A stretch of DNA of 64,000 nucleotides, from NCBI RefSeq assembly GCF_002005225.1, contig NZ_CP019724.1:4853501-4917500 (forward strand). Reading direction: 5' to 3'. Positions 1 through 64,000 of this stretch are shown here, piece by piece. Under the pieces are notes generated by a model that ran no database searches, was not told the DNA's origin, and saw nothing but the letters and a program-made list of their open reading frames with translations. Each line of letters starts with the position of its first letter. Position 1 is the first letter of the stretch. The stretch is from Streptomyces pactum. GTDB taxonomy: Bacteria > Actinomycetota > Actinomycetes > Streptomycetales > Streptomycetaceae. Made by a program: the position numbers and the translations under genes.

Positions 1-332
1 TCCATCAGCACGTTGCGCTCCTCCAGACGTTCGGTCTCGCCGGACCGCTGCGGACGGTCCGGAAGCAGAGGGGTGAGCAGGTGGACGACCCGTCTGCGGC
101 GGTGGCGGCTGCGGTTGTTGTTCACCAGCGCGCGCCGTACATAGGCGCCGGCGTCCTCCCGTCGCACCCGGTCCCACCGCGCGTACACCTTGATCAGGGT
201 CGTTTGCACCAGATCTTCCGCCTCGTGGAAATCCCCGGTCAGCATGTAGGCGGTCTTGACCAGGCGGCTCCAGTAGGCCGAGGCGAACGCCGTAAAATCG
301 TCTTCGGCGGCGAGGGCCGGTCCGATGTGCAC
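1..332 (-). CDS. SigE-family ECF RNA polymerase sigma factor (3' end outside window)
   Basis: The reading frame starts at a GTG at 332 and runs off the left edge. The visible 110 residues contain sigma-70 region 2: an FTAFASAYWSRLVKTAYMLTG stretch, then HEAEDLVQTTLIKVYARWDRV, which is the core-RNAP and -10 recognition helix pattern of small SigE-type ECF sigma factors. A basic segment (SRHRRRR) follows and leads toward region 4, which is not in the window. It lies 92 bases downstream of the secreted-protein gene on the same strand and could be cotranscribed with it. The Shine-Dalgarno before the GTG is weak, so the start is uncertain. The family assignment is firm; the regulon cannot be inferred. 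Confidence 0.78.
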   Translation of the reverse strand, partial: MHIGPALAAEDDFTAFASAYWSRLVKTAYMLTGDFHEAEDLVQTTLIKVYARWDRVRREDAGAYVRRALVNNNRSRHRRRRVVHLLTPLLPDRPQRSGETERLEERNVLM

Positions 333-423
333 GAAGGGTCTGTCCCTGCGGGTGTGTGGGCGGGCAGGAGGTACGGTCTGGTCCCCGGGTGCGGGCGGCA
401 CCCGGGGACCGGGGACCGGCGGG

Positions 424-1113
424 TCAGTCCCAGTACGTCTCGTGGGTCAGCCGGTTTCCCTGTCCGTCGAAGGTGTCGACGGACGCGATGGTCTCCCCGT
501 CGGCGACGGGCAGGGCGAACGCGCGGTACGAGGTCCCCGGCAGCGTCACCACCTCGGCGGTACGGACCGTACCGCCGTCGAGAGTCAACCGGGCCGTGGC
601 CGTACCCGGAGCGGGGTTGCCGACGAAGATCCGGGTCCCGGACGTGCCCTTGCCGGACAGACCGTGCAGCCCGGCGCCTTCGACGAAGTCGTCCCGTCCG
701 TCCACGACGGCGCAACCCGCCCACGGTCCCGCCTGGTGATCGACCTGGACCCCGCCGATGAACACCCGCTGACAGAGCAGCGAGGGATCCACGGGCCGGG
801 AGCCACCGAAGCCGGAGGTCCAGTCATCGGAGGGGAAGCCCTCCGGAACCTCCGGATAGAACTGCAGCGTCACCGACCACTCCTTGCCGTCGATGATTCC
901 GGAGCCGGCGGAACGGGTCACGCTCCGCTGTTCCCCGTCCTGCGTGTGGCGAGTCGGGTGCTGGTCCCCCTGCACGGCTGACTGCGTCCGCAGCCCCTTG
1001 CCGGACGCGTCACCGGACCAGTCGTCGGCCGCCCAGGCACCGGCTACCGGTGTACTGACCACGATGGCGACCGCGCCGACGGCGACCGCGAGCTTCTTGA
1101 TGCTGCTGGACAC
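424..1113 (-). CDS. Secreted protein of unknown function upstream of the sigma gene
   Basis: This 229-aa protein begins at a GTG preceded by GTAGGAGCAAC, a good Shine-Dalgarno at the right spacing, which favours it over the much longer upstream-extended frame. Residues 1-28 form a Sec signal peptide (KK, a hydrophobic core, then AGAWA before ADD). The mature part has a beta-rich look with a DPSLLCQRVF...WAGCAVVD cysteine pair, possibly a disulfide. No known domain is recognised. It is the likely partner of the downstream sigma gene (same strand, 92-base gap), but a role as anti-sigma factor is not supported because no cytoplasmic domain is visible. Confidence 0.7.
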   Translation of the reverse strand: MSSSIKKLAVAVGAVAIVVSTPVAGAWAADDWSGDASGKGLRTQSAVQGDQHPTRHTQDGEQRSVTRSAGSGIIDGKEWSVTLQFYPEVPEGFPSDDWTSGFGGSRPVDPSLLCQRVFIGGVQVDHQAGPWAGCAVVDGRDDFVEGAGLHGLSGKGTSGTRIFVGNPAPGTATARLTLDGGTVRTAEVVTLPGTSYRAFALPVADGETIASVDTFDGQGNRLTHETYWD

Positions 1114-1281
1114 GTTGCTCCTACGGGAAGTGGGGTCGATGGACCGGAGGGCGCCTCTCCATCCACTCCTACTCCCGTTGCCGGCCTGGGGGTTGCACGC
1201 GGCGCCAGATCTCCGCGTACGCGTGTGGGCGATCGCGTGTTCCGGCTCCGGGTCGTGCTGCCGTCCCTGTGCGTCGATCCG

Positions 1282-1591
1282 GTGACCGGCGCGAGCGGCG
1301 AGCCGTTCGCCCTGGTGGACCTGGGCCGGTGCAACGTCCGTGTCGCCGAGCGGCCGGCGTCGGTGGTGCGGGGTGAGCGGCCGGCGGTCGGGACGCATGC
1401 CGTGGACGCGCGGGACGGGCGCGTGGGGGAGGTGATGGCGCATGTCGGCGGCGGTGTGCGGCTGCGGCCGGTCGGCGGGGGCCGGGAGTGGGACTGCCCG
1501 AAGGGGGCGGTGGTGGACGCGCAGCCGGAGGAAGTGATGCGGGCCCGGCTGCGCAGGACCAACCACGAGAGCGTCCGGGGTCAGTGCCTAG
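1282..1591 (+). pseudogene. Remnant of a small conserved Streptomyces protein (GGREWD motif)
   Basis: The frame opening at GTG 1282 encodes about 100 residues ending in a recognisable block: DGRVGEVMAHVGGGVRLRP, then GGGREWDC, then PEEVMRARLRRTN. This is the pattern of a short Streptomyces protein I recall with an RVGxVM...LRPxGGGREWD signature. The frame has no stop where such proteins end and continues antisense into the convergent TetR gene. A single-base deletion would give TAG at 1589-1591. I read it as a frameshifted or decayed copy; a sequencing error or a start further downstream are alternatives. Its function is unknown. Confidence 0.42.
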
Positions 1592-2166
1592 TCCGGCGCC
1601 ACGATCCGTTCGACCGCCGCCGCCACCAGCTCGTCGCGCTCGGCCGGGGTGAGCACGTCCGGCAGTGTGAGCTGTTCGACGATCAGCCAGTTCAGGGCCA
1701 GGTAGAGGAGCTTGACGGCCGTCGCGTCGCCGGGGAGGCCGGACGCCTCGTGGTAGGAGACGTTGGCGGCGAGGTCGGCGCGGACGCGTTCGGTGAGGAC
1801 GGCGCGCAGCTCGGGGCGGCGGGTGGCCTCCAGGCGGAGTTCCAGGAGGGCGAGATAGCCGGTGCGGAACGACGCGACGCGGTCGACCAGTTCGCGCATC
1901 AGGACGACGTAGGTCTCCCGGTCGCGGCCGGCCGACCGCTGGCGGGCGATCGTGGCCTCGTCCGGGTGGAGCCGCTCGTAGACGCGGGCGCCGGCCTGGG
2001 TGAGCAGGTCGTCGCGGTTGGCGAAGTAGTTGGACGCGGTGCCGCCCGGGACGGCGGCCGCCGTGTCCACCGCCCGGAAGGTCAGGCCCCGGGCGCCTTC
2101 CTCGGCCAGTACCTCGATCGCGGCGTCGACGAGGGCGGCGCGGCGCTGGTCGTTCCTTCTCACCAT
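1588..2166 (-). CDS. TetR-family transcriptional regulator
   Basis: This 192-aa protein has the N-terminal TetR helix-turn-helix at residues 8-55: LVDAAIEVLAEEG, then GLTFRAVDTAAAVPGGTASNYFANRDDLL. Its all-helical C-terminal domain ends in RDELVAAAVERIV. The ATG at 2166 is preferred over the GTG six bases upstream because GGAG sits 8 bases before the ATG. It diverges from the reductase gene at 2248. The 81-base gap holds a 10-bp perfect palindrome and a second copy of one half, so it probably represses itself and the reductase. The ligand is unknown. Confidence 0.88.
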   Translation of the reverse strand: MVRRNDQRRAALVDAAIEVLAEEGARGLTFRAVDTAAAVPGGTASNYFANRDDLLTQAGARVYERLHPDEATIARQRSAGRDRETYVVLMRELVDRVASFRTGYLALLELRLEATRRPELRAVLTERVRADLAANVSYHEASGLPGDATAVKLLYLALNWLIVEQLTLPDVLTPAERDELVAAAVERIVAPD

Positions 2167-2196
2167 GAGCACAACTCCATTGACACCACTCCGTGT

Positions 2197-2234
2197 GTAG
2201 TACTACGGTCAAACCACTTCAAGCAGAGTACTAC
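2197..2234. promoter_or_regulatory. Candidate TetR operator pair between divergent genes
   Basis: GTAGTACTAC at 2197-2206 is a perfect 10-bp palindrome. GAGTACTAC at 2226-2234 repeats its right part 29 bases further on, just before the GGGGAG Shine-Dalgarno of the reductase. The position between a TetR gene and its divergent neighbour makes an operator the natural reading. Binding is inferred. Confidence 0.6.
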
Positions 2235-2247
2235 GTGGGGAGTTCAG

Positions 2248-2844
2248 TTGCGCAAACTCGTGTACTACGTCGCCGTCACCCTCGACGGACGCATCGCCGG
2301 TCCCGGCGGTGAGTTCGACTTCTTCCCGCTCGGCGACGAACGGCGGGCCGCCGAGTACTCGTCCTGGACGAACACGCTGTACCCCGAGACCGTGCCGACC
2401 GCCTACCGTGCCGCCGTCGGTCTCACCGACGTACCCAACCGGAACTTCGACACGGTGCTGATGGGGCTCGGCAGCTACCGTCCCGGCCTCGACGAGGGGT
2501 ACGCCAGCCCGTACACCCACCTGCGCCAGTACGTGGTCTCGAGCACCCTGAAAGCCGACGAGGCCGACCCCGCCGTCACGGTGGTGCCGGGCGACCCGCT
2601 CGGTCTCGTCCGGGCACTCAAGGCGGAGGAGGGCGGCGAGCTGGACATCTGGCTCTGCGGCGGGGGCAGGCTCGCCGGGGCCCTGCTGCCCGAGATCGAC
2701 GAACTGGTGATCAAGAGCTACCCGGTGATCGCCGGCGCCGGTGTCCCGCTGGTCGACGGTGACTTCGACCCCACTCTGTTCGACGTCGCCAGTCGCACCG
2801 CCTTCGAGAACGGCGTCACGCTGACCCGCTTCACCCGCCGGTAG
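2248..2844 (+). CDS. Dihydrofolate-reductase-like (RibD C-terminal domain) reductase
   Basis: This 198-aa protein starts at a TTG preceded by GGGGAG. It opens with RKLVYYVAVTLDGRIAGPGGE, the entry strand and substrate loop of the RibD_C/DHFR-fold family. NADPH-site features follow at VVSSTL and IWLCGGGRLAGALLPEIDEL. These stand-alone reductases are common in actinobacteria and their substrates are mostly unknown, so it should not be called folA. Regulation by the divergent TetR gene is likely from the operator in the shared 81-base gap. A second family member lies at 55127-55741 with only distant similarity. Confidence 0.85.
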   Translation: MRKLVYYVAVTLDGRIAGPGGEFDFFPLGDERRAAEYSSWTNTLYPETVPTAYRAAVGLTDVPNRNFDTVLMGLGSYRPGLDEGYASPYTHLRQYVVSSTLKADEADPAVTVVPGDPLGLVRALKAEEGGELDIWLCGGGRLAGALLPEIDELVIKSYPVIAGAGVPLVDGDFDPTLFDVASRTAFENGVTLTRFTRR

Positions 2845-2858
2845 GAGGGCGACCCGGC

Positions 2859-3428
2859 TCAGAGGCCGCCCATCGGCTCGATGTCCACCCGTACCGGCGT
2901 CCCCCACACCCGCAGCACCTCGTAGTCCGTGAACTCGTGGACGAGCCGGTACGCCATGGCCGCGCGGGGGGCGCGCAGTTGGGCCGCGATGTACAGCTCG
3001 GCCTCGCGGCGGTCGCGGCGCGGGGTGCCGCACAGTTGCCACGCCTGCCCGTTCCACAGCTCGGGCAGCCAGCGCTGCTGGGGCTGCGGCCGGTCGCCAC
3101 GGACGCCGTAGCGGGACTGGACCGGCTCGGTGGTCCGGGCGGGGAGCGGGCCGCCGTTGTACTCGGCGCGGCGGGCGGTGCGGCGGCGGGTCTCGCACAG
3201 GAGGCACAGGTCGGGGGCGGCCTTGTCGACCGGGCCGTTCGGGTGTTCCGGGCAGCGGGTGCTGGGGACGGCCGTCGAGACGCTCTCCTCGAGCTGGTCC
3301 ATCGCGCGCTTGAGGTCCGCGCGGACCTCGTGCAGCTTCGCGTCGGAGGTGTCGGCGGTCAGGGCCTCGCCGTGCTCACCGAGGAGACGCAGGGCGCGGC
3401 CCAGGGCGGTCGACTGGGCGTGGTTCAT
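2859..3428 (-). CDS. Hypothetical protein with a possible zinc-binding cluster
   Basis: This 189-aa protein begins at ATG 3428 (MNHAQSTALGRAL). A helical N-terminal half (about residues 1-50, possible coiled coil: VRADLKRAMDQLEESV) is followed by CPEHPNG and, 15 residues on, CLLC. This could make a small zinc site. The C-terminal part ends in a VLRVWGTPVRVDIEPMGGL strand. No family is recognised. Its first 53 bases overlap the end of the upstream PTS gene on the same strand, which suggests coupling, but nothing links it to sugar uptake. Confidence 0.7.
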   Translation of the reverse strand: MNHAQSTALGRALRLLGEHGEALTADTSDAKLHEVRADLKRAMDQLEESVSTAVPSTRCPEHPNGPVDKAAPDLCLLCETRRRTARRAEYNGGPLPARTTEPVQSRYGVRGDRPQPQQRWLPELWNGQAWQLCGTPRRDRREAELYIAAQLRAPRAAMAYRLVHEFTDYEVLRVWGTPVRVDIEPMGGL

Positions 3429-5028
3429 GTTCCTCAGGGTCGCACACGGGACCGACGGGCCCGCCCGGTTCCGCCGCCCGCAGGACGGGGCCGAGGCCGA
3501 GGAAGTACGTCGCCGCGAAGCCGACCACGTACCCGGTGAGCAGCCCGCCGCCGTACACCGCCGCCGTCGCCGCCCAGCCTCCGCCGCCCGCGAGGAGCGG
3601 GAACAGCGCCCAGCCCGACGGGCCGATCGCCGTCGCCCCCACGTCGGTGCCGAGCATCGCGAACAGGCCTGCGAAGGCGCCGCCCGCCGCCCCGCCCACG
3701 CAGGCCGTGAGGAAGGGGCGGCCGAGGGGCAGTGACACGCCGTAGAGCAACGGCTCGCCCACACCCAGCAGGCCCGCCGGGAGCGCGGACCTGATCGTCG
3801 TACGGACGGACGTGTCGTGGCGCAGGCGGACGTACACCGCCGCCGCCGCGCCCACCTGGCCCGCGCCCGCCATGGCCAGGATGGGCAGCAGGACGGTGTG
3901 GCCCTGCTGTTCGATGAGGGTGGTGTGGATGGGGATGAGTGCCTGGTGCAGGCCCAGCATCACCAGGGGGAGGAAGAGGCCGCCGAGGACCAGGCCGGCC
4001 AGGGCGCCCGTCGTCGCCAGGAGCCAGTCCGAGGCCGTGCCGATGGCCGTGGCGACCTCGCCGGCCGCGTACATGAGGACGTAGAGGGTGACCAGGCCGG
4101 AGACCAGGACCGTCAGGGCCGGGGTGAGCAGGACGTCCAGGGTGCCGGGGAGGCGGGCGCGGCACCACTTCTCCACGCGGGTGCCGAGGAGCGCGGCGGC
4201 CAGTGCGCCCAGGACGCCGCCCTGGCCGGGGGCGAGCGCGACGCCGAACGCGGTCACCTTCGCCACGCCCGGGTAGACGACGACGGCGGCGACCGCGCCG
4301 CCCAGCACGGGGGTGCCGCCGAACTCCTTCGCCGTGTTGTGCCCGACGAACACCGCGATCAGCGCCATGAAGGCGGAGGAGAGGGCGGCCAGGGCGGGGG
4401 TGACGCCGGGGAGCCACCCGAGGTTGGCCAGCAGACCGGCGACGCCCGCCAGGATGCCGCAGCCGATCAGGGCGGGGACGAGCGGGACGAAGACGTCCGC
4501 GACGCGGCGCAGGGCCGTCTTGAGGGGGGTGGCGTTGCGCCGCTTCTGCCGTGCCTTCAGCTCGGCACCGCGCAGGGCGAGGACGTCCGCCGTGTCCGCG
4601 CGGGCGCCCGCCGCGCGGACGGGAGTGCCGGCGGTGACGGCGGGGACGTCCGCCGTGCCGACGGGAGTGTCGGCCGTGCCGCCGTCACCGGCGGGCGTTC
4701 TGCCGTCACCGGTCGGCGTGTGGTCACCGGTCGGTGTGCGGTCACCGGTCGGCGTGCCGTCGCCCGCCAGCAGCGCCTCGAACGCCGCCGTCACCCGTCC
4801 GACCACCCCCGGCCCCAGCACGATCTGGTACGAGTCGCCGTCCTCCACCACCCCGAGCACGCCCGGCAGGGCGCGCAGCGCCGGGTCCTCGACCCCGGAG
4901 CGGTGGGCCAGGCCCAGGCGGAGGCGGGTCATGCAGTGGGCGACGGAGGTGACGTTCGCGGGGCCGCCTACGAGGCGGAGGAGGGCGGCGGCCGTGGTGG
5001 CGGGGTCGTCGTGGGTGTCCTTGTGCAC
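3376..5028 (-). CDS. murP: PTS transporter EIIBC, probably N-acetylmuramic acid-type (MurP-like)
   Basis: This 550-aa membrane permease phosphorylates its sugar during uptake. Residues 10-95 are an EIIB domain with the phospho-cysteine in NVTSVAHCMTRLRLGL. Residues 100-160 are a low-complexity hinge with a repeated TPTGD unit. EIIC follows from about 175 with roughly ten membrane segments and the GVGEPLLYGVSLPLGRPF substrate-site signature. No EIIA is attached, so a separate EIIA is needed. murQ ends 15 bases upstream on the same strand, which points to MurNAc as substrate; a related amino sugar is possible. The GTG start has GGGGA immediately before it. The hydrophilic tail after LRAAEPG overlaps the next gene. 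Confidence 0.8.
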   Translation of the reverse strand: MHKDTHDDPATTAAALLRLVGGPANVTSVAHCMTRLRLGLAHRSGVEDPALRALPGVLGVVEDGDSYQIVLGPGVVGRVTAAFEALLAGDGTPTGDRTPTGDHTPTGDGRTPAGDGGTADTPVGTADVPAVTAGTPVRAAGARADTADVLALRGAELKARQKRRNATPLKTALRRVADVFVPLVPALIGCGILAGVAGLLANLGWLPGVTPALAALSSAFMALIAVFVGHNTAKEFGGTPVLGGAVAAVVVYPGVAKVTAFGVALAPGQGGVLGALAAALLGTRVEKWCRARLPGTLDVLLTPALTVLVSGLVTLYVLMYAAGEVATAIGTASDWLLATTGALAGLVLGGLFLPLVMLGLHQALIPIHTTLIEQQGHTVLLPILAMAGAGQVGAAAAVYVRLRHDTSVRTTIRSALPAGLLGVGEPLLYGVSLPLGRPFLTACVGGAAGGAFAGLFAMLGTDVGATAIGPSGWALFPLLAGGGGWAATAAVYGGGLLTGYVVGFAATYFLGLGPVLRAAEPGGPVGPVCDPEEHEPRPVDRPGPRPASPR

Positions 5029-5043
5029 TCCCCGAGCGTGCGG

Positions 5044-5979
5044 TCAGCCCTTCGCCGCCGCCAGCGCGGCGCGCAGGTGGCCGCCGGAGTCCTCCAGAAG
5101 GCGGGCCGCCGTCGGGCCGTCCACATCGGCCAGCAGGGTCAGGATCGCGTGCTTGACCTCGCCGTCGGTGGCGGTCAACGCACGCTCGATCTCGTCGTCG
5201 GCGGCACCGGTGGCGAGCGCGACGATGCGGCGCGAGCGGGCGCGCAGCTTCTCGTTGGAGGCGCGGACGTCCACCATCAGGTTCCCGTACGTCTTGCCGA
5301 GGCGGATCATCGTCATCGTCGACAGCATGTTCAGGACCAGCTTCTGCGCCGTACCGGCCTTCAGGCGGGTGGAGCCGGTGATCAGCTCGGGCCCGGTGAC
5401 GACCTCGATGCCGTGCTCGGCGGCGGCGGCCAGGGCGCTGCCCCGGTTGCAGGCGAGGCCGATGGTCAGGGCGCCGAGGGCGCGGGCGTGCTCGACGGCG
5501 CCGACGGCGTACGGCGTGCGGCCGGAGGCGGAGACGCCGACCACCGTGTCGTCGGCGGTCAGGGTGAGGGCGTCCAGGTCGGCGCGGGCCAGCTCGGCCG
5601 AGTCCTCGGCGCCCTCGACGGAGGTGACCATGGCGTCCGGACCGCCCGCGATGAGGCCGACGACCTGTCCGGGGGCGGTGTTGAAGGTGGGCGGGCATTC
5701 GGAGGCGTCCAGCACGCCGAGGCGGCCCGCCGTGCCCGCGCCCGCGTAGACCAGCCGTCCGCCGCGCGCCATCCGGGCGGCGACGGCGTCGACCGCGGCG
5801 GCGATCTCGGGCAGCCGCTCGGCGACGGCGGCGGGCACGGCGGTGTCCTCGCCGTTCATCACCCGGGCGATGTCGAGGGTGGACATCCGGTCGATCTCGG
5901 CCAGCTCGGGCCGGAAGGCCTCGGTGGTGAGGCTCTCCAACTGGGAACGGAGGTCGGGGTGGCGGGGGGTTGCGGTCAT
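5044..5979 (-). CDS. murQ: N-acetylmuramic acid 6-phosphate etherase MurQ
   Basis: This 311-aa cytoplasmic SIS-domain enzyme cleaves the lactyl ether of MurNAc-6-P to give GlcNAc-6-P and D-lactate in cell-wall recycling. Visible landmarks are RPELAEIDRMSTLDIARVMN near the N-terminus, the SIS core GGRLVYAGAGTAGRLGVLDASECPPTF with the conserved Glu, GVSASGRTPY, and the highly conserved GSTRLKAGTAQKLVLNMLST. Length matches the family (about 300 aa). It lies between the RpiR regulator gene and the EIIBC gene in one orientation, the expected set for uptake and breakdown of MurNAc. The Shine-Dalgarno is poor. Confidence 0.95.
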   Translation of the reverse strand: MTATPRHPDLRSQLESLTTEAFRPELAEIDRMSTLDIARVMNGEDTAVPAAVAERLPEIAAAVDAVAARMARGGRLVYAGAGTAGRLGVLDASECPPTFNTAPGQVVGLIAGGPDAMVTSVEGAEDSAELARADLDALTLTADDTVVGVSASGRTPYAVGAVEHARALGALTIGLACNRGSALAAAAEHGIEVVTGPELITGSTRLKAGTAQKLVLNMLSTMTMIRLGKTYGNLMVDVRASNEKLRARSRRIVALATGAADDEIERALTATDGEVKHAILTLLADVDGPTAARLLEDSGGHLRAALAAAKG

Positions 5980-6097
5980 GAGGAAGCGGCTCTTTTCAGC
6001 TTCGGTGTCTGTACTTACCCAGGGGCGCGGGGCCGTGCCGGCGTGCGGCCCCGCCGCGTGGGCGCGGCCGCCCGCGGCCGCCCGCGGCGAGCGGGTC

Positions 6098-7063
6098 CTA
6101 CGGTCTGCCACGCGACCCGTGCCGATGCGCCAGCGCCTCGTACGAGGCCGCCAGAGCCGGCGCCGCCGACTCGTACGTCCGCTGCGCCACCCCCACGAAC
6201 AGGCAGTCCACCACCAGGAGCTGACTGGTCCGCGACGACATCGCGGCCGGCCGCAGCTCGCTCTCCCGCGACGTGGACGTGGTCAGCACGTGGTCGGCGT
6301 ACTGCGTGACGGGACTGTCGGGGCGGCCGGTGATGGCGACGGTCGTCGCGCCGCGTTCGAAGGCGACCCGCAGCGGTTCGATGACGTCGCCCGTCGACCC
6401 GGAGTGCGTGATGGCGAGGGCGACGTCCCCGGCGCGCAGTTGCACCGCGTTGGTGACGGCGAGGTGCGGATCGCCGGGGGCGTGGGCTATGAGCCCTATG
6501 CGCAGGAGTTTCTGGGTGAGGTCCTGCGCGACCAGGCCGGAGGCGCCGATGCCGTACACGTCGGTGCGGCGGGCGGCGGCGAGCGCGGCGACGGCCGCGC
6601 CGAGCTGGACGGTGTCCAGCGCGGCGGCGGTGTCGGCGAGGGTCTGCTGCTCGTCGTAGGCGAGTTTGGCGACGACGTCGGCGATCGGGTCGTCGACCGC
6701 GATGTCGGTCGTGATGGCGGGCGCGCGGCCGGACTGCTGCTGGGCGGCGAGTCCGGCCAGCGCGAGGCGCAGGTCCCGGTAGCCGGGGTAGCCGAGCAGC
6801 CGGGCGGTGCGTACGACGGTCGCCTCGCTGGTGCCGGTCAGCTCGGCGAGGCCGGTGACCGTGAGCGCCGCGCAGCCGGCCGGGTCGCCCGCGACGGCCT
6901 CGGCGACCCGCTGCATGGAGCGGGTCATCGACGGCGCCAGCGTGCGCACCTTGGCCGCGAGGGCGGCGGGCGCGGGGGGTGCGCCGCCGCCTCCGGCGCC
7001 GCGGCGGCCACCGGTCGCGTCGCCACCCGCGCTGCCGAAAGTTTCCTTCACGTCATCGGTCAC
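6098..7063 (-). CDS. RpiR/MurR-family regulator of the mur cluster
   Basis: This 321-aa regulator has a Gly/Ala-rich leader of about 35 residues, then an RpiR helix-turn-helix (MTRSMQRVAEAVAGDP, then LAELTGTSEATVVRTARLLGYPGY) and a C-terminal SIS sugar-phosphate-binding domain (VYGIGASGLVAQDLTQKL, ITHSGSTGDVIE). It starts at a GTG. Placement directly upstream of murQ and the PTS gene suggests it senses MurNAc-6-P or GlcNAc-6-P and controls them. The short palindrome-like GAAAGATATTTTC just upstream (7068-7080) is a possible operator. The 118-base gap to murQ could hold a second promoter; none is obvious. Confidence 0.88.
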   Translation of the reverse strand: MTDDVKETFGSAGGDATGGRRGAGGGGAPPAPAALAAKVRTLAPSMTRSMQRVAEAVAGDPAGCAALTVTGLAELTGTSEATVVRTARLLGYPGYRDLRLALAGLAAQQQSGRAPAITTDIAVDDPIADVVAKLAYDEQQTLADTAAALDTVQLGAAVAALAAARRTDVYGIGASGLVAQDLTQKLLRIGLIAHAPGDPHLAVTNAVQLRAGDVALAITHSGSTGDVIEPLRVAFERGATTVAITGRPDSPVTQYADHVLTTSTSRESELRPAAMSSRTSQLLVVDCLFVGVAQRTYESAAPALAASYEALAHRHGSRGRP

Positions 7064-7067
7064 TCAT

Positions 7068-7080
7068 GAAAGATATTTTC
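7068..7080. promoter_or_regulatory. Possible RpiR operator
   Basis: GAAAGATATTTTC is an AT-rich near-palindrome (one mismatch) in an otherwise GC-rich region. It lies 5 bases before the rpiR GTG and 39 bases before the divergent gene at 7119. Only position and symmetry support this call. Confidence 0.35.
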
Positions 7081-7118
7081 GTTTCGGTCCACGGGTCAAG
7101 AGTGCGCACAATGGGTGC

Positions 7119-7499
7119 ATGGACCCCATCAGCCCCCTGGAGCAGGCGCTGCACGCCGCGCGCGCCCTCGTGCTCGCCGACCTGGTGGCGGGCCAGGTGG
7201 CCGAGCCGGACGTCGTGTCGCTGGTCGAGGAGTCCGTCGTGCAGCGGCGCTGGTGGGTCGAGCAGTGGCCCGAGGGCGTCGAGTTCGTGGCCGGACTGGT
7301 CGCGCAGGACGTGCAGGACGCCCTGCTGGAGCGGTACGGCCGCTGGCCGCTGTGCCCGGTGTGCGGCTCCGGCGACCCGCACGCGCTGGACGTCGAGCCC
7401 GAACTCGGCCCCGACCCGCACTGGGTGTGCGGCAAGGCGGGCGTCAAGGTCGCGGCGGTGGGCTCGCTGGGCGCGGCCACCGGCGGCACGCTCTCGTGA
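7119..7499 (+). CDS. Small protein with a zinc-ribbon-like C-terminus
   Basis: This 126-aa protein starts MDPISPLEQALHAAR at ATG 7119. The first 80 residues are helical and acidic (WWVEQWPEGVEFVAGLVAQDVQDALL). The C-terminal part has LCPVCGSGDPHAL...HWVCGKAG, with three cysteines and histidines placed as in a partial zinc ribbon. No family name is recognised. The DUF4031 gene follows after 13 bases and the two probably form one transcript. The divergent neighbour is the mur cluster regulator; no functional link is visible. Confidence 0.78.
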   Translation: MDPISPLEQALHAARALVLADLVAGQVAEPDVVSLVEESVVQRRWWVEQWPEGVEFVAGLVAQDVQDALLERYGRWPLCPVCGSGDPHALDVEPELGPDPHWVCGKAGVKVAAVGSLGAATGGTLS

Positions 7500-7512
7500 G
7501 GACGACGACACG

Positions 7513-7800
7513 GTGACCGTCTACATCGACCCGCCGGCCTGGCCGGGCCACGGCCGCATGTGGTCGCACCTCGTCAGCGACGTCTCCTACGCCGAACTGC
7601 ACGCGTTCGCCGCGGCCCTGGGCGTGCCGCGCCGCGCCTTCGAACGCGACCACTACGACATCCCCGCCCAGCGGTACGCCGAGGCCGTGTCCGCCGGTGC
7701 GCTGGAGGTCAGCAGCCGCGAGGTGGTGCGGCTGCTGCACGGGGCGGGGCTGCGGCGCAGGAAGGGCGGGGATCAGCCGCGCGGGTCGCGGAGTTCGTAG
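7513..7800 (+). CDS. DUF4031 domain-containing protein
   Basis: This 95-aa protein starts at GTG 7513. It begins VTVYIDPPAWPGHGRMWSHL and continues with SDVSYAELHAFAAALGVPRRAF and FERDHYDIP, which is the DUF4031 pattern of short actinobacterial proteins. The biochemical function is unknown; conserved W/H/D residues (PAWPGHGRMWSHLVSD, DHYD) suggest a small metal or nucleotide site, but that is inference. It follows the gene at 7119 by 13 bases. Its last 28 bases overlap the 3' end of the convergent fusion gene. Confidence 0.82.
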   Translation: MTVYIDPPAWPGHGRMWSHLVSDVSYAELHAFAAALGVPRRAFERDHYDIPAQRYAEAVSAGALEVSSREVVRLLHGAGLRRRKGGDQPRGSRSS

Positions 7801-8849
7801 GCGAGCTGCTCCCCGTCCCCGGCGACCTGGCGGAAACCGGCGCGGACGATCACGGCCTGGGAGGCGAGGTTGGCGTGCTCGGTCGTCGCGAACACGGACG
7901 TCACCTCCTCGCGGGCCAGCGCCCACGCGGACAGCGCCCGCAGGCCCTCGGTGGCGTAGCCGTGGCCGCGGGCGGCCTCGGCGAGGTCGTAGCCGATCTC
8001 CACCCGGCCGTCCTCGTCCGGCGCCCCGTGGAAGCCCATGCCGCCGACCGCGCGGCCGTCCTGGCGCCGCACGAGTACGAACACGCCCCACTCCGGCCGG
8101 TGTACGCCCGCCTCGTACGCCTTCAGCAGCATCCCCGCGGCGTCCCGCGTGCCCTGGAACGGGCCGCTCTCCACCCACGCGAAGCCCCCGTCGCCGCCCG
8201 CGGCCAGGTCGGTGGCGGCGGCGGGGGTGACGCCCTGGAGGGTGAGGCGCTCGGCCTCGATCACCAGGTTGTTGCGCCAGCGCCACCCGGTGACCGGGGC
8301 GCGGCCGGGCAGTTCGCCGCGGCCGGTGGCCCACAGCAGGGTGCGCCAGGGGTCGGCGCCGGGCTGGACGTGCGGGAAGATCCGGGCGAGGACGTCCGCG
8401 CACAGCTCGGCGGGCGGTTCGTAGGCCAGTCCGAGGCCTTCGGCGATGTCGTGCGTGTGCGCGAGTACCTCGGTGACCCCCATGGCGGCGAAGCCCTCGC
8501 GGTTCGCGCCGCGGAAGGGGTACGGGTGGAAGGCGCGGACCTCGCGCGGGGTGGTGCGGAGGGTGGCGGCGAGCAGGGCGCCGGTCGTCTCGATGACGTG
8601 CAGGACGCCGTCGTTGTCCGTGCCGTCGTCCAGGGTGATCTCGAAGGGGACGTAGGCCTCGGTGGCGCGTCCGGCGAGCTGGCCCGCGTAGGTGATCAGG
8701 TCGCCGGCGATGTGCTCCGCCGTGTAGCGGCAGCTCCACTCCAGCCGTCCGGCCGGCATCCCCTCCCAGTCCCGGTCCGTCGCCGTCCGCAGCAGCGCGA
8801 CGGCGCCCGCGACGGCCTCTTCCACCTGTTCCCCACCCATGTACCGCAT
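7773..8849 (-). CDS. Fusion: maleylpyruvate-isomerase-like (DinB/MDMPI) domain + GNAT acetyltransferase
   Basis: This 358-aa protein starts MRYMGGEQVEEAV. Residues 1-190 resemble the mycothiol-dependent maleylpyruvate isomerase N-terminal four-helix fold (LEWSCRYTAEHIAGDLITYAGQL, and MGVTEVLAHTHDIAEGLGL with metal-ligand-like His residues). Residues 195-358 are a GNAT domain: RLTLQGVTPAAA, VGGMGFHG, VEIGYDLAEAARGHGYATEGLRAL for acetyl-CoA binding, then NLASQAVIVRAGFRQV. The HD hydrolase gene lies 10 bases upstream on the same strand, so they are probably cotranscribed. The target of acetylation is unknown. ATG 8840 is an alternative start. Confidence 0.82.
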   Translation of the reverse strand: MRYMGGEQVEEAVAGAVALLRTATDRDWEGMPAGRLEWSCRYTAEHIAGDLITYAGQLAGRATEAYVPFEITLDDGTDNDGVLHVIETTGALLAATLRTTPREVRAFHPYPFRGANREGFAAMGVTEVLAHTHDIAEGLGLAYEPPAELCADVLARIFPHVQPGADPWRTLLWATGRGELPGRAPVTGWRWRNNLVIEAERLTLQGVTPAAATDLAAGGDGGFAWVESGPFQGTRDAAGMLLKAYEAGVHRPEWGVFVLVRRQDGRAVGGMGFHGAPDEDGRVEIGYDLAEAARGHGYATEGLRALSAWALAREEVTSVFATTEHANLASQAVIVRAGFRQVAGDGEQLAYELRDPRG

Positions 8850-8859
8850 GCCGGGCAGG

Positions 8860-9525
8860 CTACGTGGCCGGGCCGTTGCCGAGCGAGAGCATTTCCAGCT
8901 CGCCGGTGAGGTTGTAGCGGGCGGTCGCCTCCCATTCGCGCCGCCCGTGCGGGGTGTGGAACAGCCGCGGCAGGCCGAGCAGTCGGCGGAGGATCGCGGC
9001 CCGGCCCTCACGGAAGGCCTCGTTCGGCACGAAGTGGTACTCCTCGCGGACGGCCGCCGTGTACGCCGCGTACACCGACGGCGGCGAGGCGAGGACGGCC
9101 AGGTCCGCGTCGCACAGCACCTGACCGTCCCGGTCGTCGCCGGCCGGGGCGTGGGTGACGGTGAGGCGGACCAGCCGGGCCACCTCGGCGGTCTTCTCGC
9201 CCGGGACCCCGGCCTCGGGCAGCGCGCGCTCGGCGAGGCGGGCCGAGCGCTCCTCGTTCTCGGAGCGCTCGGGGAGGTAGACGGCGTCGTGGAACCAGGC
9301 GGCGAGTCGTACGACGTCGGCGTCGTCGGCGTACTCCTGCAGTACGTCGATGTGGTCCAGCACCGCGGTGAGGTGCGCGAGCGTGTGGTACCGCCGCTGG
9401 GGCTCCTGCCAGCGGGCGAGCAGGTGGTCGGCGTACGGCGCCGGATCGGGACGGCCGGGGGCGGGCGCGGCGACCCCGTCCAGGGCGCGGGCGAAACGGG
9501 AGCGCAGGGCGTCGGGATCGGCCAT
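8860..9525 (-). CDS. HD-superfamily metal-dependent hydrolase
   Basis: This 221-aa protein carries an HD-type metal site: RRYHTLAHLTAVLDHID near residues 45-60, AAWFHDAVYLPE (the HD pair) near 75, and LVRLTVTHAP with LCDADLAVLASPP further on. This matches the family of predicted HD phosphohydrolases found widely in bacteria and eukaryotes. The substrate is unknown; phosphate or nucleotide chemistry is inferred from the superfamily. ATG 9525 is the natural start; the frame remains open far upstream but reads antisense to the TetR gene there. It probably forms an operon with the downstream fusion gene. Confidence 0.85.
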   Translation of the reverse strand: MADPDALRSRFARALDGVAAPAPGRPDPAPYADHLLARWQEPQRRYHTLAHLTAVLDHIDVLQEYADDADVVRLAAWFHDAVYLPERSENEERSARLAERALPEAGVPGEKTAEVARLVRLTVTHAPAGDDRDGQVLCDADLAVLASPPSVYAAYTAAVREEYHFVPNEAFREGRAAILRRLLGLPRLFHTPHGRREWEATARYNLTGELEMLSLGNGPAT

Positions 9526-9660
9526 GGCCCCATTCTTCCAGCGGGGACGGGGCACCGGCTTCGGGAACGGGCCCGGCGAGCGTGACGAGACGGCGAGACG
9601 GCGAAGGTGGTGGCAATAGCGTTCGTGATACCCTCTAACCGAATCGTGAGAGGGCGGATC

Positions 9661-10314
9661 ATGACGGACACGCGCACGAAGACGCCGCGCGAGCGCTACC
9701 GCACGCAGGTGCGCGCCGAGATCAAGGAACACGCGTGGGAGCAGATCGCCGCGGCGGGCGCCTCCGCGCTCTCGCTCAACGCGATCGCCAAGCGGATGGG
9801 CATGAGCGGACCCGCGCTCTACCGGTACTTCGCCGGCCGCGACGAGCTGATCACCGAACTCGTCAGGGACGCCTACCGGAGCCTCGCCGACACCTTCCGG
9901 ACGGTCGCCGGTGCCGGTGCCGGTGCCGACCTGGCCGGTCTGGCGCACGCCCTGCGGGCGTGGGCCCTCGACGACCCCCAGCGCTACTTCCTCGTCTTCG
10001 GCACCCCCGTCCCGGGCTACCACGCGCCCGACGACGTCACCGAGATCGCCTCCGAGACCATGGCGGTGATCCTCGACGCCTGCGCCGCGCTCCCCTCGGA
10101 CCGGCCCGCGGCGCCGTTCGACGCGCACATCGAAGGCCACCGGGAGTGGGCGGCCGGCCACCCCGCCGCACCCGCCGTCCTCCGTCGCGCCCTGACCGTC
10201 TGGACCCGGCTGCACGGTGTCCTGTCCCTGGAACTCGCGGGCCACTTCACCGGCATGGCGTTCGACCCCGCACGGCTCTACGCCGCCGAACTGGACGACC
10301 TGCTGGAACGCTGA
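9661..10314 (+). CDS. TetR-family regulator with WHG-type C-terminus
   Basis: This 217-aa protein starts at ATG 9661 after GAGGGCGG. The TetR DNA-binding domain is at residues 12-60 (YRTQVRAEIKEHAWEQIAAAG, LSLNAIAKRMGMSGPALYRYF). The C-terminal half holds LRAWALDDPQRYFLVFGTPVPGY and WTRLHGVLSLELAGHF, typical of TetR proteins with a WHG domain. It is read in the same direction as the isomerase-like gene 32 bases downstream, which may be its target, and diverges from the HD hydrolase gene across 135 bases. No palindromic operator stood out. Confidence 0.87.
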   Translation: MTDTRTKTPRERYRTQVRAEIKEHAWEQIAAAGASALSLNAIAKRMGMSGPALYRYFAGRDELITELVRDAYRSLADTFRTVAGAGAGADLAGLAHALRAWALDDPQRYFLVFGTPVPGYHAPDDVTEIASETMAVILDACAALPSDRPAAPFDAHIEGHREWAAGHPAAPAVLRRALTVWTRLHGVLSLELAGHFTGMAFDPARLYAAELDDLLER

Positions 10315-10346
10315 CCGGGAGCCGGGCCGGGCCCTACCGTGGAGCC

Positions 10347-11030
10347 ATGACGACTCCTGCAGACGTGCACGACGTACGCGACCCCGAGGTGCCCGGACGG
10401 CTGCTGGCCGTGGAGCGGGACGAACTGGTCCCGCTGCTGCGCTCCCGGGCGGACGGGGACTTCGCGCTGCCGGTGGCCGCGTGTCCGGGCTGGACCGTGC
10501 GGGACGTGCTGGCGCACTGCTCCAGCGCGCTGATCCGGGTGGTGGACAACCGCTTCGAGGACGGTGTCTTCTCCCCCTCCTCCAACGACCGCGACATCGC
10601 CGAACGCGCCGGCTGGACCAACGCCCGGGTCGTGGACGAGCTGGAGCGCGGCATGACCGAGGCCGGCCCGGTGATCGGCCGCGCGGGCGGTGCCCTGGAC
10701 GCGATCGCGCTGGGCGAGTGGGTGCACGCGGGTGATGTGCGGGTGGCTCTCGGTGAGCCGGGGGCCTACGCGGGGCGCGGGCTGCCGGACGCGCTGGCGC
10801 TGCTCGGCACGCTCACCCGCGACCGCGGCCACGTGCCGCTGCACGCCGACCTCGACGACGTGGACGAGCCCCTGAAGCTGGGCGAGGTGAGCGGGGAGCG
10901 GCCGCCGGGGCGGTTCATCGGGGACGCCGCCACCCTCGTACGGCTGTACGCGGGCCGGCCGGTGGACGACGCGGCCCGGTACGAGCTGGCCGGGGTGACG
11001 GCGGCGGAGCTGAACCTCTTCGGTGGCTGA
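10347..11030 (+). CDS. Maleylpyruvate isomerase family mycothiol-dependent protein
   Basis: This 227-aa protein has the MDMPI N-terminal domain: FALPVAACPGWTVRDVLAHC near residues 35-55, and LGEWVHAGDVRVALGEPGAY near 120-135, where the two His residues would help bind zinc. The C-terminal part fits the usual SCP2-like segment (GRFIGDAATLVRLYAGRPVDDA). It is one of three such proteins in the window; the family uses mycothiol, the actinobacterial thiol. The specific substrate is unknown. It lies 32 bases after the TetR gene, probably one operon. Confidence 0.85.
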   Translation: MTTPADVHDVRDPEVPGRLLAVERDELVPLLRSRADGDFALPVAACPGWTVRDVLAHCSSALIRVVDNRFEDGVFSPSSNDRDIAERAGWTNARVVDELERGMTEAGPVIGRAGGALDAIALGEWVHAGDVRVALGEPGAYAGRGLPDALALLGTLTRDRGHVPLHADLDDVDEPLKLGEVSGERPPGRFIGDAATLVRLYAGRPVDDAARYELAGVTAAELNLFGG

Positions 11031-11077
11031 GCGGGCGTGAAGGGGAGCCCCGGCCGGCTGTCTGGGCGTAGTCTTGG

Positions 11078-11093
11078 ATTGGACTAGACCTGT
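11078..11093. promoter_or_regulatory. DasR dre-like operator upstream of cutC-like gene
   Basis: ATTGGACTAGACCTGT matches the DasR binding consensus A(C/G)TGGTCTAGACCA(G/C)T at 13 of 16 positions and keeps the central CTAGACC. It lies 24 bases before the ATG of the CutC-family gene. DasR is the GntR regulator of N-acetylglucosamine metabolism in Streptomyces. The match is seen in sequence; occupancy by DasR is inferred. Confidence 0.55.
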
Positions 11094-11116
11094 AGCAGGC
11101 CGACGAATGGGGTCCC

Positions 11117-11806
11117 ATGAGCAAGCGTGCAGTCCTGGAGGTGATCGCCCTCGACGTCGAGGACGCGGTCGCCGCCCAGGCCGGAGGCGCGGATCGCCTC
11201 GAACTGGTCACCGACATGGCGGCCGACGGACTCACCCCGTCGGCCGCGACCGTCGCCGCGATCCGCGCCGCCGTCGACATCGACGTACGGGTGATGCTGC
11301 GGCTCGCGGACGGGTTCGCCGCAGGGGACGCCGAACGGCTGGCGCGGACCGCCGGTCAGATGCGGGAGGCCGGGGCCACCCAGTTCGTGCTCGGGTTCCT
11401 CGACGCGGACGGTGACGTGGACCTGGGCGCGGTGGAGCGGGTCGCCGGGGTGCTGGACGGTTGCCGGTGGACGTTCCACCGAGCGATCGACCGCGCCGCC
11501 GACCGGGACGCGCTGCGCAAGCAGCTCGCGGACTTCCCCGGGCTGGACACGTATCTGACCGCCGGGGCGGCCGGGGGTGTCGACGACGGACTGACCGTCC
11601 TGCTCGCCGAGGCGCGGCGGCGCGGGGAACCCGGCTACGAGCAGCAGCTCCTGGTCGGCGGCGGCCTGCGGCTGGACCACGTGCCCGGCCTGCTGGACGC
11701 GGGAATCGACGGCTTCCACATCGGCGGAGCGGCGCGGCCCTCCGGGTGGTCCGGGCCGGTGTCGGCGGCGGCGGTGGGGGAGTGGCGACGGGTGCTCGGG
11801 CACTGA
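11117..11806 (+). CDS. cutC: CutC-family protein (TIM barrel)
   Basis: This 229-aa protein matches the CutC family: LEVIALDVEDAVAAQAGGADRLELV at the N-terminus, then the GLTPS signature, VRVMLR, GATQFVLGFLDADGDVD, WTFHRAIDRAAD, and DGFHIGGAARPS at the end of the barrel. The older name is copper homeostasis protein, but a direct copper role is not established. The dre-like site 24 bases upstream suggests control by amino-sugar availability, which would fit a sugar-related enzyme role; that is inference. Start is ATG 11117. It converges on the HelD-like gene across repeat DNA. Confidence 0.9.
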   Translation: MSKRAVLEVIALDVEDAVAAQAGGADRLELVTDMAADGLTPSAATVAAIRAAVDIDVRVMLRLADGFAAGDAERLARTAGQMREAGATQFVLGFLDADGDVDLGAVERVAGVLDGCRWTFHRAIDRAADRDALRKQLADFPGLDTYLTAGAAGGVDDGLTVLLAEARRRGEPGYEQQLLVGGGLRLDHVPGLLDAGIDGFHIGGAARPSGWSGPVSAAAVGEWRRVLGH

Positions 11807-11925
11807 GCGTCGTTCGGGTGGAGACCGGCGTCGCGGCTCGCGGGGGGTGGGTGGCGCGGCCCGGCCCGGCATCGCGGTGCCTGCCCCGCTGACCTCCCCG
11901 GCTGCCCTCGGCTGACCTTCCCCCG

Positions 11926-12062
11926 TTGGGTCCCCGGCTCGGGTCTCCCGTTGGGTCCCCGGCTCGGGTCTCCCGTTGGGTCCCCGGCTCGGGTCTCCCG
12001 TTGGGTCCCCGGCTCGGGTCCCCCGTTGGGTCCCCCGCTCGGGTCCCCCACTGGGTCCCCCC
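11926..12062. repeat. 25-bp tandem repeat, about 5.5 copies
   Basis: Units begin at 11926, 11951, 11976, 12001 and 12026, each opening TTGGGTCCC and carrying GGCTCGGGT. The first three are identical, later ones drift by one or two bases, and a partial copy ends near 12062. The array fills most of the 332-base gap (11807-12138) between the convergent cutC and HelD-like genes. That gap holds no credible gene. The repeat is read through by open frames in several registers, but these are by-products of its 25-base period. Confidence 0.93.
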
Positions 12063-12138
12063 GTGCCCACCCGGGCCGCCTCCGGGTATCTCCCGGGCCG
12101 TTCACGCTCCGTTCAGGCGCTGGGGGGACGCGGCCGCG

Positions 12139-14184
12139 CTACGCCAGTTGCGGCGGCAGCTCGGCCCCGTGGGTCACGATCAATCCCGACACCGCGCGGG
12201 TCAGCGCCACGTACAGTCGCCGCAGTCCCGTCCGTTCGTCCGGTTCGCCGTCCACCACGGCCTGCGGCTCGTCCAGGACCACGTAGTCGTACTCCAGGCC
12301 CTTGGCCAGCGAGGCCGGCACCAGGGTCAGGCGGGTGGCGCCGGTCGTCTCCTCGCCCGGGCCGATGAAGCCGATCCCCGCCGCCCCGAGGGCCTCCGCC
12401 AGCTCCGCCGCCCGCGCGTCGGCGGCGATCAGACCGACCGAGCCCTCGCGCTCCAGCAGCTCGCGGCACGCGGACACCACGTCCGACACCCCCTCGCCGG
12501 TCCCCCGGATGTCGAAGAATCCCGGGCTCTCACGGATGGACGCCACCGGCGTCAGGCCCGGCGCGATGTGCGGCAGCAGCCGGGAGGCGTACGCGATGAC
12601 GTCCGTCGGCACGCGGAAACCGGCCGTCAGCTCCTCGACCACGGCCTCGCCCTTGCCCAGGTGGGCCAGCGCCTCGTCCCAACTGCGGGTCGCCCACGGC
12701 GTGGTGCCCTGCGCCAGGTCGCCGAGGACCGTCACCGAGCCGGTGCTGCAGCGCCGGCCCACCGCGCGGTACTGCATCGGGGAGAGGTCCTGCGCCTCGT
12801 CGAGGACCACGTGCCCGAGGGAGTGGGTGCGCTCGATCAGGTCGGTGGCCTCGTCGATCAGCACGGCGTCGGCGGGTGACCACGTGGCGGACCTCACGGA
12901 GCGCGGCGGCTTCACCCACAGCACCGCCTTCCGCTCGTCCTCCGTGAGGACGCCCTCGGCGTGCTCGGCGAGGAAGTCCGCGTCGGACAGGAGGCGCAGG
13001 ACCAGTTGCGCGGGGTTCACCTGCGGCCAGACGGTCTTCACCGCCGCCTTCACGGCCGCGTTGCGCGCCACCGCGTTCTGCACCCGGTCGTCCGGCGCCT
13101 CCCCGGCCCGCTCCATCTGCACCAGCACGGCGTGCGCGATGCGCTGGGGGAGGGCCTCGCGGGCGGCGCCGTAGCGGATGTCGCGGGCGAGCAGTTCGCG
13201 GACGATCTCCTCCACCTCGTACGCGGCCACCCGCCAGCGGCGCGAGCCGCGCACCACGACGACGCCCTCGGTGGGCGGGGTGACGTGCGAGTAGAGGGCC
13301 TTGCGCAGGACCTCCGCCATCCGCGCGTCCCCCTTGATCACCGCCGCCGTCGCCTCGTCCGCGCCGCGCACCTCGACGTGTGCCACCAGGTCGTCGACGG
13401 TGGCCTGGCGGACCGTCAGCTCGCCGAGGGCCGGCAGGACTTGCTCGATGTAGTGCAGGAAGGACTTGTTCGGCCCGATGACCAGGGTGCCGGTGCGGGC
13501 GAGGCGCTCGCGGTGGGCGTAGAGGAGGTAGGCGACCCGGTGCAGGCCGACGGCGGTCTTCCCGGTGCCGGGGCCGCCCTGCACACAGACCGAACCGGTC
13601 AGCCCGGCGCGCACGATCTCGTCCTGCTCGGGCTGGATGGTCGCCACGATGTCGCGCATCGGGCCGACGCGGGGCCGCTCGATCTCCTGCTGGAGCAGCT
13701 TGCTGGTGACCGCCGCCTCGGCCGGGTCGGACAGGTGCTCGTCCTCGTAGGCCGTGAGGTCCCCGCCGGTGTAACCGAAGCGGCGGCGCAGCGAGATGTC
13801 CAGCGGGTCCTTCTTCGACGCGCGGTAGAACGGCTGCGAGACCGGTGCCCGCCAGTCGATCACCATCGGGTCACCGTCCGCGTCGTGCACGTGCCGCCGC
13901 CCCACGTAGAAGCGCTCCCCCTCCCCGCCCTCCGCCTGCTCCGCGCCAGGAGCGTGCAGGTAGTCGAGCCGGCCGAAGAACAGCGGGGTCCCGCTGAGGT
14001 CGGCCAGGGCCTTGACGCGCTGCTCGATCTGGCTCCCCAGGACCGCGGCGTTGACCCAGTTCGCGGTGACGTCGGTGATGTCGAGGGACTCCACGTCCTC
14101 GCGCATGGCGCGCAGGGCGGAACGGGAGGCGGCCAGGTGGGAGCGCTCTTCGGAGAGGGGGTCGTCGTGGACGGGCGTGGACAA
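12139..14184 (-). CDS. HelD/HelR-like RNA polymerase-associated UvrD-type ATPase
   Basis: This 681-aa protein starts MSTPVHDDPLSEERSHLAAS, a helical N-terminus suited to insertion in an RNAP channel. The ATPase core has Walker A GGPGTGKTAVGLHRVAYLLY near residue 200, Walker B HVVLDEAQDLSPMQ near 480, LGDLAQGTTPWA, and the late motifs AKGLEYDYVVLDEP and LRRLYVALTRAV. This layout (two Rec domains, long insert) fits actinobacterial HelD proteins, which recycle stalled RNAP and in the HelR subgroup counter rifamycins. I see no rifamycin-associated element upstream, so the HelR role is open. A 20-bp perfect palindrome lies 156 bases upstream. Confidence 0.85.
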   Translation of the reverse strand: MSTPVHDDPLSEERSHLAASRSALRAMREDVESLDITDVTANWVNAAVLGSQIEQRVKALADLSGTPLFFGRLDYLHAPGAEQAEGGEGERFYVGRRHVHDADGDPMVIDWRAPVSQPFYRASKKDPLDISLRRRFGYTGGDLTAYEDEHLSDPAEAAVTSKLLQQEIERPRVGPMRDIVATIQPEQDEIVRAGLTGSVCVQGGPGTGKTAVGLHRVAYLLYAHRERLARTGTLVIGPNKSFLHYIEQVLPALGELTVRQATVDDLVAHVEVRGADEATAAVIKGDARMAEVLRKALYSHVTPPTEGVVVVRGSRRWRVAAYEVEEIVRELLARDIRYGAAREALPQRIAHAVLVQMERAGEAPDDRVQNAVARNAAVKAAVKTVWPQVNPAQLVLRLLSDADFLAEHAEGVLTEDERKAVLWVKPPRSVRSATWSPADAVLIDEATDLIERTHSLGHVVLDEAQDLSPMQYRAVGRRCSTGSVTVLGDLAQGTTPWATRSWDEALAHLGKGEAVVEELTAGFRVPTDVIAYASRLLPHIAPGLTPVASIRESPGFFDIRGTGEGVSDVVSACRELLEREGSVGLIAADARAAELAEALGAAGIGFIGPGEETTGATRLTLVPASLAKGLEYDYVVLDEPQAVVDGEPDERTGLRRLYVALTRAVSGLIVTHGAELPPQLA

Positions 14185-14339
14185 GGGGGTGCCTCCGGAT
14201 GACCAAGGACCTGCGGTGTGGTGGGCGCGGGCTTCGCGCGGTGGGCCGACCGGTTTCCGTCCGGACGGCGGCGCTCCGTGGGGAGGCGGGCAAGAGCGGA
14301 GAGTGTAGGGGAGCGTGGGCCGGGCGGGTCAACGGGTTT

Positions 14340-14359
14340 TCCGACCCCTAGGGGTCGGA
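14340..14359. promoter_or_regulatory. 20-bp perfect palindrome in the HelD-like gene upstream region
   Basis: TCCGACCCCTAGGGGTCGGA is perfectly self-complementary, followed at once by a partial direct echo (CCCCTCCGACC). It sits between the HelD-like gene (reading left from 14184) and the small gene at 14468. It could be an operator. A terminator is less likely because both flanking genes point away from it. Confidence 0.6.
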
Positions 14360-14467
14360 CCCCTCCGACCTGAGGGGACGGCGTCCGCCCGCAGGCGTAG
14401 CGGGGGTGGAGGGGGTTCGACCCGCAGACCGATGCCGGTCCGGGGCCCGTAGTCGCACCATGGAGAC

Positions 14468-14653
14468 ATGAGCGCAGCAACCATCTCCCCCCACCCGGCA
14501 CCGCGCCGCGTGTCCGGTGCCACGCCCGTGGCCGGCAGCCACCGGCACCGGATCGGTGACGCCCTGCGCGCCGTCAGGGTGTTCGCGGGCGCCGCCTTCG
14601 ACGTGGTCGTGCTCGGTGAGTACGGCGAGGAGGCCGGCGTCCGCCGCCGGTGA
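14468..14653 (+). CDS. Small conserved-looking protein, 61 aa
   Basis: The product runs MSAATISPHPAPRRVSGATP, then a basic linker, then RIGDALRAVRVFAGAAFDVVVLGEYGEEAGV, an amphipathic to hydrophobic helix followed by an acidic end. I recall similar short Streptomyces proteins with a DALRAxRVFAGAA...GEYxEEAGV pattern; no function is known. Start ATG 14468 has GGAG only two bases before it, so initiation may be weak or nearly leaderless. It diverges from the HelD-like gene, with a 20-bp palindrome in the shared gap. Confidence 0.65.
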   Translation: MSAATISPHPAPRRVSGATPVAGSHRHRIGDALRAVRVFAGAAFDVVVLGEYGEEAGVRRR

Positions 14654-14750
14654 CGTCGGCGTCCCGGGCCGTGCGGACTGAGTACCCGCACGTGCCGGTC
14701 TGAGTACCCGGGCCGGTGCGCGGGCACGATTGTGCGGCTTGACTGGCCGC

Positions 14751-15131
14751 ATGAGCCCACAGCACCGCGCGACGTGGCCGCCGCACCCGGCCCTCCGCCG
14801 GGACCCGCGGGACCGCACGGCGTGGATCGCACCGACCGTCGCCACCGTGCTCCTGGCGGTCCTGGTACCGGCGGCGGCGCTCCTCGGCGGCATGTCGGTC
14901 ATGGCCACCGACGGCTGCGGCAACGACTGCTCGCGGGCGATGACGACCTCGCTGAAGCTGATCTACGGGACCCTCTTCTTCGGCGCCTTCCTCACCCACG
15001 GAGCCTGGATCACCGCCTGGGCGCTTCCCTGGACCCGCCGCTGGTCGGTCCCGCGGGCCTGGCTGGCCGGGCTGTCGCTGCTGCCGCCGGTGTTCGTCCT
15101 GACCCTGGTGTTCACCCTCCCGGGGTCCTGA
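14751..15131 (+). CDS. Small membrane protein, three predicted membrane segments
   Basis: This 126-aa protein starts MSPQHRATWPPHPALRRDP. Hydrophobic segments lie near residues 25-50 (APTVATVLLAVLVPAAALLGG), 70-92 (KLIYGTLFFGAFLTHGAWIT) and 104-122 (LAGLSLLPPVFVLTLVFTL). Between the first two is an exposed loop with two cysteines (TDGCGNDCSRA), which could form a disulfide outside the cell. No family is recognised. It follows the 61-aa gene by 97 bases and converges on the XPB helicase gene with 13 bases between the stops. Confidence 0.75.
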   Translation: MSPQHRATWPPHPALRRDPRDRTAWIAPTVATVLLAVLVPAAALLGGMSVMATDGCGNDCSRAMTTSLKLIYGTLFFGAFLTHGAWITAWALPWTRRWSVPRAWLAGLSLLPPVFVLTLVFTLPGS

Positions 15132-15144
15132 CCGGGGCGTCCGC

Positions 15145-16788
15145 TCAGCTCTCCGCCAGCAGCTCGTCCGCGTCCATGATCCGGTAGGCGTAGCCCTGCT
15201 CCGCCAGGAAGCGCTGCCGGTGGGCGGCGAAGTCCTGGTCGAGCGTGTCGCGGGCGACGACCGAGTAGAAGTGCGCCTGGTGGCCGTCGGCCTTCGGGCG
15301 CAGCACCCGGCCGAGGCGCTGGGCCTCCTCCTGCCGGGACCCGAAGGTGCCCGACACCTGGATGGCGACCGTCGCCTCCGGCAGGTCGATCGAGAAGTTC
15401 GCGACCTTGGAGACGACCAGGACGCTGATCTCGCCCTGGCGGAAGGACTCGAAGAGCTTCTCCCGCTGGGCGTTGGACGTCTCGCCCTTGATGACCGGCG
15501 CGCCCAGGTGCTCGCCCAGTTCGTCGAGCTGGTCGATGTACTGGCCGATGACGAGGATCTGCTGCCCGGCGAAGCGCCGCACGATCGCCTCGGTCACCTT
15601 CCGCTTGGTCGCGGTCGTCGCGCAGAAGCGGTACTTCTCCTCCGTCTCGGCGGTGGCGTACGCGAGGCGCTCGGAGTCGGTGAGGTTGACCCGGACCTCC
15701 ACGCAGTCGGCGGGCGCGATGTAGCCCTGCGCCTCGATCTCCTTCCACGGCGCGTCGAACCGCTTCGGGCCGATGAGGGAGAACACGTCCGACTCGCGGC
15801 CGTCCTCGCGGACGAGCGTCGCGGTCAGGCCGAGCCGCCGCCGGGCCTGGAGGTCGGCGGTGAACTTGAAGACCGGCGCCGGCAGCAGGTGCACCTCGTC
15901 GTAGACGACCAGACCCCAGTCCCGGGAGTCGAACAGCTCCAGGTGCGGGTAGACGCCCTTCCGCTTCGTCGTCAGCACCTGGTACGTGGCGATGGTGACG
16001 GGCCGGATCTCCTTCCTGGTCCCGCTGTACTCGCCGATCTCGTCCTCGGTCAGGCTGGTCCGCTTGACCAGCTCGTGCTTCCACTGCCGGGCGGAGACGG
16101 TGTTGGTGACCAGGATCAGCGTCGTCGACTTGGCCTGCGCCATCGAACCCGCCCCGACCAGCGTCTTGCCGGCGCCGCAGGGGAGCACGACGACACCGCT
16201 GCCGCCGTGCCAGAAGTTCTCCACCGCCTGCTTCTGGTACGGCCGCAGCGCCCACCCGTCCTCGGCCAGCTCGATCGGGTGCGCCTCGCCGTCGACGTAC
16301 CCGGCGAGGTCCTCGGCCGGCCAGCCCAGCTTCAGCAGCGTCTGCTTGATCTGCCCGCGCTCGGAGGGGTGCACGGCCACCGTGTCGGGGTCGATGCGGT
16401 TGCCGACCAGCGGAGCGATCCGCTTCGACTTCAGGACCTCCTCCAGCACCGGCCGGTCGGTGGTCGTCAGGACCAGTCCGTGCGCCGGGTGCTTGGAGAG
16501 GGTGAGGCGGCCGTAGCGGTCCATCGTCTCGGCGATGTCGACGAGCAGCGCGTGCGGGACCGGGTAGCGGCTGTACTCGACGAGCGCGTCCACGACCTGC
16601 TCGGCGTCGTGGCCCGCCGCGCGCGCGTTCCACAGGCCGAGCGGGGTCACCCGGTAGGTGTGGATGTGCTCCGGGGCCCGCTCCAGTTCGGCGAACGGCG
16701 CGATGGCACGACGGCAGTCGCCGGCCCGCTCGTGGTCGACCTCGAGGAGCAGGGTCTTGTCGGACTGGACGATCAGCGGACCATTCAC
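15145..16788 (-). CDS. XPB-type DNA repair helicase
   Basis: This 547-aa superfamily-2 helicase matches bacterial XPB (ERCC3-like) 3'-5' DNA helicases. The N-terminal damage-recognition-like half is followed by the helicase core: WALRPYQKQAVENFW, Walker A VVLPCGAGKTLVGA, motif II VYDEVHLLPA (DEVH), RRRLGLTATLVREDG, and the C-terminal GQYIDQLDELGEHL, QREKLFESFRQGEI and QEEAQRLGRVLRPK motifs. GTG 16788 (VNGPLIVQ) is chosen because AAAGGG lies at proper spacing; GTG 16797 lies too close to it. The partner-type gene (Helicase_C_3/WYL) is 811 bases upstream with two small peptide genes between. Both probably act in DNA repair. Confidence 0.93.
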   Translation of the reverse strand: MNGPLIVQSDKTLLLEVDHERAGDCRRAIAPFAELERAPEHIHTYRVTPLGLWNARAAGHDAEQVVDALVEYSRYPVPHALLVDIAETMDRYGRLTLSKHPAHGLVLTTTDRPVLEEVLKSKRIAPLVGNRIDPDTVAVHPSERGQIKQTLLKLGWPAEDLAGYVDGEAHPIELAEDGWALRPYQKQAVENFWHGGSGVVVLPCGAGKTLVGAGSMAQAKSTTLILVTNTVSARQWKHELVKRTSLTEDEIGEYSGTRKEIRPVTIATYQVLTTKRKGVYPHLELFDSRDWGLVVYDEVHLLPAPVFKFTADLQARRRLGLTATLVREDGRESDVFSLIGPKRFDAPWKEIEAQGYIAPADCVEVRVNLTDSERLAYATAETEEKYRFCATTATKRKVTEAIVRRFAGQQILVIGQYIDQLDELGEHLGAPVIKGETSNAQREKLFESFRQGEISVLVVSKVANFSIDLPEATVAIQVSGTFGSRQEEAQRLGRVLRPKADGHQAHFYSVVARDTLDQDFAAHRQRFLAEQGYAYRIMDADELLAES

Positions 16789-16864
16789 GGGCGGCACCCT
16801 TTCGCGTGCGTACGGCCGACGACGGCTCGGCCAAACGTCCAGTGTGCCTGATCGCGGGGCCGGG

Positions 16865-17092
16865 CTACCGGGGAGTGAGGTTGTTGATCAGCGGTCCCTC
16901 GGCGGTGACCGCCTCCGTGACCAGGGACTCCACGCCGGTGGCCGGCCGGGGCAGCGGCAGCGCGGTGGCCTCGGGGGCGAGGGCGCCGAACAGCGCCGCG
17001 GCGGTGATCAGGGCCGCGACGGAGACGGCGACGGCGGAACGGGCGGCGGAACGGGCGGCGGAGCGGGTGGGGTCGGGGAGCTCGGAACGCAT
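16865..17092 (-). CDS. Small secreted protein, 75 aa
   Basis: The product starts MRSELPDPTRSAARSAARSA and has a strong hydrophobic stretch (VAVSVAALITAAALFGALAPE) ending in ATA before LPLPRPATG, the layout of a Sec signal peptide with cleavage near residue 45. The exported part would be only about 30 residues and ends EGPLINNLTPR. No family is recognised. It is the second of two adjacent small exported products on this strand, downstream of a hairpin and 164 bases after the 39-aa gene. The Shine-Dalgarno is weak, so coding status is probable, not certain. Confidence 0.55.
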   Translation of the reverse strand: MRSELPDPTRSAARSAARSAVAVSVAALITAAALFGALAPEATALPLPRPATGVESLVTEAVTAEGPLINNLTPR

Positions 17093-17182
17093 GGGGGGTG
17101 CCGGCCTTTCGGAGGAGTGCTTCCCGGGGGGAGTCAGGAGGAGTGCTCCCCGGGGGAGTGAGAGAGAGCCAGGGGGACCCGC

Positions 17183-17221
17183 GGCGGGCCGGGCCCAGGG
17201 GGGCTGGGGACCCGGCCCGCC
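17183..17221 (-). terminator. Strong GC hairpin after the 39-aa gene
   Basis: GGCGGGCCGGG (17183-17193) pairs perfectly with CCCGGCCCGCC (17211-17221), and inside it CCCAG (17194-17198) pairs with CTGGG (17204-17208). It begins 36 bases beyond the stop of the peptide gene at 17257. There is no T-run, as is usual in Streptomyces terminators. Confidence 0.6.
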
Positions 17222-17256
17222 GACGGGGACGCCGAAACGGAGGGGTCAGGCAGGAA

Positions 17257-17376
17257 TCAGAGGGTCAGGCCTCCGCCGAGGTCGATGCCGACCGCGGCCG
17301 CCTCGGCGGCGAACGCCGCGACCAGCGCGGCGGTGGAGGTCAGGACGGTGGCGACACAGCGAACGGCAGTACGCAT
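17257..17376 (-). CDS. Very short exported peptide, 39 aa
   Basis: ATG 17376 is preceded by AAAGGGAGAACCCG, an excellent Shine-Dalgarno at good spacing. The 39-codon product reads MRTAVRCVATVLTSTAALV, then AAFAAEAAAVGIDLGGGLTL, and stops at TGA 17257-17259. Residues 1-28 are a textbook Sec signal peptide (MRTAVR, hydrophobic core, AEA/AAA cleavage), leaving a mature peptide of about 11-12 residues, VGIDLGGGLTL or one residue longer. A strong hairpin follows downstream. No family is recognised. The combination of RBS, signal peptide and terminator supports a real gene for a secreted micropeptide; its role is unknown. Confidence 0.62.
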   Translation of the reverse strand: MRTAVRCVATVLTSTAALVAAFAAEAAAVGIDLGGGLTL

Positions 17377-17598
17377 CGGGTTCTCCCTTTCGGTTCGATT
17401 GCAGGGCACCCGGTGGCTGCCCGACCGCCGACGACTCGATGCGGAATATGAAGAAAGCTCCCTCTCAGGTGCGAATCACCCGGCGTGGCGTGCATGAACC
17501 ACCGCGTACGCCCGAAAGTGCGCAAGCGACCGGAATCGCGGGACGGGACGCGTAAAACCCGGGGGCCCACGTCACAGCAGGCCGCGCCGCACGTCACC
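17377..17598. other. Intergenic region between peptide gene and Helicase_C_3 gene
   Basis: These 222 bases hold no credible gene. They should contain the promoter of the 39-aa peptide gene, reading left. No clear -35/-10 pair was identified; the stretch around 17440-17465 (ATGCGGAATATGAAGAAAGC) is the most AT-rich part. Confidence 0.5.
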
Positions 17599-20175
17599 TC
17601 ACGTGGCGTCGTCGGCGAGTTCGGCCACGCCGGTGACCCGGTGCAGCGGATACGTGCGCACCTCGTCCGCCGTGTGGTCGTACGCCGTCACGAAACCGCC
17701 CTCGACCCGGATCGGCGCGATGACGCGCTGGCTGGCGGCGCCCTCGGCGTTCACGTAGCCGATCCACAGCGCCTCGCCGGTCATGACGGCCGCCTGCATG
17801 GTGGCGAGGGTCTCGGCGGCAGCCGTGCGCGGCAGTTGGCCGCCCGCCGCCGGGGCGTCGCCCGCCTCGCTCCCGGCGCCCGGCTTGCGCGGGGCCGTGG
17901 CGGCCAGGTCACCGGCCCGGACGGCGCGGATCGCCGCCGTCAGGAGCGTGTCGTCGGGAACCGGCGGACCGTCCGGAACCGGCTCCGGTGCCGCCCGCGG
18001 CGGCGTGCGGCGGGCGTCGGCACGGGCGATCAGCACATCGCCCGCGGCGGACTCGGCGGCCGGCGCGAACCCCATCCCGCGCAGCCCCTCCAGCAGCGCC
18101 GCCGGGTCGGCCTGCGCGGCCAGCACGGTCGGCGCGAGCCGGCGCAGGCCGAGACCGGCGGCCCGCTTGTCGGCGAGGATCTCGTCCAGGGTCGCGTCGT
18201 CGTCGCAGCGCACGTACGCCGAGGCCGCGCCCACCCGCAGCCGCCCGTGCCGCCGGGCCACGTCGTCGATCAGGTACGTGAGCGGCTGCGGCACCGGCGT
18301 GCGGGAGTGCCGGGCGAGGAAGGCGTGCAGGTCGGCGGCGGTCTGCCCGGCGTCCAGCGCGCGGCGCACCGAGCCCGGCGTGAACCGGTAGACGGTCGCC
18401 CCGCCCTTCGACTCCACGTCCGCGAGCACCCCGAGCACGTCGGCCAGCGCAGGCTCCAGCGGCCCCGGCGCCACCGCCGTCAGGTCGGCCTGGAGCAGGA
18501 CGTGGTCCAGCGGCTCGGGGAACAGCGGCGCCAGCAGCCGGGCGGCCCGCGCGGTGGCGGCGGCGTGCTCGGCGGGGCTCGGGGGAGCGGGGGCGGGCGG
18601 CGTGCGGTGGTGGACGGGGAGTTTGTCACCGGGACCCTCGGCGGCCTCGGGTGCCTTTGCCGGACGAGCCGACTCGGGCGCCCCGATCAGCGCCCGCCCC
18701 GGCGCCGCCAGCGCGCCGCGCCCGGTGATGCCCAGCAGCTCGGCCTCGGAGAGCGTCCACCGGGCGAGCCTCGTACGCAGGTCGTCGTCCTGGCCGTCCC
18801 GCCCGTCCCGCCGGGGCCCGCGCAGCGGACGCTCCCAGCGCAGCCGGGCCAGCACCGACTCCTCGGTGGGCGAGGCGCCCTCGGGCAGTCCCGCCAGCAG
18901 GGCCAGCACCCGGTGCCGTACCTCCGGCGCCGCCGAACGGTCCAGGTTCGGGCCCAGCGCCGAGAGCGTGCGGTCCTTCGCGTCCCGCCCGCCCACCACA
19001 CCCGGCGTGCGGGTGGCCGTCAGCCACGTCCCGGCGAGCCCTGCCCAGCGCTCCGCGGGAGGCAGCTCCCGCCACTCGTCGTACGCCGGGGTCGCCGCGT
19101 ACCGCTCGTCGGCCTCCCCGTCGGAGGCGATCAGTCCGGACGCGTAGGCCAGCTCGACCCAGAAGGCGGCCACCGGCTCGGGCACGTCCAGGGCGACGGC
19201 CGTCCGCTTCAGGTCGCGCACGCTCAGCCCGCCGGCCCGCAGCACCGCCGGGCCGCCCTCGTCCCACTCCTTCAGGAGCTCCTCGACGGTCGCCAGCGCC
19301 GTCAGGGCCTGCCCGGCCGCGGTGGCGTCCACGATCTGTGGACGGTGCGTGGCGGCGGCCTCCACCGGCGGCGGCACCGGCTCGGGCGTGCGGTGCGCGC
19401 GGCCCGCGCGCAGGTGCAGGGCGACCTCGCGGGGCAGGACGACCGTGCCGGGGGCGGTCGGCAGCAGCAGGCCGCCGTCCAGCAGCCGGCGCAGGTGCGT
19501 CGCCGGATCGTGGGTGACCTGGCCGTACGGCGGGCCCCACACCAGCCGGTCCAGCACCTCGCGGGACTCCCCGGGCAGGCCGGCGAGGAGCGCCGCCATC
19601 CGGGGCCGGTCGGCGAACAGGGCACCGAGCGCCGACACGGCGGAGACGGAGTCGTGGGTCGAGGGCAGGCCGACGGCGGCCAGGATCTCCTGGATCCGGC
19701 CCGGCGACATGCCCGCCGTCGCCTCCCGCACGGTGGGACCGAGCCCCGTCGGGGACGGGTGCTGCGGGGACGGCGCGAGCAGCTCACGGGCGGTGCGCAC
19801 CAGCCGCAGTCGGTCGTCGGCACCCCACACCAGGGCCTGCTCGCGCAGCAGGGCGACCGCCCGCGGCACGGCCGCCGCGACGACGGGGTCCCGCTCGTCA
19901 CCGGCCATGAGCCCGAGCAGCTCGTCGTACGGCGCCGGGTCCGCCGCCACCGCCAGCGCCTCCGCCGTCTGGAGCGTGAACCGGTCCAGCCGCTCCAGCG
20001 CCCGTACGACCGAGGCGCGGGTGCCGGCCCGGGTGGCGAGCTGCGTGAGATCCGTGGGCACGGGGGTGACGAGGTCGGGACGGCTGCGCAGGAGGGCGGC
20101 CAGCGAGACGTCGTCCCTGACGCGGAGCGCCTCCGCGAGGGACCGGGGGGCCGCGGACTTCTCCTCGGTGCTCAT
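17599..20175 (-). CDS. XPB-partner protein: helicase C-terminal-like domain with WYL-like C-terminus
   Basis: This 858-aa protein starts MSTEEKSAAPRSLAEALRVR. The N-terminal two thirds are helical winged-helix-like segments (VREATAGMSPGRIQEILAAV, LREQALVWGADDRLRLV). A Helicase_C_3/XPB-associated block follows: LDHVLLQADLTAVAPGPLEP, then VYRFTPGSVRRALDAGQ and LTYLIDDVARRHGRLRVG. The last 60 residues look WYL-like (LWIGYVNAEGAASQRVIAPI, then PLHRVTGV). It has no Walker A, so it is not itself a motor. Pairing of this family with an XPB gene is common in actinobacteria and holds here. A role in XPB recruitment or regulation is inferred. Confidence 0.86.
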   Translation of the reverse strand: MSTEEKSAAPRSLAEALRVRDDVSLAALLRSRPDLVTPVPTDLTQLATRAGTRASVVRALERLDRFTLQTAEALAVAADPAPYDELLGLMAGDERDPVVAAAVPRAVALLREQALVWGADDRLRLVRTARELLAPSPQHPSPTGLGPTVREATAGMSPGRIQEILAAVGLPSTHDSVSAVSALGALFADRPRMAALLAGLPGESREVLDRLVWGPPYGQVTHDPATHLRRLLDGGLLLPTAPGTVVLPREVALHLRAGRAHRTPEPVPPPVEAAATHRPQIVDATAAGQALTALATVEELLKEWDEGGPAVLRAGGLSVRDLKRTAVALDVPEPVAAFWVELAYASGLIASDGEADERYAATPAYDEWRELPPAERWAGLAGTWLTATRTPGVVGGRDAKDRTLSALGPNLDRSAAPEVRHRVLALLAGLPEGASPTEESVLARLRWERPLRGPRRDGRDGQDDDLRTRLARWTLSEAELLGITGRGALAAPGRALIGAPESARPAKAPEAAEGPGDKLPVHHRTPPAPAPPSPAEHAAATARAARLLAPLFPEPLDHVLLQADLTAVAPGPLEPALADVLGVLADVESKGGATVYRFTPGSVRRALDAGQTAADLHAFLARHSRTPVPQPLTYLIDDVARRHGRLRVGAASAYVRCDDDATLDEILADKRAAGLGLRRLAPTVLAAQADPAALLEGLRGMGFAPAAESAAGDVLIARADARRTPPRAAPEPVPDGPPVPDDTLLTAAIRAVRAGDLAATAPRKPGAGSEAGDAPAAGGQLPRTAAAETLATMQAAVMTGEALWIGYVNAEGAASQRVIAPIRVEGGFVTAYDHTADEVRTYPLHRVTGVAELADDAT

Positions 20176-20306
20176 CCGGTCCACGTTAGCGGGTGGGTGC
20201 GACGGCGGGGTGCGCGTGCGGTGGCGCGGTGCGCGTCCGCCGCACCCGCGAGGATTCGGTACCTTCGTGCGACGGCGTACCACAACACACCGCCCCGGAG
20301 GGGTCC

Positions 20307-21344
20307 GTGGGGATCGAGAGCGACCAGGTCGTCTACGAGTACCTGAGCCGTGTCGGCGACGTGGCCCAGCAACGGCAGTTGCCGTCGGCCACCCGCATGC
20401 GGCTGGTCTCCGAGCTGCGCGACGAGATCGACCGGCACCGCGCCAGGACCACCGTGGACAGTCCCGCCGCCGTCCGCCGCATCCTGGACCGGCTCGGCAG
20501 CCCGGACGACATCGTCGACGCGGCGGGCGGCACGAGCGGTGCCCCGCGGCCGTCGGTGCCGCCGCCCACCGCCGTCCCCCTTCAGCCGGAGGGCGGGCCG
20601 CGGAAGACGGACCGGCCCAAGGGCCTGCGGCGCGCCGTCCCGCGCCCCCGCCCGGCAGCGCCCGAGTCCGCGCCCGCGCCTGCTCCCTCCCCGCCGCACC
20701 TGGCGAGCGCGCACGAGCTGGGGGACGGCGGCGTCGTACAGCCGGACTGGTGGCGGGTGGACAGCGGCCCGTTCGGGGGCGGCGGCGACAGTGTGCCGGG
20801 GTTCGTCGGCGGCGTGGAGATCCCGGAGCTGCTCAGGCCCCCGCCGCGGGCCAAGGGCGGGGCGGACGGGGCGAAGGAGGACGGTACCGCCGGGAAGGCG
20901 GCCGCGGAGGTGGTGGAGGAGGCGGCCGGGGAGGCCGCGGAGCCGGTCGCCGGGAAGCCGGGCGGGGCCTCGCGCCGCCGCCTGCCCCGTCTGTGGCCCG
21001 AGGGCGGCTGGAACAACCCGCTGCTGCTGCTCGCCGCCGCGCTGCTGGTCGCCGGCGCGGTCCTCGGCAGCCTCGTCCCGCTGGGCCTGGGCTGGCTGAT
21101 CGCCTACCTCTCCCGCCGCCTGACTCCGGCCCAGTCGAAGTGGGCGGTACTGGGTCTGCCCGGCACGGTCGCCGCCGCCGGCGTCGTGTGGCTGTGGGGC
21201 CGCACGGAGGGCCGCTGGGGCGAACCGATCGCCGAGGGCCACATGAACGACGCCGTCACCGAGACCTGGCCCTGGATCCTGCGCACCGCCGCCGTCGCCA
21301 CGGCCCTGTACCTCCTGTGGCGCTCCCGCCGCCCCCGGACCTGA
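20307..21344 (+). CDS. Membrane protein with N-terminal HAAS-like helical domain
   Basis: This 345-aa protein starts at GTG 20307 after GGAGGGG. Residues 1-75 (YEYLSRVGDVAQQRQLP, RLVSELRDEIDRHRART, VRRILDRLGSPDDIVDAAGG) match the small helical domain often found in bacterial membrane signalling proteins (HAAS/DUF1700 type). A long Pro/Ala/Gly-rich linker follows to about residue 220, then three or four membrane segments (NPLLLLAAALLVAGAVLGSL, GLGWLIAYL, VLGLPGTVAAAGVVWLW, ILRTAAVATALYLLW). Function is unknown. It diverges from the Helicase_C_3 gene. Confidence 0.78.
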   Translation: MGIESDQVVYEYLSRVGDVAQQRQLPSATRMRLVSELRDEIDRHRARTTVDSPAAVRRILDRLGSPDDIVDAAGGTSGAPRPSVPPPTAVPLQPEGGPRKTDRPKGLRRAVPRPRPAAPESAPAPAPSPPHLASAHELGDGGVVQPDWWRVDSGPFGGGGDSVPGFVGGVEIPELLRPPPRAKGGADGAKEDGTAGKAAAEVVEEAAGEAAEPVAGKPGGASRRRLPRLWPEGGWNNPLLLLAAALLVAGAVLGSLVPLGLGWLIAYLSRRLTPAQSKWAVLGLPGTVAAAGVVWLWGRTEGRWGEPIAEGHMNDAVTETWPWILRTAAVATALYLLWRSRRPRT

Positions 21345-21706
21345 CCCGGCGAAACGGCGCACCGGGCCGGTCCCGGCGAAACGGCGCGCCGGGCCGGTCC
21401 CGGCCGAACGGCGTCCCGGTCCGGTCTCGGCGGAGTGGCGTCGCGGGGTGATCCGGCGGAGCGGCGTCGATGCGGTGGAGTGGCGTCCCGAGCCTGACCC
21501 GGCCGGATGGCGCCCGGGGACGGTCCTGGCGGAGTGGCGTCGCGGGTCTGCTGTGGTGGAGCGGCGTCCCGGGGACGGTCCCGGCGGAGTGGCGTTGCGG
21601 GCCTTATCCGGCGGAGCGGCGTCGATGCGGTGGAGTGGCGTCCCGAACCTGACCCGGCCGGATGGCGCCCGGGGACGGTCCCGGCGGAGTGGCGTTGCGG
21701 GCCTTA
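21345..21706. repeat. Modular degenerate repeat array (27- and 19-bp units), left part
   Basis: About fourteen head-to-tail modules begin GGCGGAGTGGCGTC or close variants (GGCGAAACGGCG, GGCCGGATGGCG). Most are 27 bases; two are 19. A block of four modules (about 92 bases) occurs twice, starting at 21455 and 21610 (155 bases apart), with a handful of differences. The array is interrupted by the IS630-type element and resumes at 22877. No credible gene lies in it; open frames across it reflect the 27-base period. Confidence 0.88.
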
Positions 21707-22874
21707 CTGACTTCGGCTCGCCAGGGTGAATCTTTGCGAAGTCCCTGATGGGTCTGGAGCGGTGGCTGTATTCCGTGGTGTGTGAGATATGCGGATGGGG
21801 GCGGGCTGACCGCTGCGGGACGTCGGCGCCGGGAGTCGGTGCGGATGCAGGCGGCCGAGCTGTTCGAGCAGGAGATCAAGCCGCCGGAGGTGGCACGGCG
21901 ACTGCGGGTGAGCCTGAAATCGGCCTACCAGTGGCACCAGCTGTGGCGGGACGGTGGTCATGAGGCTCTGGCCTCCCGCGGCCCGAGCGGATCCCGTTGC
22001 CGGCTGTCCCCGCGCTGTCTGGAGAAACTGGCTGCGTACCTCGATGAGGGCCCGGCCGCCCACGGCTGGGTGGAGGACCAGGTGTGGACCGCGGCGAGGG
22101 TGGCCACGCTGATCGGCCGGAAGTTCCACGTCTCCTACAGCGTCTCCGGTGCCACGAGGCTGATGCACCGGCTCGGCTTCAGCCCGCAGGTCCCCGCACG
22201 GCGGGTCGCCGAGCGCGACGAGAGGGCCGTCACCGTGTGGAAGGAGGTGACCTGGGCGGAGGTAAAAGAGCCCGGGCGGCCTGCGGGGGCTACATCTGCT
22301 TCGAGGACGAAGCAGGGTTCACGCGGAAGCCGCCCCGGGGACGAACCTGGGGCCGGCGCGGGCACACCCCGGTCGTGACCGTCAGCGGGCGACGCTCGGG
22401 GCGGCTGTCGGTGGCCGGACTGATCGCCATGCGGCCCGGCTCCCGTACCCGGCTGTGCCACCGCCTGCGCGCCCACCGGGCGGGCAGAGGCAAACGCCGC
22501 AGCATGGGCGAGCGTGACTTCATCGCGCTCGTCGACGGCGTCCACCAGCTCCTCAAGGCACCTATCGTGCTGGTCTGGGACCGCCTCAACACCCACGTCT
22601 CTCACGCCATGCGCAAGTTGATCGCCGAGCGCGCATGGCTGACAGTGTTCCTGCTGCCCGCCTACTCACCCGACCTCAACCCCGTCGAATGGGTATGGGC
22701 ACACATCAAACGCAGCCTGGCCAACCTCGCCGTCGTCGCGCTCGACCGGCTCGAAGCACTCGTCCGTAACCGACTCAAGCGCCTTCAGTACCGGCCCGGC
22801 ACCCTCGACGGCTTCATAGCCGGCACCGGCCTGACTCTCGACGAACCTGCCTCACCCTGACGAGCCGAAGTCAG
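21707..22874 (+). mobile_element. IS630-family insertion sequence, complete, 1168 bp
   Basis: The ends are 23-bp inverted repeats at 21707-21729 and 22852-22874 differing at one base; both outer parts read CTGACTTCGGCTCG inward. The element is flanked by TA on each side (21705-21706 and 22875-22876), the target duplication expected of IS630/Tc1-type transposition. Removing it and one TA rebuilds a normal repeat junction seen elsewhere in the array (GGGCCTTA followed by TCCGGCGGAG). It carries one transposase read through a frameshift. The intact ends and single mismatch suggest a recent insertion. Confidence 0.95.
21782..22860 (+). CDS. IS630-family transposase made by -1 frameshift (two overlapping frames)
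   Basis: The first frame runs from GTG 21782 with a helix-turn-helix (MQAAELFEQEIKPPEVARRL, then SLKSAYQWHQLW) to a stop at 22378. The second, offset by -1, carries the DDE catalytic domain: CFEDEAGF, VLVWDRLNTH and SPDLNPVEWVW give the D, D and E residues, ending at 22860. A slip on the AAAA run at 22264-22267 (GTA AAA GAG) would join them as ...WAEVK-RARAACGGYICF and give about 359 aa, the usual size. Programmed frameshifting is common in this family, so it is probably functional and not broken. Confidence 0.88.
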
Positions 22875-22876
22875 TA

Positions 22877-23048
22877 TTCCGGCGGAGTGGCGTCCCGGGC
22901 CGGTCCCGGCGCCCTCGTCGACCGGGGGCGTGGCGTCCTCGCCCACCCGCCCCCGCACCGTGCGCGTCGGGCACCGGTGGCCGGTCCGAGGGCGGGCGGC
23001 ACGGTCGCGTCGGCGGCCCACCCCGCCGGAGCCGCTCGCCGGAGCCGT
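22877..23048. repeat. Right remnant of the modular array and spacer
   Basis: The first 30-40 bases continue the repeat array interrupted by the IS (TTCCGGCGGAGTGGCGTCC, then a GGCCGGTCCCGGCG end). From about 22915 to 23048 the sequence is non-repetitive and GC-rich, with no credible gene. Confidence 0.7.
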
Positions 23049-23450
23049 CCGGCGGGCCGGGGCCGGGCGTAGGGCCGGGTGTGGGGTCGGGTCGGGGCCG
23101 GGGCCGGTGTGGGGTCGGGCCGGGGCCGGTGTGGGGCCGGGGCCGGGGCCGGGGCCGGTGTGGGGTCGGGTCGGGGTCGGTGTGGGGCCGGGTGTGGGGC
23201 CGGGGCCGGGGCCGGGGCCGGTGTGGGGTCGGGCCGGGGCCGGTGTGGGGCCGGGGCCGGGGCCGGGGCCGGTGTGGGGTCGGGTCGAGGTCGGCGTGGG
23301 GCCGGGTGTGGGGTCGGGTCGGGGCCGGTGTGGGGTCGGGCCGGGGCCGGGGCCGGTGTGGGGTCGGCCCGGGGCCGGTGTGGGGTCGGGTCGGGGTCGG
23401 CGTGGGGCCGGGCGTGGGGTCGGGCCGGGGTCGGTGGGGGGCCGGTTTCG
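23049..23450. repeat. G-rich tandem repeat array upstream of the HAD hydrolase
   Basis: About 400 bases are built from short units such as GGGGCCGG and TGTGGGGTCGGG in irregular higher-order order, strongly G-rich on the + strand. Runs of three to four G separated by one to four bases recur many times, so the strand could form G-quadruplexes. The array ends about 25 bases before the ATG at 23477. Long open frames through it (Gly/Arg/Pro-rich) are artefacts of composition. Confidence 0.85.
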
Positions 23451-23476
23451 TCGGGGCTCCCGGCACAATGGGGTCC

Positions 23477-24133
23477 ATGGCCTACTCGACCCGTCCCGCG
23501 CTCACCGTCGGCTTCGATCTCGACATGACGCTGATCGACTCACGACCCGGCATCCGCGCCTGCTACCTGGCGCTGACCGAGCGGACGGGGACGTACGTCG
23601 ACGCCGACCTGGCCGTCACACGGCTCGGGCCGCCGCTGGAGGAGGAGCTGGCCAACTGGTTCCCGGCCGACGAGATCGCGGCCACCGCCGACCTGTACCG
23701 CGAGATGTACCCGACGTACGCCGTCGCCGCCACGCCCGCGCTGCCCGGCGCCCGGGAGGCCATAACGGCCGTGCGCGACGCGGGCGGACGGGCGATCGTC
23801 GTCACCGCCAAGTACGAACCGAACGCCAAGCTGCACCTGGCCCACCTCGGCATCGAGCCGGACGCCGTGATCGGCGACCTGTGGGCCGAGCAGAAGGCCG
23901 TGGCGCTGCGCGAGCAGGGCGCGGACGTGTACGTCGGCGACCACCTCGGCGACGTACGCGGCGCACGCGCCGCCGGGGCCCACTCCGTGGCCGTGGCCAG
24001 CGGACCGTGCAGCGCCGACGAACTGCGCGCGGCCGGCGCCGACGTGGTCCTCGCCGACCTGACCCGGTTCCCGCAATGGCTCGCGGGCTACCGCGACGGC
24101 GACGCCGACGGACGGGCCGCGGAGCGCGCCTGA
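23477..24133 (+). CDS. HAD-superfamily hydrolase (phosphoglycolate phosphatase-like)
   Basis: This 218-aa protein starts at ATG 23477 (MAYSTRPALTVGFDLDMTLID). HAD motif I is GFDLDMTLIDS with the nucleophile and acid Asp pair, motif II is IVVTAKYEP, the motif III lysine is probably in AEQKAVAL, and motif IV is VYVGDHLGDVRGARAAG. The helical cap lies between residues 20 and 85. Length and layout fit PGP-like phosphatases; the substrate is unknown. The upstream frame is open through the G-rich repeats, but the conserved motif begins right after this ATG. Its last 46 bases overlap the convergent membrane-protein gene. Confidence 0.87.
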   Translation: MAYSTRPALTVGFDLDMTLIDSRPGIRACYLALTERTGTYVDADLAVTRLGPPLEEELANWFPADEIAATADLYREMYPTYAVAATPALPGAREAITAVRDAGGRAIVVTAKYEPNAKLHLAHLGIEPDAVIGDLWAEQKAVALREQGADVYVGDHLGDVRGARAAGAHSVAVASGPCSADELRAAGADVVLADLTRFPQWLAGYRDGDADGRAAERA

Positions 24134-24360
24134 GCCCGGCCCGCCGCGATCGACCGGAACACCCCCGCACCGGCGATCAGGAAGCCCACTCCCATCAGCA
24201 TGCTCAAGCCGAACATGTAGGTGGGAAAGGGCGTCGTCCCCAGAAACAGCGGGGCCACCGTGACCAGAGTGGCCACGGTGCCGATGAAGAAGACGATCGC
24301 ACCGGCGCGGATCAGACCGTCACCGGGCGCGGCGGAATTCGTTCGGGTTTTGTCACGCAC
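24088..24360 (-). CDS. Small membrane protein, two membrane segments
   Basis: This 90-aa protein probably begins at GTG 24360 (VRDKTRTNSAAPGDG) rather than the ATG 33 bases upstream, because similar Streptomyces proteins start near this DKTRTNS motif. Two hydrophobic helices follow (LIRAGAIVFFIGTVATLVTVAPLFL and MFGLSMLMGVGFLIAGAGVF), then a basic tail. It is a recurrent small protein of unknown role. Its 3' end overlaps the HAD gene by 46 bases, and the cold-shock gene diverges 162 bases away. Confidence 0.75.
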   Translation of the reverse strand: MRDKTRTNSAAPGDGLIRAGAIVFFIGTVATLVTVAPLFLGTTPFPTYMFGLSMLMGVGFLIAGAGVFRSIAAGRAQARSAARPSASPSR

Positions 24361-24522
24361 CCGACCAGGGTAGTTCCCAGCCCTGGGGAACAACCGGGGG
24401 ACGTCTTGTCACCGGCCTGAAGACCATTAGCCTTGGTACCGGCGGGTCCGGACGACCCGCCCAAGTGCTATCAAGAGCCGTTTCCGAGCAGTTTTCCGAC
24501 GAGTACGAGGACGAGGACAGAC

Positions 24523-24906
24523 GTGCCTACCGGCAAGGTCAAGTGGTTCAACAGTGAGAAGGGCTTCGGCTTTCTCTCCCGCGACGACGGCGGCGACGTC
24601 TTCGTCCATTCCTCGGTCCTCCCCGCCGGAGTCGAGGCACTGAAGCCGGGCCAGCGCGTGGAGTTCGGCGTCGTCGCCGGGCAGCGCGGCGACCAGGCAC
24701 TGTCCCTCACCCTGCTGGACCCGGCCCCCTCGGTCGCGGCCGCGCAGCGCAAGAAACCCGACGAGCTGGCCTCCATCGTCCAGGACCTGACCACCCTCCT
24801 GGAGAACATCACCCCGATGCTGGAGCGCGGCCGTTACCCCGAGAAGACGGCCGGCAAGAAGATCGCCGGCCTGCTGCGCGCGGTGGCCGACCAACTGGAC
24901 GTCTGA
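24523..24906 (+). CDS. Cold-shock domain protein with a C-terminal helical extension
   Basis: This 127-aa protein starts at GTG 24523 (PTGKVKWFNSEKGFGFLSRD). Residues 2-65 are a cold-shock domain with RNP1 KGFGFLS and RNP2 DVFVHSSVL, which binds single-stranded nucleic acid. Unlike 67-aa Csp proteins it has about 60 further residues (KPDELASIVQDLTTLLENITP, then EKTAGKKIAGLLRAVADQLDV) that look helical and may be for dimerisation or partner binding. Probable role: RNA chaperone or transcription antiterminator. It converges on mqnD. Confidence 0.93.
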   Translation: MPTGKVKWFNSEKGFGFLSRDDGGDVFVHSSVLPAGVEALKPGQRVEFGVVAGQRGDQALSLTLLDPAPSVAAAQRKKPDELASIVQDLTTLLENITPMLERGRYPEKTAGKKIAGLLRAVADQLDV

Positions 24907-24930
24907 CCCGCGCGTCCCACGCGTCACCAG

Positions 24931-25809
24931 TTACGGAAACGCCAGCGCGTCCGGGCCGAGGGCCGGTACCAGTCCCTCGGCCGCCGCGCGGGTGAGCAGG
25001 CCCCGGACCGCCGCGTAGCCGTCCTCGCCGAGGCCGGCGGTGAACTCGTTGACGTACAGCCCGATGTGCTGGTCGGCGACGGCCGGGTCCATCTCCTGGG
25101 CGTGCTCCATGACGTACGGCCGGGACACCTGCGGGTCGTCCCAGGCCGCGCGTACGGACGCGACGACCGAGTCGGCGAGGCGGGTCAGCGTCTCCTCGCC
25201 CAGCGACCGCTTGGCGATGATCGCGCCGAGCGGGATCGGCAGCCCGGTGGTCCGCTCCCAGTGCTCGCCCATGTCGGCGAGCTTGTGCAGGCCGTAGTTC
25301 CGGTAGGTGAAGCGCGCCTCGTGGATCACCAGACCCGCGTCGGCCTTCCCGTCCCGCACGGCCGGCATGATCTCGTGGAACGGCATGACGACGATCTCGC
25401 CGACCCCGCCGGGCACCGTGGCCGCCGCCCACAGCCTGAACAGCAGGTACGCCGTCGACGTCTCGCTCGGCACCGCGACCGTACGGCCCCGCAGTCCCCC
25501 ACTGCCGAAAGCGTGGGAGGTGCCCCCGGCGTCCGCCTCCCGGGTCAGCACCAGCGGCCCGCAGCCCCGGCCCAGCGCGCCCCCGCAGGGCAGCAGGGCG
25601 TATGCGCCCAGGACGTACGGCAGCACGGCGTACGACACCTTCAGCACGTCGAACTCGCCGCGCTCGGCCATGCCGTTGGTGATGTCGATGTCCGCGAACG
25701 TCACGTCGACGGCGGGCGCGCCCGGGACGCGGCCGTGGGCGAGGGCGTCGAAGACGAAGGTGTCGTTCGGGCAGGGGGAGTACGCGATCTGCAAGGGCTC
25801 AGCGGTCAT
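24931..25809 (-). CDS. mqnD: 1,4-dihydroxy-6-naphthoate synthase MqnD
   Basis: This 292-aa enzyme converts cyclic dehypoxanthine futalosine to 1,4-dihydroxy-6-naphthoate in the futalosine route to menaquinone. The family signature LQIAYSPCPNDTFVFDALAHG opens the protein. Further landmarks are FADIDITNGMAERGEFDVLKVSYA, RTVAVPSETSTAYLLFRLW, and MPFHEIMPAVRDGKADAGLVIHE, in a periplasmic-binding-protein fold. mqnB overlaps its start by 11 bases, so the two are translationally coupled. A short Gly/Ser insert (ADAGGTSHAFGSGG) near residue 95 looks strain-specific. Confidence 0.95.
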   Translation of the reverse strand: MTAEPLQIAYSPCPNDTFVFDALAHGRVPGAPAVDVTFADIDITNGMAERGEFDVLKVSYAVLPYVLGAYALLPCGGALGRGCGPLVLTREADAGGTSHAFGSGGLRGRTVAVPSETSTAYLLFRLWAAATVPGGVGEIVVMPFHEIMPAVRDGKADAGLVIHEARFTYRNYGLHKLADMGEHWERTTGLPIPLGAIIAKRSLGEETLTRLADSVVASVRAAWDDPQVSRPYVMEHAQEMDPAVADQHIGLYVNEFTAGLGEDGYAAVRGLLTRAAAEGLVPALGPDALAFP

Positions 25810-26521
25810 GTGGGTTCCAACTCCTGAGGACGGGTGCGAGCTTCCCGAAGGCGTCCGTCAGCGCTCCGAGCGCGTCGCCGACCCGCCAGGCGGCGCGGTC
25901 GCGCGGGCCGACCGGGTTGGAGACCGCGCGCAGCTCCAGCACGGGTACCCCGTGCGCGGCGGCGGCCTCGGCGACGCCGAAGCCCTCCATGGCCTCGGCC
26001 AGCGCGCGCGGGTGGCGGGTGCGCAGCAGCGCGGCGCGTTCGGCGGTGCCGGTGACGGTGGACCCGGTCAGGACGGTGCCGGGGCGGGCCCCGGTCGCGG
26101 TGGCCACGGCGGCGACGAGGCCGGCCGGCGGATGATGGGTGACGGTCCCGAAGCCGAGTTCGGTGACCGGCAGGAAACCGTCGGCGGTCTCGGCCCCCAG
26201 GTCGGCCGCGGTGATCTCGTCGGCGACGACGAGCGAGCCGACGGGCGCCCCGGGCGCGAAGCCGCCGCCGATGCCGGTCGAGACGACCAGGCCGTAGGGC
26301 GCGGAGTCGAGGGCCGCGGCGGTCAGGGCGGCGGCGGTGGAGGCGGCGGCGAGTGCGGGGCCGACACCGGCCGCCAGCAGGTCCCAGCCGCCCGGGAGCC
26401 GGTGGAGGGCGACCCCGGGGCGAGGCACCTGCGCACCCGGGCCCGGGAACGCCCGAGCCACCGCGTCCCGTTCGACGGGGGCCGCGGTGGCCACGAGGAC
26501 GCGCACGGAGGACGTGGTCAG
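25799..26521 (-). CDS. mqnB: Futalosine hydrolase MqnB
   Basis: This enzyme of about 240 aa removes hypoxanthine from futalosine in menaquinone synthesis. The nucleoside phosphorylase/nucleosidase fold is shown by VRVLVATAAPVERDAVARAF, VVSTGIGGGFAPGAPVGSLVVADE, and the active-site region AEAMEGFGVAEAAAAHGVPVLELRAVSN. The start is unusual: CTG at 26521 has a good AAGGA Shine-Dalgarno and overlaps the stop of the upstream lipoprotein gene (CTGA), while the in-frame GTG at 26506 has none. Either gives a complete domain. It overlaps mqnD by 11 bases; the three genes form an operon. Confidence 0.9.
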   Translation of the reverse strand: MTTSSVRVLVATAAPVERDAVARAFPGPGAQVPRPGVALHRLPGGWDLLAAGVGPALAAASTAAALTAAALDSAPYGLVVSTGIGGGFAPGAPVGSLVVADEITAADLGAETADGFLPVTELGFGTVTHHPPAGLVAAVATATGARPGTVLTGSTVTGTAERAALLRTRHPRALAEAMEGFGVAEAAAAHGVPVLELRAVSNPVGPRDRAAWRVGDALGALTDAFGKLAPVLRSWNPHDR

Positions 26522-27030
26522 TCGTCCTTCTTCAGCTTGAAGGACCACAGACCGGTGGCCTCCTCGCTGTCGTCCTTGCCGTCGCCGGCCTTGATGGTGA
26601 CGAGCGTCGAGTCCCCCTGGGCGCCGTACTGGGCGTTGAAGAACACGCTGCCCGGGACCGTCCGGTACGTGTTGTCCGTGTCGTCGGTGAGCTGCTGACC
26701 GTTCATCAGGATCGTCCAGCGCTCGTCCGCGACCTCCGGGTCCACGCCGAAGCGCACCGTGTCGTCGGGGTTGACCGTGATGGACTCGACGTCGTCCTTC
26801 TGCAGGCACTTCTGGATCTCGGCGGTCTCCAGGGTCTCGCCCTCGCCGCCACAGGTGGCATCGGAGCTGACCGAGTCACTGCCGACCGTGACCGTGGCCA
26901 TGGGCGTCGGCTGGTCGCAGGCGGAGAGCAGGAGCAATCCGGCGGAAACGGCGCCGGCGGCGGCGACGGCGCGGCGGCGACGCACAGCGCCGTGTTGATC
27001 AGCGGCTGCGCCGCGGGGCAACGTGGTCAT
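26518..27030 (-). CDS. Lipoprotein, DUF2771-like
   Basis: This 170-aa protein has a lipoprotein signal: RRRRAVAAAGAVSAGLLLLSACDQP, with lipobox LLSAC and the acylated Cys near residue 38. The mature part includes VTVGSDSVSSDATCGGEG, IQKCLQKDDVESITVNPDDTV and GLWSFKLKKDD at the end, a beta-sandwich-like pattern with a cysteine pair. I recall actinobacterial DUF2771 proteins with this layout next to the mqn genes, but the assignment is from memory. It is the first gene of the mqnB-mqnD operon; a role in menaquinone synthesis is not evident. Confidence 0.78.
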   Translation of the reverse strand: MTTLPRGAAADQHGAVRRRRAVAAAGAVSAGLLLLSACDQPTPMATVTVGSDSVSSDATCGGEGETLETAEIQKCLQKDDVESITVNPDDTVRFGVDPEVADERWTILMNGQQLTDDTDNTYRTVPGSVFFNAQYGAQGDSTLVTIKAGDGKDDSEEATGLWSFKLKKDD

Positions 27031-27088
27031 GGCCGAAGGCTATACGGCGCCTCCGGTCCTCCCCCCACCTGGGTACGGCGTGGCGTGG

Positions 27089-28480
27089 TCACGCCACCCC
27101 CGGCCGGGCCGGTCCCCCGCGCCGTGCCGAGTCGACCAGCCCCCGTACGGTCGTCAGCCAGCCGGCGGCGATGATCGCGGCGGCCACCGACAGGCCCAGC
27201 GTCCCGTTCAGCGGCAGCACGATGCCCACCGCCCCGCCGAACACCCAGGAGACCTGGAGCAGCGTCTCGGAGCGCGCGAAGGCCGAGGTGCGGACCTGCT
27301 CGGGCACGTCCCGCTGGATCAGCGCGTCCAGGGACAGCTTGGCCAGCGCCTGCGCGAACCCGGCGACCGCGGCCAGGCACGCCACCAGCACGGTGCTGAA
27401 GAACACCGCGGCCGTGACCGCCGTGCCCAGCACGATCGCGACGACCGTCACGATGATGATCTCCGGTGCCCGCGCCCGCAGCCAGGCCCCGACCGCCGTG
27501 CCCAGCGCGTTGCCCGTACCGGCCGCGACGCCGACGATCCCCAGCGAGACGGCGGCGCTCTGCCCGGACAGCGGATGCACCCGCAGCAGGAAGGCCAGGA
27601 AGAAGATCAGGAAGCCGGACAGGCAGCGGATGCCGGCGTTGGCGGTCAGCGCGTGCGTCACCGCCGGGCCCACCGTGCGCAGCCCCGGGCGCCTGCCCGG
27701 CTTGCGCAGCGGCCCGTGCAGATGGTGCTCGTCCGCCGCGAGCAGCGCCCGGTCCTCGCCGCGCGCCGAGTCCACCTTCGGCGGCAGCGTGAACGACAGG
27801 ACGGTACCCGCGACGAAGATCACGAAAGCGCCGTACAGCGGCCAGCGCGGCCCGACCTGCTGGAGTGCCACCGCGATCGGCGCGGCGGCGCCGGTGGCCA
27901 GCAGCCCGCACAGCGTGACCCGCGAGTTCGCCTTCACCAGGGAGAAACGGGGCGGCAGCAGCCGCGGCACCACCGCGCTTCTGACCACGCCGTACGCCTT
28001 CGAGGCGACCAGCACCCCGAGCGCGGCCGGATACAGCTCGATGCTGCCGCCGATCACCGCCCCGGACAGCACCAGCGCGAGCAGCGCCCGGGCGCCCATC
28101 GCGGCCGCCATCGCCGCGCGGCGGCCGTGCGGCAGGCGGTCCAGGAGCGGGCCGATCACCGGCGCGAGGAGCGTGAACGGCGCCATGGTGATGGCGAGGT
28201 AGAGCGCGACCCGGCCGCGTGCCTCGTCGGTGGGGACGGAGAAGAAGACGGTGGAGGCGAGGGCTACGGTGATCATGACATCGCCGGCGCCGTTCACCCC
28301 GTGCAGCTCGATCAGCTTGCCGAGGCCGGACTCGCCCGCCCCGTGCGCGTGCGTCGCCCGGCGGATGCCGCGCGCGGTCTTGGTCACCGGCAGGCGCAGG
28401 ACCCGGCCGACCGCGCGGAACCGGGAGCCGGGGCCGCGCCTCCGGCTCCCGCCCCTGAAGTCCGTCCGTGCGGCTGCCAC
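27089..28480 (-). CDS. MFS transporter
   Basis: This 463-aa protein has about 12 membrane segments. After a basic N-terminal tail of 50 residues the first transmembrane region starts at IELHGVNGAGDVMITVALAS. The A-motif-like loop GPLLDRLPHGRRAAM follows segment 2. The central loop (VDSARGEDRALLAADEHHLHG) is cytoplasmic and hydrophilic. Family and topology are clear; the substrate is not. It points the same way as the lipoprotein gene with a 58-base gap and diverges from the DUF3027 gene. Confidence 0.85.
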   Translation of the reverse strand: MAAARTDFRGGSRRRGPGSRFRAVGRVLRLPVTKTARGIRRATHAHGAGESGLGKLIELHGVNGAGDVMITVALASTVFFSVPTDEARGRVALYLAITMAPFTLLAPVIGPLLDRLPHGRRAAMAAAMGARALLALVLSGAVIGGSIELYPAALGVLVASKAYGVVRSAVVPRLLPPRFSLVKANSRVTLCGLLATGAAAPIAVALQQVGPRWPLYGAFVIFVAGTVLSFTLPPKVDSARGEDRALLAADEHHLHGPLRKPGRRPGLRTVGPAVTHALTANAGIRCLSGFLIFFLAFLLRVHPLSGQSAAVSLGIVGVAAGTGNALGTAVGAWLRARAPEIIIVTVVAIVLGTAVTAAVFFSTVLVACLAAVAGFAQALAKLSLDALIQRDVPEQVRTSAFARSETLLQVSWVFGGAVGIVLPLNGTLGLSVAAAIIAAGWLTTVRGLVDSARRGGPARPGVA

Positions 28481-28824
28481 CCCGTCATAGTGCCCCGAGA
28501 GCGGGGGCTATAGCGTCGATACGACGCGGATGGCGGTGATCGAGTCGGGTGACACCGGCGCCGACGGCACCCGGGAACCCGGGACCGTACCCCGCCGAAA
28601 GTCCCGTCGGTGTAGGCCCAGCGCACATGAGCAGGTAGCGTGCCTAGCGCGCCGTGGCGAACGTTCTCGGCCGCGCGCCTTACGGCCATCCCGCAGAATG
28701 GATGACGTAGGTGTGCCCGAGCGCGATCGGGCGCGGACGTCGACGCGGTCCACAGGTCCGCTCCGTCCGCCCCTCGCAGGCAGCGGCGCACTCGTGAGAC
28801 GGCGTATGGAGAGAAGCGATACCT
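28481..28824. other. Divergent promoter region without a gene
   Basis: These 344 bases lie between the starts of the MFS gene and the DUF3027 gene and should hold both promoters. Open frames here have no start/RBS pair or recognisable product. Just after the MFS start is a CCCC-GAGAGC-GGGG hairpin (28493-28506). No confident -35/-10 boxes were found. Confidence 0.5.
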
Positions 28825-29751
28825 GTGAGCGCAGCGACAACGCGAAGCCGCACCCCTGACCGTCTGTGCGCCGAGGCCGTCGACCTCGCCCGCGCGGCAG
28901 CCGAGGAGGCCGCCGCCCCCGGCGTCGTCGGCGAGCGCGAGGGGCTGGTGTCGGAGGGCGACCGGGTCGTCACGCACTACTTCGCCTGCAAGGAGCTGGG
29001 GTACCGCGGCTGGCGCTGGGCCGTGACCGTGGCCCGCGCCTCCCGCGCCAAGATCGTCACGGTGGACGAGGCGGTGCTGCTGCCCGGCCCGGACGCCCTC
29101 CTCGCCCCCGAGTGGGTGCCGTGGAGTGAGCGGCTGCGCCCCGGCGACATGGGCCCCGGCGACCTGCTGCCGACCGACGCGGAGGACCTCCGGCTGGAGC
29201 CCGGCTGGACGGGCGAGGACGAGCCGCCGCCGAACTCCGCCGTCTCCCACGAGATGGCCGACCTGGTGGAGGCGGAGGACGCCGAGGTCACGGCCGGGCC
29301 GGCCGCCGAGCTGTCCACCGTCCCGGCCCGCGGCACGATCTCGGCCGTCGCCGAGGAACTGGGCCTGCGCCGCACGCGGGTGCTCTCCAGGTACGGGCTG
29401 CATGTCGCCGCGGACCGCTGGGAGGAGGACTTCGGCCCGAAGACCGCGATGGCCCAGGCAGCCCCCGCGTCCTGCGTGAGCTGCGGCTTCCTGGCGCGTA
29501 TCGGCGGCTCGCTGGGGCAGGCCTTCGGAGTGTGCGCCAACGAGTTCTCTCCGGCGGACGGCCGGGTGGTGTCGCTGGCCTACGGGTGCGGTGGGCACTC
29601 CGAGGCCGCGGTCATGCCGAAGCCGCCGCGGGTGGCTCCGCCGGTGATCGACGAGACGCGGGTGGACCCGTTCCCGCTGCGGCCGGCGTCGGACTCCGGT
29701 TCGGTCCCGGTGACCGAGGACGAGGCGTCGGCGGAGCTGGGGCATTCGTAG
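28825..29751 (+). CDS. DUF3027 domain-containing protein
   Basis: This 308-aa protein starts at GTG 28825. The DUF3027 core begins LCAEAVDLARAAAEEAA and contains THYFACKELGYRGWRWAVTV and VLLPGPDALLAPEWVPWSERL. A basic helical patch (AVAEELGLRRTRVLSRYGL) precedes a likely zinc site: ASCVSCGFLARIGG, FGVCANEFSP and LAYGCGGHSEA give four cysteines. The family is restricted to actinobacteria and its function is unknown. A hairpin terminator follows at 29755. Confidence 0.9.
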   Translation: MSAATTRSRTPDRLCAEAVDLARAAAEEAAAPGVVGEREGLVSEGDRVVTHYFACKELGYRGWRWAVTVARASRAKIVTVDEAVLLPGPDALLAPEWVPWSERLRPGDMGPGDLLPTDAEDLRLEPGWTGEDEPPPNSAVSHEMADLVEAEDAEVTAGPAAELSTVPARGTISAVAEELGLRRTRVLSRYGLHVAADRWEEDFGPKTAMAQAAPASCVSCGFLARIGGSLGQAFGVCANEFSPADGRVVSLAYGCGGHSEAAVMPKPPRVAPPVIDETRVDPFPLRPASDSGSVPVTEDEASAELGHS

Positions 29752-29754
29752 AGC

Positions 29755-29774
29755 GCGCCGGTGAGGACCGGCGC
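29755..29774 (+). terminator. Hairpin after the DUF3027 gene
   Basis: GCGCCGGT (29755-29762), loop GAGG, then ACCGGCGC (29767-29774): a perfect 8-bp stem beginning 4 bases beyond the stop codon. A second G/C-rich inverted stretch follows around 29790-29815. There is no T-run. Confidence 0.6.
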
Positions 29775-29917
29775 GGGCGCGGGTGGCCCCTGGCCCCCGG
29801 GGGGCCTCGCCCCCGCACCCCCTTTCGGCCTTGACGGCCTCTGACGGCCTCGTCCTCGAGCGCCGGGCGGGCCGGGTGAGGCGGTACCTTCGTGGTCCGT
29901 CGATGAGGAGAGTCACC

Positions 29918-32900
29918 GTGAGCATGTTCGTGCGGCCTGCCGCCGAGGGCGCCGATCCGTTCGGTACGGCACGTCTGCGGCGCGGGGTGCTGGACGCCTG
30001 GGCGACGAGCCCGGCCCGCTTCCGTGAGGACGCCAACGCGGAGGAGGACCTCGTCCTCGGCGGCTACCGCGACCGGCTGGTCGTCGAGCTGGCGCAGAAC
30101 GCCGCCGACGCCGCCGCACGGGCCGGTGTGCCCGGCCGGCTCCGTCTCACCCTGCGCGACGGTGTGCTGGTCGCCGCCAACACCGGCGCCCCGCTGGACG
30201 CGGCCGGCGTCGAGTCGCTGTCCACCCTGCGCGCCTCCGCCAAGCGGGACGCCGGGGACAGCACGGTCGGCCGGTTCGGGGTCGGCTTCGCCGCCGTCCT
30301 GGCCGTCACCGACGAGCCCGCCGTCGTCGGCCGGCACGGCGGGGTGCGCTGGTCCCTGGTCGAGGCCCGGGGCCTGGCCGCCGACACCGCGCGGCACAGT
30401 CCCGGCCTGGGGGACGAGGTCCGGCGCCGCGACGGACACGTCCCGCTGCTGCGGCTGCCGTTCCCGGCCGAGGGCACCGCCCCCGACCCGTACGACACGG
30501 CCGTCATCCTCCCGTTGCGCGACACGGCCGCCGCCGACCTCGCCGAACGGCTCCTGCACGCCGTGGACGACGCCCTGCTCCTCGCCCTGCCGGGCCTCGA
30601 GGAGGTCGTGGTGGAGGTGGCCGACGACGCGCGCACGCTGTCGCGCCGCGCCGAGGGCGACCTGACCGTCGTCGAGGACTCCCGGGAAGGTGTCACCCGC
30701 TGGCGCACCGCCGCCGCGCACGGCCCCCTCACCCCCGGCCTCCTCGCCGACCGGCCCGTGGAGGAGCGGCTGCGCCCCCACTGGTCGGTGACGTGGGCGG
30801 TGCCCGTGGACGCCGACGGCGGCCCCGCGCGGCCCCGCACCAGCCCCGTCGTCCACGCGCCCACGCCCAGTGACGAGCCCCTCGGCGTGCCCGCGCTGCT
30901 CATCGCCTCCTTCCCGCTGGACTCCACCCGCCGGCACGCCGCGCGCGGCCCGCTGACCGACTTCCTGACGGAACGCGCGGCGGACGCCTACGCGGGGCTG
31001 CTCGCCGACTGGCGCCCGGTCGCCGCCGGCCTCATCGACCTCGTACCCGGCCCGCTGGGCAAGGGCGAGCTGGACGGGGCGCTGCGGCAGGCGATCCTCG
31101 AACGGCTGCCGCGCACCTCGTTCCTGCCGCCCGCCGCCGGGCCGCGCGAGGACGACCCCGACCTGCCCGAGTCGCTGCGCCCCCGCGACGCCGAGGTGGT
31201 GGAGGGCGCGGGCACCGAGACCGTGCGCGTCCTCGCCGAGGTGCTGCCGACCCTGCTCCCCGCCGGGCTGGAGCGCCGCGCGGAGCTGCGCACGCTCGGG
31301 GTGGCCCGGGTGCCGCTGGCCGACGCGATCGACCGGCTGGCGGGGCTGGAGAAGGCCCCCGGCTGGTGGCGGCGGCTCTACGACAGCCTCGCCGGGGTAG
31401 ACCCCGACCGGCTGTCCGGCCTGCCCGTCCCCCTGGCGGACGGCCGCACCACCATCGGGCCCCGCCAGGTGCTCCTGCCCTCCGCGGAGGCCGCCTCCCT
31501 CGACCCGGAGGTCCTCACCCGCCTCGGCCTGAAGGTCGCCCACCCGGACGCCGCCCACGGCCTCCTGGAGAAGCTCGGCGCCCTCCCGGCCACCCCGCGC
31601 GCCGTGCTCACCACCCCGCAGGTCCGGGCCGCCGTCGCCGCGTCCCTGGCGGACGAGGGCGGCACCAACTGGGAGGAGGACGCCCTCGACGCCGACGAAC
31701 TGGCCGACACCGTCCTCGGTCTGGTCCGCGACGCCGGACTCGACGCCGGGGACGAGCCCTGGCTCGGCGCGCTCGCCCTGCCCGACGAGGACGGCGAACT
31801 CTCCCCGGCGGGCGAACTGGTCTTCCCCGGCGGCCCGTTCGCCCGGGTCATGCGCGAGGACGAACTCGCCGCCGTGGACGCGGAGCTGGCCGAGAGGTGG
31901 GGCGCGGAGCCGCTGGCCGCCTGCGGCGTACTCGTCACCTTCGCGCTGGTCCGCGCCACCGACGTCGTCCTGGACCCGGACGAACTGGAGCCCCGCGAGG
32001 GCGACTTCGCCGAACCGGACGACGCGGGCCTGCTGGACGCCGTGGACGTGTGGAGCGAGGACGTCCTCGACCGCTTCCCGGACAGCCCCGTCCCGCCGGT
32101 CGCCACCGAGATCGTCGCCGTGCGCGACCTGGACCTGGTCGACGACGACCGTTGGCCCGAGGCCCTCGCCCTGCTGTCGCGGCCGCCGCTGCGGGACGCG
32201 CTGGTCCAGCCGGTGCGCATCCTGCTGCACGACGGCACCCACGAGGTCGTACGGCCCTACACCGCGTGGTGGCTGCGCGGGCACCCGGTGCTCGGCGGAC
32301 GCCGCCCGGCGGGTCTGCGCGCGGCGGGCGGCGACCCGCTGCTGCGCGGCCTGTACGACGAGGCCGACGCGACCGGCTTCGAGGACGAGCAGGTGCTGCG
32401 GGCACTGGGCGTACGCACCTCGGTGGCCGCCCTGCTCGACGAGCCCGGCGGCGCGGCCGAGCTGCTGGACCGCCTCGCCGACCCCGGCCGCCCGGTCACG
32501 GCCGCCCAACTGCACGCCCTGTACGGCGCGCTGGCCGAGCTGGACCCGGAACAGGTCACCCTGCCGGACGAGGTGCGGGCCGTGGTCGACGGCCGGGTGG
32601 CGGTGGTGGACGCCGCCGACGCCGTGGTGGTGGACTCGCCGGACCTGCTGCCCTTCACCTCGGGCGTGCCGCTGCTGCCCGTACGGCCGGCCCGGGCCGC
32701 CGAGCTGGCGGAGCTGTTCCAGGTGCGGCGGCTGAGCGAGTCCGTCACCGGCGGGGTGGACTCCGAGGGCACCGAGCACGACGTACCCGAGCCGGTGCGG
32801 GTGCTGCTCGGGGCGCGGACCCCCGCGTCGTACACGGAGCACGAGGAGCTGGTCGTCGACGGAGTGGAGATCGACTGGCGGCTGACGGACGACGGAGTGC

Positions 32901-33040
32901 TGCACGCCGCGACGCTGGAGGGCGTCGCCGCCGGGCTCGCCTGGGCGGCCGGTCAGTGGCCGCGCCGCTTCGAGGTCGCGGCACTGCTGGAGGACGAGTC
33001 GCGCACCGAGGAAATGGCCCGGGACCGGTGGTTCGACTAG
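29918..33040 (+). CDS. Large protein with sacsin-like N-terminal GHKL ATPase domain
   Basis: This 1040-aa protein starts at GTG 29918, chosen because GAGGAG lies 7-8 bases before it. The N-terminal domain has the GHKL ATP-binding motifs: LVVELAQNAADAAARAG (N box), VLVAANTGAPLDAAGVESLS and GDSTVGRFGVGFAAVLAV (G boxes), as in the sacsin/HSP90-like group. The remaining 800 residues are helical and acidic, with no recognised domain, ending near EEMARDRWFD. No HSP90 middle domain is visible. The DUF3027 gene precedes it in the same direction; a chaperone or defence-like role is speculation. Confidence 0.85.
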   Translation: MSMFVRPAAEGADPFGTARLRRGVLDAWATSPARFREDANAEEDLVLGGYRDRLVVELAQNAADAAARAGVPGRLRLTLRDGVLVAANTGAPLDAAGVESLSTLRASAKRDAGDSTVGRFGVGFAAVLAVTDEPAVVGRHGGVRWSLVEARGLAADTARHSPGLGDEVRRRDGHVPLLRLPFPAEGTAPDPYDTAVILPLRDTAAADLAERLLHAVDDALLLALPGLEEVVVEVADDARTLSRRAEGDLTVVEDSREGVTRWRTAAAHGPLTPGLLADRPVEERLRPHWSVTWAVPVDADGGPARPRTSPVVHAPTPSDEPLGVPALLIASFPLDSTRRHAARGPLTDFLTERAADAYAGLLADWRPVAAGLIDLVPGPLGKGELDGALRQAILERLPRTSFLPPAAGPREDDPDLPESLRPRDAEVVEGAGTETVRVLAEVLPTLLPAGLERRAELRTLGVARVPLADAIDRLAGLEKAPGWWRRLYDSLAGVDPDRLSGLPVPLADGRTTIGPRQVLLPSAEAASLDPEVLTRLGLKVAHPDAAHGLLEKLGALPATPRAVLTTPQVRAAVAASLADEGGTNWEEDALDADELADTVLGLVRDAGLDAGDEPWLGALALPDEDGELSPAGELVFPGGPFARVMREDELAAVDAELAERWGAEPLAACGVLVTFALVRATDVVLDPDELEPREGDFAEPDDAGLLDAVDVWSEDVLDRFPDSPVPPVATEIVAVRDLDLVDDDRWPEALALLSRPPLRDALVQPVRILLHDGTHEVVRPYTAWWLRGHPVLGGRRPAGLRAAGGDPLLRGLYDEADATGFEDEQVLRALGVRTSVAALLDEPGGAAELLDRLADPGRPVTAAQLHALYGALAELDPEQVTLPDEVRAVVDGRVAVVDAADAVVVDSPDLLPFTSGVPLLPVRPARAAELAELFQVRRLSESVTGGVDSEGTEHDVPEPVRVLLGARTPASYTEHEELVVDGVEIDWRLTDDGVLHAATLEGVAAGLAWAAGQWPRRFEVAALLEDESRTEEMARDRWFD

Positions 33041-33056
33041 GGCCTTCGTCGCGGAC

Positions 33057-33132
33057 GTGAGCACTTGGCGGCCGAGTGTCCTCCGTACGCTCAGATGAGC
33101 GCCGCGAGGACACTTGGCGCCGGAATGCTCAC
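33057..33132. terminator. Two-layer inverted repeat between convergent genes
   Basis: GTGAGCA (33057-33063) pairs with TGCTCAC (33126-33132) and, inside, AGTGTCCTC (33075-33083) pairs perfectly with GAGGACACT (33106-33114). It starts 17 bases after the ATPase-like gene stop and ends 51 bases before the stop of the convergent P-type ATPase gene, a natural place for a bidirectional terminator. Confidence 0.65.
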
Positions 33133-33182
33133 GCTTTTCGGACCGGGTGTCCTCCCCGCGCCGGAACCGCCCGGCATTCCGG

Positions 33183-35585
33183 CTAGGCCGGTACGCGGCG
33201 GTCGACCCACCTCCACAGAAGTTCCAGCACGGTCGCCGCCACCGCCGCGATGCCGACGGCGGTCCACGGCATCGTCACGCCCACCAGCTTCAGCGCGAAG
33301 AAGTCCTGGAGCCACGGCACCACCAGCACCACCAGGAAGGCCGCGCCCATCGCCGCCACCAGCACCACCCGCCACCAGGTGTAGGGGCGGGCGACGATCG
33401 CCAGCACCCACATCGAGGTCAGGAACAGCGTCAGCGTCGCCGCGCTCGTCTCCGCGTCCAGCGCCCCCGGACCCGCGTAGTGCTGCCGGGCGAGGAGGTA
33501 CGTCGCGAAGGTCGCCACCCCGGCCACCGCCCCGCCCGGGATCGCGTACCGCATCACGCGCCGTACGAAGTGCGGCTTGGCCCGCTCCTTGTTCGGGGCG
33601 AGGGCGAGGAAGAAGGCCGGGACGCCGATGGTGAGCGTGGAGAGCAGCGTGAGGTGCCGGGGCAGGAACGGGTACTCGACCTGCGAGCAGACCACCAGGA
33701 TCGCCAGCAGCACCGAGTACACGGTCTTCACCAGGAACAGGGTCGCGACCCGGGTGATGTTGCCGATGACCCGGCGGCCCTCGGCCACCACCGACGGCAG
33801 TGTGGCGAAGCTGTTGTCGAGCAGCACGATCTGCGCGACCGCCCGGGTGGCCTCCGACCCCGAGCCCATCGCCACGCCGATGTCGGCGTCCTTGAGTGCG
33901 AGGACGTCGTTCACCCCGTCGCCGGTCATCGCGACCGTGTGGCCGCGCGACTGGAGGGCGCCCACCATGTCCCGCTTCTGCTGCGGCGTGACCCGCCCGA
34001 AGACCGTGCCCCCGTCGAGCGCCTCGGCCATCTCCTCCCGTTCGGCGGGCAGCCGGCGCGCGTCGACGGTCGCGCCGGACAGCCCGAGCTTGGCGGCCAC
34101 CGCGCCGACCGACACCGCGTTGTCGCCGGAGATGACCTTGGCGCGGACGTCCTGGTCGGCGAAGTAGCGCAGGGTGTCGGCGGCGTCCGGGCGCAGCCGC
34201 TGCTCCAGGACGACCAGGGCGGTGGGCGTGACGTCCTCGGCCACCCGGGGGTCGTCCAGGTCGCGGGTGGCGCGGGCGAGCAGCAGCACCCGCAGGCCCC
34301 GCTCGTTGAGGAGGGTGGTCTCGGCGAGGGCGGGATGGTCCTCGGCCAGCAGCACGTCGGGCGCGCCCAGCAGCCAGGTGCTGGAGACGCCGTCGCCCTC
34401 GCTGAAGGCGGCGCCGCTGTACTTGCGGGCGGAGGAGAAGGGCAGCGACTCCGTGCAGCGCCACTCCTCGGTGAACTCGCCGACCGGGTAGGCGTCGACG
34501 ATCGCCCGCAGGGAGGCGTTCGGACGCGGGTCGGACTCGCCGAGGGCGCCGAGCACCGTGCGGACGTACCCCTCGTCGGCACCGTCGAGCGGGCGCAGTT
34601 CGGTGACGTCCACGCCGCCCTCGGTGAGGGTGCCGGTCTTGTCCAGGCAGACGGTGTCGACGCGGGCGAGACCTTCGATGGCGGGCAGTTCCTGGACGAG
34701 GCACTGCTTGCGGCCGAGGCGGATGACGCCGATCGCGAAGGCGACGGAGGTGAGCAGGACGAGGCCCTCGGGGACCATGGGCACGATGCCGCCGACCGTC
34801 CGCGCGACGGAGTCGTCCAGTTCGTTGTCCTTGGCGACCAACTGGCTGAGGATCAGGCCGATCGCGCTCGGGACCATCATCCAGGTGACGTACTTCAGGA
34901 TCGTGGAGATGCCGGAGCGCAGCTCGGACTGGACCAGGGTGAAGCGGGATGCCTCCTCGGCGAGCTGCGCGGCGTACGCCTCGCGCCCCACCTTCGTCGC
35001 CTGGAACGCGCCGCCGCCCGCGACCACGAAGCTGCCGGACATGACCTGGTCCCCCGGCTGCTTGACGACCGGGTCGGCCTCGCCGGTCAGCAGGGACTCG
35101 TCGATCTCCAGGCCGTCCGCCTCGACGCACACCCCGTCGACGACGACCTTGTCGCCGGGGCCGATCTCGATGACGTCGTCCAGTACGAGGTCCGAGGTGC
35201 CGACCTCGACGGCCGTCCCGTCCCGGCGCACGGTCGGCCGGACCTCGCCGATCAGGGCCAGGGAGTCGAGGGTCTTCTTCGCCCGCCACTCCTGGACGAT
35301 GCCGATGCCGGTGTTGGCGAGGATCACGAAGCCGAACAGGCTGTCCTGGATCGGCGCGACGAACAGCATGATCACCCAGAGCACGCCGATGATCGCGTTG
35401 AACCGGGTGAAGACGTTGGCGCGGACGATGTCGGCCGGCGAGCGGCTGCTGCGCACCGGCACGTCGTTGACCTGACCGCGCGCGACCCGTTCGGCGACCC
35501 CGGCGGCGGTCAGCCCGGTCGCCGGGGAGAGGGCGTGGACGGAGTCCGCGGGTCCGAGTCGGTCGCCCGCGTCGAGATGCGTCAT
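33183..35585 (-). CDS. P-type cation-transporting ATPase, CtpE-like
   Basis: This 800-aa membrane pump has all P-type hallmarks: LLTGEAD in the actuator, PMVPEGLVLLTS in membrane segment 4, the phosphorylated Asp in VCLDKTGTLTEGG, KVISGDNAVSV, and AMTGDGVNDVLALKDADIGVAMG. About eight to ten membrane segments are visible, including WVIMLFVAPIQDSLFGFVIL and FLVKTVYSVLLAILVV. Length and the GIVPMVPEGL segment resemble mycobacterial CtpE, linked to calcium uptake; ion specificity here is inferred. ATG 35585 starts a normal N-terminus (LSPATGLTAAGVAERVARG). Confidence 0.9.
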   Translation of the reverse strand: MTHLDAGDRLGPADSVHALSPATGLTAAGVAERVARGQVNDVPVRSSRSPADIVRANVFTRFNAIIGVLWVIMLFVAPIQDSLFGFVILANTGIGIVQEWRAKKTLDSLALIGEVRPTVRRDGTAVEVGTSDLVLDDVIEIGPGDKVVVDGVCVEADGLEIDESLLTGEADPVVKQPGDQVMSGSFVVAGGGAFQATKVGREAYAAQLAEEASRFTLVQSELRSGISTILKYVTWMMVPSAIGLILSQLVAKDNELDDSVARTVGGIVPMVPEGLVLLTSVAFAIGVIRLGRKQCLVQELPAIEGLARVDTVCLDKTGTLTEGGVDVTELRPLDGADEGYVRTVLGALGESDPRPNASLRAIVDAYPVGEFTEEWRCTESLPFSSARKYSGAAFSEGDGVSSTWLLGAPDVLLAEDHPALAETTLLNERGLRVLLLARATRDLDDPRVAEDVTPTALVVLEQRLRPDAADTLRYFADQDVRAKVISGDNAVSVGAVAAKLGLSGATVDARRLPAEREEMAEALDGGTVFGRVTPQQKRDMVGALQSRGHTVAMTGDGVNDVLALKDADIGVAMGSGSEATRAVAQIVLLDNSFATLPSVVAEGRRVIGNITRVATLFLVKTVYSVLLAILVVCSQVEYPFLPRHLTLLSTLTIGVPAFFLALAPNKERAKPHFVRRVMRYAIPGGAVAGVATFATYLLARQHYAGPGALDAETSAATLTLFLTSMWVLAIVARPYTWWRVVLVAAMGAAFLVVLVVPWLQDFFALKLVGVTMPWTAVGIAAVAATVLELLWRWVDRRVPA

Positions 35586-35745
35586 GCGATCGACGGTACG
35601 TGCGGACTCACGGCTTCACCCGCCGCGTGCGGGGAAGATCCGACCTGCGTAGGAGGGGGTGATCCGCCCGGTGATGCCCTGGTACTACGGAGGGCACCGG
35701 TATGTCGGACCCGGGACCCGGGGCGCGGGCCTCGGGGCGCGGGCG

Positions 35746-36000
35746 TCAGGCGGTGTCGTGCTCCGCCCGCTCGAGTGCGGCCTCGCGCCTGCGTACGTAC
35801 CAGATGCCGATCAGGCCGAGCCCGGCGCCGGCCAGGCAGGTCCACACCCACCAGGTGTGCCCGTGGTCCTCGAACCAGCCGTAGAACGGCAACTGCACGA
35901 GGAAGAGGACGAACCACAGGACGGTGCCGCCGATGATGGTCGACACCACGGGGCCCTCCAGGGGCTCCGGCGCCTCGTGCGTGGGTGTCCACTTCGTCAT
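35746..36000 (-). CDS. DUF2530 membrane protein
   Basis: This 84-aa protein (MTKWTPTHEAPEPLEGP) has two membrane helices (VVSTIIGGTVLWFVLFLVQL and TWWVWTCLAGAGLGLIGIWYV) and an Arg/Glu-rich tail, matching DUF2530. The family is common next to the purine-type permease in Streptomyces, and that gene diverges from it here across 164 bases. Function is unknown. The 160 bases between it and the P-type ATPase gene show no gene. Confidence 0.85.
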   Translation of the reverse strand: MTKWTPTHEAPEPLEGPVVSTIIGGTVLWFVLFLVQLPFYGWFEDHGHTWWVWTCLAGAGLGLIGIWYVRRREAALERAEHDTA

Positions 36001-36164
36001 GCGTACAGCTTACGAGGAGGCCGCCCGCGTGTTCACCGAACCGCACCCCACGGGTCTACGCGCGGAGATAGCGCTCGGGGGCTCATACGTTCATACTGAA
36101 TCCGTTTGTCTCTGACCGCTTTCATTCGTAGAAAACACCAATAAGGCCGTGGGGGAACCTGTTG

Positions 36165-37637
36165 GTGATGAGGTCCCGCATGTCCACCTCGGCCTCCGCC
36201 CAGGTCCCCCCGTCCCCCGAGTCGCCCGAAGACAGGCGTCCCCCGCGAAACGGCCTCGACCGCTACTTCAGGATCTCCGAGCGCGGCAGCACGCTGCCCC
36301 GGGAGATCCGGGGCGGTCTCGCCACCTTCTTCGCGATGGCCTACATCATCGTGCTGAACCCGATCATCCTGGGCAGCGCGAAGGACATGTACGGCCACCA
36401 GCTCGACAACGGTCAGTTGGTCACCGCGACCGCCCTGACGGCGGCGTTCACCACGCTCCTGATGGGCGTCATCGGCAACGTCCCGATCGCGCTCGCCGCC
36501 GGCCTCGGCGTGAACTCCGTCGTCGCCCTCCAGCTCGCCCCGCGGATGTCCTGGCCGGACGCCATGGGCATGGTGGTGCTGGCCGGTTTCATCGTCATGC
36601 TGCTGGTCGCCACGGGCCTGCGGGAGCGCGTGATGAACGCCGTGCCCTACGGTCTGCGCAAGGCCATCGCCATCGGTATCGGCCTGTTCATCATGCTGAT
36701 CGGCCTCGTCGACTCCGGGTTCGTCACCCGGATGCCGGACGCCGCCCAGACCACCGTCCCCCTCCAGTTGGGCACCGGCGGTCATCTGCTCGGCTGGCCG
36801 GTGCTGGTCTTCGCCCTCGGTGTGCTGCTGACCCTGGCGCTGATCGTCCGCAGGACCCCCGGCGCGATCCTGATCTCCATCGTCGTGATGACCGTCGTCG
36901 CGATGGTCGTCAACGCGGTCGCCGACATCCCCTCCTGGGGCCTGACCACCCCCGAGTGGCCCGGCAACCCCGTCGCCACCCCCGACTTCGGCCTGGTCGG
37001 CGAGGTCAGCCTGTTCGGCGGGTTCGGGAAGGTCGGCATCCTGACCGGCGTGCTGTTCGTCTTCACCGTCCTGCTGTCGTGCTTCTTCGACGCGATGGGC
37101 ACGATCATGGCCGTCAGCGACGAGGCGAAGCTGACCGACGGCGAGGGCCAGATGCCGGGCATCAACAAGGTCCTGTTCGTGGACGGTATCGCGGTCGCGG
37201 CGGGCGGTGCCGGCTCCGCCTCGGCGACGACCTGCTTCGTGGAGTCCACGGCCGGCGTCGGCGAGGGCGCGCGCACCGGTTTCGCGAACATCGTCACCGG
37301 CGCGCTGTTCGCCGTGGCGCTGTTCCTCACGCCGGTCGCCACCATGGTGCCGTCCCAGGCGGCCACCCCGGCGCTGGTCGCGGTCGGCTTCCTCATCCTG
37401 GCCGGCTCGATCCGGGAGATCGACTGGGCCGACTTCACGATCGCCGTCCCGGCCTTCGTGACGATGCTGATGATGCCGTTCACCTACTCGATCACCAACG
37501 GCATCGGCATGGGCTTCATCACCTTCTCGGTGCTGCGCCTGGCGGCCGGGCGGGGCCGGGAGGTCCCGGTCACGATGTACGTGGTCTCGGCGGTGTTCGC
37601 CTTCTACTACCTGATGCCGGCCCTGGGTCTCACCTGA
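36165..37637 (+). CDS. NCS2-family purine/xanthine-type permease
   Basis: This permease of about 490 aa belongs to the AzgA-like branch of NCS2 transporters. It begins with a hydrophilic tail and ISERGSTLPREIRGGLATFFAM, then NPIILGSAKDMYG, GNVPIALAAGLGVNSVVALQ, FFDAMGTIMAVSDEAKL, and GGAGSASATTCFVESTAGVGEGARTG, the substrate-binding segment. The substrate is probably guanine/hypoxanthine/adenine; not certain. GTG 36165 is chosen because GGGGGAA ends 8 bases earlier; ATG 36168 and ATG 36180 are alternatives. The upstream gap is AT-rich for this genome and should hold a promoter; no purine riboswitch was recognised. Confidence 0.9.
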   Translation: MMRSRMSTSASAQVPPSPESPEDRRPPRNGLDRYFRISERGSTLPREIRGGLATFFAMAYIIVLNPIILGSAKDMYGHQLDNGQLVTATALTAAFTTLLMGVIGNVPIALAAGLGVNSVVALQLAPRMSWPDAMGMVVLAGFIVMLLVATGLRERVMNAVPYGLRKAIAIGIGLFIMLIGLVDSGFVTRMPDAAQTTVPLQLGTGGHLLGWPVLVFALGVLLTLALIVRRTPGAILISIVVMTVVAMVVNAVADIPSWGLTTPEWPGNPVATPDFGLVGEVSLFGGFGKVGILTGVLFVFTVLLSCFFDAMGTIMAVSDEAKLTDGEGQMPGINKVLFVDGIAVAAGGAGSASATTCFVESTAGVGEGARTGFANIVTGALFAVALFLTPVATMVPSQAATPALVAVGFLILAGSIREIDWADFTIAVPAFVTMLMMPFTYSITNGIGMGFITFSVLRLAAGRGREVPVTMYVVSAVFAFYYLMPALGLT

Positions 37638-37647
37638 CCGGTGGGGC

Positions 37648-37830
37648 TCACGTGACCCCGTAGAACCGTTCCGTCTCCTCCACGGCGGACTGGAACCGCT
37701 CGTCGAAGTCATCCCGAATGAGCGTCCGGACGACATAGTCCTGGACGCTCATTCCCCTTTTCGCCGCATGGTGCCGGAGCCGGTCGAGCAGCTCCCCGTC
37801 CATCCGCAGGCTGAGCACGCTGGTCCCCAT
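37648..37830 (-). CDS. Small ribbon-helix-helix-like protein, 60 aa
   Basis: The product from ATG 37830 reads MGTSVLSLRMDGELLDRLRHH, AAKRGMSVQDYVVRTLIRDD, then FDERFQSAVEETERFYGVT: a short beta strand and two helices as in Arc/CopG-type DNA-binding proteins. Such proteins can be antitoxins, but no toxin gene is adjacent, so it is more likely a stand-alone regulator. An upstream GTG at 37851 is possible. The stop is 10 bases from the stop of the convergent permease gene. Confidence 0.78.
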   Translation of the reverse strand: MGTSVLSLRMDGELLDRLRHHAAKRGMSVQDYVVRTLIRDDFDERFQSAVEETERFYGVT

Positions 37831-37986
37831 GCGCACGAGGGTCGCCCCCACCGGCCGGGTGATGCTCCGCTTTCCGGAAACAGCTCACTCGTTCGGGTGA
37901 AATCCGGGTTTCCGTGGCGGGCGTCACGGGCACGCGGACGAACGAGCGGTGGTATTTCGCGAGACTAATGAGTTACGCTAAGGAAC

Positions 37987-38424
37987 ATGCCGGACCTCAA
38001 GCATGGCGACGACGCCGCCGCCGTGAACTCCCTGCGCTCCGCCGTGATGCGGTTGTCCCGTCGGCTCAAGCACCAGCGGGTCGACGAGTCGCTCAGTCCG
38101 ACCGAGATGTCGGTGCTGGGCACCCTGTCCAACTGCGGCAGTGCGACCCCGGGCGAGCTCGCCCGCAAGGAACACGTCCAGCCGCCCTCGATGACCCGCA
38201 TCGTGGCGCTCCTGGAGGCGAAGGGACTGGTCCGGCTGGAGCCGCATCCCGAGGACCGGCGCCAGAAGGTCGTGACGCAGACCGAGCAGGCCGTGGTGAT
38301 GCTCGAGGAGAGCCGCCGCAAGCGGAACGCGTTCCTGGCCACGCTGGTCGAGGGACTCGACGAGGACGAGTGGGCGAAACTGCGCGCCGCCGCCCCCGTA
38401 CTGGAGAAGCTCGCGCACCGGTAA
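37987..38424 (+). CDS. MarR-family regulator
   Basis: This 145-aa protein has the MarR winged helix: ESLSPTEMSVLGTLSNCGSA, then PGELARKEHVQPPSMTRIVALLEAKGLVRLEP, where the second helix is the recognition helix, then HPEDRRQKVV as the wing. The MFS gene starts 27 bases downstream behind GAGGAGG, so the pair is probably an operon in which MarR represses its own exporter in answer to a ligand. The start is ATG 37987 after AAGGAA. The AT-rich stretch just before (37955-37985) is the probable promoter/operator. Confidence 0.9.
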   Translation: MPDLKHGDDAAAVNSLRSAVMRLSRRLKHQRVDESLSPTEMSVLGTLSNCGSATPGELARKEHVQPPSMTRIVALLEAKGLVRLEPHPEDRRQKVVTQTEQAVVMLEESRRKRNAFLATLVEGLDEDEWAKLRAAAPVLEKLAHR

Positions 38425-38451
38425 GCAGCGTTCACGAGGAGGCGAACCCTT

Positions 38452-39813
38452 TTGAGTACGGGACCCGGAGCAGCTTCCGCCCCCGCACCCGACGGCCACG
38501 ACGACCCGACGATCACCGACACCCCTCGCAAGACCTCGATGTTCGCCTCCCTGAGGGTCCGCAACTACCGCCTGTTCTTCCTGGGCCAGGTCGTCTCCAA
38601 CATCGGCACCTGGATGCAGCGCATCGCCCAGGACTGGCTGGTGCTCAGCCTGACCGGCTCCTCGGCGGCCGTCGGCATCACCACGGCCCTGCAGTTCCTG
38701 CCGATGCTGCTCTTCGGCCTCTACGGCGGCGTCCTCGTCGACCGTCTGCGCAAGCGGCCCACGCTGCTGGTCACCCAGTCCGCGATGGCCCTGACCGCGC
38801 TCTTCCTCGCCGTCCTGACCCTGACGGGCCACGTCCAGGTCTGGCACGTCTACGTCGCCGCCTTCGCGATGGGCCTGGCCACGGTCGTCGACAACCCCGC
38901 CCGCCAGTCCTTCGTCGCCGAGCTGGTCGACCGGGACCAACTGCAGAACGCGGTCAGCCTCAACTCGGCCAACTTCCAGTCCGCCCGCCTGGTCGGTCCC
39001 GCCGTCGCCGGGCTGATGATCACCGGGGTGGGCACCGGCTGGGCGTTCCTCGCCAACGGCCTGTCCTTCGTCGCGCCGCTGAGCTGCCTGCTGCTGATGC
39101 GCGCCCGCGACCTGCACGCCGTCCGGCGCGCCCCGCGCGGCAAGGGACAGTTGCGCGAGGGCCTGCACTACGTCGCCGGCCGCCCCGAGCTGATCTGGAC
39201 CATCGTGCTGGTCGGCTTCATCGGCACCTTCGGCTTCAACTTCCCGGTCTTCCTGTCCGCCTTCGCCGACGACGTCTTCGACGCGGGGGCCGGCGCCTAC
39301 AGCCTCTTCAACACCCTCATGGCCGTCGGCTCACTCGCCGGAGCCCTGCTCGCCGCCCGGCGCGGCACGGCGCGGCTGCGGGTGCTGATCGCGGCGGCGC
39401 TCGCCTTCGGTGCCCTGGAGATGGTGGCGGCCACGGCACCCGAGCTGTGGCTGTTCGCGCTGCTGATGGTCCCGATCGGCGTCTTCAGCATGACGGTCAA
39501 CGTCACCGCCAACACCAGCATCCAGATGTCCACCGACCCGGCCATGCGGGGCCGCGTCATGGCTTTGTACATGATGGTCTTCCTCGGCGGTTCCCCGGTC
39601 GGCGCCCCGATCGTCGGCTGGGTCACGGACACCTACGGCGCCCGGGCCGGCTTCGCCGCGGGCGGCGCCGTGGCCGCCACCGCCGCGATCGTCATCGGCC
39701 TGGTCCTGGCCCGCGTCGGCAACCTGCGCCTGTCGTTCGGCTGGCACCGCGGCCACCCGCGGGTCCGGTTCGTGCCCCGGGAGCGGCGCGAGGAGCTGGC
39801 GCCGGCGGCGTAG
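38452..39813 (+). CDS. MFS exporter (multidrug type)
   Basis: This 453-aa transporter starts at TTG 38452 (GAGGAGG at proper spacing; TSMFASLRVRNYRLFFLGQV opens the membrane part). It shows about 12 membrane segments with the MFS loop GGVLVDRLRKRPTLL after segment 2, and GSPVGAPIVGWVTDTYGARAG late. The layout fits the MFS3 group with an efflux or enterobactin-exporter-like domain. Efflux is inferred from the MarR partner; the substrate is unknown. The downstream Uma2 gene converges with an 11-base gap. Confidence 0.88.
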   Translation: MSTGPGAASAPAPDGHDDPTITDTPRKTSMFASLRVRNYRLFFLGQVVSNIGTWMQRIAQDWLVLSLTGSSAAVGITTALQFLPMLLFGLYGGVLVDRLRKRPTLLVTQSAMALTALFLAVLTLTGHVQVWHVYVAAFAMGLATVVDNPARQSFVAELVDRDQLQNAVSLNSANFQSARLVGPAVAGLMITGVGTGWAFLANGLSFVAPLSCLLLMRARDLHAVRRAPRGKGQLREGLHYVAGRPELIWTIVLVGFIGTFGFNFPVFLSAFADDVFDAGAGAYSLFNTLMAVGSLAGALLAARRGTARLRVLIAAALAFGALEMVAATAPELWLFALLMVPIGVFSMTVNVTANTSIQMSTDPAMRGRVMALYMMVFLGGSPVGAPIVGWVTDTYGARAGFAAGGAVAATAAIVIGLVLARVGNLRLSFGWHRGHPRVRFVPRERREELAPAA

Positions 39814-39823
39814 CCGGAGCCGG

Positions 39824-40411
39824 TCAGTCGCGGGGGAAGTCGTCGGTCTTGAGAGTGAGGCCGACGACGGTGCCGGTCAGGTCGATGTCCTCGCCGAAGC
39901 CGAAGCCGACGCACGCGTGGTACTTGCCGTCCTCCGGCAGGGTGTGCAGGTGCCATTCCCCCGCGTACGGGTCCACGATCAGGTAGACCGGGACGCCGGC
40001 GGCGGCATAGGCGTCCTTCTTCGGGCCGTGGTCGTTGCCGGCCGTGCTCCTGGAGAGGACCTCGGCGACGAACTCGACGTCCTCGGGGAGCCAGAGGCCC
40101 TTGTCGTTCCGCCGGGAGCCCTCGGCCAGGGCCACGACGTCGGAGGCGAAGCCGTTGAGATGCCCCGGGTAGTCCATGCGGACGTCGGACTTCACGCGCT
40201 TGCGCGGGTACTTGGTGCGTAGCTGGTCGTAGATGTCCGCGATGATGTCCCAGTGGGTGTCCCGCTGCGGCGTCATGAAGATGTGACCCCCGACGATCTC
40301 GGTCTTGTATCCCTCGGGGACGGGCATCTTCTCCAGCCACTCGAACATGACGTCCAGAGTCAGCTCGGCGCTCTCCTCGGCCATCTCGATCCTGTCGTCA
40401 AGGACGGTCAT
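39824..40411 (-). CDS. Uma2-family putative endonuclease (copy 1)
   Basis: This 195-aa protein starts MTVLDDRIEMAEE behind GGGGAGGAGCG. The PD-(D/E)XK-like core of Uma2/DUF820 is visible: VPEGYKTEIVGGHIFMTP, KSDVRMDYPG, DVVALAEGS, DVEFVAEVLSRSTAGNDHGPKKDAYAAAG, and VPVYLIVDP, which supply the acidic and Lys catalytic-like residues. Biological substrates of this family are unknown. A paralogue at 42311 shares a 92-bp leader at 90 of 92 positions though the proteins differ at many residues. Confidence 0.88.
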   Translation of the reverse strand: MTVLDDRIEMAEESAELTLDVMFEWLEKMPVPEGYKTEIVGGHIFMTPQRDTHWDIIADIYDQLRTKYPRKRVKSDVRMDYPGHLNGFASDVVALAEGSRRNDKGLWLPEDVEFVAEVLSRSTAGNDHGPKKDAYAAAGVPVYLIVDPYAGEWHLHTLPEDGKYHACVGFGFGEDIDLTGTVVGLTLKTDDFPRD

Positions 40412-40479
40412 CGTGGCGCTCCTCCCCGGCTGCCCCAACGACGAGTACAGCCGCGCGGTACAACGATACGCACGGTGAC
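40388..40479 (-). repeat. 92-bp shared leader of Uma2 copy 1
   Basis: This segment covers the first eight codons, RBS and upstream region of the gene at 39824, and matches 42881-42972 at 90 of 92 positions. It ends where the upstream regions diverge (after CACGGTGAC). It probably includes the promoter. Confidence 0.9.
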
Positions 40480-40526
40480 GGGGACACGCGCGGACGCACA
40501 GGCGTTCCCGGGGGAGACTGACCGGC

Positions 40527-41123
40527 ATGAGACTGTTCGCCGCCGTACTGCCCCCCGAGGACGTCACCGCCGCCCTCGCCGCCGAGGTGGCAGCGCTGCG
40601 GAAGCTGCCCGGCGCGGAGAGGCTGCGCTGGACCGGCCGCCCCGGCCGGCCCCGCGGCGGAGCCGCTGACTGGCACTTCACGCTCGCCTTCTACGGCGAG
40701 GTGGACGACGACCTCGTACCGGACCTGTCGGCCCGCCTGGAGCGGGCGGCCCACCGGAGCGCGCCCTTCGGGCTGGCGTTGCGCGGGGGCGGCCAGTTCG
40801 GGCACGGGCGGGCGCTGTGGGCGGGCGCGGAGGGTGATCTCGCGGCCCTGCGGCTGCTGGCCGACCGCGCGGAGTCGGCGGGGCGCAAGGCGGGCGTCGA
40901 GATGGGCGGGCACCGGCGGTACAAGCCTCACCTGACGGTGGCCCGCAGCCGGGCGGCCTACGACGTCCGGCCCTACGTCGAAGCCCTGGACGGCTTCACC
41001 AGCCCCGCCTGGACCGTGACGCACCTGGCCCTGGTGCGCAGCGACCTGCCGAGGTCCGGGGTGCCGGGCGAGCAGCCCCGTTACGAGACGGTCGCCCGCA
41101 GCCCGCTGGGCGCGTCCGGTTAG
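40527..41123 (+). CDS. thpR: RNA 2',3'-cyclic phosphodiesterase ThpR (LigT-like)
   Basis: This 198-aa protein starts MRLFAAVLPPEDVTAAL. The 2H phosphoesterase motifs are in DWHFTLAFYGEV (HFT) near residue 51 and KPHLTVARSRA (HLT) near residue 134, as required for opening 2',3'-cyclic phosphates. A basic insert (RWTGRPGRPRGGAAD) precedes the first motif. The physiological substrate in Streptomyces is not established. A 28-codon mini-gene begins 10 bases downstream. Confidence 0.9.
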   Translation: MRLFAAVLPPEDVTAALAAEVAALRKLPGAERLRWTGRPGRPRGGAADWHFTLAFYGEVDDDLVPDLSARLERAAHRSAPFGLALRGGGQFGHGRALWAGAEGDLAALRLLADRAESAGRKAGVEMGGHRRYKPHLTVARSRAAYDVRPYVEALDGFTSPAWTVTHLALVRSDLPRSGVPGEQPRYETVARSPLGASG

Positions 41124-41132
41124 GCTCGGGGC

Positions 41133-41219
41133 GTGGACCCGAAGACCCGTAACCGGATCATGGCCGGTGTGCTCGTGCTGATGCTCGTCGTGGTGGCGGT
41201 GGCGGCGGCGCTCGGATAA
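41133..41219 (+). CDS. 28-aa membrane micropeptide
   Basis: GTG 41133 opens VDPKTRNRIMAGVLVLMLVV followed by VAVAAALG and TAA. The product is a positively charged head with one membrane helix. It begins 10 bases after thpR, so it may be translated on the same message. I recall similar DPKTRNRIMAG... peptides in Streptomyces, which supports a real conserved mini-gene. Its function is unknown. Confidence 0.6.
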   Translation: MDPKTRNRIMAGVLVLMLVVVAVAAALG

Positions 41220-41265
41220 GCGGCCGTGAGCAGGCAGTGAGGCGACCGCCGCCCCGCTCACGCCG

Positions 41266-42258
41266 CTACCAGGCGAACGCCTCCGGCGAAGGACCCGGGC
41301 CCGGGAAGATCTCGTCCAGCCCGGTCAGCAGCTCCTGTGACAGCTCCAGCTCCACGGCCCGCAGCGCCGACGCGAGCTGCTCCGCGGTGCGCGGGCCGAC
41401 GATCGGGCCGGTCACGCCGGGCCGGGTCAGCAGCCAGGCCAGCGCGGCCTCGCCGGGCTCGACGCCGTGCTTGTCGAGCAGGTCCTCGTAGGCCTGGATC
41501 TGCGCCCGCTTCGCCGGGTCGGCCAGGGTGTCGGCCGCCCGGCCGGAGGCGCGGCGTCCGCCCTGGACCTCCTTCTTCAGGACCCCGCCGAGCAGCCCGC
41601 CGTGCAGCGGCGACCAGGGGATGACCCCGAGGCCGTAGTCCTGAGCGGCCGGGACGACCTCCATCTCGGCGCGGCGCTCGGCCAGGTTGTACAGGCACTG
41701 CTCGCTGACCAGCCCGATGGTGCCGCCGCGCCGGGCGGCGGTCTCGTTGGCCTGGGCGATCTTGTACCCGGGGAAGTTCGAGGACCCGGCGTAGAGGATC
41801 TTGCCCTGCTGGACCAATACGTCGATGGCCTGCCAGATCTCGTCGAATCCGGTGTCGCGGTCGATGTGGTGGAACTGGTACAGGTCGATGTGGTCCGTCT
41901 GGAGCCGCTTCAGGCTGGCGTCGACCGCTCGCCGCATGTTCACGGCGGAGAGCTTGTCGTGGTTGGGCCAGGCCTCGCCGTCGGCGCCCATGTTGCCGTA
42001 GACCTTGGTGGCGAGGACGGTCCTGTCCCGCCGGTCGCCGCCCTTGGCGAACCAGTTGCCGATGATCTCCTCGGTACGGCCCTTGTTCTCGCCCCAGCCG
42101 TACACGTTGGCGGTGTCGAAGAAGTTGATGCCGGCGTCCAGCGCCGCGTCCATGATGGCGTGGCTGTCGGCCTCGTCGGTCTGCGGGCCGAAGTTCATGG
42201 TCCCGAGGACGAGCCGGCTGACCTTGAGTCCTGTGCGTCCGAGCTGCGTGTACTTCAT
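41266..42258 (-). CDS. Aldo/keto reductase
   Basis: This 330-aa NADPH-dependent TIM-barrel reductase starts MKYTQLGRTGLKVSRLVLGT. The tetrad is visible: FFDTANVYGWGENKG (Asp and Tyr), ATKVYGN (Lys) and YQFHHIDRD (His). Cofactor-site motifs VIPWSPLHGGLLGG, then TGPIVGPRTAEQL, close the barrel. Substrate is unknown. TTG 42267 is a possible alternative start, but GGGGAC precedes the ATG closely. It lies between the Uma2 paralogues. Confidence 0.92.
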   Translation of the reverse strand: MKYTQLGRTGLKVSRLVLGTMNFGPQTDEADSHAIMDAALDAGINFFDTANVYGWGENKGRTEEIIGNWFAKGGDRRDRTVLATKVYGNMGADGEAWPNHDKLSAVNMRRAVDASLKRLQTDHIDLYQFHHIDRDTGFDEIWQAIDVLVQQGKILYAGSSNFPGYKIAQANETAARRGGTIGLVSEQCLYNLAERRAEMEVVPAAQDYGLGVIPWSPLHGGLLGGVLKKEVQGGRRASGRAADTLADPAKRAQIQAYEDLLDKHGVEPGEAALAWLLTRPGVTGPIVGPRTAEQLASALRAVELELSQELLTGLDEIFPGPGPSPEAFAW

Positions 42259-42310
42259 GGTCCCCAAGCCAACGACTTGGAGTGCGCTCCAGGCAAGCGG
42301 GTTCGTGCGG

Positions 42311-42904
42311 TCAGTCGCGGGGGAAGTCGGCGGTGGGGAGGGTGAGGCCCAGGTGGGTGGTCGTCATGTCGACGTCTCCGCCGTACTCGACGGAGGTGTC
42401 GGTCACGTAGATACCGTCCTTGGGCTGGGTGAACAAGCGGCACCTGCCGACATACGGATCGGCGATGAGATAGACCGGGACTTCCGCGAGGGCGTAGGCG
42501 GTCTTCTTGGCTTCGTAGTCGTTCCGCGCCGTGCCCTTCGAGATGACTTCGGCGACGAACTCGACGTCCTCGTAACGCCACTTGCCGTCGTCGTTCTTCT
42601 GCGCCCCGCCCTTGATCTTGGCGACGTCCGGGCAGAACCCGTTCTCGTGACCGGGGAAGTCGATGCGGACGTCCGAGAGGATCCTGGCCTGCCGCCGTCC
42701 GAAGTGATCCTCCAGGGCCCAAAGGATCTCGCGGATGGTTTCCCAGCGGATGTCCCGCTGTGGTGCCATGTAGACAACCCCCCCGACGATCTCGACCTTG
42801 TAACCCTCGGGGACGGGCATCTTCTCGAGTCGCTCGAACACCTCGTCGAGCCGACGCGTGTTGTCGCTCTCGGCCATCGCGATCCTGTCGTCGAGGACGG
42901 TCAT
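42311..42904 (-). CDS. Uma2-family putative endonuclease (copy 2)
   Basis: This 197-aa protein starts MTVLDDRIAMAESDNT. It has the same order of motifs as copy 1: VPEGYKVEIVGGVVYMAP, LSDVRIDFPGHENGF, DVEFVAEVISKGTARNDYEAKKTAYALAE, VPVYLIADP. The proteins align end to end but many residues differ, so they are not recent duplicates across the coding part. The leader (42881-42972) is almost identical to copy 1. The aldo/keto reductase gene lies 52 bases downstream. Confidence 0.88.
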   Translation of the reverse strand: MTVLDDRIAMAESDNTRRLDEVFERLEKMPVPEGYKVEIVGGVVYMAPQRDIRWETIREILWALEDHFGRRQARILSDVRIDFPGHENGFCPDVAKIKGGAQKNDDGKWRYEDVEFVAEVISKGTARNDYEAKKTAYALAEVPVYLIADPYVGRCRLFTQPKDGIYVTDTSVEYGGDVDMTTTHLGLTLPTADFPRD

Positions 42905-42972
42905 CGTGGCGCTCCTCCCCGGCTGACCCAACGACGAGTACAGCCGCGCGGTACAACGATACGCACGGTGAC
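42881..42972 (-). repeat. 92-bp shared leader of Uma2 copy 2
   Basis: It matches 40388-40479 at 90 of 92 positions (differences within codon 4 and the 5' leader). It holds the RBS (GGGGAGGAGCG) and the region where a promoter should lie. Confidence 0.9.
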
Positions 42973-43044
42973 CAGGGCGCGGGAGAACGCGCATATGCCA
43001 GAACGCCACATGGTCCGGGCGGTCCGGGCGGTCCGGGCCGCGTC

Positions 43045-43725
43045 CTACCAGGTGGCGGAGTAGGGGCCGCCCAGCCCCCACTCCTCGTCCATCGCCTCCG
43101 CGAACGCTTCCGCGATCCTGTGCTCGCCGCTCTCGTTGGGATGCGTGCCGTCGTAGGTGTCCACGTGGAAGTCGTACGACGCGGGCGGGGGGACGAGGAG
43201 CAGCGAGGAGCGCGGGTCGTCGACGTCGGCGATCGTCTTCGCGAGGAGTCCGTTGAACCGGGTGACCTGCTCGGCGAAGGTCTCGTCCGCCTCCACCCGG
43301 ATGTTGTGCAGCACCGGCATCACGGCCATGCGCACGCGCGGGTTCGCCGATCGGGCCTCGGCCACGAAGGCACGGACGTTGTCGGCGGTCTGCTCCGCGT
43401 TCGTGTAGAAGCCGAGGTCGATCAGGCCGAGCGAGACCAGGAGCACGTCCGCGCGGCAGGCCCGTACCGTCTCGCCGATCAGCGGGACCATGTGGTGCCA
43501 GCCCTCCCCCCAGCCGGCCAGGTGGGCGCGGGGGAAGTCCGGGTCGGCGTAGGCGTACGAGGTGGGGGCGTCCGCCGACTGGTCGTGCAGCGTCTCGCGG
43601 GGGCCGACGAACGTGAAGGGGCGACCGCAGGAGTCGCGCAGGTGCTGCCACAGGCGGTAGCGCCACGTGTGTTCGCCGGCGCTTCCGATCGTCATGGAGT
43701 CACCGACGAACATGAACCTGAGCAT
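43045..43725 (-). CDS. SGNH/GDSL-type hydrolase
   Basis: This 226-aa protein starts MLRFMFVGDSMTIGSAGEHTW, with the GDS(M) block I nucleophile Ser near residue 10. Block III-like GLIDLGF and block V DTYDGTHPNESGEHRIA (Asp and His of the triad) are present. No signal peptide is visible, so it appears cytoplasmic or is exported by an unclear route. Such enzymes act as esterases or carbohydrate deacetylases; the substrate is unknown. It diverges from the secreted-protein gene 43826. Confidence 0.9.
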   Translation of the reverse strand: MLRFMFVGDSMTIGSAGEHTWRYRLWQHLRDSCGRPFTFVGPRETLHDQSADAPTSYAYADPDFPRAHLAGWGEGWHHMVPLIGETVRACRADVLLVSLGLIDLGFYTNAEQTADNVRAFVAEARSANPRVRMAVMPVLHNIRVEADETFAEQVTRFNGLLAKTIADVDDPRSSLLLVPPPASYDFHVDTYDGTHPNESGEHRIAEAFAEAMDEEWGLGGPYSATW

Positions 43726-43825
43726 CCGCTCATCATGGACGATCCGCCTGGCCGGCGCGATGTGAGCCCGGCCACGCAGCGTGACCGGCGGCGTGAACGC
43801 CCGTACGGGATGGCAGGCTTGGCGC

Positions 43826-44806
43826 ATGCGCCGATCTTTCGCCGTCCTCGCCTCGGCCCTTCTCGTGGGCGCGTTCGCCGTGCCCGCCTCCGCCGCCGAC
43901 GGGGGCGACGGGAGCGACGGCTTCACGATCAAGGACCCGCGCATCACCGAGTCCAGCGGCCTCGCCGCCTCCCGCCTGCACCCCGGCGTCTACTGGACGC
44001 ACAACGACCAGGACAACGGGCCCTACCTGTACGCCGTGGACGGCTCCACCGGCGAGACCGTCGCCCGGGTCGCGCTCTCGGGCGTCGGCACGCCCCGGGA
44101 CGTCGAGGCGATCTCCATCGGGCCGGACAACCGGATCTTCGTCGGCGACATCGGGGACAACGACGGCGTGACCTGGCCCTACGTGTGGATCTACGAGCTG
44201 CCCGAGCCGACGGAACTGAAGGACCAGACGGTCAAGGCGACGCAGTACGTCGTGAAGTACGCGGACGGCTCCCGTGACGCCGAGTCGATGGCCGTCCACC
44301 CGAAGACCGGGCGGGTCTACATCATCGACAAGCACGAGGACGGCGGGCACCTGTACGAGGGGCCTGCGAGGCTTTCCGCCTCCGGCACCAACGTCTTCCG
44401 GCGTGCAGCCCCCGTCGGACTCTGGGCCACCGATGCCGCCTTCTCCCCGGACGGCGAGCGGCTCGCCGTCCGCGGCTACCTCGGGGGCATCTGGTACGAC
44501 TGGAACGGCGGGCAGATCCAGCGCAAGGGGCGGATCAGCGTCCCGCTCGGGCAGGGGGAGTCCGTCACCTACACCACCGACGGCGAGAAGCTGCTGCTCG
44601 GGATGGAGGGCGCGGGCAGCCCCGTGAAGGCCGAGGACGCGCCCGGGGGCGGCGGGTCGGCGGGGGGCGGCTCCGACGCCTCGGGGGAGGGCTCCGCAGG
44701 GGCCGACGGTCCGGGCGGGAGCACCCTCGGGGTCGGGGCGGTCGGGCTGCTCGTCGCGTGCGCCGTCGCGTTCTTCGGGCTACGACGGCTGTTCCGCCGC
44801 CGCTGA
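43826..44806 (+). CDS. Secreted beta-propeller-like protein with C-terminal membrane anchor
   Basis: This 326-aa protein starts MRRSFAVLASALLVGAFAVP; ASA/ADG marks a Sec signal cleavage near residue 24. Repeated strand blocks (SSGLAASRLHPGVYWTHNDQ, DVEAISIGPDNRIFVGDIGD, DAESMAVHPKTGRVYIID, ATDAAFSPDGERLAVRGY) suggest a propeller fold. A Gly/Ser-rich linker from about 270 precedes a last membrane helix (GVGAVGLLVACAVAFFGL) and RRLFRRR, so it is anchored to the membrane facing out. No sortase motif is seen. Function is unknown. It overlaps the convergent TetR gene by 27 bases. Confidence 0.82.
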   Translation: MRRSFAVLASALLVGAFAVPASAADGGDGSDGFTIKDPRITESSGLAASRLHPGVYWTHNDQDNGPYLYAVDGSTGETVARVALSGVGTPRDVEAISIGPDNRIFVGDIGDNDGVTWPYVWIYELPEPTELKDQTVKATQYVVKYADGSRDAESMAVHPKTGRVYIIDKHEDGGHLYEGPARLSASGTNVFRRAAPVGLWATDAAFSPDGERLAVRGYLGGIWYDWNGGQIQRKGRISVPLGQGESVTYTTDGEKLLLGMEGAGSPVKAEDAPGGGGSAGGGSDASGEGSAGADGPGGSTLGVGAVGLLVACAVAFFGLRRLFRRR

Positions 44807-45613
44807 GCCGTGCGCCGCTGAGCCGTGCGCCGCTGGGCCGTCCGCCGCTGGGCCGTCCGCCGCACGCCGCGCGGACACCAGCACCTCCAGCCCGTCCAGG
44901 ATGCGTTGCAGCCCGAACTCGAAGTGGTCGAAGTCGGTGCCGAAGGTGTCCTCCGAGAGGGAGGCCAGAACGGGGTAGCGTCCGCTGCTCATGGCCTTCT
45001 CCAGCGCCGGCTGCTGGGCGGCCCAGAACTGCGCGTCCGTCAGCCCGGAGGTGCGCTCGGCCTCCTCCGCGTACACCTGGGTGCGGGCGGCCCCGACGAC
45101 GTATCCGTCGACCATGATGATCGCCGACACCAGCTCGGGGTCGGTCAGGCCCATCGGCTTGATCCGGTCGAGGACCCTTTCCAGGCCGTCCAGGGCGCTC
45201 GGGCCGAGCACCGGGCGGGACTGGTTGACCTCCAGCAGCCACGTGTGGCGGCGGTAGAGGGCGAGTGCGGCGCGGCCGAGCGCCTCCAGCGCCGCGCGCC
45301 AGCCGTCGTCGCCGAAGTCGCCGGGGTTCTCGGACGGGCGCTGCACGCGGTCCAGCATCAGGTCGATCAGCTCGCCCTTGCCGGGGACGTAGCGGTACAG
45401 GGACATGGTCCCGGTGCCCAGCTCGGTGGCGATCCGGCGCATCGAGACCGCGCCCAGCCCCTCCCGGTCCGCGACCTCGACGGCGACCTCGACGATCCGC
45501 TCCAGCGTCAGGCCCGGCTTGGGCCCCCGGCTGGGCCGCCTGCCGGTGTCCCACAACAGTTCGAGGGTGCGGCCGATGTCACCGCTGCCGCTGGTCTCCG
45601 TACCGCTTGCCAT
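44780..45613 (-). CDS. TetR-family regulator of the ABC exporter
   Basis: This 277-aa protein has a TetR helix-turn-helix at residues 30-75 (RGPKPGLTLERIVEVAVEVAD, then GAVSMRRIATELGTGTMSLYRYV) and a TetR_C-like domain (VLGPSALDGLERVLDRIKPM, DFDHFEFGLQRILDGLEVL). The C-terminus is an odd repeat tail (ADGPAADGPAAHGSAAHGS). It diverges from the ABC transporter operon across 91 bases containing a clear repeat pair, so it is the probable repressor of that exporter. Confidence 0.88.
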   Translation of the reverse strand: MASGTETSGSGDIGRTLELLWDTGRRPSRGPKPGLTLERIVEVAVEVADREGLGAVSMRRIATELGTGTMSLYRYVPGKGELIDLMLDRVQRPSENPGDFGDDGWRAALEALGRAALALYRRHTWLLEVNQSRPVLGPSALDGLERVLDRIKPMGLTDPELVSAIIMVDGYVVGAARTQVYAEEAERTSGLTDAQFWAAQQPALEKAMSSGRYPVLASLSEDTFGTDFDHFEFGLQRILDGLEVLVSARRAADGPAADGPAAHGSAAHGSAAAEQPS

Positions 45614-45638
45614 GAGGTCAGTCTAAGTCCGCGGAAAT

Positions 45639-45684
45639 TAACTGGGTACGGTGTACGCGCAATAGGGTACGGTGTACTCAGTTA
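45639..45684. promoter_or_regulatory. Candidate TetR operator before the ABC exporter
   Basis: GGGTACGGTGTAC occurs twice as a direct repeat (45644-45656 and 45665-45677). The flanks add an 11-bp inverted repeat, TAACTGGGTAC at 45639-45649 against GTACTCAGTTA at 45674-45684 (one mismatch). The site lies in the gap between the TetR gene and the divergent ABC genes. Confidence 0.65.
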
Positions 45685-45704
45685 GGGAGTGGAGAGGGGG
45701 ACCC

Positions 45705-46685
45705 ATGAGCGACGCATACGCGGTACGGGCCGAGGGGCTGGAGAAGAGGTACCGCGGGAAACGCGCCCTCGACGGCTTCGACCTGGCCGTCCGCGAGGGC
45801 ACCGTGCACGGCCTGCTGGGGCCGAACGGCGCCGGCAAGACCACCGCCGTGCGCATCCTGTCCACGCTGATCCGGCTGGACGGGGGACGGGCCGAGGTGG
45901 CGGGTCTCGACGTCGCCCGGCAGGCGCGCGAGGTGCGGGCGCGGATCGGCCTCACCGGGCAGTACGCGGCCGTGGACGAGGTGCTCACCGGCCGGCAGAA
46001 CCTGGAGATGTTCGGGCGCCTGTTCCACCTGGGCGGCAGGCGGGCCCGTGCCCGGGCCGTCGAACTGCTGGAGCAGTTCGACCTGACCGACGCCGCCGAC
46101 CGGGGCGTCGGCAAGTACAGCGGCGGCATGCGGCGCCGCCTCGACCTCGCCGCGTCGATGATCCTCGCCCCGTCCGTGCTGTTCCTGGACGAGCCGACGA
46201 CGGGCCTCGACCCCCGCAGCCGCGGCGAGGTCTGGGACTCCGTCCGCGCGCTGGTGGCGAGCGGTACGACCGTGCTGCTGACCACGCAGTACCTGGAGGA
46301 GGCCGACAAGCTCGCCTCGCACATCACCGTCATCGACCAGGGCGGGTCCATCGCCGACGACACCCCGGACGGGCTGAAGAACCTGGTCGGCGGCGACCGT
46401 ATCGAGGTCGTGGTGGCCGAGCGTTCGGAGATCCCGAGGGTGGTCAAGGTGGTCGCCCGGGTCTGCGACGGCGAACCCGAGGCCGACGAGGAGGGGCTGC
46501 GGGTGCACGCCCCGGTCACCGACCGGGTGCCGGCCCTGACCGAGGTGGCGCGCACCCTCCAGGACGAGGGCGTGGCCGTGGAGGACATCGGACTGCGCAG
46601 GCCGAGCCTGGACGACGTGTTCCTGCGTTTGACCGGCCACCGCACGAGTGCGGAGGCGAAGGAGAAGGAGGAGGCGGCGGCATGA
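45705..46685 (+). CDS. ABC exporter ATP-binding subunit (DrrA-like)
   Basis: This 326-aa protein starts [20 protein letters not shown]. It has Walker [17 protein letters not shown], the Q loop [15 protein letters not shown], signature [14 protein letters not shown], Walker [21 protein letters not shown] and the H-loop region [16 protein letters not shown]-terminal extension ([13 protein letters not shown]) is typical of DrrA-type drug exporter ATPases. ATGA overlap with the permease gene shows translational coupling. The TetR gene 44780 probably controls it. Confidence 0.93.
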
Positions 46686-47512
46686 GCGCTCTCGACCTGG
46701 ACCTGACGACGGCCCCGCCCGAGCGCGGCCGCCTCTACTGGCTGATCTCCGACTGCGGCAACGTCGTCCGCCGCGGCCTGACCCACTACCAGCGCCAGCC
46801 CGTCAACATCGCCTGGCAGCTCGGCTTCCCGATCCTGTCCGTCCTCCTCTACGGCTACGTCTTCGGCAGCGCGATGACGGTGCCGGGCGGCGGGGACTAC
46901 AAGGACTTCCTGATGCCGGGCATGTTCGTGATGACCATGGCGTTCGGCTTCATCAACACCGCGACCGTCGTCGTCTACGACTCGACCAAGGGCGTCATCG
47001 ACCGGTTCCGCTCCATGCCGATGGCCTCCTCCGCGGTGGTGGCGGGGCGTGGGGTGACCGATCTCGTGGTCGCCTGTGCCGAGTTGACGATCCTGATGCT
47101 GACGGCGCTGGCCATGGGCTGGCGCCCGGACGGCGGCTGGGGCTTCGTGGCGGCGTTCGGTCTGCTGCTGTGGCTGCGGTTCGCGCTGATCTGGCTCGGC
47201 GTGTGGCTCGGGCTGCTGGTCCCCAACCCGGAGGCGGCGGGCGGCCTGTTCGCGGTGGCGTTCCCGCTGACCATGATCTCCAGCATCTTCGTCGCTCCGC
47301 AGCTCATGCCCGACTGGCTGGGCTGGGTGGCCGCCTGGAACCCCATCTCGTCCACGGCGGCGGCGGCCCGCGAACTGTTCGGCACGCCGGTCGGCGGCGG
47401 TGACTCGTGGGTCGAGCAGCACGCGCTGCTGATGGCGGGCGTGTGGCCGGTGGTACTGACGGCGCTCTTCCTGCCGCTGGCGGTGCGGCGCTTCCAGCGG
47501 CTCAGCAGGTAG
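46682..47512 (+). CDS. ABC-2 type exporter permease (DrrB-like)
   Basis: This 276-aa permease overlaps the ATPase gene by ATGA. It has six predicted membrane segments, including [59 protein letters not shown] and [17 protein letters not shown]. The ABC-2 type family motif [17 protein letters not shown] lies between segments. Together with 45705 it should export a drug or lipid; the substrate is unknown. Confidence 0.92.
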
Positions 47513-47524
47513 GAGCGGGGAGCG

Positions 47525-47562
47525 GATGAGGGGCGCCCGGCGAGTGCCGGGCGCCCCTCATC
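47525..47562. terminator. 17-bp perfect hairpin between convergent genes
   Basis: GATGAGGGGCGCCCGGC (47525-47541), loop GAGT, then its exact complement (47546-47562). It lies 12 bases after the permease stop and 24 bases before the serC stop, so it can terminate both strands. Confidence 0.85.
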
Positions 47563-47586
47563 GACGTGCTGCGGAAGTGGTGGTGC

Positions 47587-48792
<1,206 letters not shown>

Positions 48793-48814
48793 CTACAAGA
48801 GCCATGCTGGAGGC

Positions 48815-51691
48815 ATGACCGATCTGGAGGCAGCACTGCGCACGGCCGTACGCGGCGAGGTCGGCTTCGACGTCACCTCCCGGGCCCTGACGACGATGGA
48901 CGCGTCCAACTACCGGCGGGTCCCGCTGGGGGTGGTGGCACCGAGAGACGCCGACGACGTGGCGGCCGTGCTGGAGGTGTGCCGGGCGCGCGGGGTGCCG
49001 GTCGTGGCGCGGGGCGGTGGCACGTCGATCGCGGGACAGGCGACCGGCACGGGCGTCGTCCTGGACTTCACCCGGCACATGAACCGGCTGGTCTCGCTCG
49101 ACCGGGAGGCGCGAACGGCCGTCGTCCAGCCGGGCCTGGTCCTCGACCGCCTCCAGCAGGCCGCCGCCCCGCACGGCCTGCGCTTCGGCCCCGACCCCTC
49201 CACCCACAGCCGCTGCACGCTCGGCGGCATGATCGGCAACAACTCGTGCGGCTCCCACTCGGTGGCGTGGGGCACGACGGCGGACAGCGTGCGAGAGCTG
49301 ACGGTCCTCACCGCGCGGGGGGAGCGGCTCCGGCTCGGGCAGGAGTGGGCCGGGGCCCCGGAGGGCCTGCGTGAGCTGGTCGACGGCGACCCGGCACGGC
49401 TGCGCACCGGCTTCCCCGACCTGCCCCGCCGCATCTCCGGCTACGCGCTGGACGCGCTGCTGCCGGAGAAGGGCGCGGACGTGGCCCGTTCCTTCTGCGG
49501 TTCGGAGGGCACGCTGGGCGTGCTGACCGAGGCGGTGGTGCGGCTGGTCGAGTCTCCGCGCGCGCGGGTGCTGGCGGTGCTCGGTTACGCCGACGAGGCC
49601 GGGGCGGCTCAGGCGGCGGCCGGGCTGCTGCCGCTCGGGCCGCTGACGGTGGAGGGCATGGCGGTGGACCTGGTGCCCTCCACGGAAGGGCTGCCACGGG
49701 GTGGCGCGTGGCTGTTCGTGGAGACGGGCGGCGACACGGCGGCGGAGGCCCGCGCGCGTGCGGAGGCGGTCGTGCGGGCGGCGGATGTCGTGGACGCGCT
49801 CGTGGTGACCGACCCGGCCGGGCAGCGGACGCTGTGGCGTGTCCGGGAGGACGCCAGCGGTACGGCGACGCGGATGCCGGACGGATCGGAGGCGTGGCCC
49901 GGCTGGGAGGACTGCGCGGTGCCGCCGGCGCGGCTCGGGGCTTATCTGCGGGACTTCCGGGGCCTGCTCACCGCCCACGGTCTGCGCGGCACGCCGTACG
50001 GGCACTTCGGGGACGGCTGCATCCACGTACGCATCGACTTCGACCTGCTGACGGATGCCGGGGTGGCCCGCTTTCGAAGCTTCTCGGAGGAACTGGCGGA
50101 CGTGGTCGTGGCGCACGGGGGCTCGTTGTCCGGGGAGCACGGGGACGGGCAGGCGCGGGCGGAACTGCTGCCGAGGATGTACGGCGAGGAGACGGTCGCC
50201 CTCTTCGAGCGCGCGAAGTCCGTCTGGGACCCGGACGACCTCCTCAACCCGGGCATGCTGGTCCGCCCGGCGCCGCTCGACGCGAACCTCCGCTTCTCCG
50301 TCCTGCCGCGCGAGCCGGTGGACGTGGCGTTCGGCTACCCGTCCGACGGCGGCGACTTCTCGGCGGCGGTCCGGCGCTGTGTCGGGGTCGCCAAGTGCCG
50401 TACGACGTCGGCGGCGGGGTCCGGGGTGATGTGCCCGTCGTTCCGGGCGACGGGAGACGAGGCGCACTCCACGCGCGGGCGCGCCCGGCTGCTGCACGAG
50501 ATGCTCGCCGGGGAGCTGGTGACGGACGGTTGGCGCTCCACGGAGGTCCGGGACGCCCTCGACCTGTGCCTGTCCTGCAAGGGCTGCCGCTCCGACTGCC
50601 CGGTCGAGGTCGACATGGCCACGTACAAGGCGGAGTTCCTGCACCACCACTACGCGGGACGCCGCCGCCCCGCCGCCCACTACGCGATGGGGTGGCTGCC
50701 GGTGTGGCTGCGCTGGGCGGCGCGGACCCGGGCGGCTCCGGTCGTCAATGCCCTGTCCTCCGTCCGGCCGTTGGCGGCGGTGGCGAAACGGGTGGGCGGC
50801 ATCGCGGGCGAGCGGGAGGTGCCGAGGCTGGCGGGGGAGCCGTTCAGTCGGTGGTGGCGCAGGCGGCGTCCGGGCACCGGACGGTCCGGGCCCGGGTCCC
50901 CGTCCGGTGACCTGGTCGTCCTCTGGCCGGACACCTTCACCGAGCACCTGTCACCGTCCGTGGGCCGCGCGGCCGTACGGGTGCTGGAGGCGGCGGGGCT
51001 GCGGGTGGCGTTGCCGCCGACGCTGCGGGGGCGTGCCGTGATCGGGGACGGTACGGCGAAGTCGGCTATGGCGCTGCTGACCGCCCGCCGGGGCCGGGTC
51101 TGCTGCGGACTGACGTACGTGTCGACGGGCCAACTGGACCGTGCCCGCGCGGTGATGCGCCGCACGCTGGACCTGATGACCCCGGTGCTGGAGACGTCCG
51201 CGCCGGTCGTCGTCCTGGAGCCGAGCTGTGCCGCCGCCCTGCGCACGGACCTTCCCGAGCTGCTGCACGACGACCCACGGGCGGCTCGACTCGCCGACCG
51301 CGTGGTGACCTTCGCGGAGGTTTTGGAGCGCCACGCCCCCGACTGGACCCCGCCCGCCGTGAACCGCCCGGCCACCGGCCAGACCCACTGCCACCAGCAC
51401 GCGGTCCTGGGCGACGCGGCCGACCGCCGCCTGCGTGAGGCGGCCGGCCTCACCGGTGAGCTGACCGGCGGCTGCTGCGGCCTCGCGGGCAACTTCGGTT
51501 TCGAGGAGGGCCACTACGAGGTGTCGGCCGCCTGCGCCGAGGACCGGCTCCTCCCGGCGGTGCGCGAGGCACCGGACGGGGCGGTGGTCCTGGCGGACGG
51601 CTTCTCGTGCCGGACGCAGCTCGAGCAGTTGGCGGGGGTGCGGGGGCGGCACTTGGCGGAGGTGCTGGCGGACGGTTTGGGGCGGTCCTGA
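48815..51691 (+). CDS. FAD-linked oxidase with C-terminal Fe-S and CCG domains
   Basis: This 958-aa protein starts MTDLEAALRTAVRGEVGFDV. The FAD-binding domain has VPVVARGGGTSIAGQATGTGVVLD, GPDPSTHSRCTLGGMIGNNSCG and FCGSEGTLGVLTE. The FAD-oxidase C domain follows (GHFGDGCIHVRIDFDL, LSGEHGDGQARAELLPRMYG). Two Fe-S motifs come next: CVGVAKCRTTSAAGSGVMCP and LCLSCKGCRSDCPVEVD. The end has CCG-type cysteines (GGCCGLAGNFGFEEGHYEV). This is the YdiJ-like/D-2-hydroxyacid dehydrogenase layout (D-2-hydroxyglutarate, D-lactate or glycolate); the substrate is uncertain. Start ATG 48815 has GGAGGC before it. Confidence 0.92.
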   Translation: MTDLEAALRTAVRGEVGFDVTSRALTTMDASNYRRVPLGVVAPRDADDVAAVLEVCRARGVPVVARGGGTSIAGQATGTGVVLDFTRHMNRLVSLDREARTAVVQPGLVLDRLQQAAAPHGLRFGPDPSTHSRCTLGGMIGNNSCGSHSVAWGTTADSVRELTVLTARGERLRLGQEWAGAPEGLRELVDGDPARLRTGFPDLPRRISGYALDALLPEKGADVARSFCGSEGTLGVLTEAVVRLVESPRARVLAVLGYADEAGAAQAAAGLLPLGPLTVEGMAVDLVPSTEGLPRGGAWLFVETGGDTAAEARARAEAVVRAADVVDALVVTDPAGQRTLWRVREDASGTATRMPDGSEAWPGWEDCAVPPARLGAYLRDFRGLLTAHGLRGTPYGHFGDGCIHVRIDFDLLTDAGVARFRSFSEELADVVVAHGGSLSGEHGDGQARAELLPRMYGEETVALFERAKSVWDPDDLLNPGMLVRPAPLDANLRFSVLPREPVDVAFGYPSDGGDFSAAVRRCVGVAKCRTTSAAGSGVMCPSFRATGDEAHSTRGRARLLHEMLAGELVTDGWRSTEVRDALDLCLSCKGCRSDCPVEVDMATYKAEFLHHHYAGRRRPAAHYAMGWLPVWLRWAARTRAAPVVNALSSVRPLAAVAKRVGGIAGEREVPRLAGEPFSRWWRRRRPGTGRSGPGSPSGDLVVLWPDTFTEHLSPSVGRAAVRVLEAAGLRVALPPTLRGRAVIGDGTAKSAMALLTARRGRVCCGLTYVSTGQLDRARAVMRRTLDLMTPVLETSAPVVVLEPSCAAALRTDLPELLHDDPRAARLADRVVTFAEVLERHAPDWTPPAVNRPATGQTHCHQHAVLGDAADRRLREAAGLTGELTGGCCGLAGNFGFEEGHYEVSAACAEDRLLPAVREAPDGAVVLADGFSCRTQLEQLAGVRGRHLAEVLADGLGRS

Positions 51692-51698
51692 AAAACGG

Positions 51699-51724
51699 AG
51701 GACAGAACCGCCCCGGGTGTCCTC
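51699..51724. terminator. Hairpin after the FAD/Fe-S gene
   Basis: GAGGACA (51699-51705) pairs with TGTCCTC (51718-51724) 8 bases after the stop codon and just before the stop of the convergent 94-aa gene. An alternative overlapping pairing GGCGGT/ACCGCC (51681-51712) exists. Confidence 0.5.
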
Positions 51725-51731
51725 GGTCCGC

Positions 51732-52016
51732 TCAGTTGAGCCCGCGCAGCCTCCGTCCTCGGCTCTCGGCCACCCGCAGCGCGTCCGCGAGGGCTTCGGC
51801 GAGGCGCTCGGCGAGGAAGCGGAGCTCGCCGTGCGGGGCGTCCGGGAGGAGGGCTCGGGCGTGACCGAGGAGTTCGGCGCCCATGCCGAGCTGGGTGGAC
51901 TCGGTGGTGTCGGCCAGCCGTGAGAGGGGCCCACCGTTGCCGTCGGTGATCAGATAACAGGGCTTGCCCTCGAGGCCGGACCAGGGGAGCAGGCGGGGCT
52001 CGCGCGGTTCCGTCAT
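51732..52016 (-). CDS. Small conserved protein of the GntR module, 94 aa
   Basis: The product starts MTEPREPRLLPWSGLEGKPC and continues YLITDGNGGPLSRLADTTES, TQLGMGAELLGHARALLPDA, then a helical end (LRFLAERLAEALADALRVAES). I recall this pattern (LLPWSxxxGKPCYLxTDGxGGxLSRLAD) as recurrent in Streptomyces, usually beside a GntR gene; no function is known. Its start overlaps the stop of the 83-aa gene (ATGA), so the two are coupled. The acidic helical protein has no membrane segment. Confidence 0.8.
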   Translation of the reverse strand: MTEPREPRLLPWSGLEGKPCYLITDGNGGPLSRLADTTESTQLGMGAELLGHARALLPDAPHGELRFLAERLAEALADALRVAESRGRRLRGLN

Positions 52017-52264
52017 GCGGCTGCCTCCAGCTCGTACGGCGTGTGGGCGAGGACGTACGGGCGTACGGCCACGGTCGCGGTGCCGTCGAGAACGGCGGGC
52101 AGGCCGTAGGGGCTGCGGTGGGTGGGAAGGGGGACCACGCCGATTGCGGCCGGATGGCGCGGTGTGGGGCATGCCGCCGGGTGCGGGCCGGTGCGGCGGT
52201 GGGCGCCTCGGGGTGTGAGCAGCAGGCTCATCCACGTGATGAGGCGGCCGATAGGCTCGGTCAT
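52013..52264 (-). CDS. Small protein of the GntR module, 83 aa
   Basis: The product starts MTEPIGRLITWMSLLLTPRG, a short amphipathic/hydrophobic N-terminal helix, then a basic Pro/His-rich middle and VRPYVLAHTPYELEAAA at the end. The RBS AAAGGAAC is in place before ATG 52264. The VRPYxxAH ending is shared by other Streptomyces small proteins I recall next to GntR genes. It is the first gene of a two-gene operon diverging from the short GntR gene; its function is unknown. Confidence 0.72.
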   Translation of the reverse strand: MTEPIGRLITWMSLLLTPRGAHRRTGPHPAACPTPRHPAAIGVVPLPTHRSPYGLPAVLDGTATVAVRPYVLAHTPYELEAAA

Positions 52265-52351
52265 GTCATCAGTTCCTTTGGGTTTGGCTGGTGGCCACGC
52301 CCCCGGACGGCTCCACCCGTCGCGGGGGTCTTCAACTGGAGTGGTCACCAT

Positions 52352-52391
52352 GGTCTACCGCAGTCTACTGCGGTCGCGCGGTCTACCGCAG
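52352..52391. promoter_or_regulatory. Candidate GntR operator (repeated GGTCTACCGCAG)
   Basis: GGTCTACCGCAG occurs at 52352-52363 and 52380-52391. Between them CCGCAG (52358-52363) and CTGCGG (52368-52373) form an inverted repeat. The site lies in the gap between the divergent GntR gene and the two small genes, just before the GntR start, consistent with autoregulation. Confidence 0.6.
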
Positions 52392-52409
52392 GGTTTTAGC
52401 GTCCACCGC

Positions 52410-52664
52410 ATGACTCCCGAACTCGATCGCACCCGGCCCGTCTGGCGGCAGGTCGCAGCTGCCATTGAGACGCGCATCGCGGACGGTACTTATCCCGTTG
52501 ATGCCCGGGTTCCGTCGGTGGTCGAGTTGTCGGCCGAGTTCGCGATCGCGGCGTCGACCGCGCAGAAGGCCCTCGCTCACCTGAAGGGGGAGGGGCTGAT
52601 CCGCGCCGAAGTGGGCCTCGGCTCCTTCGTCGCCCGTCGGCCGGATGGCGACGGCGAGGCGTAG
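52410..52664 (+). CDS. Short GntR-family regulator (DNA-binding domain only), 84 aa
   Basis: The product starts MTPELDRTRPVWRQVAAAIE and shows the GntR winged helix: TRIADGTYPVDARVPSVVEL, SAEFAIAASTAQKALAHLKG, EGLIRAEVGLGSFVARRPDG. There is no effector-binding domain, so it either works by dimer formation alone or with a partner, perhaps one of the divergent small proteins. Repeated GGTCTACCGCAG sequences lie just upstream. Intergenic DNA to the FG-GAP gene (52665-52829) shows no gene. Confidence 0.88.
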   Translation: MTPELDRTRPVWRQVAAAIETRIADGTYPVDARVPSVVELSAEFAIAASTAQKALAHLKGEGLIRAEVGLGSFVARRPDGDGEA

Positions 52665-52829
52665 CGACGCGTTCGTGCCGCGTCGTTCCGTGAGTCGAGT
52701 CTGTTCGAGTCGGTTCCCGCCGCTGCCCGAATGGCCGAGTCCCCGGAGTCGCCGGTGGCGAGTTCGCATCTGCCGGCCGTCGGGCGCCGATCGGCCTGAC
52801 CCACCGGAACCGCGTGGGGTGGCCCTCGC

Positions 52830-54395
52830 GTGATCGTTTCCATGGACGGTTCGGATGGCCAGGCGGAAGCGCCACGGCGACGGGTCGGCAAGCGACCCCG
52901 GGTGATCGGCGGTGGCGCGGCCGTCGTCGCGTTGGCGGTCGCCGTGGGTGTGGTGATCGCGAACGACGAGCCGGCCGACATCGCCGCGCCGTACGCGTGC
53001 CGGACCCCGGCCCACGGCACCGCCGCGCCCGCGTCGGGGCGGTCCGCCCCGGAGGGGGCCGCCGATTTCGACGGTGACGGTCACCCCGACCTGGCCTTCG
53101 GGTCGATGGGGAGTGTGAAGGGCGGGAGCGGGGGCGGGAGTATCGAGGTCGCGTACGGGGCGGGGGACGGGACGGAGATCGGTCGGTGCCAGTACCTCAC
53201 CCAGGACGATGCCGGCATTCCCGGGGACAACCGCGACGAGGCGTTCTTCGGGTCGGACGTGGTGGCCCGCGACTTCGACGGGGACGGGTACACCGACCTC
53301 GCCGCCTCCGTCTTCGACTGGAAGCCGAGCGTGATCGTCATGTGGGGCTCCGAGGACGGGCTGTCGCGCGCCACCCGGGTGCCGGGGACGGACGTCAGTC
53401 GCGTCGCCTGGGACAACAACCCGATCCTGGCCGAGCAGCTCGCCGCCGGTGACTTCGACGGTGACGGGCACCCCGACCTGGTTTTCGGGCTCGGCTCCGA
53501 CAAGGGGCTGCTCAAGGGGCCCTTCGGGCGGGACGGCACCCCGGCCGGGACGGGCCGCGTCCCCGCACCCCGTCGTCCCGCGCCGGACATGGCCACTGCG
53601 AACTACGGCGACCTCGTCGCCGGGGACCTCGACGGCGACGGCATCGACGACCTGGTGAGCTTTCACGACGCCGATCCGGATCCCGAGGCGCTCTGGTCCG
53701 AGCTGGACCGGCCGGTGAGCTACCTGCGCGGCGGCCGGGCCGGCTTCACGCAGCCGGAGGGCACCCGACTCCCCGACGCGGGGGAGGGGGCGATCGGCGA
53801 CGTGGACGGCGACGGCTACGACGACCTGGTCCTCAGCCCCCGGGGCGGTGACGCAAGCCGCAGCTCGGTGACGGTGGTGTACGGCTCCGAGTCCGGGCCG
53901 GGGAAGCGGACGACGACCGTGGACCGGGACACTCCCGGCGTGCCCGGCGAGGAACCCCTCGACGAGGACGCCGTCTTCTTCACCCTGGACACCGGGGACG
54001 TCAACGGAGACGGATACGCGGACGTGGTGGCCGGGGCGCCCCGGTGGGACGTGTACGGGGAGCCGGGCCCGGAGCAGGTGCTGTTCCTGGCGGGCGGACC
54101 GGACGGGCTCAGCGGTGAGGTGGCCCGGTTGTTCGACGGGGACGACCTCGGTGCCGCCCCGGGCGGGGACGCCGACTTCGGCGCCGCGGTGGGCCTCACC
54201 GATCTGGACGGCGACGGCCGTGCCGACCTCGTGGTGACCGCGCCGGGCAGCGACACGGTCGGCGGCGTCGCGTGGCTGCTGCCCGGCACGGCGAAGGGAC
54301 CTGCCACCGAGGGCGTCACCCGGCTGTCCGGGGACACCTTCGACGACACCGAGGGGCTGGGCCTGCTGATCGGCGGCGGTGAGATCGCCCTCTAG
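52830..54395 (+). CDS. Membrane-anchored FG-GAP repeat protein
   Basis: This 521-aa protein starts at GTG 52830 (ATG 52842 is possible). A basic N-terminus (RRRVGKRPR) and a single helix (VIGGGAAVVALAVAVGVVIA) anchor it with the rest outside the cell. Seven calcium-binding D-x-D/N-G-D-G loops are visible (DFDGDGHPDLAFG, DFDGDGYTDLAAS, DFDGDGHPDLVFG, DLDGDGIDDLVSF, DVDGDGYDDLVLS, DVNGDGYADVVAG, DLDGDGRADLVVT), which make an integrin-like beta-propeller. Ligand is unknown. Similar proteins are abundant in Streptomyces. Confidence 0.9.
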   Translation: MIVSMDGSDGQAEAPRRRVGKRPRVIGGGAAVVALAVAVGVVIANDEPADIAAPYACRTPAHGTAAPASGRSAPEGAADFDGDGHPDLAFGSMGSVKGGSGGGSIEVAYGAGDGTEIGRCQYLTQDDAGIPGDNRDEAFFGSDVVARDFDGDGYTDLAASVFDWKPSVIVMWGSEDGLSRATRVPGTDVSRVAWDNNPILAEQLAAGDFDGDGHPDLVFGLGSDKGLLKGPFGRDGTPAGTGRVPAPRRPAPDMATANYGDLVAGDLDGDGIDDLVSFHDADPDPEALWSELDRPVSYLRGGRAGFTQPEGTRLPDAGEGAIGDVDGDGYDDLVLSPRGGDASRSSVTVVYGSESGPGKRTTTVDRDTPGVPGEEPLDEDAVFFTLDTGDVNGDGYADVVAGAPRWDVYGEPGPEQVLFLAGGPDGLSGEVARLFDGDDLGAAPGGDADFGAAVGLTDLDGDGRADLVVTAPGSDTVGGVAWLLPGTAKGPATEGVTRLSGDTFDDTEGLGLLIGGGEIAL

Positions 54396-54496
54396 GCCCT
54401 CCGTATCCTGCCGTGGGTGATCTAGGACATGGTCTGACCTCTATGGCTCATAGCGTGGTCTCGACCGACGGAGCAGAACACCGGAAGGCGGAGACC

Positions 54497-55072
54497 ATGA
54501 CCACTCTCGACGAGTCGACCACCCGCGACCTGACCACCGGCGACCAGACCGAGGCCCCGGCCGTCACCGGTGAGCGCGCCGACCTGCTGGAGATGCTGGC
54601 CAACCAACGGCACTTCCTGCGCTTCACCACCCGTGACCTCACCGACGAGCAGGCCGGACTCCGGACCACCGCGAGCGAGCTCTGCCTGGGCGGCTTGATC
54701 AAGCACGTGTCCTCGGTCGAGCGGAGCTGGGCGAACTTCATCGTGAACGGCCCGTCGGCGATGGGAGACTTCACGGCCATGACCGAGGCCGACTGGGCCC
54801 AGCGGGCCGACGAGTTCCGGATGCTGCCCGGTGAGACGCTGGCCGGTGTCCTGGCCGACTACGCCGAGGCGGCTCGCCGGACCGACGGCCTGGTCGCCAC
54901 GCTGCCCGACCTGGGGGTCACGCAGCCGTTGCCGAAGGCCCCGTGGTTCGAGGCCGACAGGCAGTGGTCGGCCCGCCGGGTGCTGATGCACATCGTCGCC
55001 GAGACCGCTCAGCACGCCGGCCATGCCGACATCATCCGCGAGTCCCTGGACGGTGCCAAAAGCATGGGCTGA
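54497..55072 (+). CDS. DinB-family (DUF664-like) protein
   Basis: This 191-aa protein starts MTTLDESTTRDLTTGDQTEA behind GGCGGAG. The DinB four-helix fold is shown by RADLLEMLANQRHFLRFTTR, LCLGGLIKHVSSVERSWANF (metal-ligand-like His), and WSARRVLMHIVAETAQHAGHADIIRESL with the AETAQHAGHAD histidines. Such metal-dependent transferases use thiol cofactors; the substrate is unknown. It converges on the second reductase gene. Confidence 0.88.
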   Translation: MTTLDESTTRDLTTGDQTEAPAVTGERADLLEMLANQRHFLRFTTRDLTDEQAGLRTTASELCLGGLIKHVSSVERSWANFIVNGPSAMGDFTAMTEADWAQRADEFRMLPGETLAGVLADYAEAARRTDGLVATLPDLGVTQPLPKAPWFEADRQWSARRVLMHIVAETAQHAGHADIIRESLDGAKSMG

Positions 55073-55126
55073 CCTGCGGCGTCCGGTCCTACGGCGTCTG
55101 GAAGACGCCCGGCCGATCCAGCCGGG

Positions 55127-55741
55127 TCACTTCGGAAAGCGGTACTTCAGGTGGGTGGCCAGGGGCGTGCCGACGACCCTGACCGGTTCGAGGTCGCGTC
55201 GGACGGCGCCGGGTCCCTCGAAGAGCCGCAGCCCGTCCCCGAGGAGCACCGGCACCACGTGGAGCTGGAGTTCGTCGATGAGCCCCGCGCCGAGGTACTG
55301 CCGCACCGTGCTCGCGCCGCCCGCGATGTCGACGTTCCTGTCCCCGGCGGCGGCCTTGGCCCGGTCGAGGGCGTTGTGGATGCCGTCGGTGACGAAGGTG
55401 AAGGTGGTGCCGCCCTCCTTCACCAGGGTCGGCCGGGGGCGGTTGGTGAGGACGAAGACCGGGGTGCGGAACGGCGGGTTGTCGCCCCAGAACTCCTCGC
55501 CCGTGTCGTACATCATCCGGCCCATGACCACCGCTCCGGTGGCGTCGAACCACTCGCGGATCAGCTCGGAGTCGCGGTTGTCCGCCCCGCCGGTCATGCC
55601 CTGGCGCTCCCGCCAGCTCGCCAGGGTGTGGATCCAGTCGAAGATCGGCTCGGCGCCGTCGCCTCCCGGGTTGTCGACGGTGACGTTCGGGCCGGCGATG
55701 TAGCCGTCGAGGGTGATGGCCATGTCCGCGGTCACGGTCAT
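55127..55741 (-). CDS. Dihydrofolate-reductase-like (RibD C-terminal domain) reductase
   Basis: This 204-aa protein starts MTVTADMAITLDGYIAGPNV behind AGGAG. NADPH-fold features are ITLDGYIAGPNVT, VVMGRMMYDTGEEFWGD, and DIAGGASTVRQYLGAGLIDEL, then LHVVPVLLGDGLRLFEG. Stand-alone members act on unknown substrates. It is distantly related to the reductase at 2248. The NUDIX gene lies upstream on the same strand across 128 bases. Confidence 0.9.
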   Translation of the reverse strand: MTVTADMAITLDGYIAGPNVTVDNPGGDGAEPIFDWIHTLASWRERQGMTGGADNRDSELIREWFDATGAVVMGRMMYDTGEEFWGDNPPFRTPVFVLTNRPRPTLVKEGGTTFTFVTDGIHNALDRAKAAAGDRNVDIAGGASTVRQYLGAGLIDELQLHVVPVLLGDGLRLFEGPGAVRRDLEPVRVVGTPLATHLKYRFPK

Positions 55742-55869
55742 GATGGGGGCTCCTGAGGTCGCGGGTGATCGGGTGCGCGGGCGGTGCCCGGTACGGGTGT
55801 ACCGCGCACCGCCTTCACTTCCGCGTCGATCGGGAGCCCGCGTTTTCGACACCGGCCCCGGAACGTGAC

Positions 55870-56322
55870 TCAGGGCGCCGTATCGCCCCGCACCAGCGGA
55901 TGGCACACCGGCTGGACGCCCTCGGGCAACTCGTCCGGGCGGCACCAGCGGGCCTCGAGGATCTCGAACGGGTCGATGCGCAGCTCGCCGCCCAGCAGGC
56001 GGGCCTCGTAGGCCACCTCCAGGCGGGTGCGGAGGCCGCTGTTCAGCATGACCAGGCGGCCCACCTCCACGTCGAGGTTCGTCTCCTCCCTGACCTCGCG
56101 CACCACGGTCTCCCGGAAGTCCTCGCCCTTGTGCGCGAAGCCGCTCGGCAACCCCCACTGGCGGCCCGGCGGCCACATCCGGTGCCGGAGCAGCAGGACC
56201 CGTCCCTCGTCGTCGCGCACGACGCCGGTCACTCCGACCACGAACTTGGCGTTCAGGAACCACATGACGCGGCTCTGGAAGGGGCGCAGGAGCCGCCAGA
56301 GGCGGGTGAGGAGTCGTCGCAC
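55870..56322 (-). CDS. NUDIX hydrolase
   Basis: This 150-aa protein probably starts at GTG 56322 (VRRLLTRLWRLLRPFQSRVM), which has GAGG before it. The NUDIX box is clear: GFAHKGEDFRETVVREVREE followed by TNLDV (GX5EX7REUXEEXGU form with N for G). Residues before it (FVVGVTGVVRDDEGRVLLLR) make the first strands. It should hydrolyse a nucleoside diphosphate derivative; the substrate is not evident. The basic/hydrophobic N-terminus could associate with membranes. Confidence 0.9.
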   Translation of the reverse strand: MRRLLTRLWRLLRPFQSRVMWFLNAKFVVGVTGVVRDDEGRVLLLRHRMWPPGRQWGLPSGFAHKGEDFRETVVREVREETNLDVEVGRLVMLNSGLRTRLEVAYEARLLGGELRIDPFEILEARWCRPDELPEGVQPVCHPLVRGDTAP

Positions 56323-56682
56323 GGGACCTCGGGAGATGTTGGGAGATGTGGGAGAGGCGGGGATGTGGGAGATGTGGGAGACGCGGTGGAGGGGCGGCGG
56401 CGTACAGGATTCGCCATGGGGACGGTACCCGCCGCGCCGACCCGGCCGACCGGCCGCCACCCGCCCCTGCCGACCGGCCGTCGGTGGTGGTCGGTCCGCA
56501 TGCCGGACGGAGTTGACCAAGGCGGGGCGCCGGACTCATCGTCAGGTGTGTAAACGTTGCACGGTCCTGTACGGAGGTCATTACTCTGGACCGGTCGGCG
56601 CAGTGCGATACGCGATGCCCGACGCCCGACGCGCGATGTCCGACAGGGGCTCCGTCCCCGCGCCAAGACCGAGGAAGGCCCC
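56323..56682. other. Divergent intergenic region with short purine-rich repeats
   Basis: No gene is visible in these 360 bases between the NUDIX and EamA genes. Around 56331-56385 GGGAGATGT and close variants repeat irregularly, a low-complexity stretch rich in G and A. A TGTAAACG half-site at 56549 resembles half of a LacI-type operator but lacks the second half. The EamA RBS (GAGGAAGG) lies at 56671. Confidence 0.5.
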
Positions 56683-57645
56683 GTGACCACCCCCAGCGCC
56701 GCCACCCCGTCCACCTCCGCCGCCGCGTCCGCGGCGGACCCGGGGCCCGCGTCCGGCCAGGCGGGCAACCCGCGCGGGCGGGGCTCCCTGGGGCCGGTCG
56801 GCCTGGTCCTCGCCGGCGGCTTCTCCGTGCAGTTCGGCGCCGCGCTGGCGGTGAGTCTCATGCCCCGGGCCGGCGCGCTCGGCGTGGTGACCCTGCGGCT
56901 GGTCGTGGCCGCCGTCGTACTGCTCCTCATCTGCCGGCCCCGGCTGCGCGGCCACTCCCGGGCCGACTGGGGCACGGTCGTCGCCTTCGGCATCGCCATG
57001 GCCGGCATGAACGGCCTCTTCTACCAGGCCGTCGACCGCATCCCGCTCGGCCCCGCCGTCACCCTGGAGGTGCTCGGCCCGCTCGCCCTGTCCGTCGTCG
57101 CCTCCCGGCGCGCCGTCAACCTGGTCTGGGCCGCGCTCGCCCTGGCCGGCGTCTTCCTCCTCGGGGGCGGCGGCTTCGACAGCCTCGACCCGGCCGGTGC
57201 CGCCTTCGCGCTGGGGGCGGGCGCGATGTGGGCGGCGTACATCGTCTTCAGCTCACGCACCGGGCGCCGCTTCCCACAGGCCGACGGGCTGGCCCTCGCC
57301 ATGGCGGTCGGGGCCGTGCTGTTCCTGCCGCTGGGCATCGCCGAGTCGGGCGGCAAGCTCCTCGACCCGGTGACACTGGCGCTGGGCGCCGGGGTGGCCC
57401 TGCTCTCCTCCGTCCTGCCCTACACCCTCGAACTCCTCGCCCTGCGCCGGCTGCCCGCGCCCACCTTCGCCATCCTCATGAGCCTGGAACCCGCCATCGC
57501 CGCGGCGGCCGGTTTCCTCATCCTCGACCAGGCCCTGTCCGCCACCCAGGCCGCCGCCATCGCCCTGGTCATCGCGGCCAGCATGGGGGCGGTGCGTACG
57601 CAGATGGGGCGGCGCCGGGCCAAGGCGCTCCCGGACGTGCCCTGA
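56683..57645 (+). CDS. EamA-family transporter (RhtA-like)
   Basis: This 320-aa protein starts at GTG 56683 after GAGGAAGG. An Ala/Ser/Pro-rich N-terminal tail of 38 residues precedes ten membrane helices in two EamA halves (VGLVLAGGFSVQFGAALAVSL, LRLVVAAVVLLLICRP; and AGAMWAAYIVFSSRTGRRF, SSVLPYTLELLALRRLP, FAILMSLEPAIAAAAGFLIL). This layout fits amino-acid or metabolite exporters such as RhtA; the substrate is unknown. The kinase gene follows by 109 bases. Confidence 0.9.
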   Translation: MTTPSAATPSTSAAASAADPGPASGQAGNPRGRGSLGPVGLVLAGGFSVQFGAALAVSLMPRAGALGVVTLRLVVAAVVLLLICRPRLRGHSRADWGTVVAFGIAMAGMNGLFYQAVDRIPLGPAVTLEVLGPLALSVVASRRAVNLVWAALALAGVFLLGGGGFDSLDPAGAAFALGAGAMWAAYIVFSSRTGRRFPQADGLALAMAVGAVLFLPLGIAESGGKLLDPVTLALGAGVALLSSVLPYTLELLALRRLPAPTFAILMSLEPAIAAAAGFLILDQALSATQAAAIALVIAASMGAVRTQMGRRRAKALPDVP

Positions 57646-57754
57646 AGGGCTCCCGCGACGCCCGGGCCGCCAGGGACCCGGCCGGGCAGGCGGTCACCCG
57701 CAACGCATAGGCTGCGGACCTGGTCATCTCATCGGGATCACGGGGAGGGAACCG

Positions 57755-59620
57755 ATGAACCACACGGCCGAGGTCTTCCAGCCTTTGCAGGACGACGATC
57801 CACGCACAGTGGCCGGTTACCGCCTCGCGGCGCGGCTCGGCGCGGGCGGCATGGGGCGGGTCTACCTGTCCCACACCCAGGGGGGCCGGCCGGTGGCCAT
57901 CAAGGTCGTACGGTCGGAACTGGCCGACGATCCGGTCTTCCGGCGGCGCTTCAGCCGGGAGATCAAGGCGGCCCGGGAGGTGAAGGGCGCCTACACCGCC
58001 GAACTGATCGACGCCGACCCGTCGGGCGTACCGCCCTGGCTGGCCACGCTGTACGTGCCGGGCCCCTCCCTGTCGGACGCCGTCGCCCGGAGCGGACCGC
58101 TGCCGGTGCCGGCGGTCCTGTGGCTGATGGCGGGGGTCGCCGAGGCGCTGCAGGCCATCCACGGTGCGGGGATCGTGCACCGGGACCTGAAGCCGTCGAA
58201 CGTGCTGCTCGCCGCGGACGGACCGCGGGTGATCGACTTCGGGATCTCGATCGCCGCCGACAGCACCGCGCACACCGCCACGGGCACCGCCATCGGCACG
58301 CCCCAGTACATGGCTCCCGAGCAGGCGTCCGCGGGTGACGTCACGGCGGCGACCGACGTCTTCGCGCTCGGCCAGACGGCGGCGTTCGCGGCGCTGGGCA
58401 GGCCGCTCTACGGGGACGGGCCCGCGGTCAGCGTGCTGTACCGGATCGTGCACTCCGAACCCGACCTGTCCGGGCTGCCCGAGCAACTGCGCGGGCTGCT
58501 CACCCGGTGCCTGGCCGCGGAACCGGGGGAGCGGGTCACCCCGGCGGAGGTCGTCGAGTGGTGCCGGCGGGAACTGGGGCGGGACGCCGAGACGGGGGCG
58601 GGGCCGGACGTCTGGCGGGAGTTCGCGGGGTCGGAGGCGACGGTTCCGCCGCCTGCCCCACCGGCTCCGGAGTCGTCGCCGGCTTCCACCGCGGTACACA
58701 CGCGGCCGTGGACCGCCCCGCAGTCGGCAGCCGCCCCGCAATCGGCAGCCGCCCCGCAGTGGCCCGCCACCGGTCAGGAGCCGGGCACCGGGCAGTGGTC
58801 CGCCACCGCTCAGGGTCCGGGCGCCCCGTACGGTCCGGGCGCCACCCCGTACGGTCCGGGCGCCGCGCCCTGGCCCGCCGCTCCGTACGGCACGACCGCG
58901 CCGCAGCGGCCGGCCGGGCCGGACGAGCGGAAGCGCCGCAGGAGACGCGCCGCCCTGCTCGCGGCCGCCGCCCTGGCCGCGGGCGGGCTGGTACTCACGG
59001 CGGCGTGGACGCTGCGGGACGCGATGGACCGAGACCGCGACCGGGACACGGCCGCGTCCGCGTCCGAGTCCGGGAGCCCCGGCCCGACGGCACGCTCGTC
59101 GGCATCCGGCGATGCGGCGTCCGGAGGCCCGGCGCCCGGAACGGTGGCCACGGAGGGGGCTGCGTCGGGGGCCGGCGGGCCGGCCGCGCCGGATGCGGCG
59201 GCCGACGGTGCCGCCGCCGGTTCCACCACTCCGGTGGCCCACGCCTACGGCCCCCAGTATCTGAACGCCGAGAACTCACTCAGCGTCAGTGACGGGAGGA
59301 CCCGCGACGACCGCAAGGGAGACATCCGCTTCACCTGCGCGCAGACCTGCGCACTGGAGAGCGACACCAGCGTCTTCTCCATGATGTTCGGCGAGCCGGG
59401 CGCCACGTACGAGGACTGCCGTCAGAGGATGGCCGACGTCGAGGCCGATGCCGACATCGACGGCCACCGCCTCCCGCTGGCCGCCGCCTCGGCAGGGACC
59501 GAGATCTGCGCCAAGCACCGCAACGGCGACATCATGCTGCTGGTCGTCCAGGTGAAGTCGACCGCCGTGCCGGAGGTCGGCTTCGTCACCGCGGACATGA
59601 CGGCCTGGCGCGCGGACTGA
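57755..59620 (+). CDS. Membrane-bound Ser/Thr protein kinase
   Basis: This 621-aa PknB-type kinase starts MNHTAEVFQPLQDDDPRTVA. The catalytic domain spans residues 20-280: glycine loop LGAGGMGRVYLS, VAIKVVRSEL (catalytic Lys), IVHRDLKPSNVLL (HRD), VIDFGISIAADST (DFG), GTPQYMAPEQASAG. A Pro/Ala-rich juxtamembrane linker runs to about 390, then RKRRRRRAALLAAAALAAGG starts the membrane helix. The outer domain (from about 500) has a cysteine pair FTCAQTCALES and more cysteines, and no PASTA repeats. Ligand and substrates are unknown. Confidence 0.95.
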   Translation: MNHTAEVFQPLQDDDPRTVAGYRLAARLGAGGMGRVYLSHTQGGRPVAIKVVRSELADDPVFRRRFSREIKAAREVKGAYTAELIDADPSGVPPWLATLYVPGPSLSDAVARSGPLPVPAVLWLMAGVAEALQAIHGAGIVHRDLKPSNVLLAADGPRVIDFGISIAADSTAHTATGTAIGTPQYMAPEQASAGDVTAATDVFALGQTAAFAALGRPLYGDGPAVSVLYRIVHSEPDLSGLPEQLRGLLTRCLAAEPGERVTPAEVVEWCRRELGRDAETGAGPDVWREFAGSEATVPPPAPPAPESSPASTAVHTRPWTAPQSAAAPQSAAAPQWPATGQEPGTGQWSATAQGPGAPYGPGATPYGPGAAPWPAAPYGTTAPQRPAGPDERKRRRRRAALLAAAALAAGGLVLTAAWTLRDAMDRDRDRDTAASASESGSPGPTARSSASGDAASGGPAPGTVATEGAASGAGGPAAPDAAADGAAAGSTTPVAHAYGPQYLNAENSLSVSDGRTRDDRKGDIRFTCAQTCALESDTSVFSMMFGEPGATYEDCRQRMADVEADADIDGHRLPLAAASAGTEICAKHRNGDIMLLVVQVKSTAVPEVGFVTADMTAWRAD

Positions 59621-59744
59621 GGTCCGAGCCCGGCCAGGAGACCCGACGTCCCCCGCCGTCCGGGCGCCCTCCGTCCTCCGAGAGCCCCCGCAGGCGTCCA
59701 CGGAGGACGCGGTCGTCCGCGGTCGTCCTCGGGCAAAAATCATG

Positions 59745-59756
59745 CAAGCGTGCTTG
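59745..59756. promoter_or_regulatory. Inverted repeat CAAGC-GT-GCTTG before the acyl-CoA operon
   Basis: CAAGC and GCTTG flank a GT spacer at 59745-59756, within an AT-richer stretch (AAAATCATGCAAGCG). It lies 73 bases before the first gene of the operon at 59829. This shape is typical of TetR-type regulators of acyl-CoA catabolism; no such regulator lies in the window, so the binder is unknown. Confidence 0.5.
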
Positions 59757-59828
59757 ATTGTTACCGGTGCCCCTGCCATGCTCCACCCCACACCGCGCCG
59801 CACACCGCCGTGCCCGAGGGGAGCGCCC

Positions 59829-60623
59829 GTGTCCGACCCGACGCCCGTGATCGACGACCTGCGCGAGGAGAGCGAGGAACTCGACGCGCTGGTCGCCCGG
59901 CTGAGCCCCGGACAGTGGCGCCTCGCCACTCCGGCGCCCGGCTGGACGATCGCCCACCAGATCGCGCACCTGGCCTGGACCGACCGGTCCGCCCTGCTCG
60001 CCGTCACCGACGAGGACGGCTTCCGCGCCCTGGTGGAACAGGCCCTCGCCGCGCCCGACCGCTACGTCGACGACGGCGCCGAGGAAGGCGCCCGGCAGGC
60101 CCCCGCCGAGCTCCTGGCCGCCTGGCGGGAGGGCCGCGCCGCCCTCGACGAGGCGCTGCGCGAGTCGGCCCCGGGCACCCGCTTCCCCTGGTACGGCCCA
60201 CCCATGGCCGCCGCCTCCATGGCCACCGCCCGCCTGATGGAGACCTGGGCCCACGGCCTCGACATCGCGGAGACCATCGGCGTGACGCGCCCGCCCACCG
60301 ACCGCCTGAGGCACATCGCCCGCATCGGCGTCCGCGCCCGTGACTTCGCCTACGCGGCCCACGGCCGCACCCCGCCCGCCGAGCCGTTCCGCGTCGAGCT
60401 CACCGCCCCCGGCGGGGAGCTGTGGACCTACGGCCCCGAGGGCGCGGGGCAGCGCGTCACCGGCCCCGCCCTCGACTTCTGCCTCCTCGCCACCCAGCGC
60501 GCCCACCGCGCCGACCTCGCCCTCACCGCCGAGGGACCGGACGCCGACCGCTGGCTGGACATCGCCCAGGCCTTCGCGGGGCCGCCGGGGGCGGGGCGGA
60601 AGCCGAAGGGAACCCGGCAGTGA
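59829..60623 (+). CDS. TIGR03084-family maleylpyruvate-isomerase-like protein
   Basis: This 264-aa protein starts at GTG 59829 (VSDPTPVIDDLREESEELDA). The MDMPI-like N-domain has WRLATPAPGWTIAHQIAHLA with paired His, and MATARLMETWAHGLDIAETI further on. The C-terminal part matches the actinobacterial TIGR03084 type. It overlaps the atuA-like gene by GTGA, so it is the first gene of the operon. A metal- and thiol-dependent role in acyl-CoA breakdown is inferred from context. Confidence 0.88.
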   Translation: MSDPTPVIDDLREESEELDALVARLSPGQWRLATPAPGWTIAHQIAHLAWTDRSALLAVTDEDGFRALVEQALAAPDRYVDDGAEEGARQAPAELLAAWREGRAALDEALRESAPGTRFPWYGPPMAAASMATARLMETWAHGLDIAETIGVTRPPTDRLRHIARIGVRARDFAYAAHGRTPPAEPFRVELTAPGGELWTYGPEGAGQRVTGPALDFCLLATQRAHRADLALTAEGPDADRWLDIAQAFAGPPGAGRKPKGTRQ

Positions 60624-62293
60624 ACGGGCCGCTCCGCATAGGCAACGCCTCCGGCTTCTACGGCGACCGCTTCGACGCCATGCGCGAGATGCTCACCGGC
60701 GGCCCCCTGGACGTCCTCACCGGCGACTACCTCGCCGAGCTGACCATGCTCATCCTGGGCCGGGACCGGCTGAAGGACCCGGCCGCCGGGTACGCCCGCA
60801 CCTTCCTGCGGCAACTGGAGGAGTGCCTCGGCCTCGCCCACGAGCGGGGCGTCAGGATCGTCGCCAACGCCGGCGGGCTCAACCCCGCCGGACTCGCCGA
60901 CGCCGTACGCGCTCTCGCCGAACGGCTCGGCATCCCCGTACGGGTCGCGCACGTCGAGGGCGACGACCTCACCGCCGGGCACCCGGGAGCGCTGGCCGCC
61001 CACGCCTACCTCGGCGGTTTCGGCATCGCCGAGTCCCTGCGGGCGGGCGCCGACGTGGTCGTCACCGGCCGGGTCACCGACGCCGCCCTGGTCACCGGGC
61101 CCGCCGCCGCGCACTTCGGCTGGGCGCCGGCGGAGTACGACCGGCTCGCGGGCGCGGTCGTCGCCGGACATGTGCTGGAGTGCGGGGCGCAGGCGACCGG
61201 CGGCAACTACGCCTTCTTCGAAGACGGTGACGTCCGCCGCCCCGGCTTCCCGCTCGCCGAGCTGCACGCCGACGGCAGTTGCGTCATCACCAAGCACGAG
61301 GGCACCGGCGGCTTCGTCGACGTCGGCACGGTGACGGCCCAACTGCTGTACGAGACGGGCGGCGCCCGGTACGCGGGGCCCGACGTCACCGCCCGGCTGG
61401 ACACCGTACGGATCGCCCAGGACGGCCCGGACCGCGTCCGCGTCGAGGGCGTGCGCGGTGAGGCCCCGCCGCCCACCCTCAAGGTCGGCCTGAACCGTCT
61501 CGGCGGCTTCCGCAACGAGGTCGCCTTCGTGCTCACCGGCCTCGGTATCGAGGCCAAGGCCGCGCTGGTGCGGGCGCAGATGGAACCCGCCCTCGGCAAG
61601 GTCGCCGACGTCCGCTGGGACCTCGTGCGCACCGACCGGCCCGACGCCCCGACCGAGGAGACGGCCAGCGCCCTGCTGCGGCTCGTCGTCCGGGACGCCG
61701 ACCAGCAGGTCGTCGGGCGGGCGCTGAGCGGGGCCGCCATCGAGCTGGCCCTCGCCAGCTACCCCGGCTTCCATGTGCTGGCGCCACCCGGAAAGGGCGC
61801 GCCCTATGGGGTCTTCGAGGACGTGTACGTCCCCCATGGCGCCGTCGACCATGTGGCCGTCCTACACGACGGGCAACGGATTCCCGTACCCGGCGCCCAG
61901 GACACCGCCGTACTGGCGGAAGTACCGGAACCACCGCTGCCGAAGCCGCTCCCGCCGGGGCCCGCACGCCGCGCCCCCCTCGGGCTCGTCGCCGGCGCCC
62001 GCAGCGGAGACAAGGGCGGGAACGCCAACGTCGGCGTCTGGGCGCGGACCGACGAGGCCTGGCGCTGGCTCGCGCACGAGCTGACCGCCGACCGGTTCCG
62101 GGAGCTGCTCCCGGAGGCCCGCGACCTGCCCGTCACCCGGCACACGCTCCCCAACCTGCGCGCCCTCAACTTCGTCGTCGAGGGCCTCCTCGGCGCGGGC
62201 GTCGCCGCGCAGGCCCGCTTCGACCCGCAGGCCAAGGCGCTCGGCGAATGGCTGCGCGCCCGCCACCTGGACATCCCGGAGGTTCTGCGGTGA
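60620..62293 (+). CDS. AtuA-family acyclic terpene utilization-like protein
   Basis: This 557-aa protein starts at GTG 60620, overlapping the upstream stop. The family core is visible: LRIGNASGFYGDRFDAMREM, GPLDVLTGDYLAELTMLIL, VRIVANAGGLNPAGLADAV, ADVVVTGRVTDAALVTGPAA, CGAQATGGNYAFFED. The end (LGLVAGARSGDKGGNANVGV, LRALNFVVEGLL) is the AtuA C-terminal domain. AtuA was named from Pseudomonas citronellol catabolism but occurs in many acyl-CoA carboxylase operons; its reaction is not settled. The stop TGA lies at the head of the 35-bp repeat chain. Confidence 0.93.
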   Translation: MNGPLRIGNASGFYGDRFDAMREMLTGGPLDVLTGDYLAELTMLILGRDRLKDPAAGYARTFLRQLEECLGLAHERGVRIVANAGGLNPAGLADAVRALAERLGIPVRVAHVEGDDLTAGHPGALAAHAYLGGFGIAESLRAGADVVVTGRVTDAALVTGPAAAHFGWAPAEYDRLAGAVVAGHVLECGAQATGGNYAFFEDGDVRRPGFPLAELHADGSCVITKHEGTGGFVDVGTVTAQLLYETGGARYAGPDVTARLDTVRIAQDGPDRVRVEGVRGEAPPPTLKVGLNRLGGFRNEVAFVLTGLGIEAKAALVRAQMEPALGKVADVRWDLVRTDRPDAPTEETASALLRLVVRDADQQVVGRALSGAAIELALASYPGFHVLAPPGKGAPYGVFEDVYVPHGAVDHVAVLHDGQRIPVPGAQDTAVLAEVPEPPLPKPLPPGPARRAPLGLVAGARSGDKGGNANVGVWARTDEAWRWLAHELTADRFRELLPEARDLPVTRHTLPNLRALNFVVEGLLGAGVAAQARFDPQAKALGEWLRARHLDIPEVLR

Positions 62294-62433
62294 CCGTCTC
62301 GCCATACGTCCCGGAGGTTCTGCGGTGACCGTCTCGCCATACGTCCCGGAGGTTCTGCGGTGACCGTCTCGCCATACGTCCCGGAGGTTCCGCAGTGACC
62401 GTCCCGCCATACGTCCCGGGGAGCCTGCTGTGA
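62290..62433 (+). repeat. 35-bp tandem repeat making four coupled mini-ORFs
   Basis: Four 12-codon ORFs start at GTG 62290, 62325, 62360 and 62395. They encode VTVSPYVPEVLR, the same again, VTVSPYVPEVPQ and VTVPPYVPGSLL. Each ends TGA overlapping the next GTG (GTGA), the last overlapping the carboxylase start. Every unit carries its own GGAGG seven bases before the next GTG (GGGAG in the last). The unit duplicates the natural atuA-carboxylase junction: it contains the atuA ending PEVLR and the downstream VTV start. The period is 35 because 39 coding bases overlap by 4. Confidence 0.9.
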
Positions 62434-64000
62434 CCGTCCTCGCCTCCGCCCTCGACCCCTGTGCCCCCGACCACCGGGCCAACCACGAGGCGATGCTCGC
62501 CAGACTCGCCGACCTGGACGCCGAGCACGCCAAGGCGCTGGCGGGCGGCGGCGACAAGTACGTCGCCCGGCACCGGAAGCGCGGCAAACTCCTCGCCCGC
62601 GAACGCATCGAGCTGCTCCTCGACCCCGACACGCCCTTCCTGGAGCTGTCTCCGCTCGCCGCCTGGGGGAGCGAGTACACCGTCGGCGGATCGCTCGTCA
62701 CCGGCATCGGGGTCGTCGAGGGCGTCGAGTGCCTGATCACCGCCAACGACCCGACCGTGCGCGGCGGCGCCAGCAACCCCTGGTCGCTGAAGAAGGCCCT
62801 GCGCGCCAACGACATCGCGCTCGCCAACCGGTTGCCCTGCGTCAGCCTGGTCGAGTCCGGCGGCGCCGACCTGCCCTCCCAGAAGGAGATCTTCATCCCG
62901 GGCGGTGCGATCTTCCGGGACCTGACCCGGCTGTCGGCGGCCGGCATCCCCACCATCGCCGTCGTCTTCGGCAACTCGACCGCCGGGGGCGCCTACATCC
63001 CCGGCATGTCCGACCACGTGATCATGGTCAAGGAGCGCGCGAAGGTGTTCCTCGGCGGGCCGCCGCTGGTCAAGATGGCGACCGGCGAGGAGAGCGACGA
63101 CGAGTCGCTGGGCGGCGCCGAGATGCACGCGCGCACGTCCGGTCTCGCCGACCACTTCGCCGTGGACGAACCGGACGCGCTGCGCCAGGCCCGCCGCGTC
63201 GTCGCCCGCCTCAACCACCGCAAGGCACACCCCGATCCGGGGCCGGCCGAGCCGCCGAAGTACGACCCCGAGGAGCTCCTGGGCATCGTCCCCGGCGACC
63301 TCAAGTCCCCCTTCGACCCGCGCGAGGTCATCGCCCGGATCGTCGACGCCTCCGACTTCGACGAGTTCAAGCCCCTGTACGGCACGAGCCTGACGACGGG
63401 ATGGGCGGCCCTGCACGGCTATCCGGTCGGCATCCTCGCCAACGCCCAGGGGGTGCTGTTCAGCGAGGAGTCGCAGAAGGCCGCCCAGTTCATCCAGCTC
63501 GCCAACCAGCGCGACATCCCGTTGCTCTTCCTGCACAACACCACCGGCTACATGGTCGGCAAGGAGTACGAGCAGGGCGGCATCATCAAGCACGGCGCGA
63601 TGATGATCAACGCGGTCGGCAACAGCCGCGTGCCCCACCTGTCCGTCCTCCTCGGCGCCTCGTACGGAGCCGGCCACTACGGCATGTGCGGCCGCGCCTA
63701 CGACCCGCGCTTCCTCTTCGCCTGGCCCAGCGCCAAGTCGGCCGTCATGGGCCCGCAGCAGCTCGCCGGCGTGCTCTCCATCGTCGCCCGCCAGTCCGCC
63801 GCCGCCAAGGGACAGCCGTACGACGACGAGGGCGACGCGGCGCTGCGCGCCATGGTGGAGCAGCAGATCGAGTCCGAGTCGCTGCCCATGTTCCTGTCCG
63901 GGCGGCTCTACGACGACGGCGTCATCGACCCGCGCGACACCCGGACCGTCCTCGGCGTGTGCCTGTCCGCCATCCACACCGCGCCCTACGAGGGTGCGCG
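62430..64000 (+). CDS. Acyl-CoA carboxylase carboxyltransferase (beta) subunit, 3' end outside window
   Basis: This frame starts at GTG 62430 (VTVLASALDPCAPDHRANHE) and continues to the edge without a stop: 523 codons, so only a short C-terminal tail is missing if it has the usual length of about 535 aa. Landmarks are VARHRKRGKLLARERIELLL, CVSLVESGGADLPSQKEIF, FGNSTAGGAYIPGMSDHVIM, VFLGGPPLVKMATGEE, LFLHNTTGYMVGKEYEQGGI and LGASYGAGHYGMCGRAYDPR, the acyl-CoA and carboxybiotin sites. It resembles methylcrotonyl/geranyl-CoA carboxylase subunits (MccB/AtuC). The biotin subunit should follow to the right. Substrate is uncertain. Confidence 0.95.
   Translation, partial: MTVLASALDPCAPDHRANHEAMLARLADLDAEHAKALAGGGDKYVARHRKRGKLLARERIELLLDPDTPFLELSPLAAWGSEYTVGGSLVTGIGVVEGVECLITANDPTVRGGASNPWSLKKALRANDIALANRLPCVSLVESGGADLPSQKEIFIPGGAIFRDLTRLSAAGIPTIAVVFGNSTAGGAYIPGMSDHVIMVKERAKVFLGGPPLVKMATGEESDDESLGGAEMHARTSGLADHFAVDEPDALRQARRVVARLNHRKAHPDPGPAEPPKYDPEELLGIVPGDLKSPFDPREVIARIVDASDFDEFKPLYGTSLTTGWAALHGYPVGILANAQGVLFSEESQKAAQFIQLANQRDIPLLFLHNTTGYMVGKEYEQGGIIKHGAMMINAVGNSRVPHLSVLLGASYGAGHYGMCGRAYDPRFLFAWPSAKSAVMGPQQLAGVLSIVARQSAAAKGQPYDDEGDAALRAMVEQQIESESLPMFLSGRLYDDGVIDPRDTRTVLGVCLSAIHTAPYEGA

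Follow-up and report, generated by a model that had tools for sequence, protein, structure and literature searches.

Overlapping mini-ORFs at an atuA/carboxylase junction of Streptomyces pactum: a probable tandem duplication of a stop/start overlap that may work as a translational relay

Mycobacterial MIRUs often occur in tandem with variable copy number. They are short, repetitive and apparently mobile, with a small ORF that is joined to the neighbour gene at −4 nt (Supply et al., 1997, as cited in PMC12548453), and their insertion is thought to disturb expression little (PMC12548453). They are the closest known system to the array from S. pactum that we report here, in which a small ORF likewise shares 4 nt with the start of the gene that follows; however, MIRUs are dispersed, whereas the present unit occurs only in its array within its own genome, and arrays at other loci or in other lineages mostly have their own units, resembling their own junction. 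The array also has the general traits of minisatellites or VNTRs, being a 35-bp tandem repeat whose copy number varies between species, but it differs from them in being frame-constrained and in sitting exactly on a stop/start overlap.

Termination-reinitiation coupled pairs are described in PMC6728339 and PMC12548453; as here, they have a stop/start overlap with a Shine-Dalgarno (SD) sequence before the downstream start, and translating the first ORF favors translation of the second. Coupling is stated there to be most efficient at a spacing of −4 to +3 nt (PMC12548453) and to be often SD-assisted (PMC12548453; PMC6728339), and the way in which a ribosome passes between overlapping bacterial genes is still debated (PMC12548453). 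The cases described there comprise two genes and one step, whereas our array would entail five serial hand-overs, passing through ORFs that have no evident function as proteins. Coupled short upstream ORFs, which in PMC12548453 include designed bicistronic leaders, are similar in that a short ORF brings the ribosome to a gene, but the present chain is located within an operon between two genes, is serial, and apparently originated by junction duplication. A literature search of titles and abstract openings, with most subscription papers outside its scope, did not turn up any account of such tandem relays in Streptomyces.

The window, i.e., the whole stretch of 64,000 nt that was analyzed, contains on its forward strand gene atuA (60620..62293), coding for an AtuA family protein of 557 aa (Pfam PF07287, E 1.4e-147, and PF23544), and a gene for a carboxyl transferase of the acyl-CoA carboxylase type (62430..64000; Pfam PF01039, E 2.9e-144) that continues beyond the window end and whose own end is visible in the corresponding locus from the same genome (L369). 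This locus also shows that atuA itself starts by a GTGA overlap with a preceding TIGR03084 gene (NCBIfam). Just past the window end (L369:4525-4600), the junction between the carboxylase and the next gene, which we take to be biotin-carboxylase-like, contains a GTGA, a 5-codon ORF and a TTGA start, and 15-bp repeats code for SPTSN-like units at the start of the product of this next gene; the downstream start of this junction is not fixed by homology.

Four forward-strand ORFs of 12 sense codons each bridge the atuA stop and the carboxylase start (62290-62433). They were singled out in the original prediction as linked by GTGA overlaps, with a 35-bp period and an SD sequence at each, and all of these features are seen in the sequence and in the output of Tandem Repeats Finder, which delimits a forward-strand array at 62274..62444 (period 35 bp, 4.9 copies, 91% matches, no indels). 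The mini-ORFs (62290..62328, 62325..62363, 62360..62398 and 62395..62433) start with GTG at positions 62290, 62325, 62360 and 62395, and the carboxylase starts at 62430. The first GTG overlaps the atuA stop, the TGA of each mini-ORF overlaps the next GTG, and the last stop overlaps the carboxylase start, all five overlaps being GTGA. A GGAGG lies 7 nt 5′ of the first four of these starts, that of mini-ORF 1 (62278..62282, forward strand) within the last atuA codons and the others at 62313, 62348 and 62383, and a GGAG (62420-62423) lies 6 nt 5′ of the carboxylase start; an SD-like tetramer therefore precedes 5/5 starts of the window array (L001). The mini-peptides are not all identical: mini-ORFs 1 and 2 encode MTVSPYVPEVLR, mini-ORF 3 encodes MTVSPYVPEVPQ and mini-ORF 4 encodes MTVPPYVPGSLL. 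The first two units have the same sequence, from which the third departs at two positions.

A two-unit SD-RTGA pattern produced three matches in the window, all of them in the array, and none in 100 dinucleotide shuffles. The 28-base unit core, allowing up to three mismatches, matched four times in the whole own genome, always within the array, which rules out a dispersed repeat. RNA structure was likewise rejected as a cause of the array, with a fold z of +0.99 and 166/200 shuffles folding at least as well, and an N-terminal extension of the carboxylase from the in-frame GTG at 62325 is ruled out because this frame meets a stop after 12 codons (L050). No internal promoter or terminator was found at 62100-62600, with a promoter scan that fits sigma-70 types only. 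Elsewhere, the window contains a tandem array with a 25-bp unit (11922-12060; 5.6 copies, 96% matches) and long, degenerate, G+C-rich tandem arrays at 21334-21704 and 23054-23446.

The junction was then compared among relatives. Sixty-one genomes were surveyed initially, and 55 of them gave a match. Most of the loci retrieved from the same genus showed a single overlap and no array, but the atuA/carboxylase position of one genome (G015) is occupied by an array with another sequence. The atuA end was found in 371/392 genomes of the genus, and 209 loci with both genes yielded 191 distinct junctions, including that of the window: 159 with a direct RTGA 4-nt overlap, 31 with an insert, and one with a long apparent overlap. 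In all 31 inserts, a start codon overlaps the stop of atuA, and from it an uninterrupted series of ORFs with 4-nt overlaps leads precisely to the start of the carboxylase; overlap or relay thus occurs in 190/191 junctions. Mini-ORF relays account for 27 of the inserts, with 1–5 ORFs of 8 to 52 codons filling gaps of 23–283 nt, and the other four (L027, L028, L030, and L266) carry a gene-sized ORF of 383–407 codons, taken by eye for an acyl-CoA dehydrogenase, also joined by 4-nt overlaps. Ten of the 31 inserts are filed under loci from pattern scans that seek arrays but are blind to frame; leaving out the pattern-scan loci there are 21 inserts in 181 junctions, which is a minimum, since duplicate junctions had been assigned to the pattern loci. 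Out-of-step units (e.g., of 39 or 42 nt) sometimes fuse into a longer ORF, and the chain still closes on the carboxylase (L020, L118, L199, and L309). An SD-like tetramer precedes 41/43 starts after the first, vs. 17% in random 11-nt windows, with the misses in L262 and L332; it is absent from four first starts (L233, L276, L286, and L352) and present at the carboxylase start in 159/159 gap-0 junctions. As for the long apparent overlap (L278), the AtuA frame enters the carboxylase by about 300 nt in a genome that is 55% complete, and it is perhaps a sequencing frameshift.

Within the lineage, the copy number of this tandem repeat changes. Near relatives contain 0, 1, 2, and 4 units: four of 35 nt in the window, two of 38 nt in G224, one of 41 nt in G160 and G270, and none in G142. 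Units are fused in S. tendae (L118), which has the same locus with an AtuA about 92% identical and where two units make one ORF of 28 codons, and in G239, where three make one of 41 codons. The expectation that copy number varies is thus borne out between close species, with one genome per species compared.

Read from the sequence, each unit consists of the atuA end, whose last codons hold the SD sequence, followed by the carboxylase start; in the mini-peptides, MTV is the start of the carboxylase and PEVLR the end of AtuA. Among relatives, the MT with which the carboxylase begins is also found at the start of 23 of the 27 first mini-peptides. Many of them have an AtuA-like end (PE-V/A/E-L), and the shortest is MTVPEELL (L286). 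The inserts of L010, L226, L236, and L325 (4/27) are unlike copies of the junction start and may be of another origin. Since mini-peptides mostly start like the downstream protein and the ends of many resemble that of the upstream one, the majority of inserts seem to be junction duplications that selection has filtered for the ability to hand translation on, and the array of S. pactum looks to have been born at its own junction. The last mini-ORF of the window ends in GSLL, near the ESLL found at the AtuA end in L201, L211, and L118, while the AtuA of the window ends in EVLR like the repeat; from this comparison, the old end of the AtuA gene was apparently shifted downstream by copying. If a junction stretch is duplicated and its length is 2 mod 3, a single GTGA overlap becomes a series of mini-ORFs linked by GTGA overlaps, leaving both proteins unchanged. 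We favor, with a probability of around 80%, that the array arose by tandem duplication of the atuA/carboxylase junction and has been kept as a translated relay. Relay and duplication are not rivals, duplication being a fitting origin; of the neutral junction duplication proposed originally as the alternative, the duplication fits, and neutrality is disfavored by the frame rule described below.

A FastTree tree of 183 junctions, 25 of which have mini-ORF inserts, was built excluding the junction sequence itself; it requires a minimum of 17 changes between presence and absence of an insert, counting gains as well as losses. Random indels of 1 or 2 nt in the inserts kept the chain in 17–27% of trials, vs. 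98% for 3-nt indels, and shuffled inserts of random length kept it in 36%. Seventeen independent successes out of 17 at 36% would give a P of about 3e-8; related genomes are not independent and the changes on the tree include losses, and fewer events would weaken this value, not remove it. Additionally, a frame-blind scan found at least two units before an MTVL start in 14/392 genomes of the genus, all at the atuA/carboxylase junction (L225-L238), and the last-step periods, worked out by hand as match length minus 23, were 29, 32, 35, 38, 41, or 44 nt, all 2 mod 3. The comparison supports that inserts come and go repeatedly at this junction in the genus, and suggests that they are kept mainly when ribosomes can pass through into the next gene.

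Such arrays are not confined to this junction within the genus. A frame-blind three-unit pattern matched in 39/392 genomes, and the reversed pattern in five (read from the table). The 44 three-unit arrays comprise 21 relays into an ORF of at least 70 codons, 13 in-frame repeats and 10 others; their steps are all 2 mod 3 in 24 arrays, all 0 in 13, all 1 in one, and mixed in six. When merged by junction, by eye, the ratio of 2 mod 3 to 1 mod 3 is still about 15–17 to 1. The relays precede at least 10 kinds of gene, with the proteins judged by eye, including atuA; in L041 (G253), a relay of two mini-ORFs lies before atuA itself. A stricter two-unit scan of 150 genomes gave matches in 15, at 17 distinct places, with no reversed match, and a distribution of 13:3:1 for 2, 0, and 1 mod 3 (periods calculated manually; P 0.0018 for 13 vs. 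1).

A second junction, the gene pair of L042, L046, L056, and L185, was picked because the pattern scan showed arrays there. The survey covered 199 genomes, with the upstream gene in 179; 74 loci were taken and 72 were analyzable, and the comparison concerns frame only, since homology does not pin down where the downstream gene starts. Of these, 59 lead directly into the downstream frame, nine do so via mini-ORFs, one has a broken chain and three (L457, L475, and L494) are without overlap; in L046, the last of four mini-ORFs stops about 30 nt short of the ATG. Leaving out the four chosen loci (n = 68), there are 59 direct junctions, six relays, no chains broken inside and three junctions without overlap. 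These exceptions indicate that the frame rule is strong, not absolute. The TIGR03084/atuA junction was readable in 39 of 40 operons, a sample enriched for relays at the atuA/carboxylase junction and including one operon without the TIGR03084 gene; it showed 27 direct overlaps, seven with an in-frame N-terminal extension, five others and no relays. An insert at this junction is absorbed into the protein rather than forming a relay.

A scan of all prokaryotes, with one genome per species and at least 120 stretches, Streptomyces included, returned among the matches listed 47 arrays of 0 mod 3, 31 of 2 mod 3, 22 of 1 mod 3 and 22 mixed. A universal frame bias of SD-RTGA repeats was thus rejected, with a weak excess at most across prokaryotes among these matches, and the frame rule is seen where arrays lie on gene overlaps but does not extend to every repeat of this kind. 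Also among the matches listed, arrays coupled into an ORF of at least 70 codons occur in Pseudonocardia, Amycolatopsis, Saccharothrix, Mesorhizobium, and others, and Rhodococcus arrays are mostly uncoupled 33-nt repeats. Uncoupled GGAGC(C/T)(C/T)GCGGARTGAC repeats with a 33-nt period were seen in L067, L068, L074, L084, L110, L131, and L172, the named ones being from Rhodococcus, and in Rhodococcus sp. 1168 they are found at several loci. Mycobacterium-type arrays (L061-L063, L076, L094, L096, L097, L105, and L149), MIRU-like by eye, have either 53-nt units that are coupled or 52-nt units that are uncoupled.

The best reading of the chain, as judged from comparative sequence data, is a serial termination-restart relay, given that 31/31 inserts, four of them gene-sized, keep the relay, and that this is mostly so at the second junction. 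A ribosome leaving atuA would end and restart five times, on mini-ORFs 1 to 4 and then on the carboxylase, with the SD sequence at each step aiding the restart. The five terminations and restarts anticipated in the original prediction are correct by the layout of the ORFs, and the comparison supports that they may operate as a relay. The mini-peptides themselves are probably without function. Inserts that break the chain would be lost, either because the carboxylase would be uncoupled or because ribosomes would cross its start in the wrong frame. With a hand-over efficiency c per step and a fresh initiation d per SD sequence, added copies would shift the downstream flux from atuA-driven towards d/(1-c).

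Most of the same data would also be accounted for if the constraint merely prevented an out-of-frame overrun of the carboxylase start, the carboxylase using its own SD sequence with no need of a reinitiation hand-over. The SD-like tetramer at the carboxylase start of every gap-0 junction is in line with this explanation, and out-of-frame mini-ORFs would probably run into the gene, stops being rare at this G+C; yet mini-ORFs terminating well ahead of the gene would then do just as well, and they amount to 0/27 at the atuA/carboxylase junction and to a single case, L046, at the second. We hold this explanation to be possible, if on the unlikely side. A copy-number rheostat, with the number of units selected to set the AtuA:carboxylase ratio or varying within the species as a contingency locus, appears improbable: copy number and unit length do change fast among near relatives, and the identity of units 1 and 2, with two differences in unit 3, makes the expansion look recent, but 159/191 junctions have no unit at all, there is no common optimum in the number, length or sequence of the units, and the same kind of array precedes many unrelated genes.

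That the array could be a neutral minisatellite, free of translation constraint, might be argued from the 68 tandem-repeat rows in the window (counting overlapping ones), from the confinement of the unit to this site, and from the ordinary RNA folding. Nevertheless, the occurrence of relays in 31/31 inserts of the atuA/carboxylase junction and the ratios of 2 mod 3 to 1 mod 3, of 24 to 1 for three-unit arrays and of 13 to 1 in the two-unit scan, make it very improbable. An assembly error, which had been put forward as a potential refutation, is probably not involved; indeed, an artefact is barely credible. Units 1 and 2 are identical and would be poorly resolved by short reads, but the genome is a single 8.55-Mb contig, with the exact copy number relying on the assembly alone, and other genomes contain arrays of differing sequence and length at the same place.

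Tentatively, and with considerable doubt, we propose that Streptomyces operons repeatedly grow their own MIRU-like mini-ORF relays at stop/start overlaps, and that the number of steps may be a fast-evolving dial or insulator, shifting the downstream gene from upstream-driven translation to a fixed level set by the repeated SD sites. Across species, the junction carries between 0 and 5 extra mini-ORFs and its chain is intact wherever examined; this constitutes a natural series for measuring per-step efficiency, and the same series allows one to ask whether one ribosome is carried through the whole chain. The atuA/carboxylase case shows how DNA can be added at the junctions of an operon while coupling is preserved, and junction duplication provides a concrete origin for some tiny intergenic ORFs.
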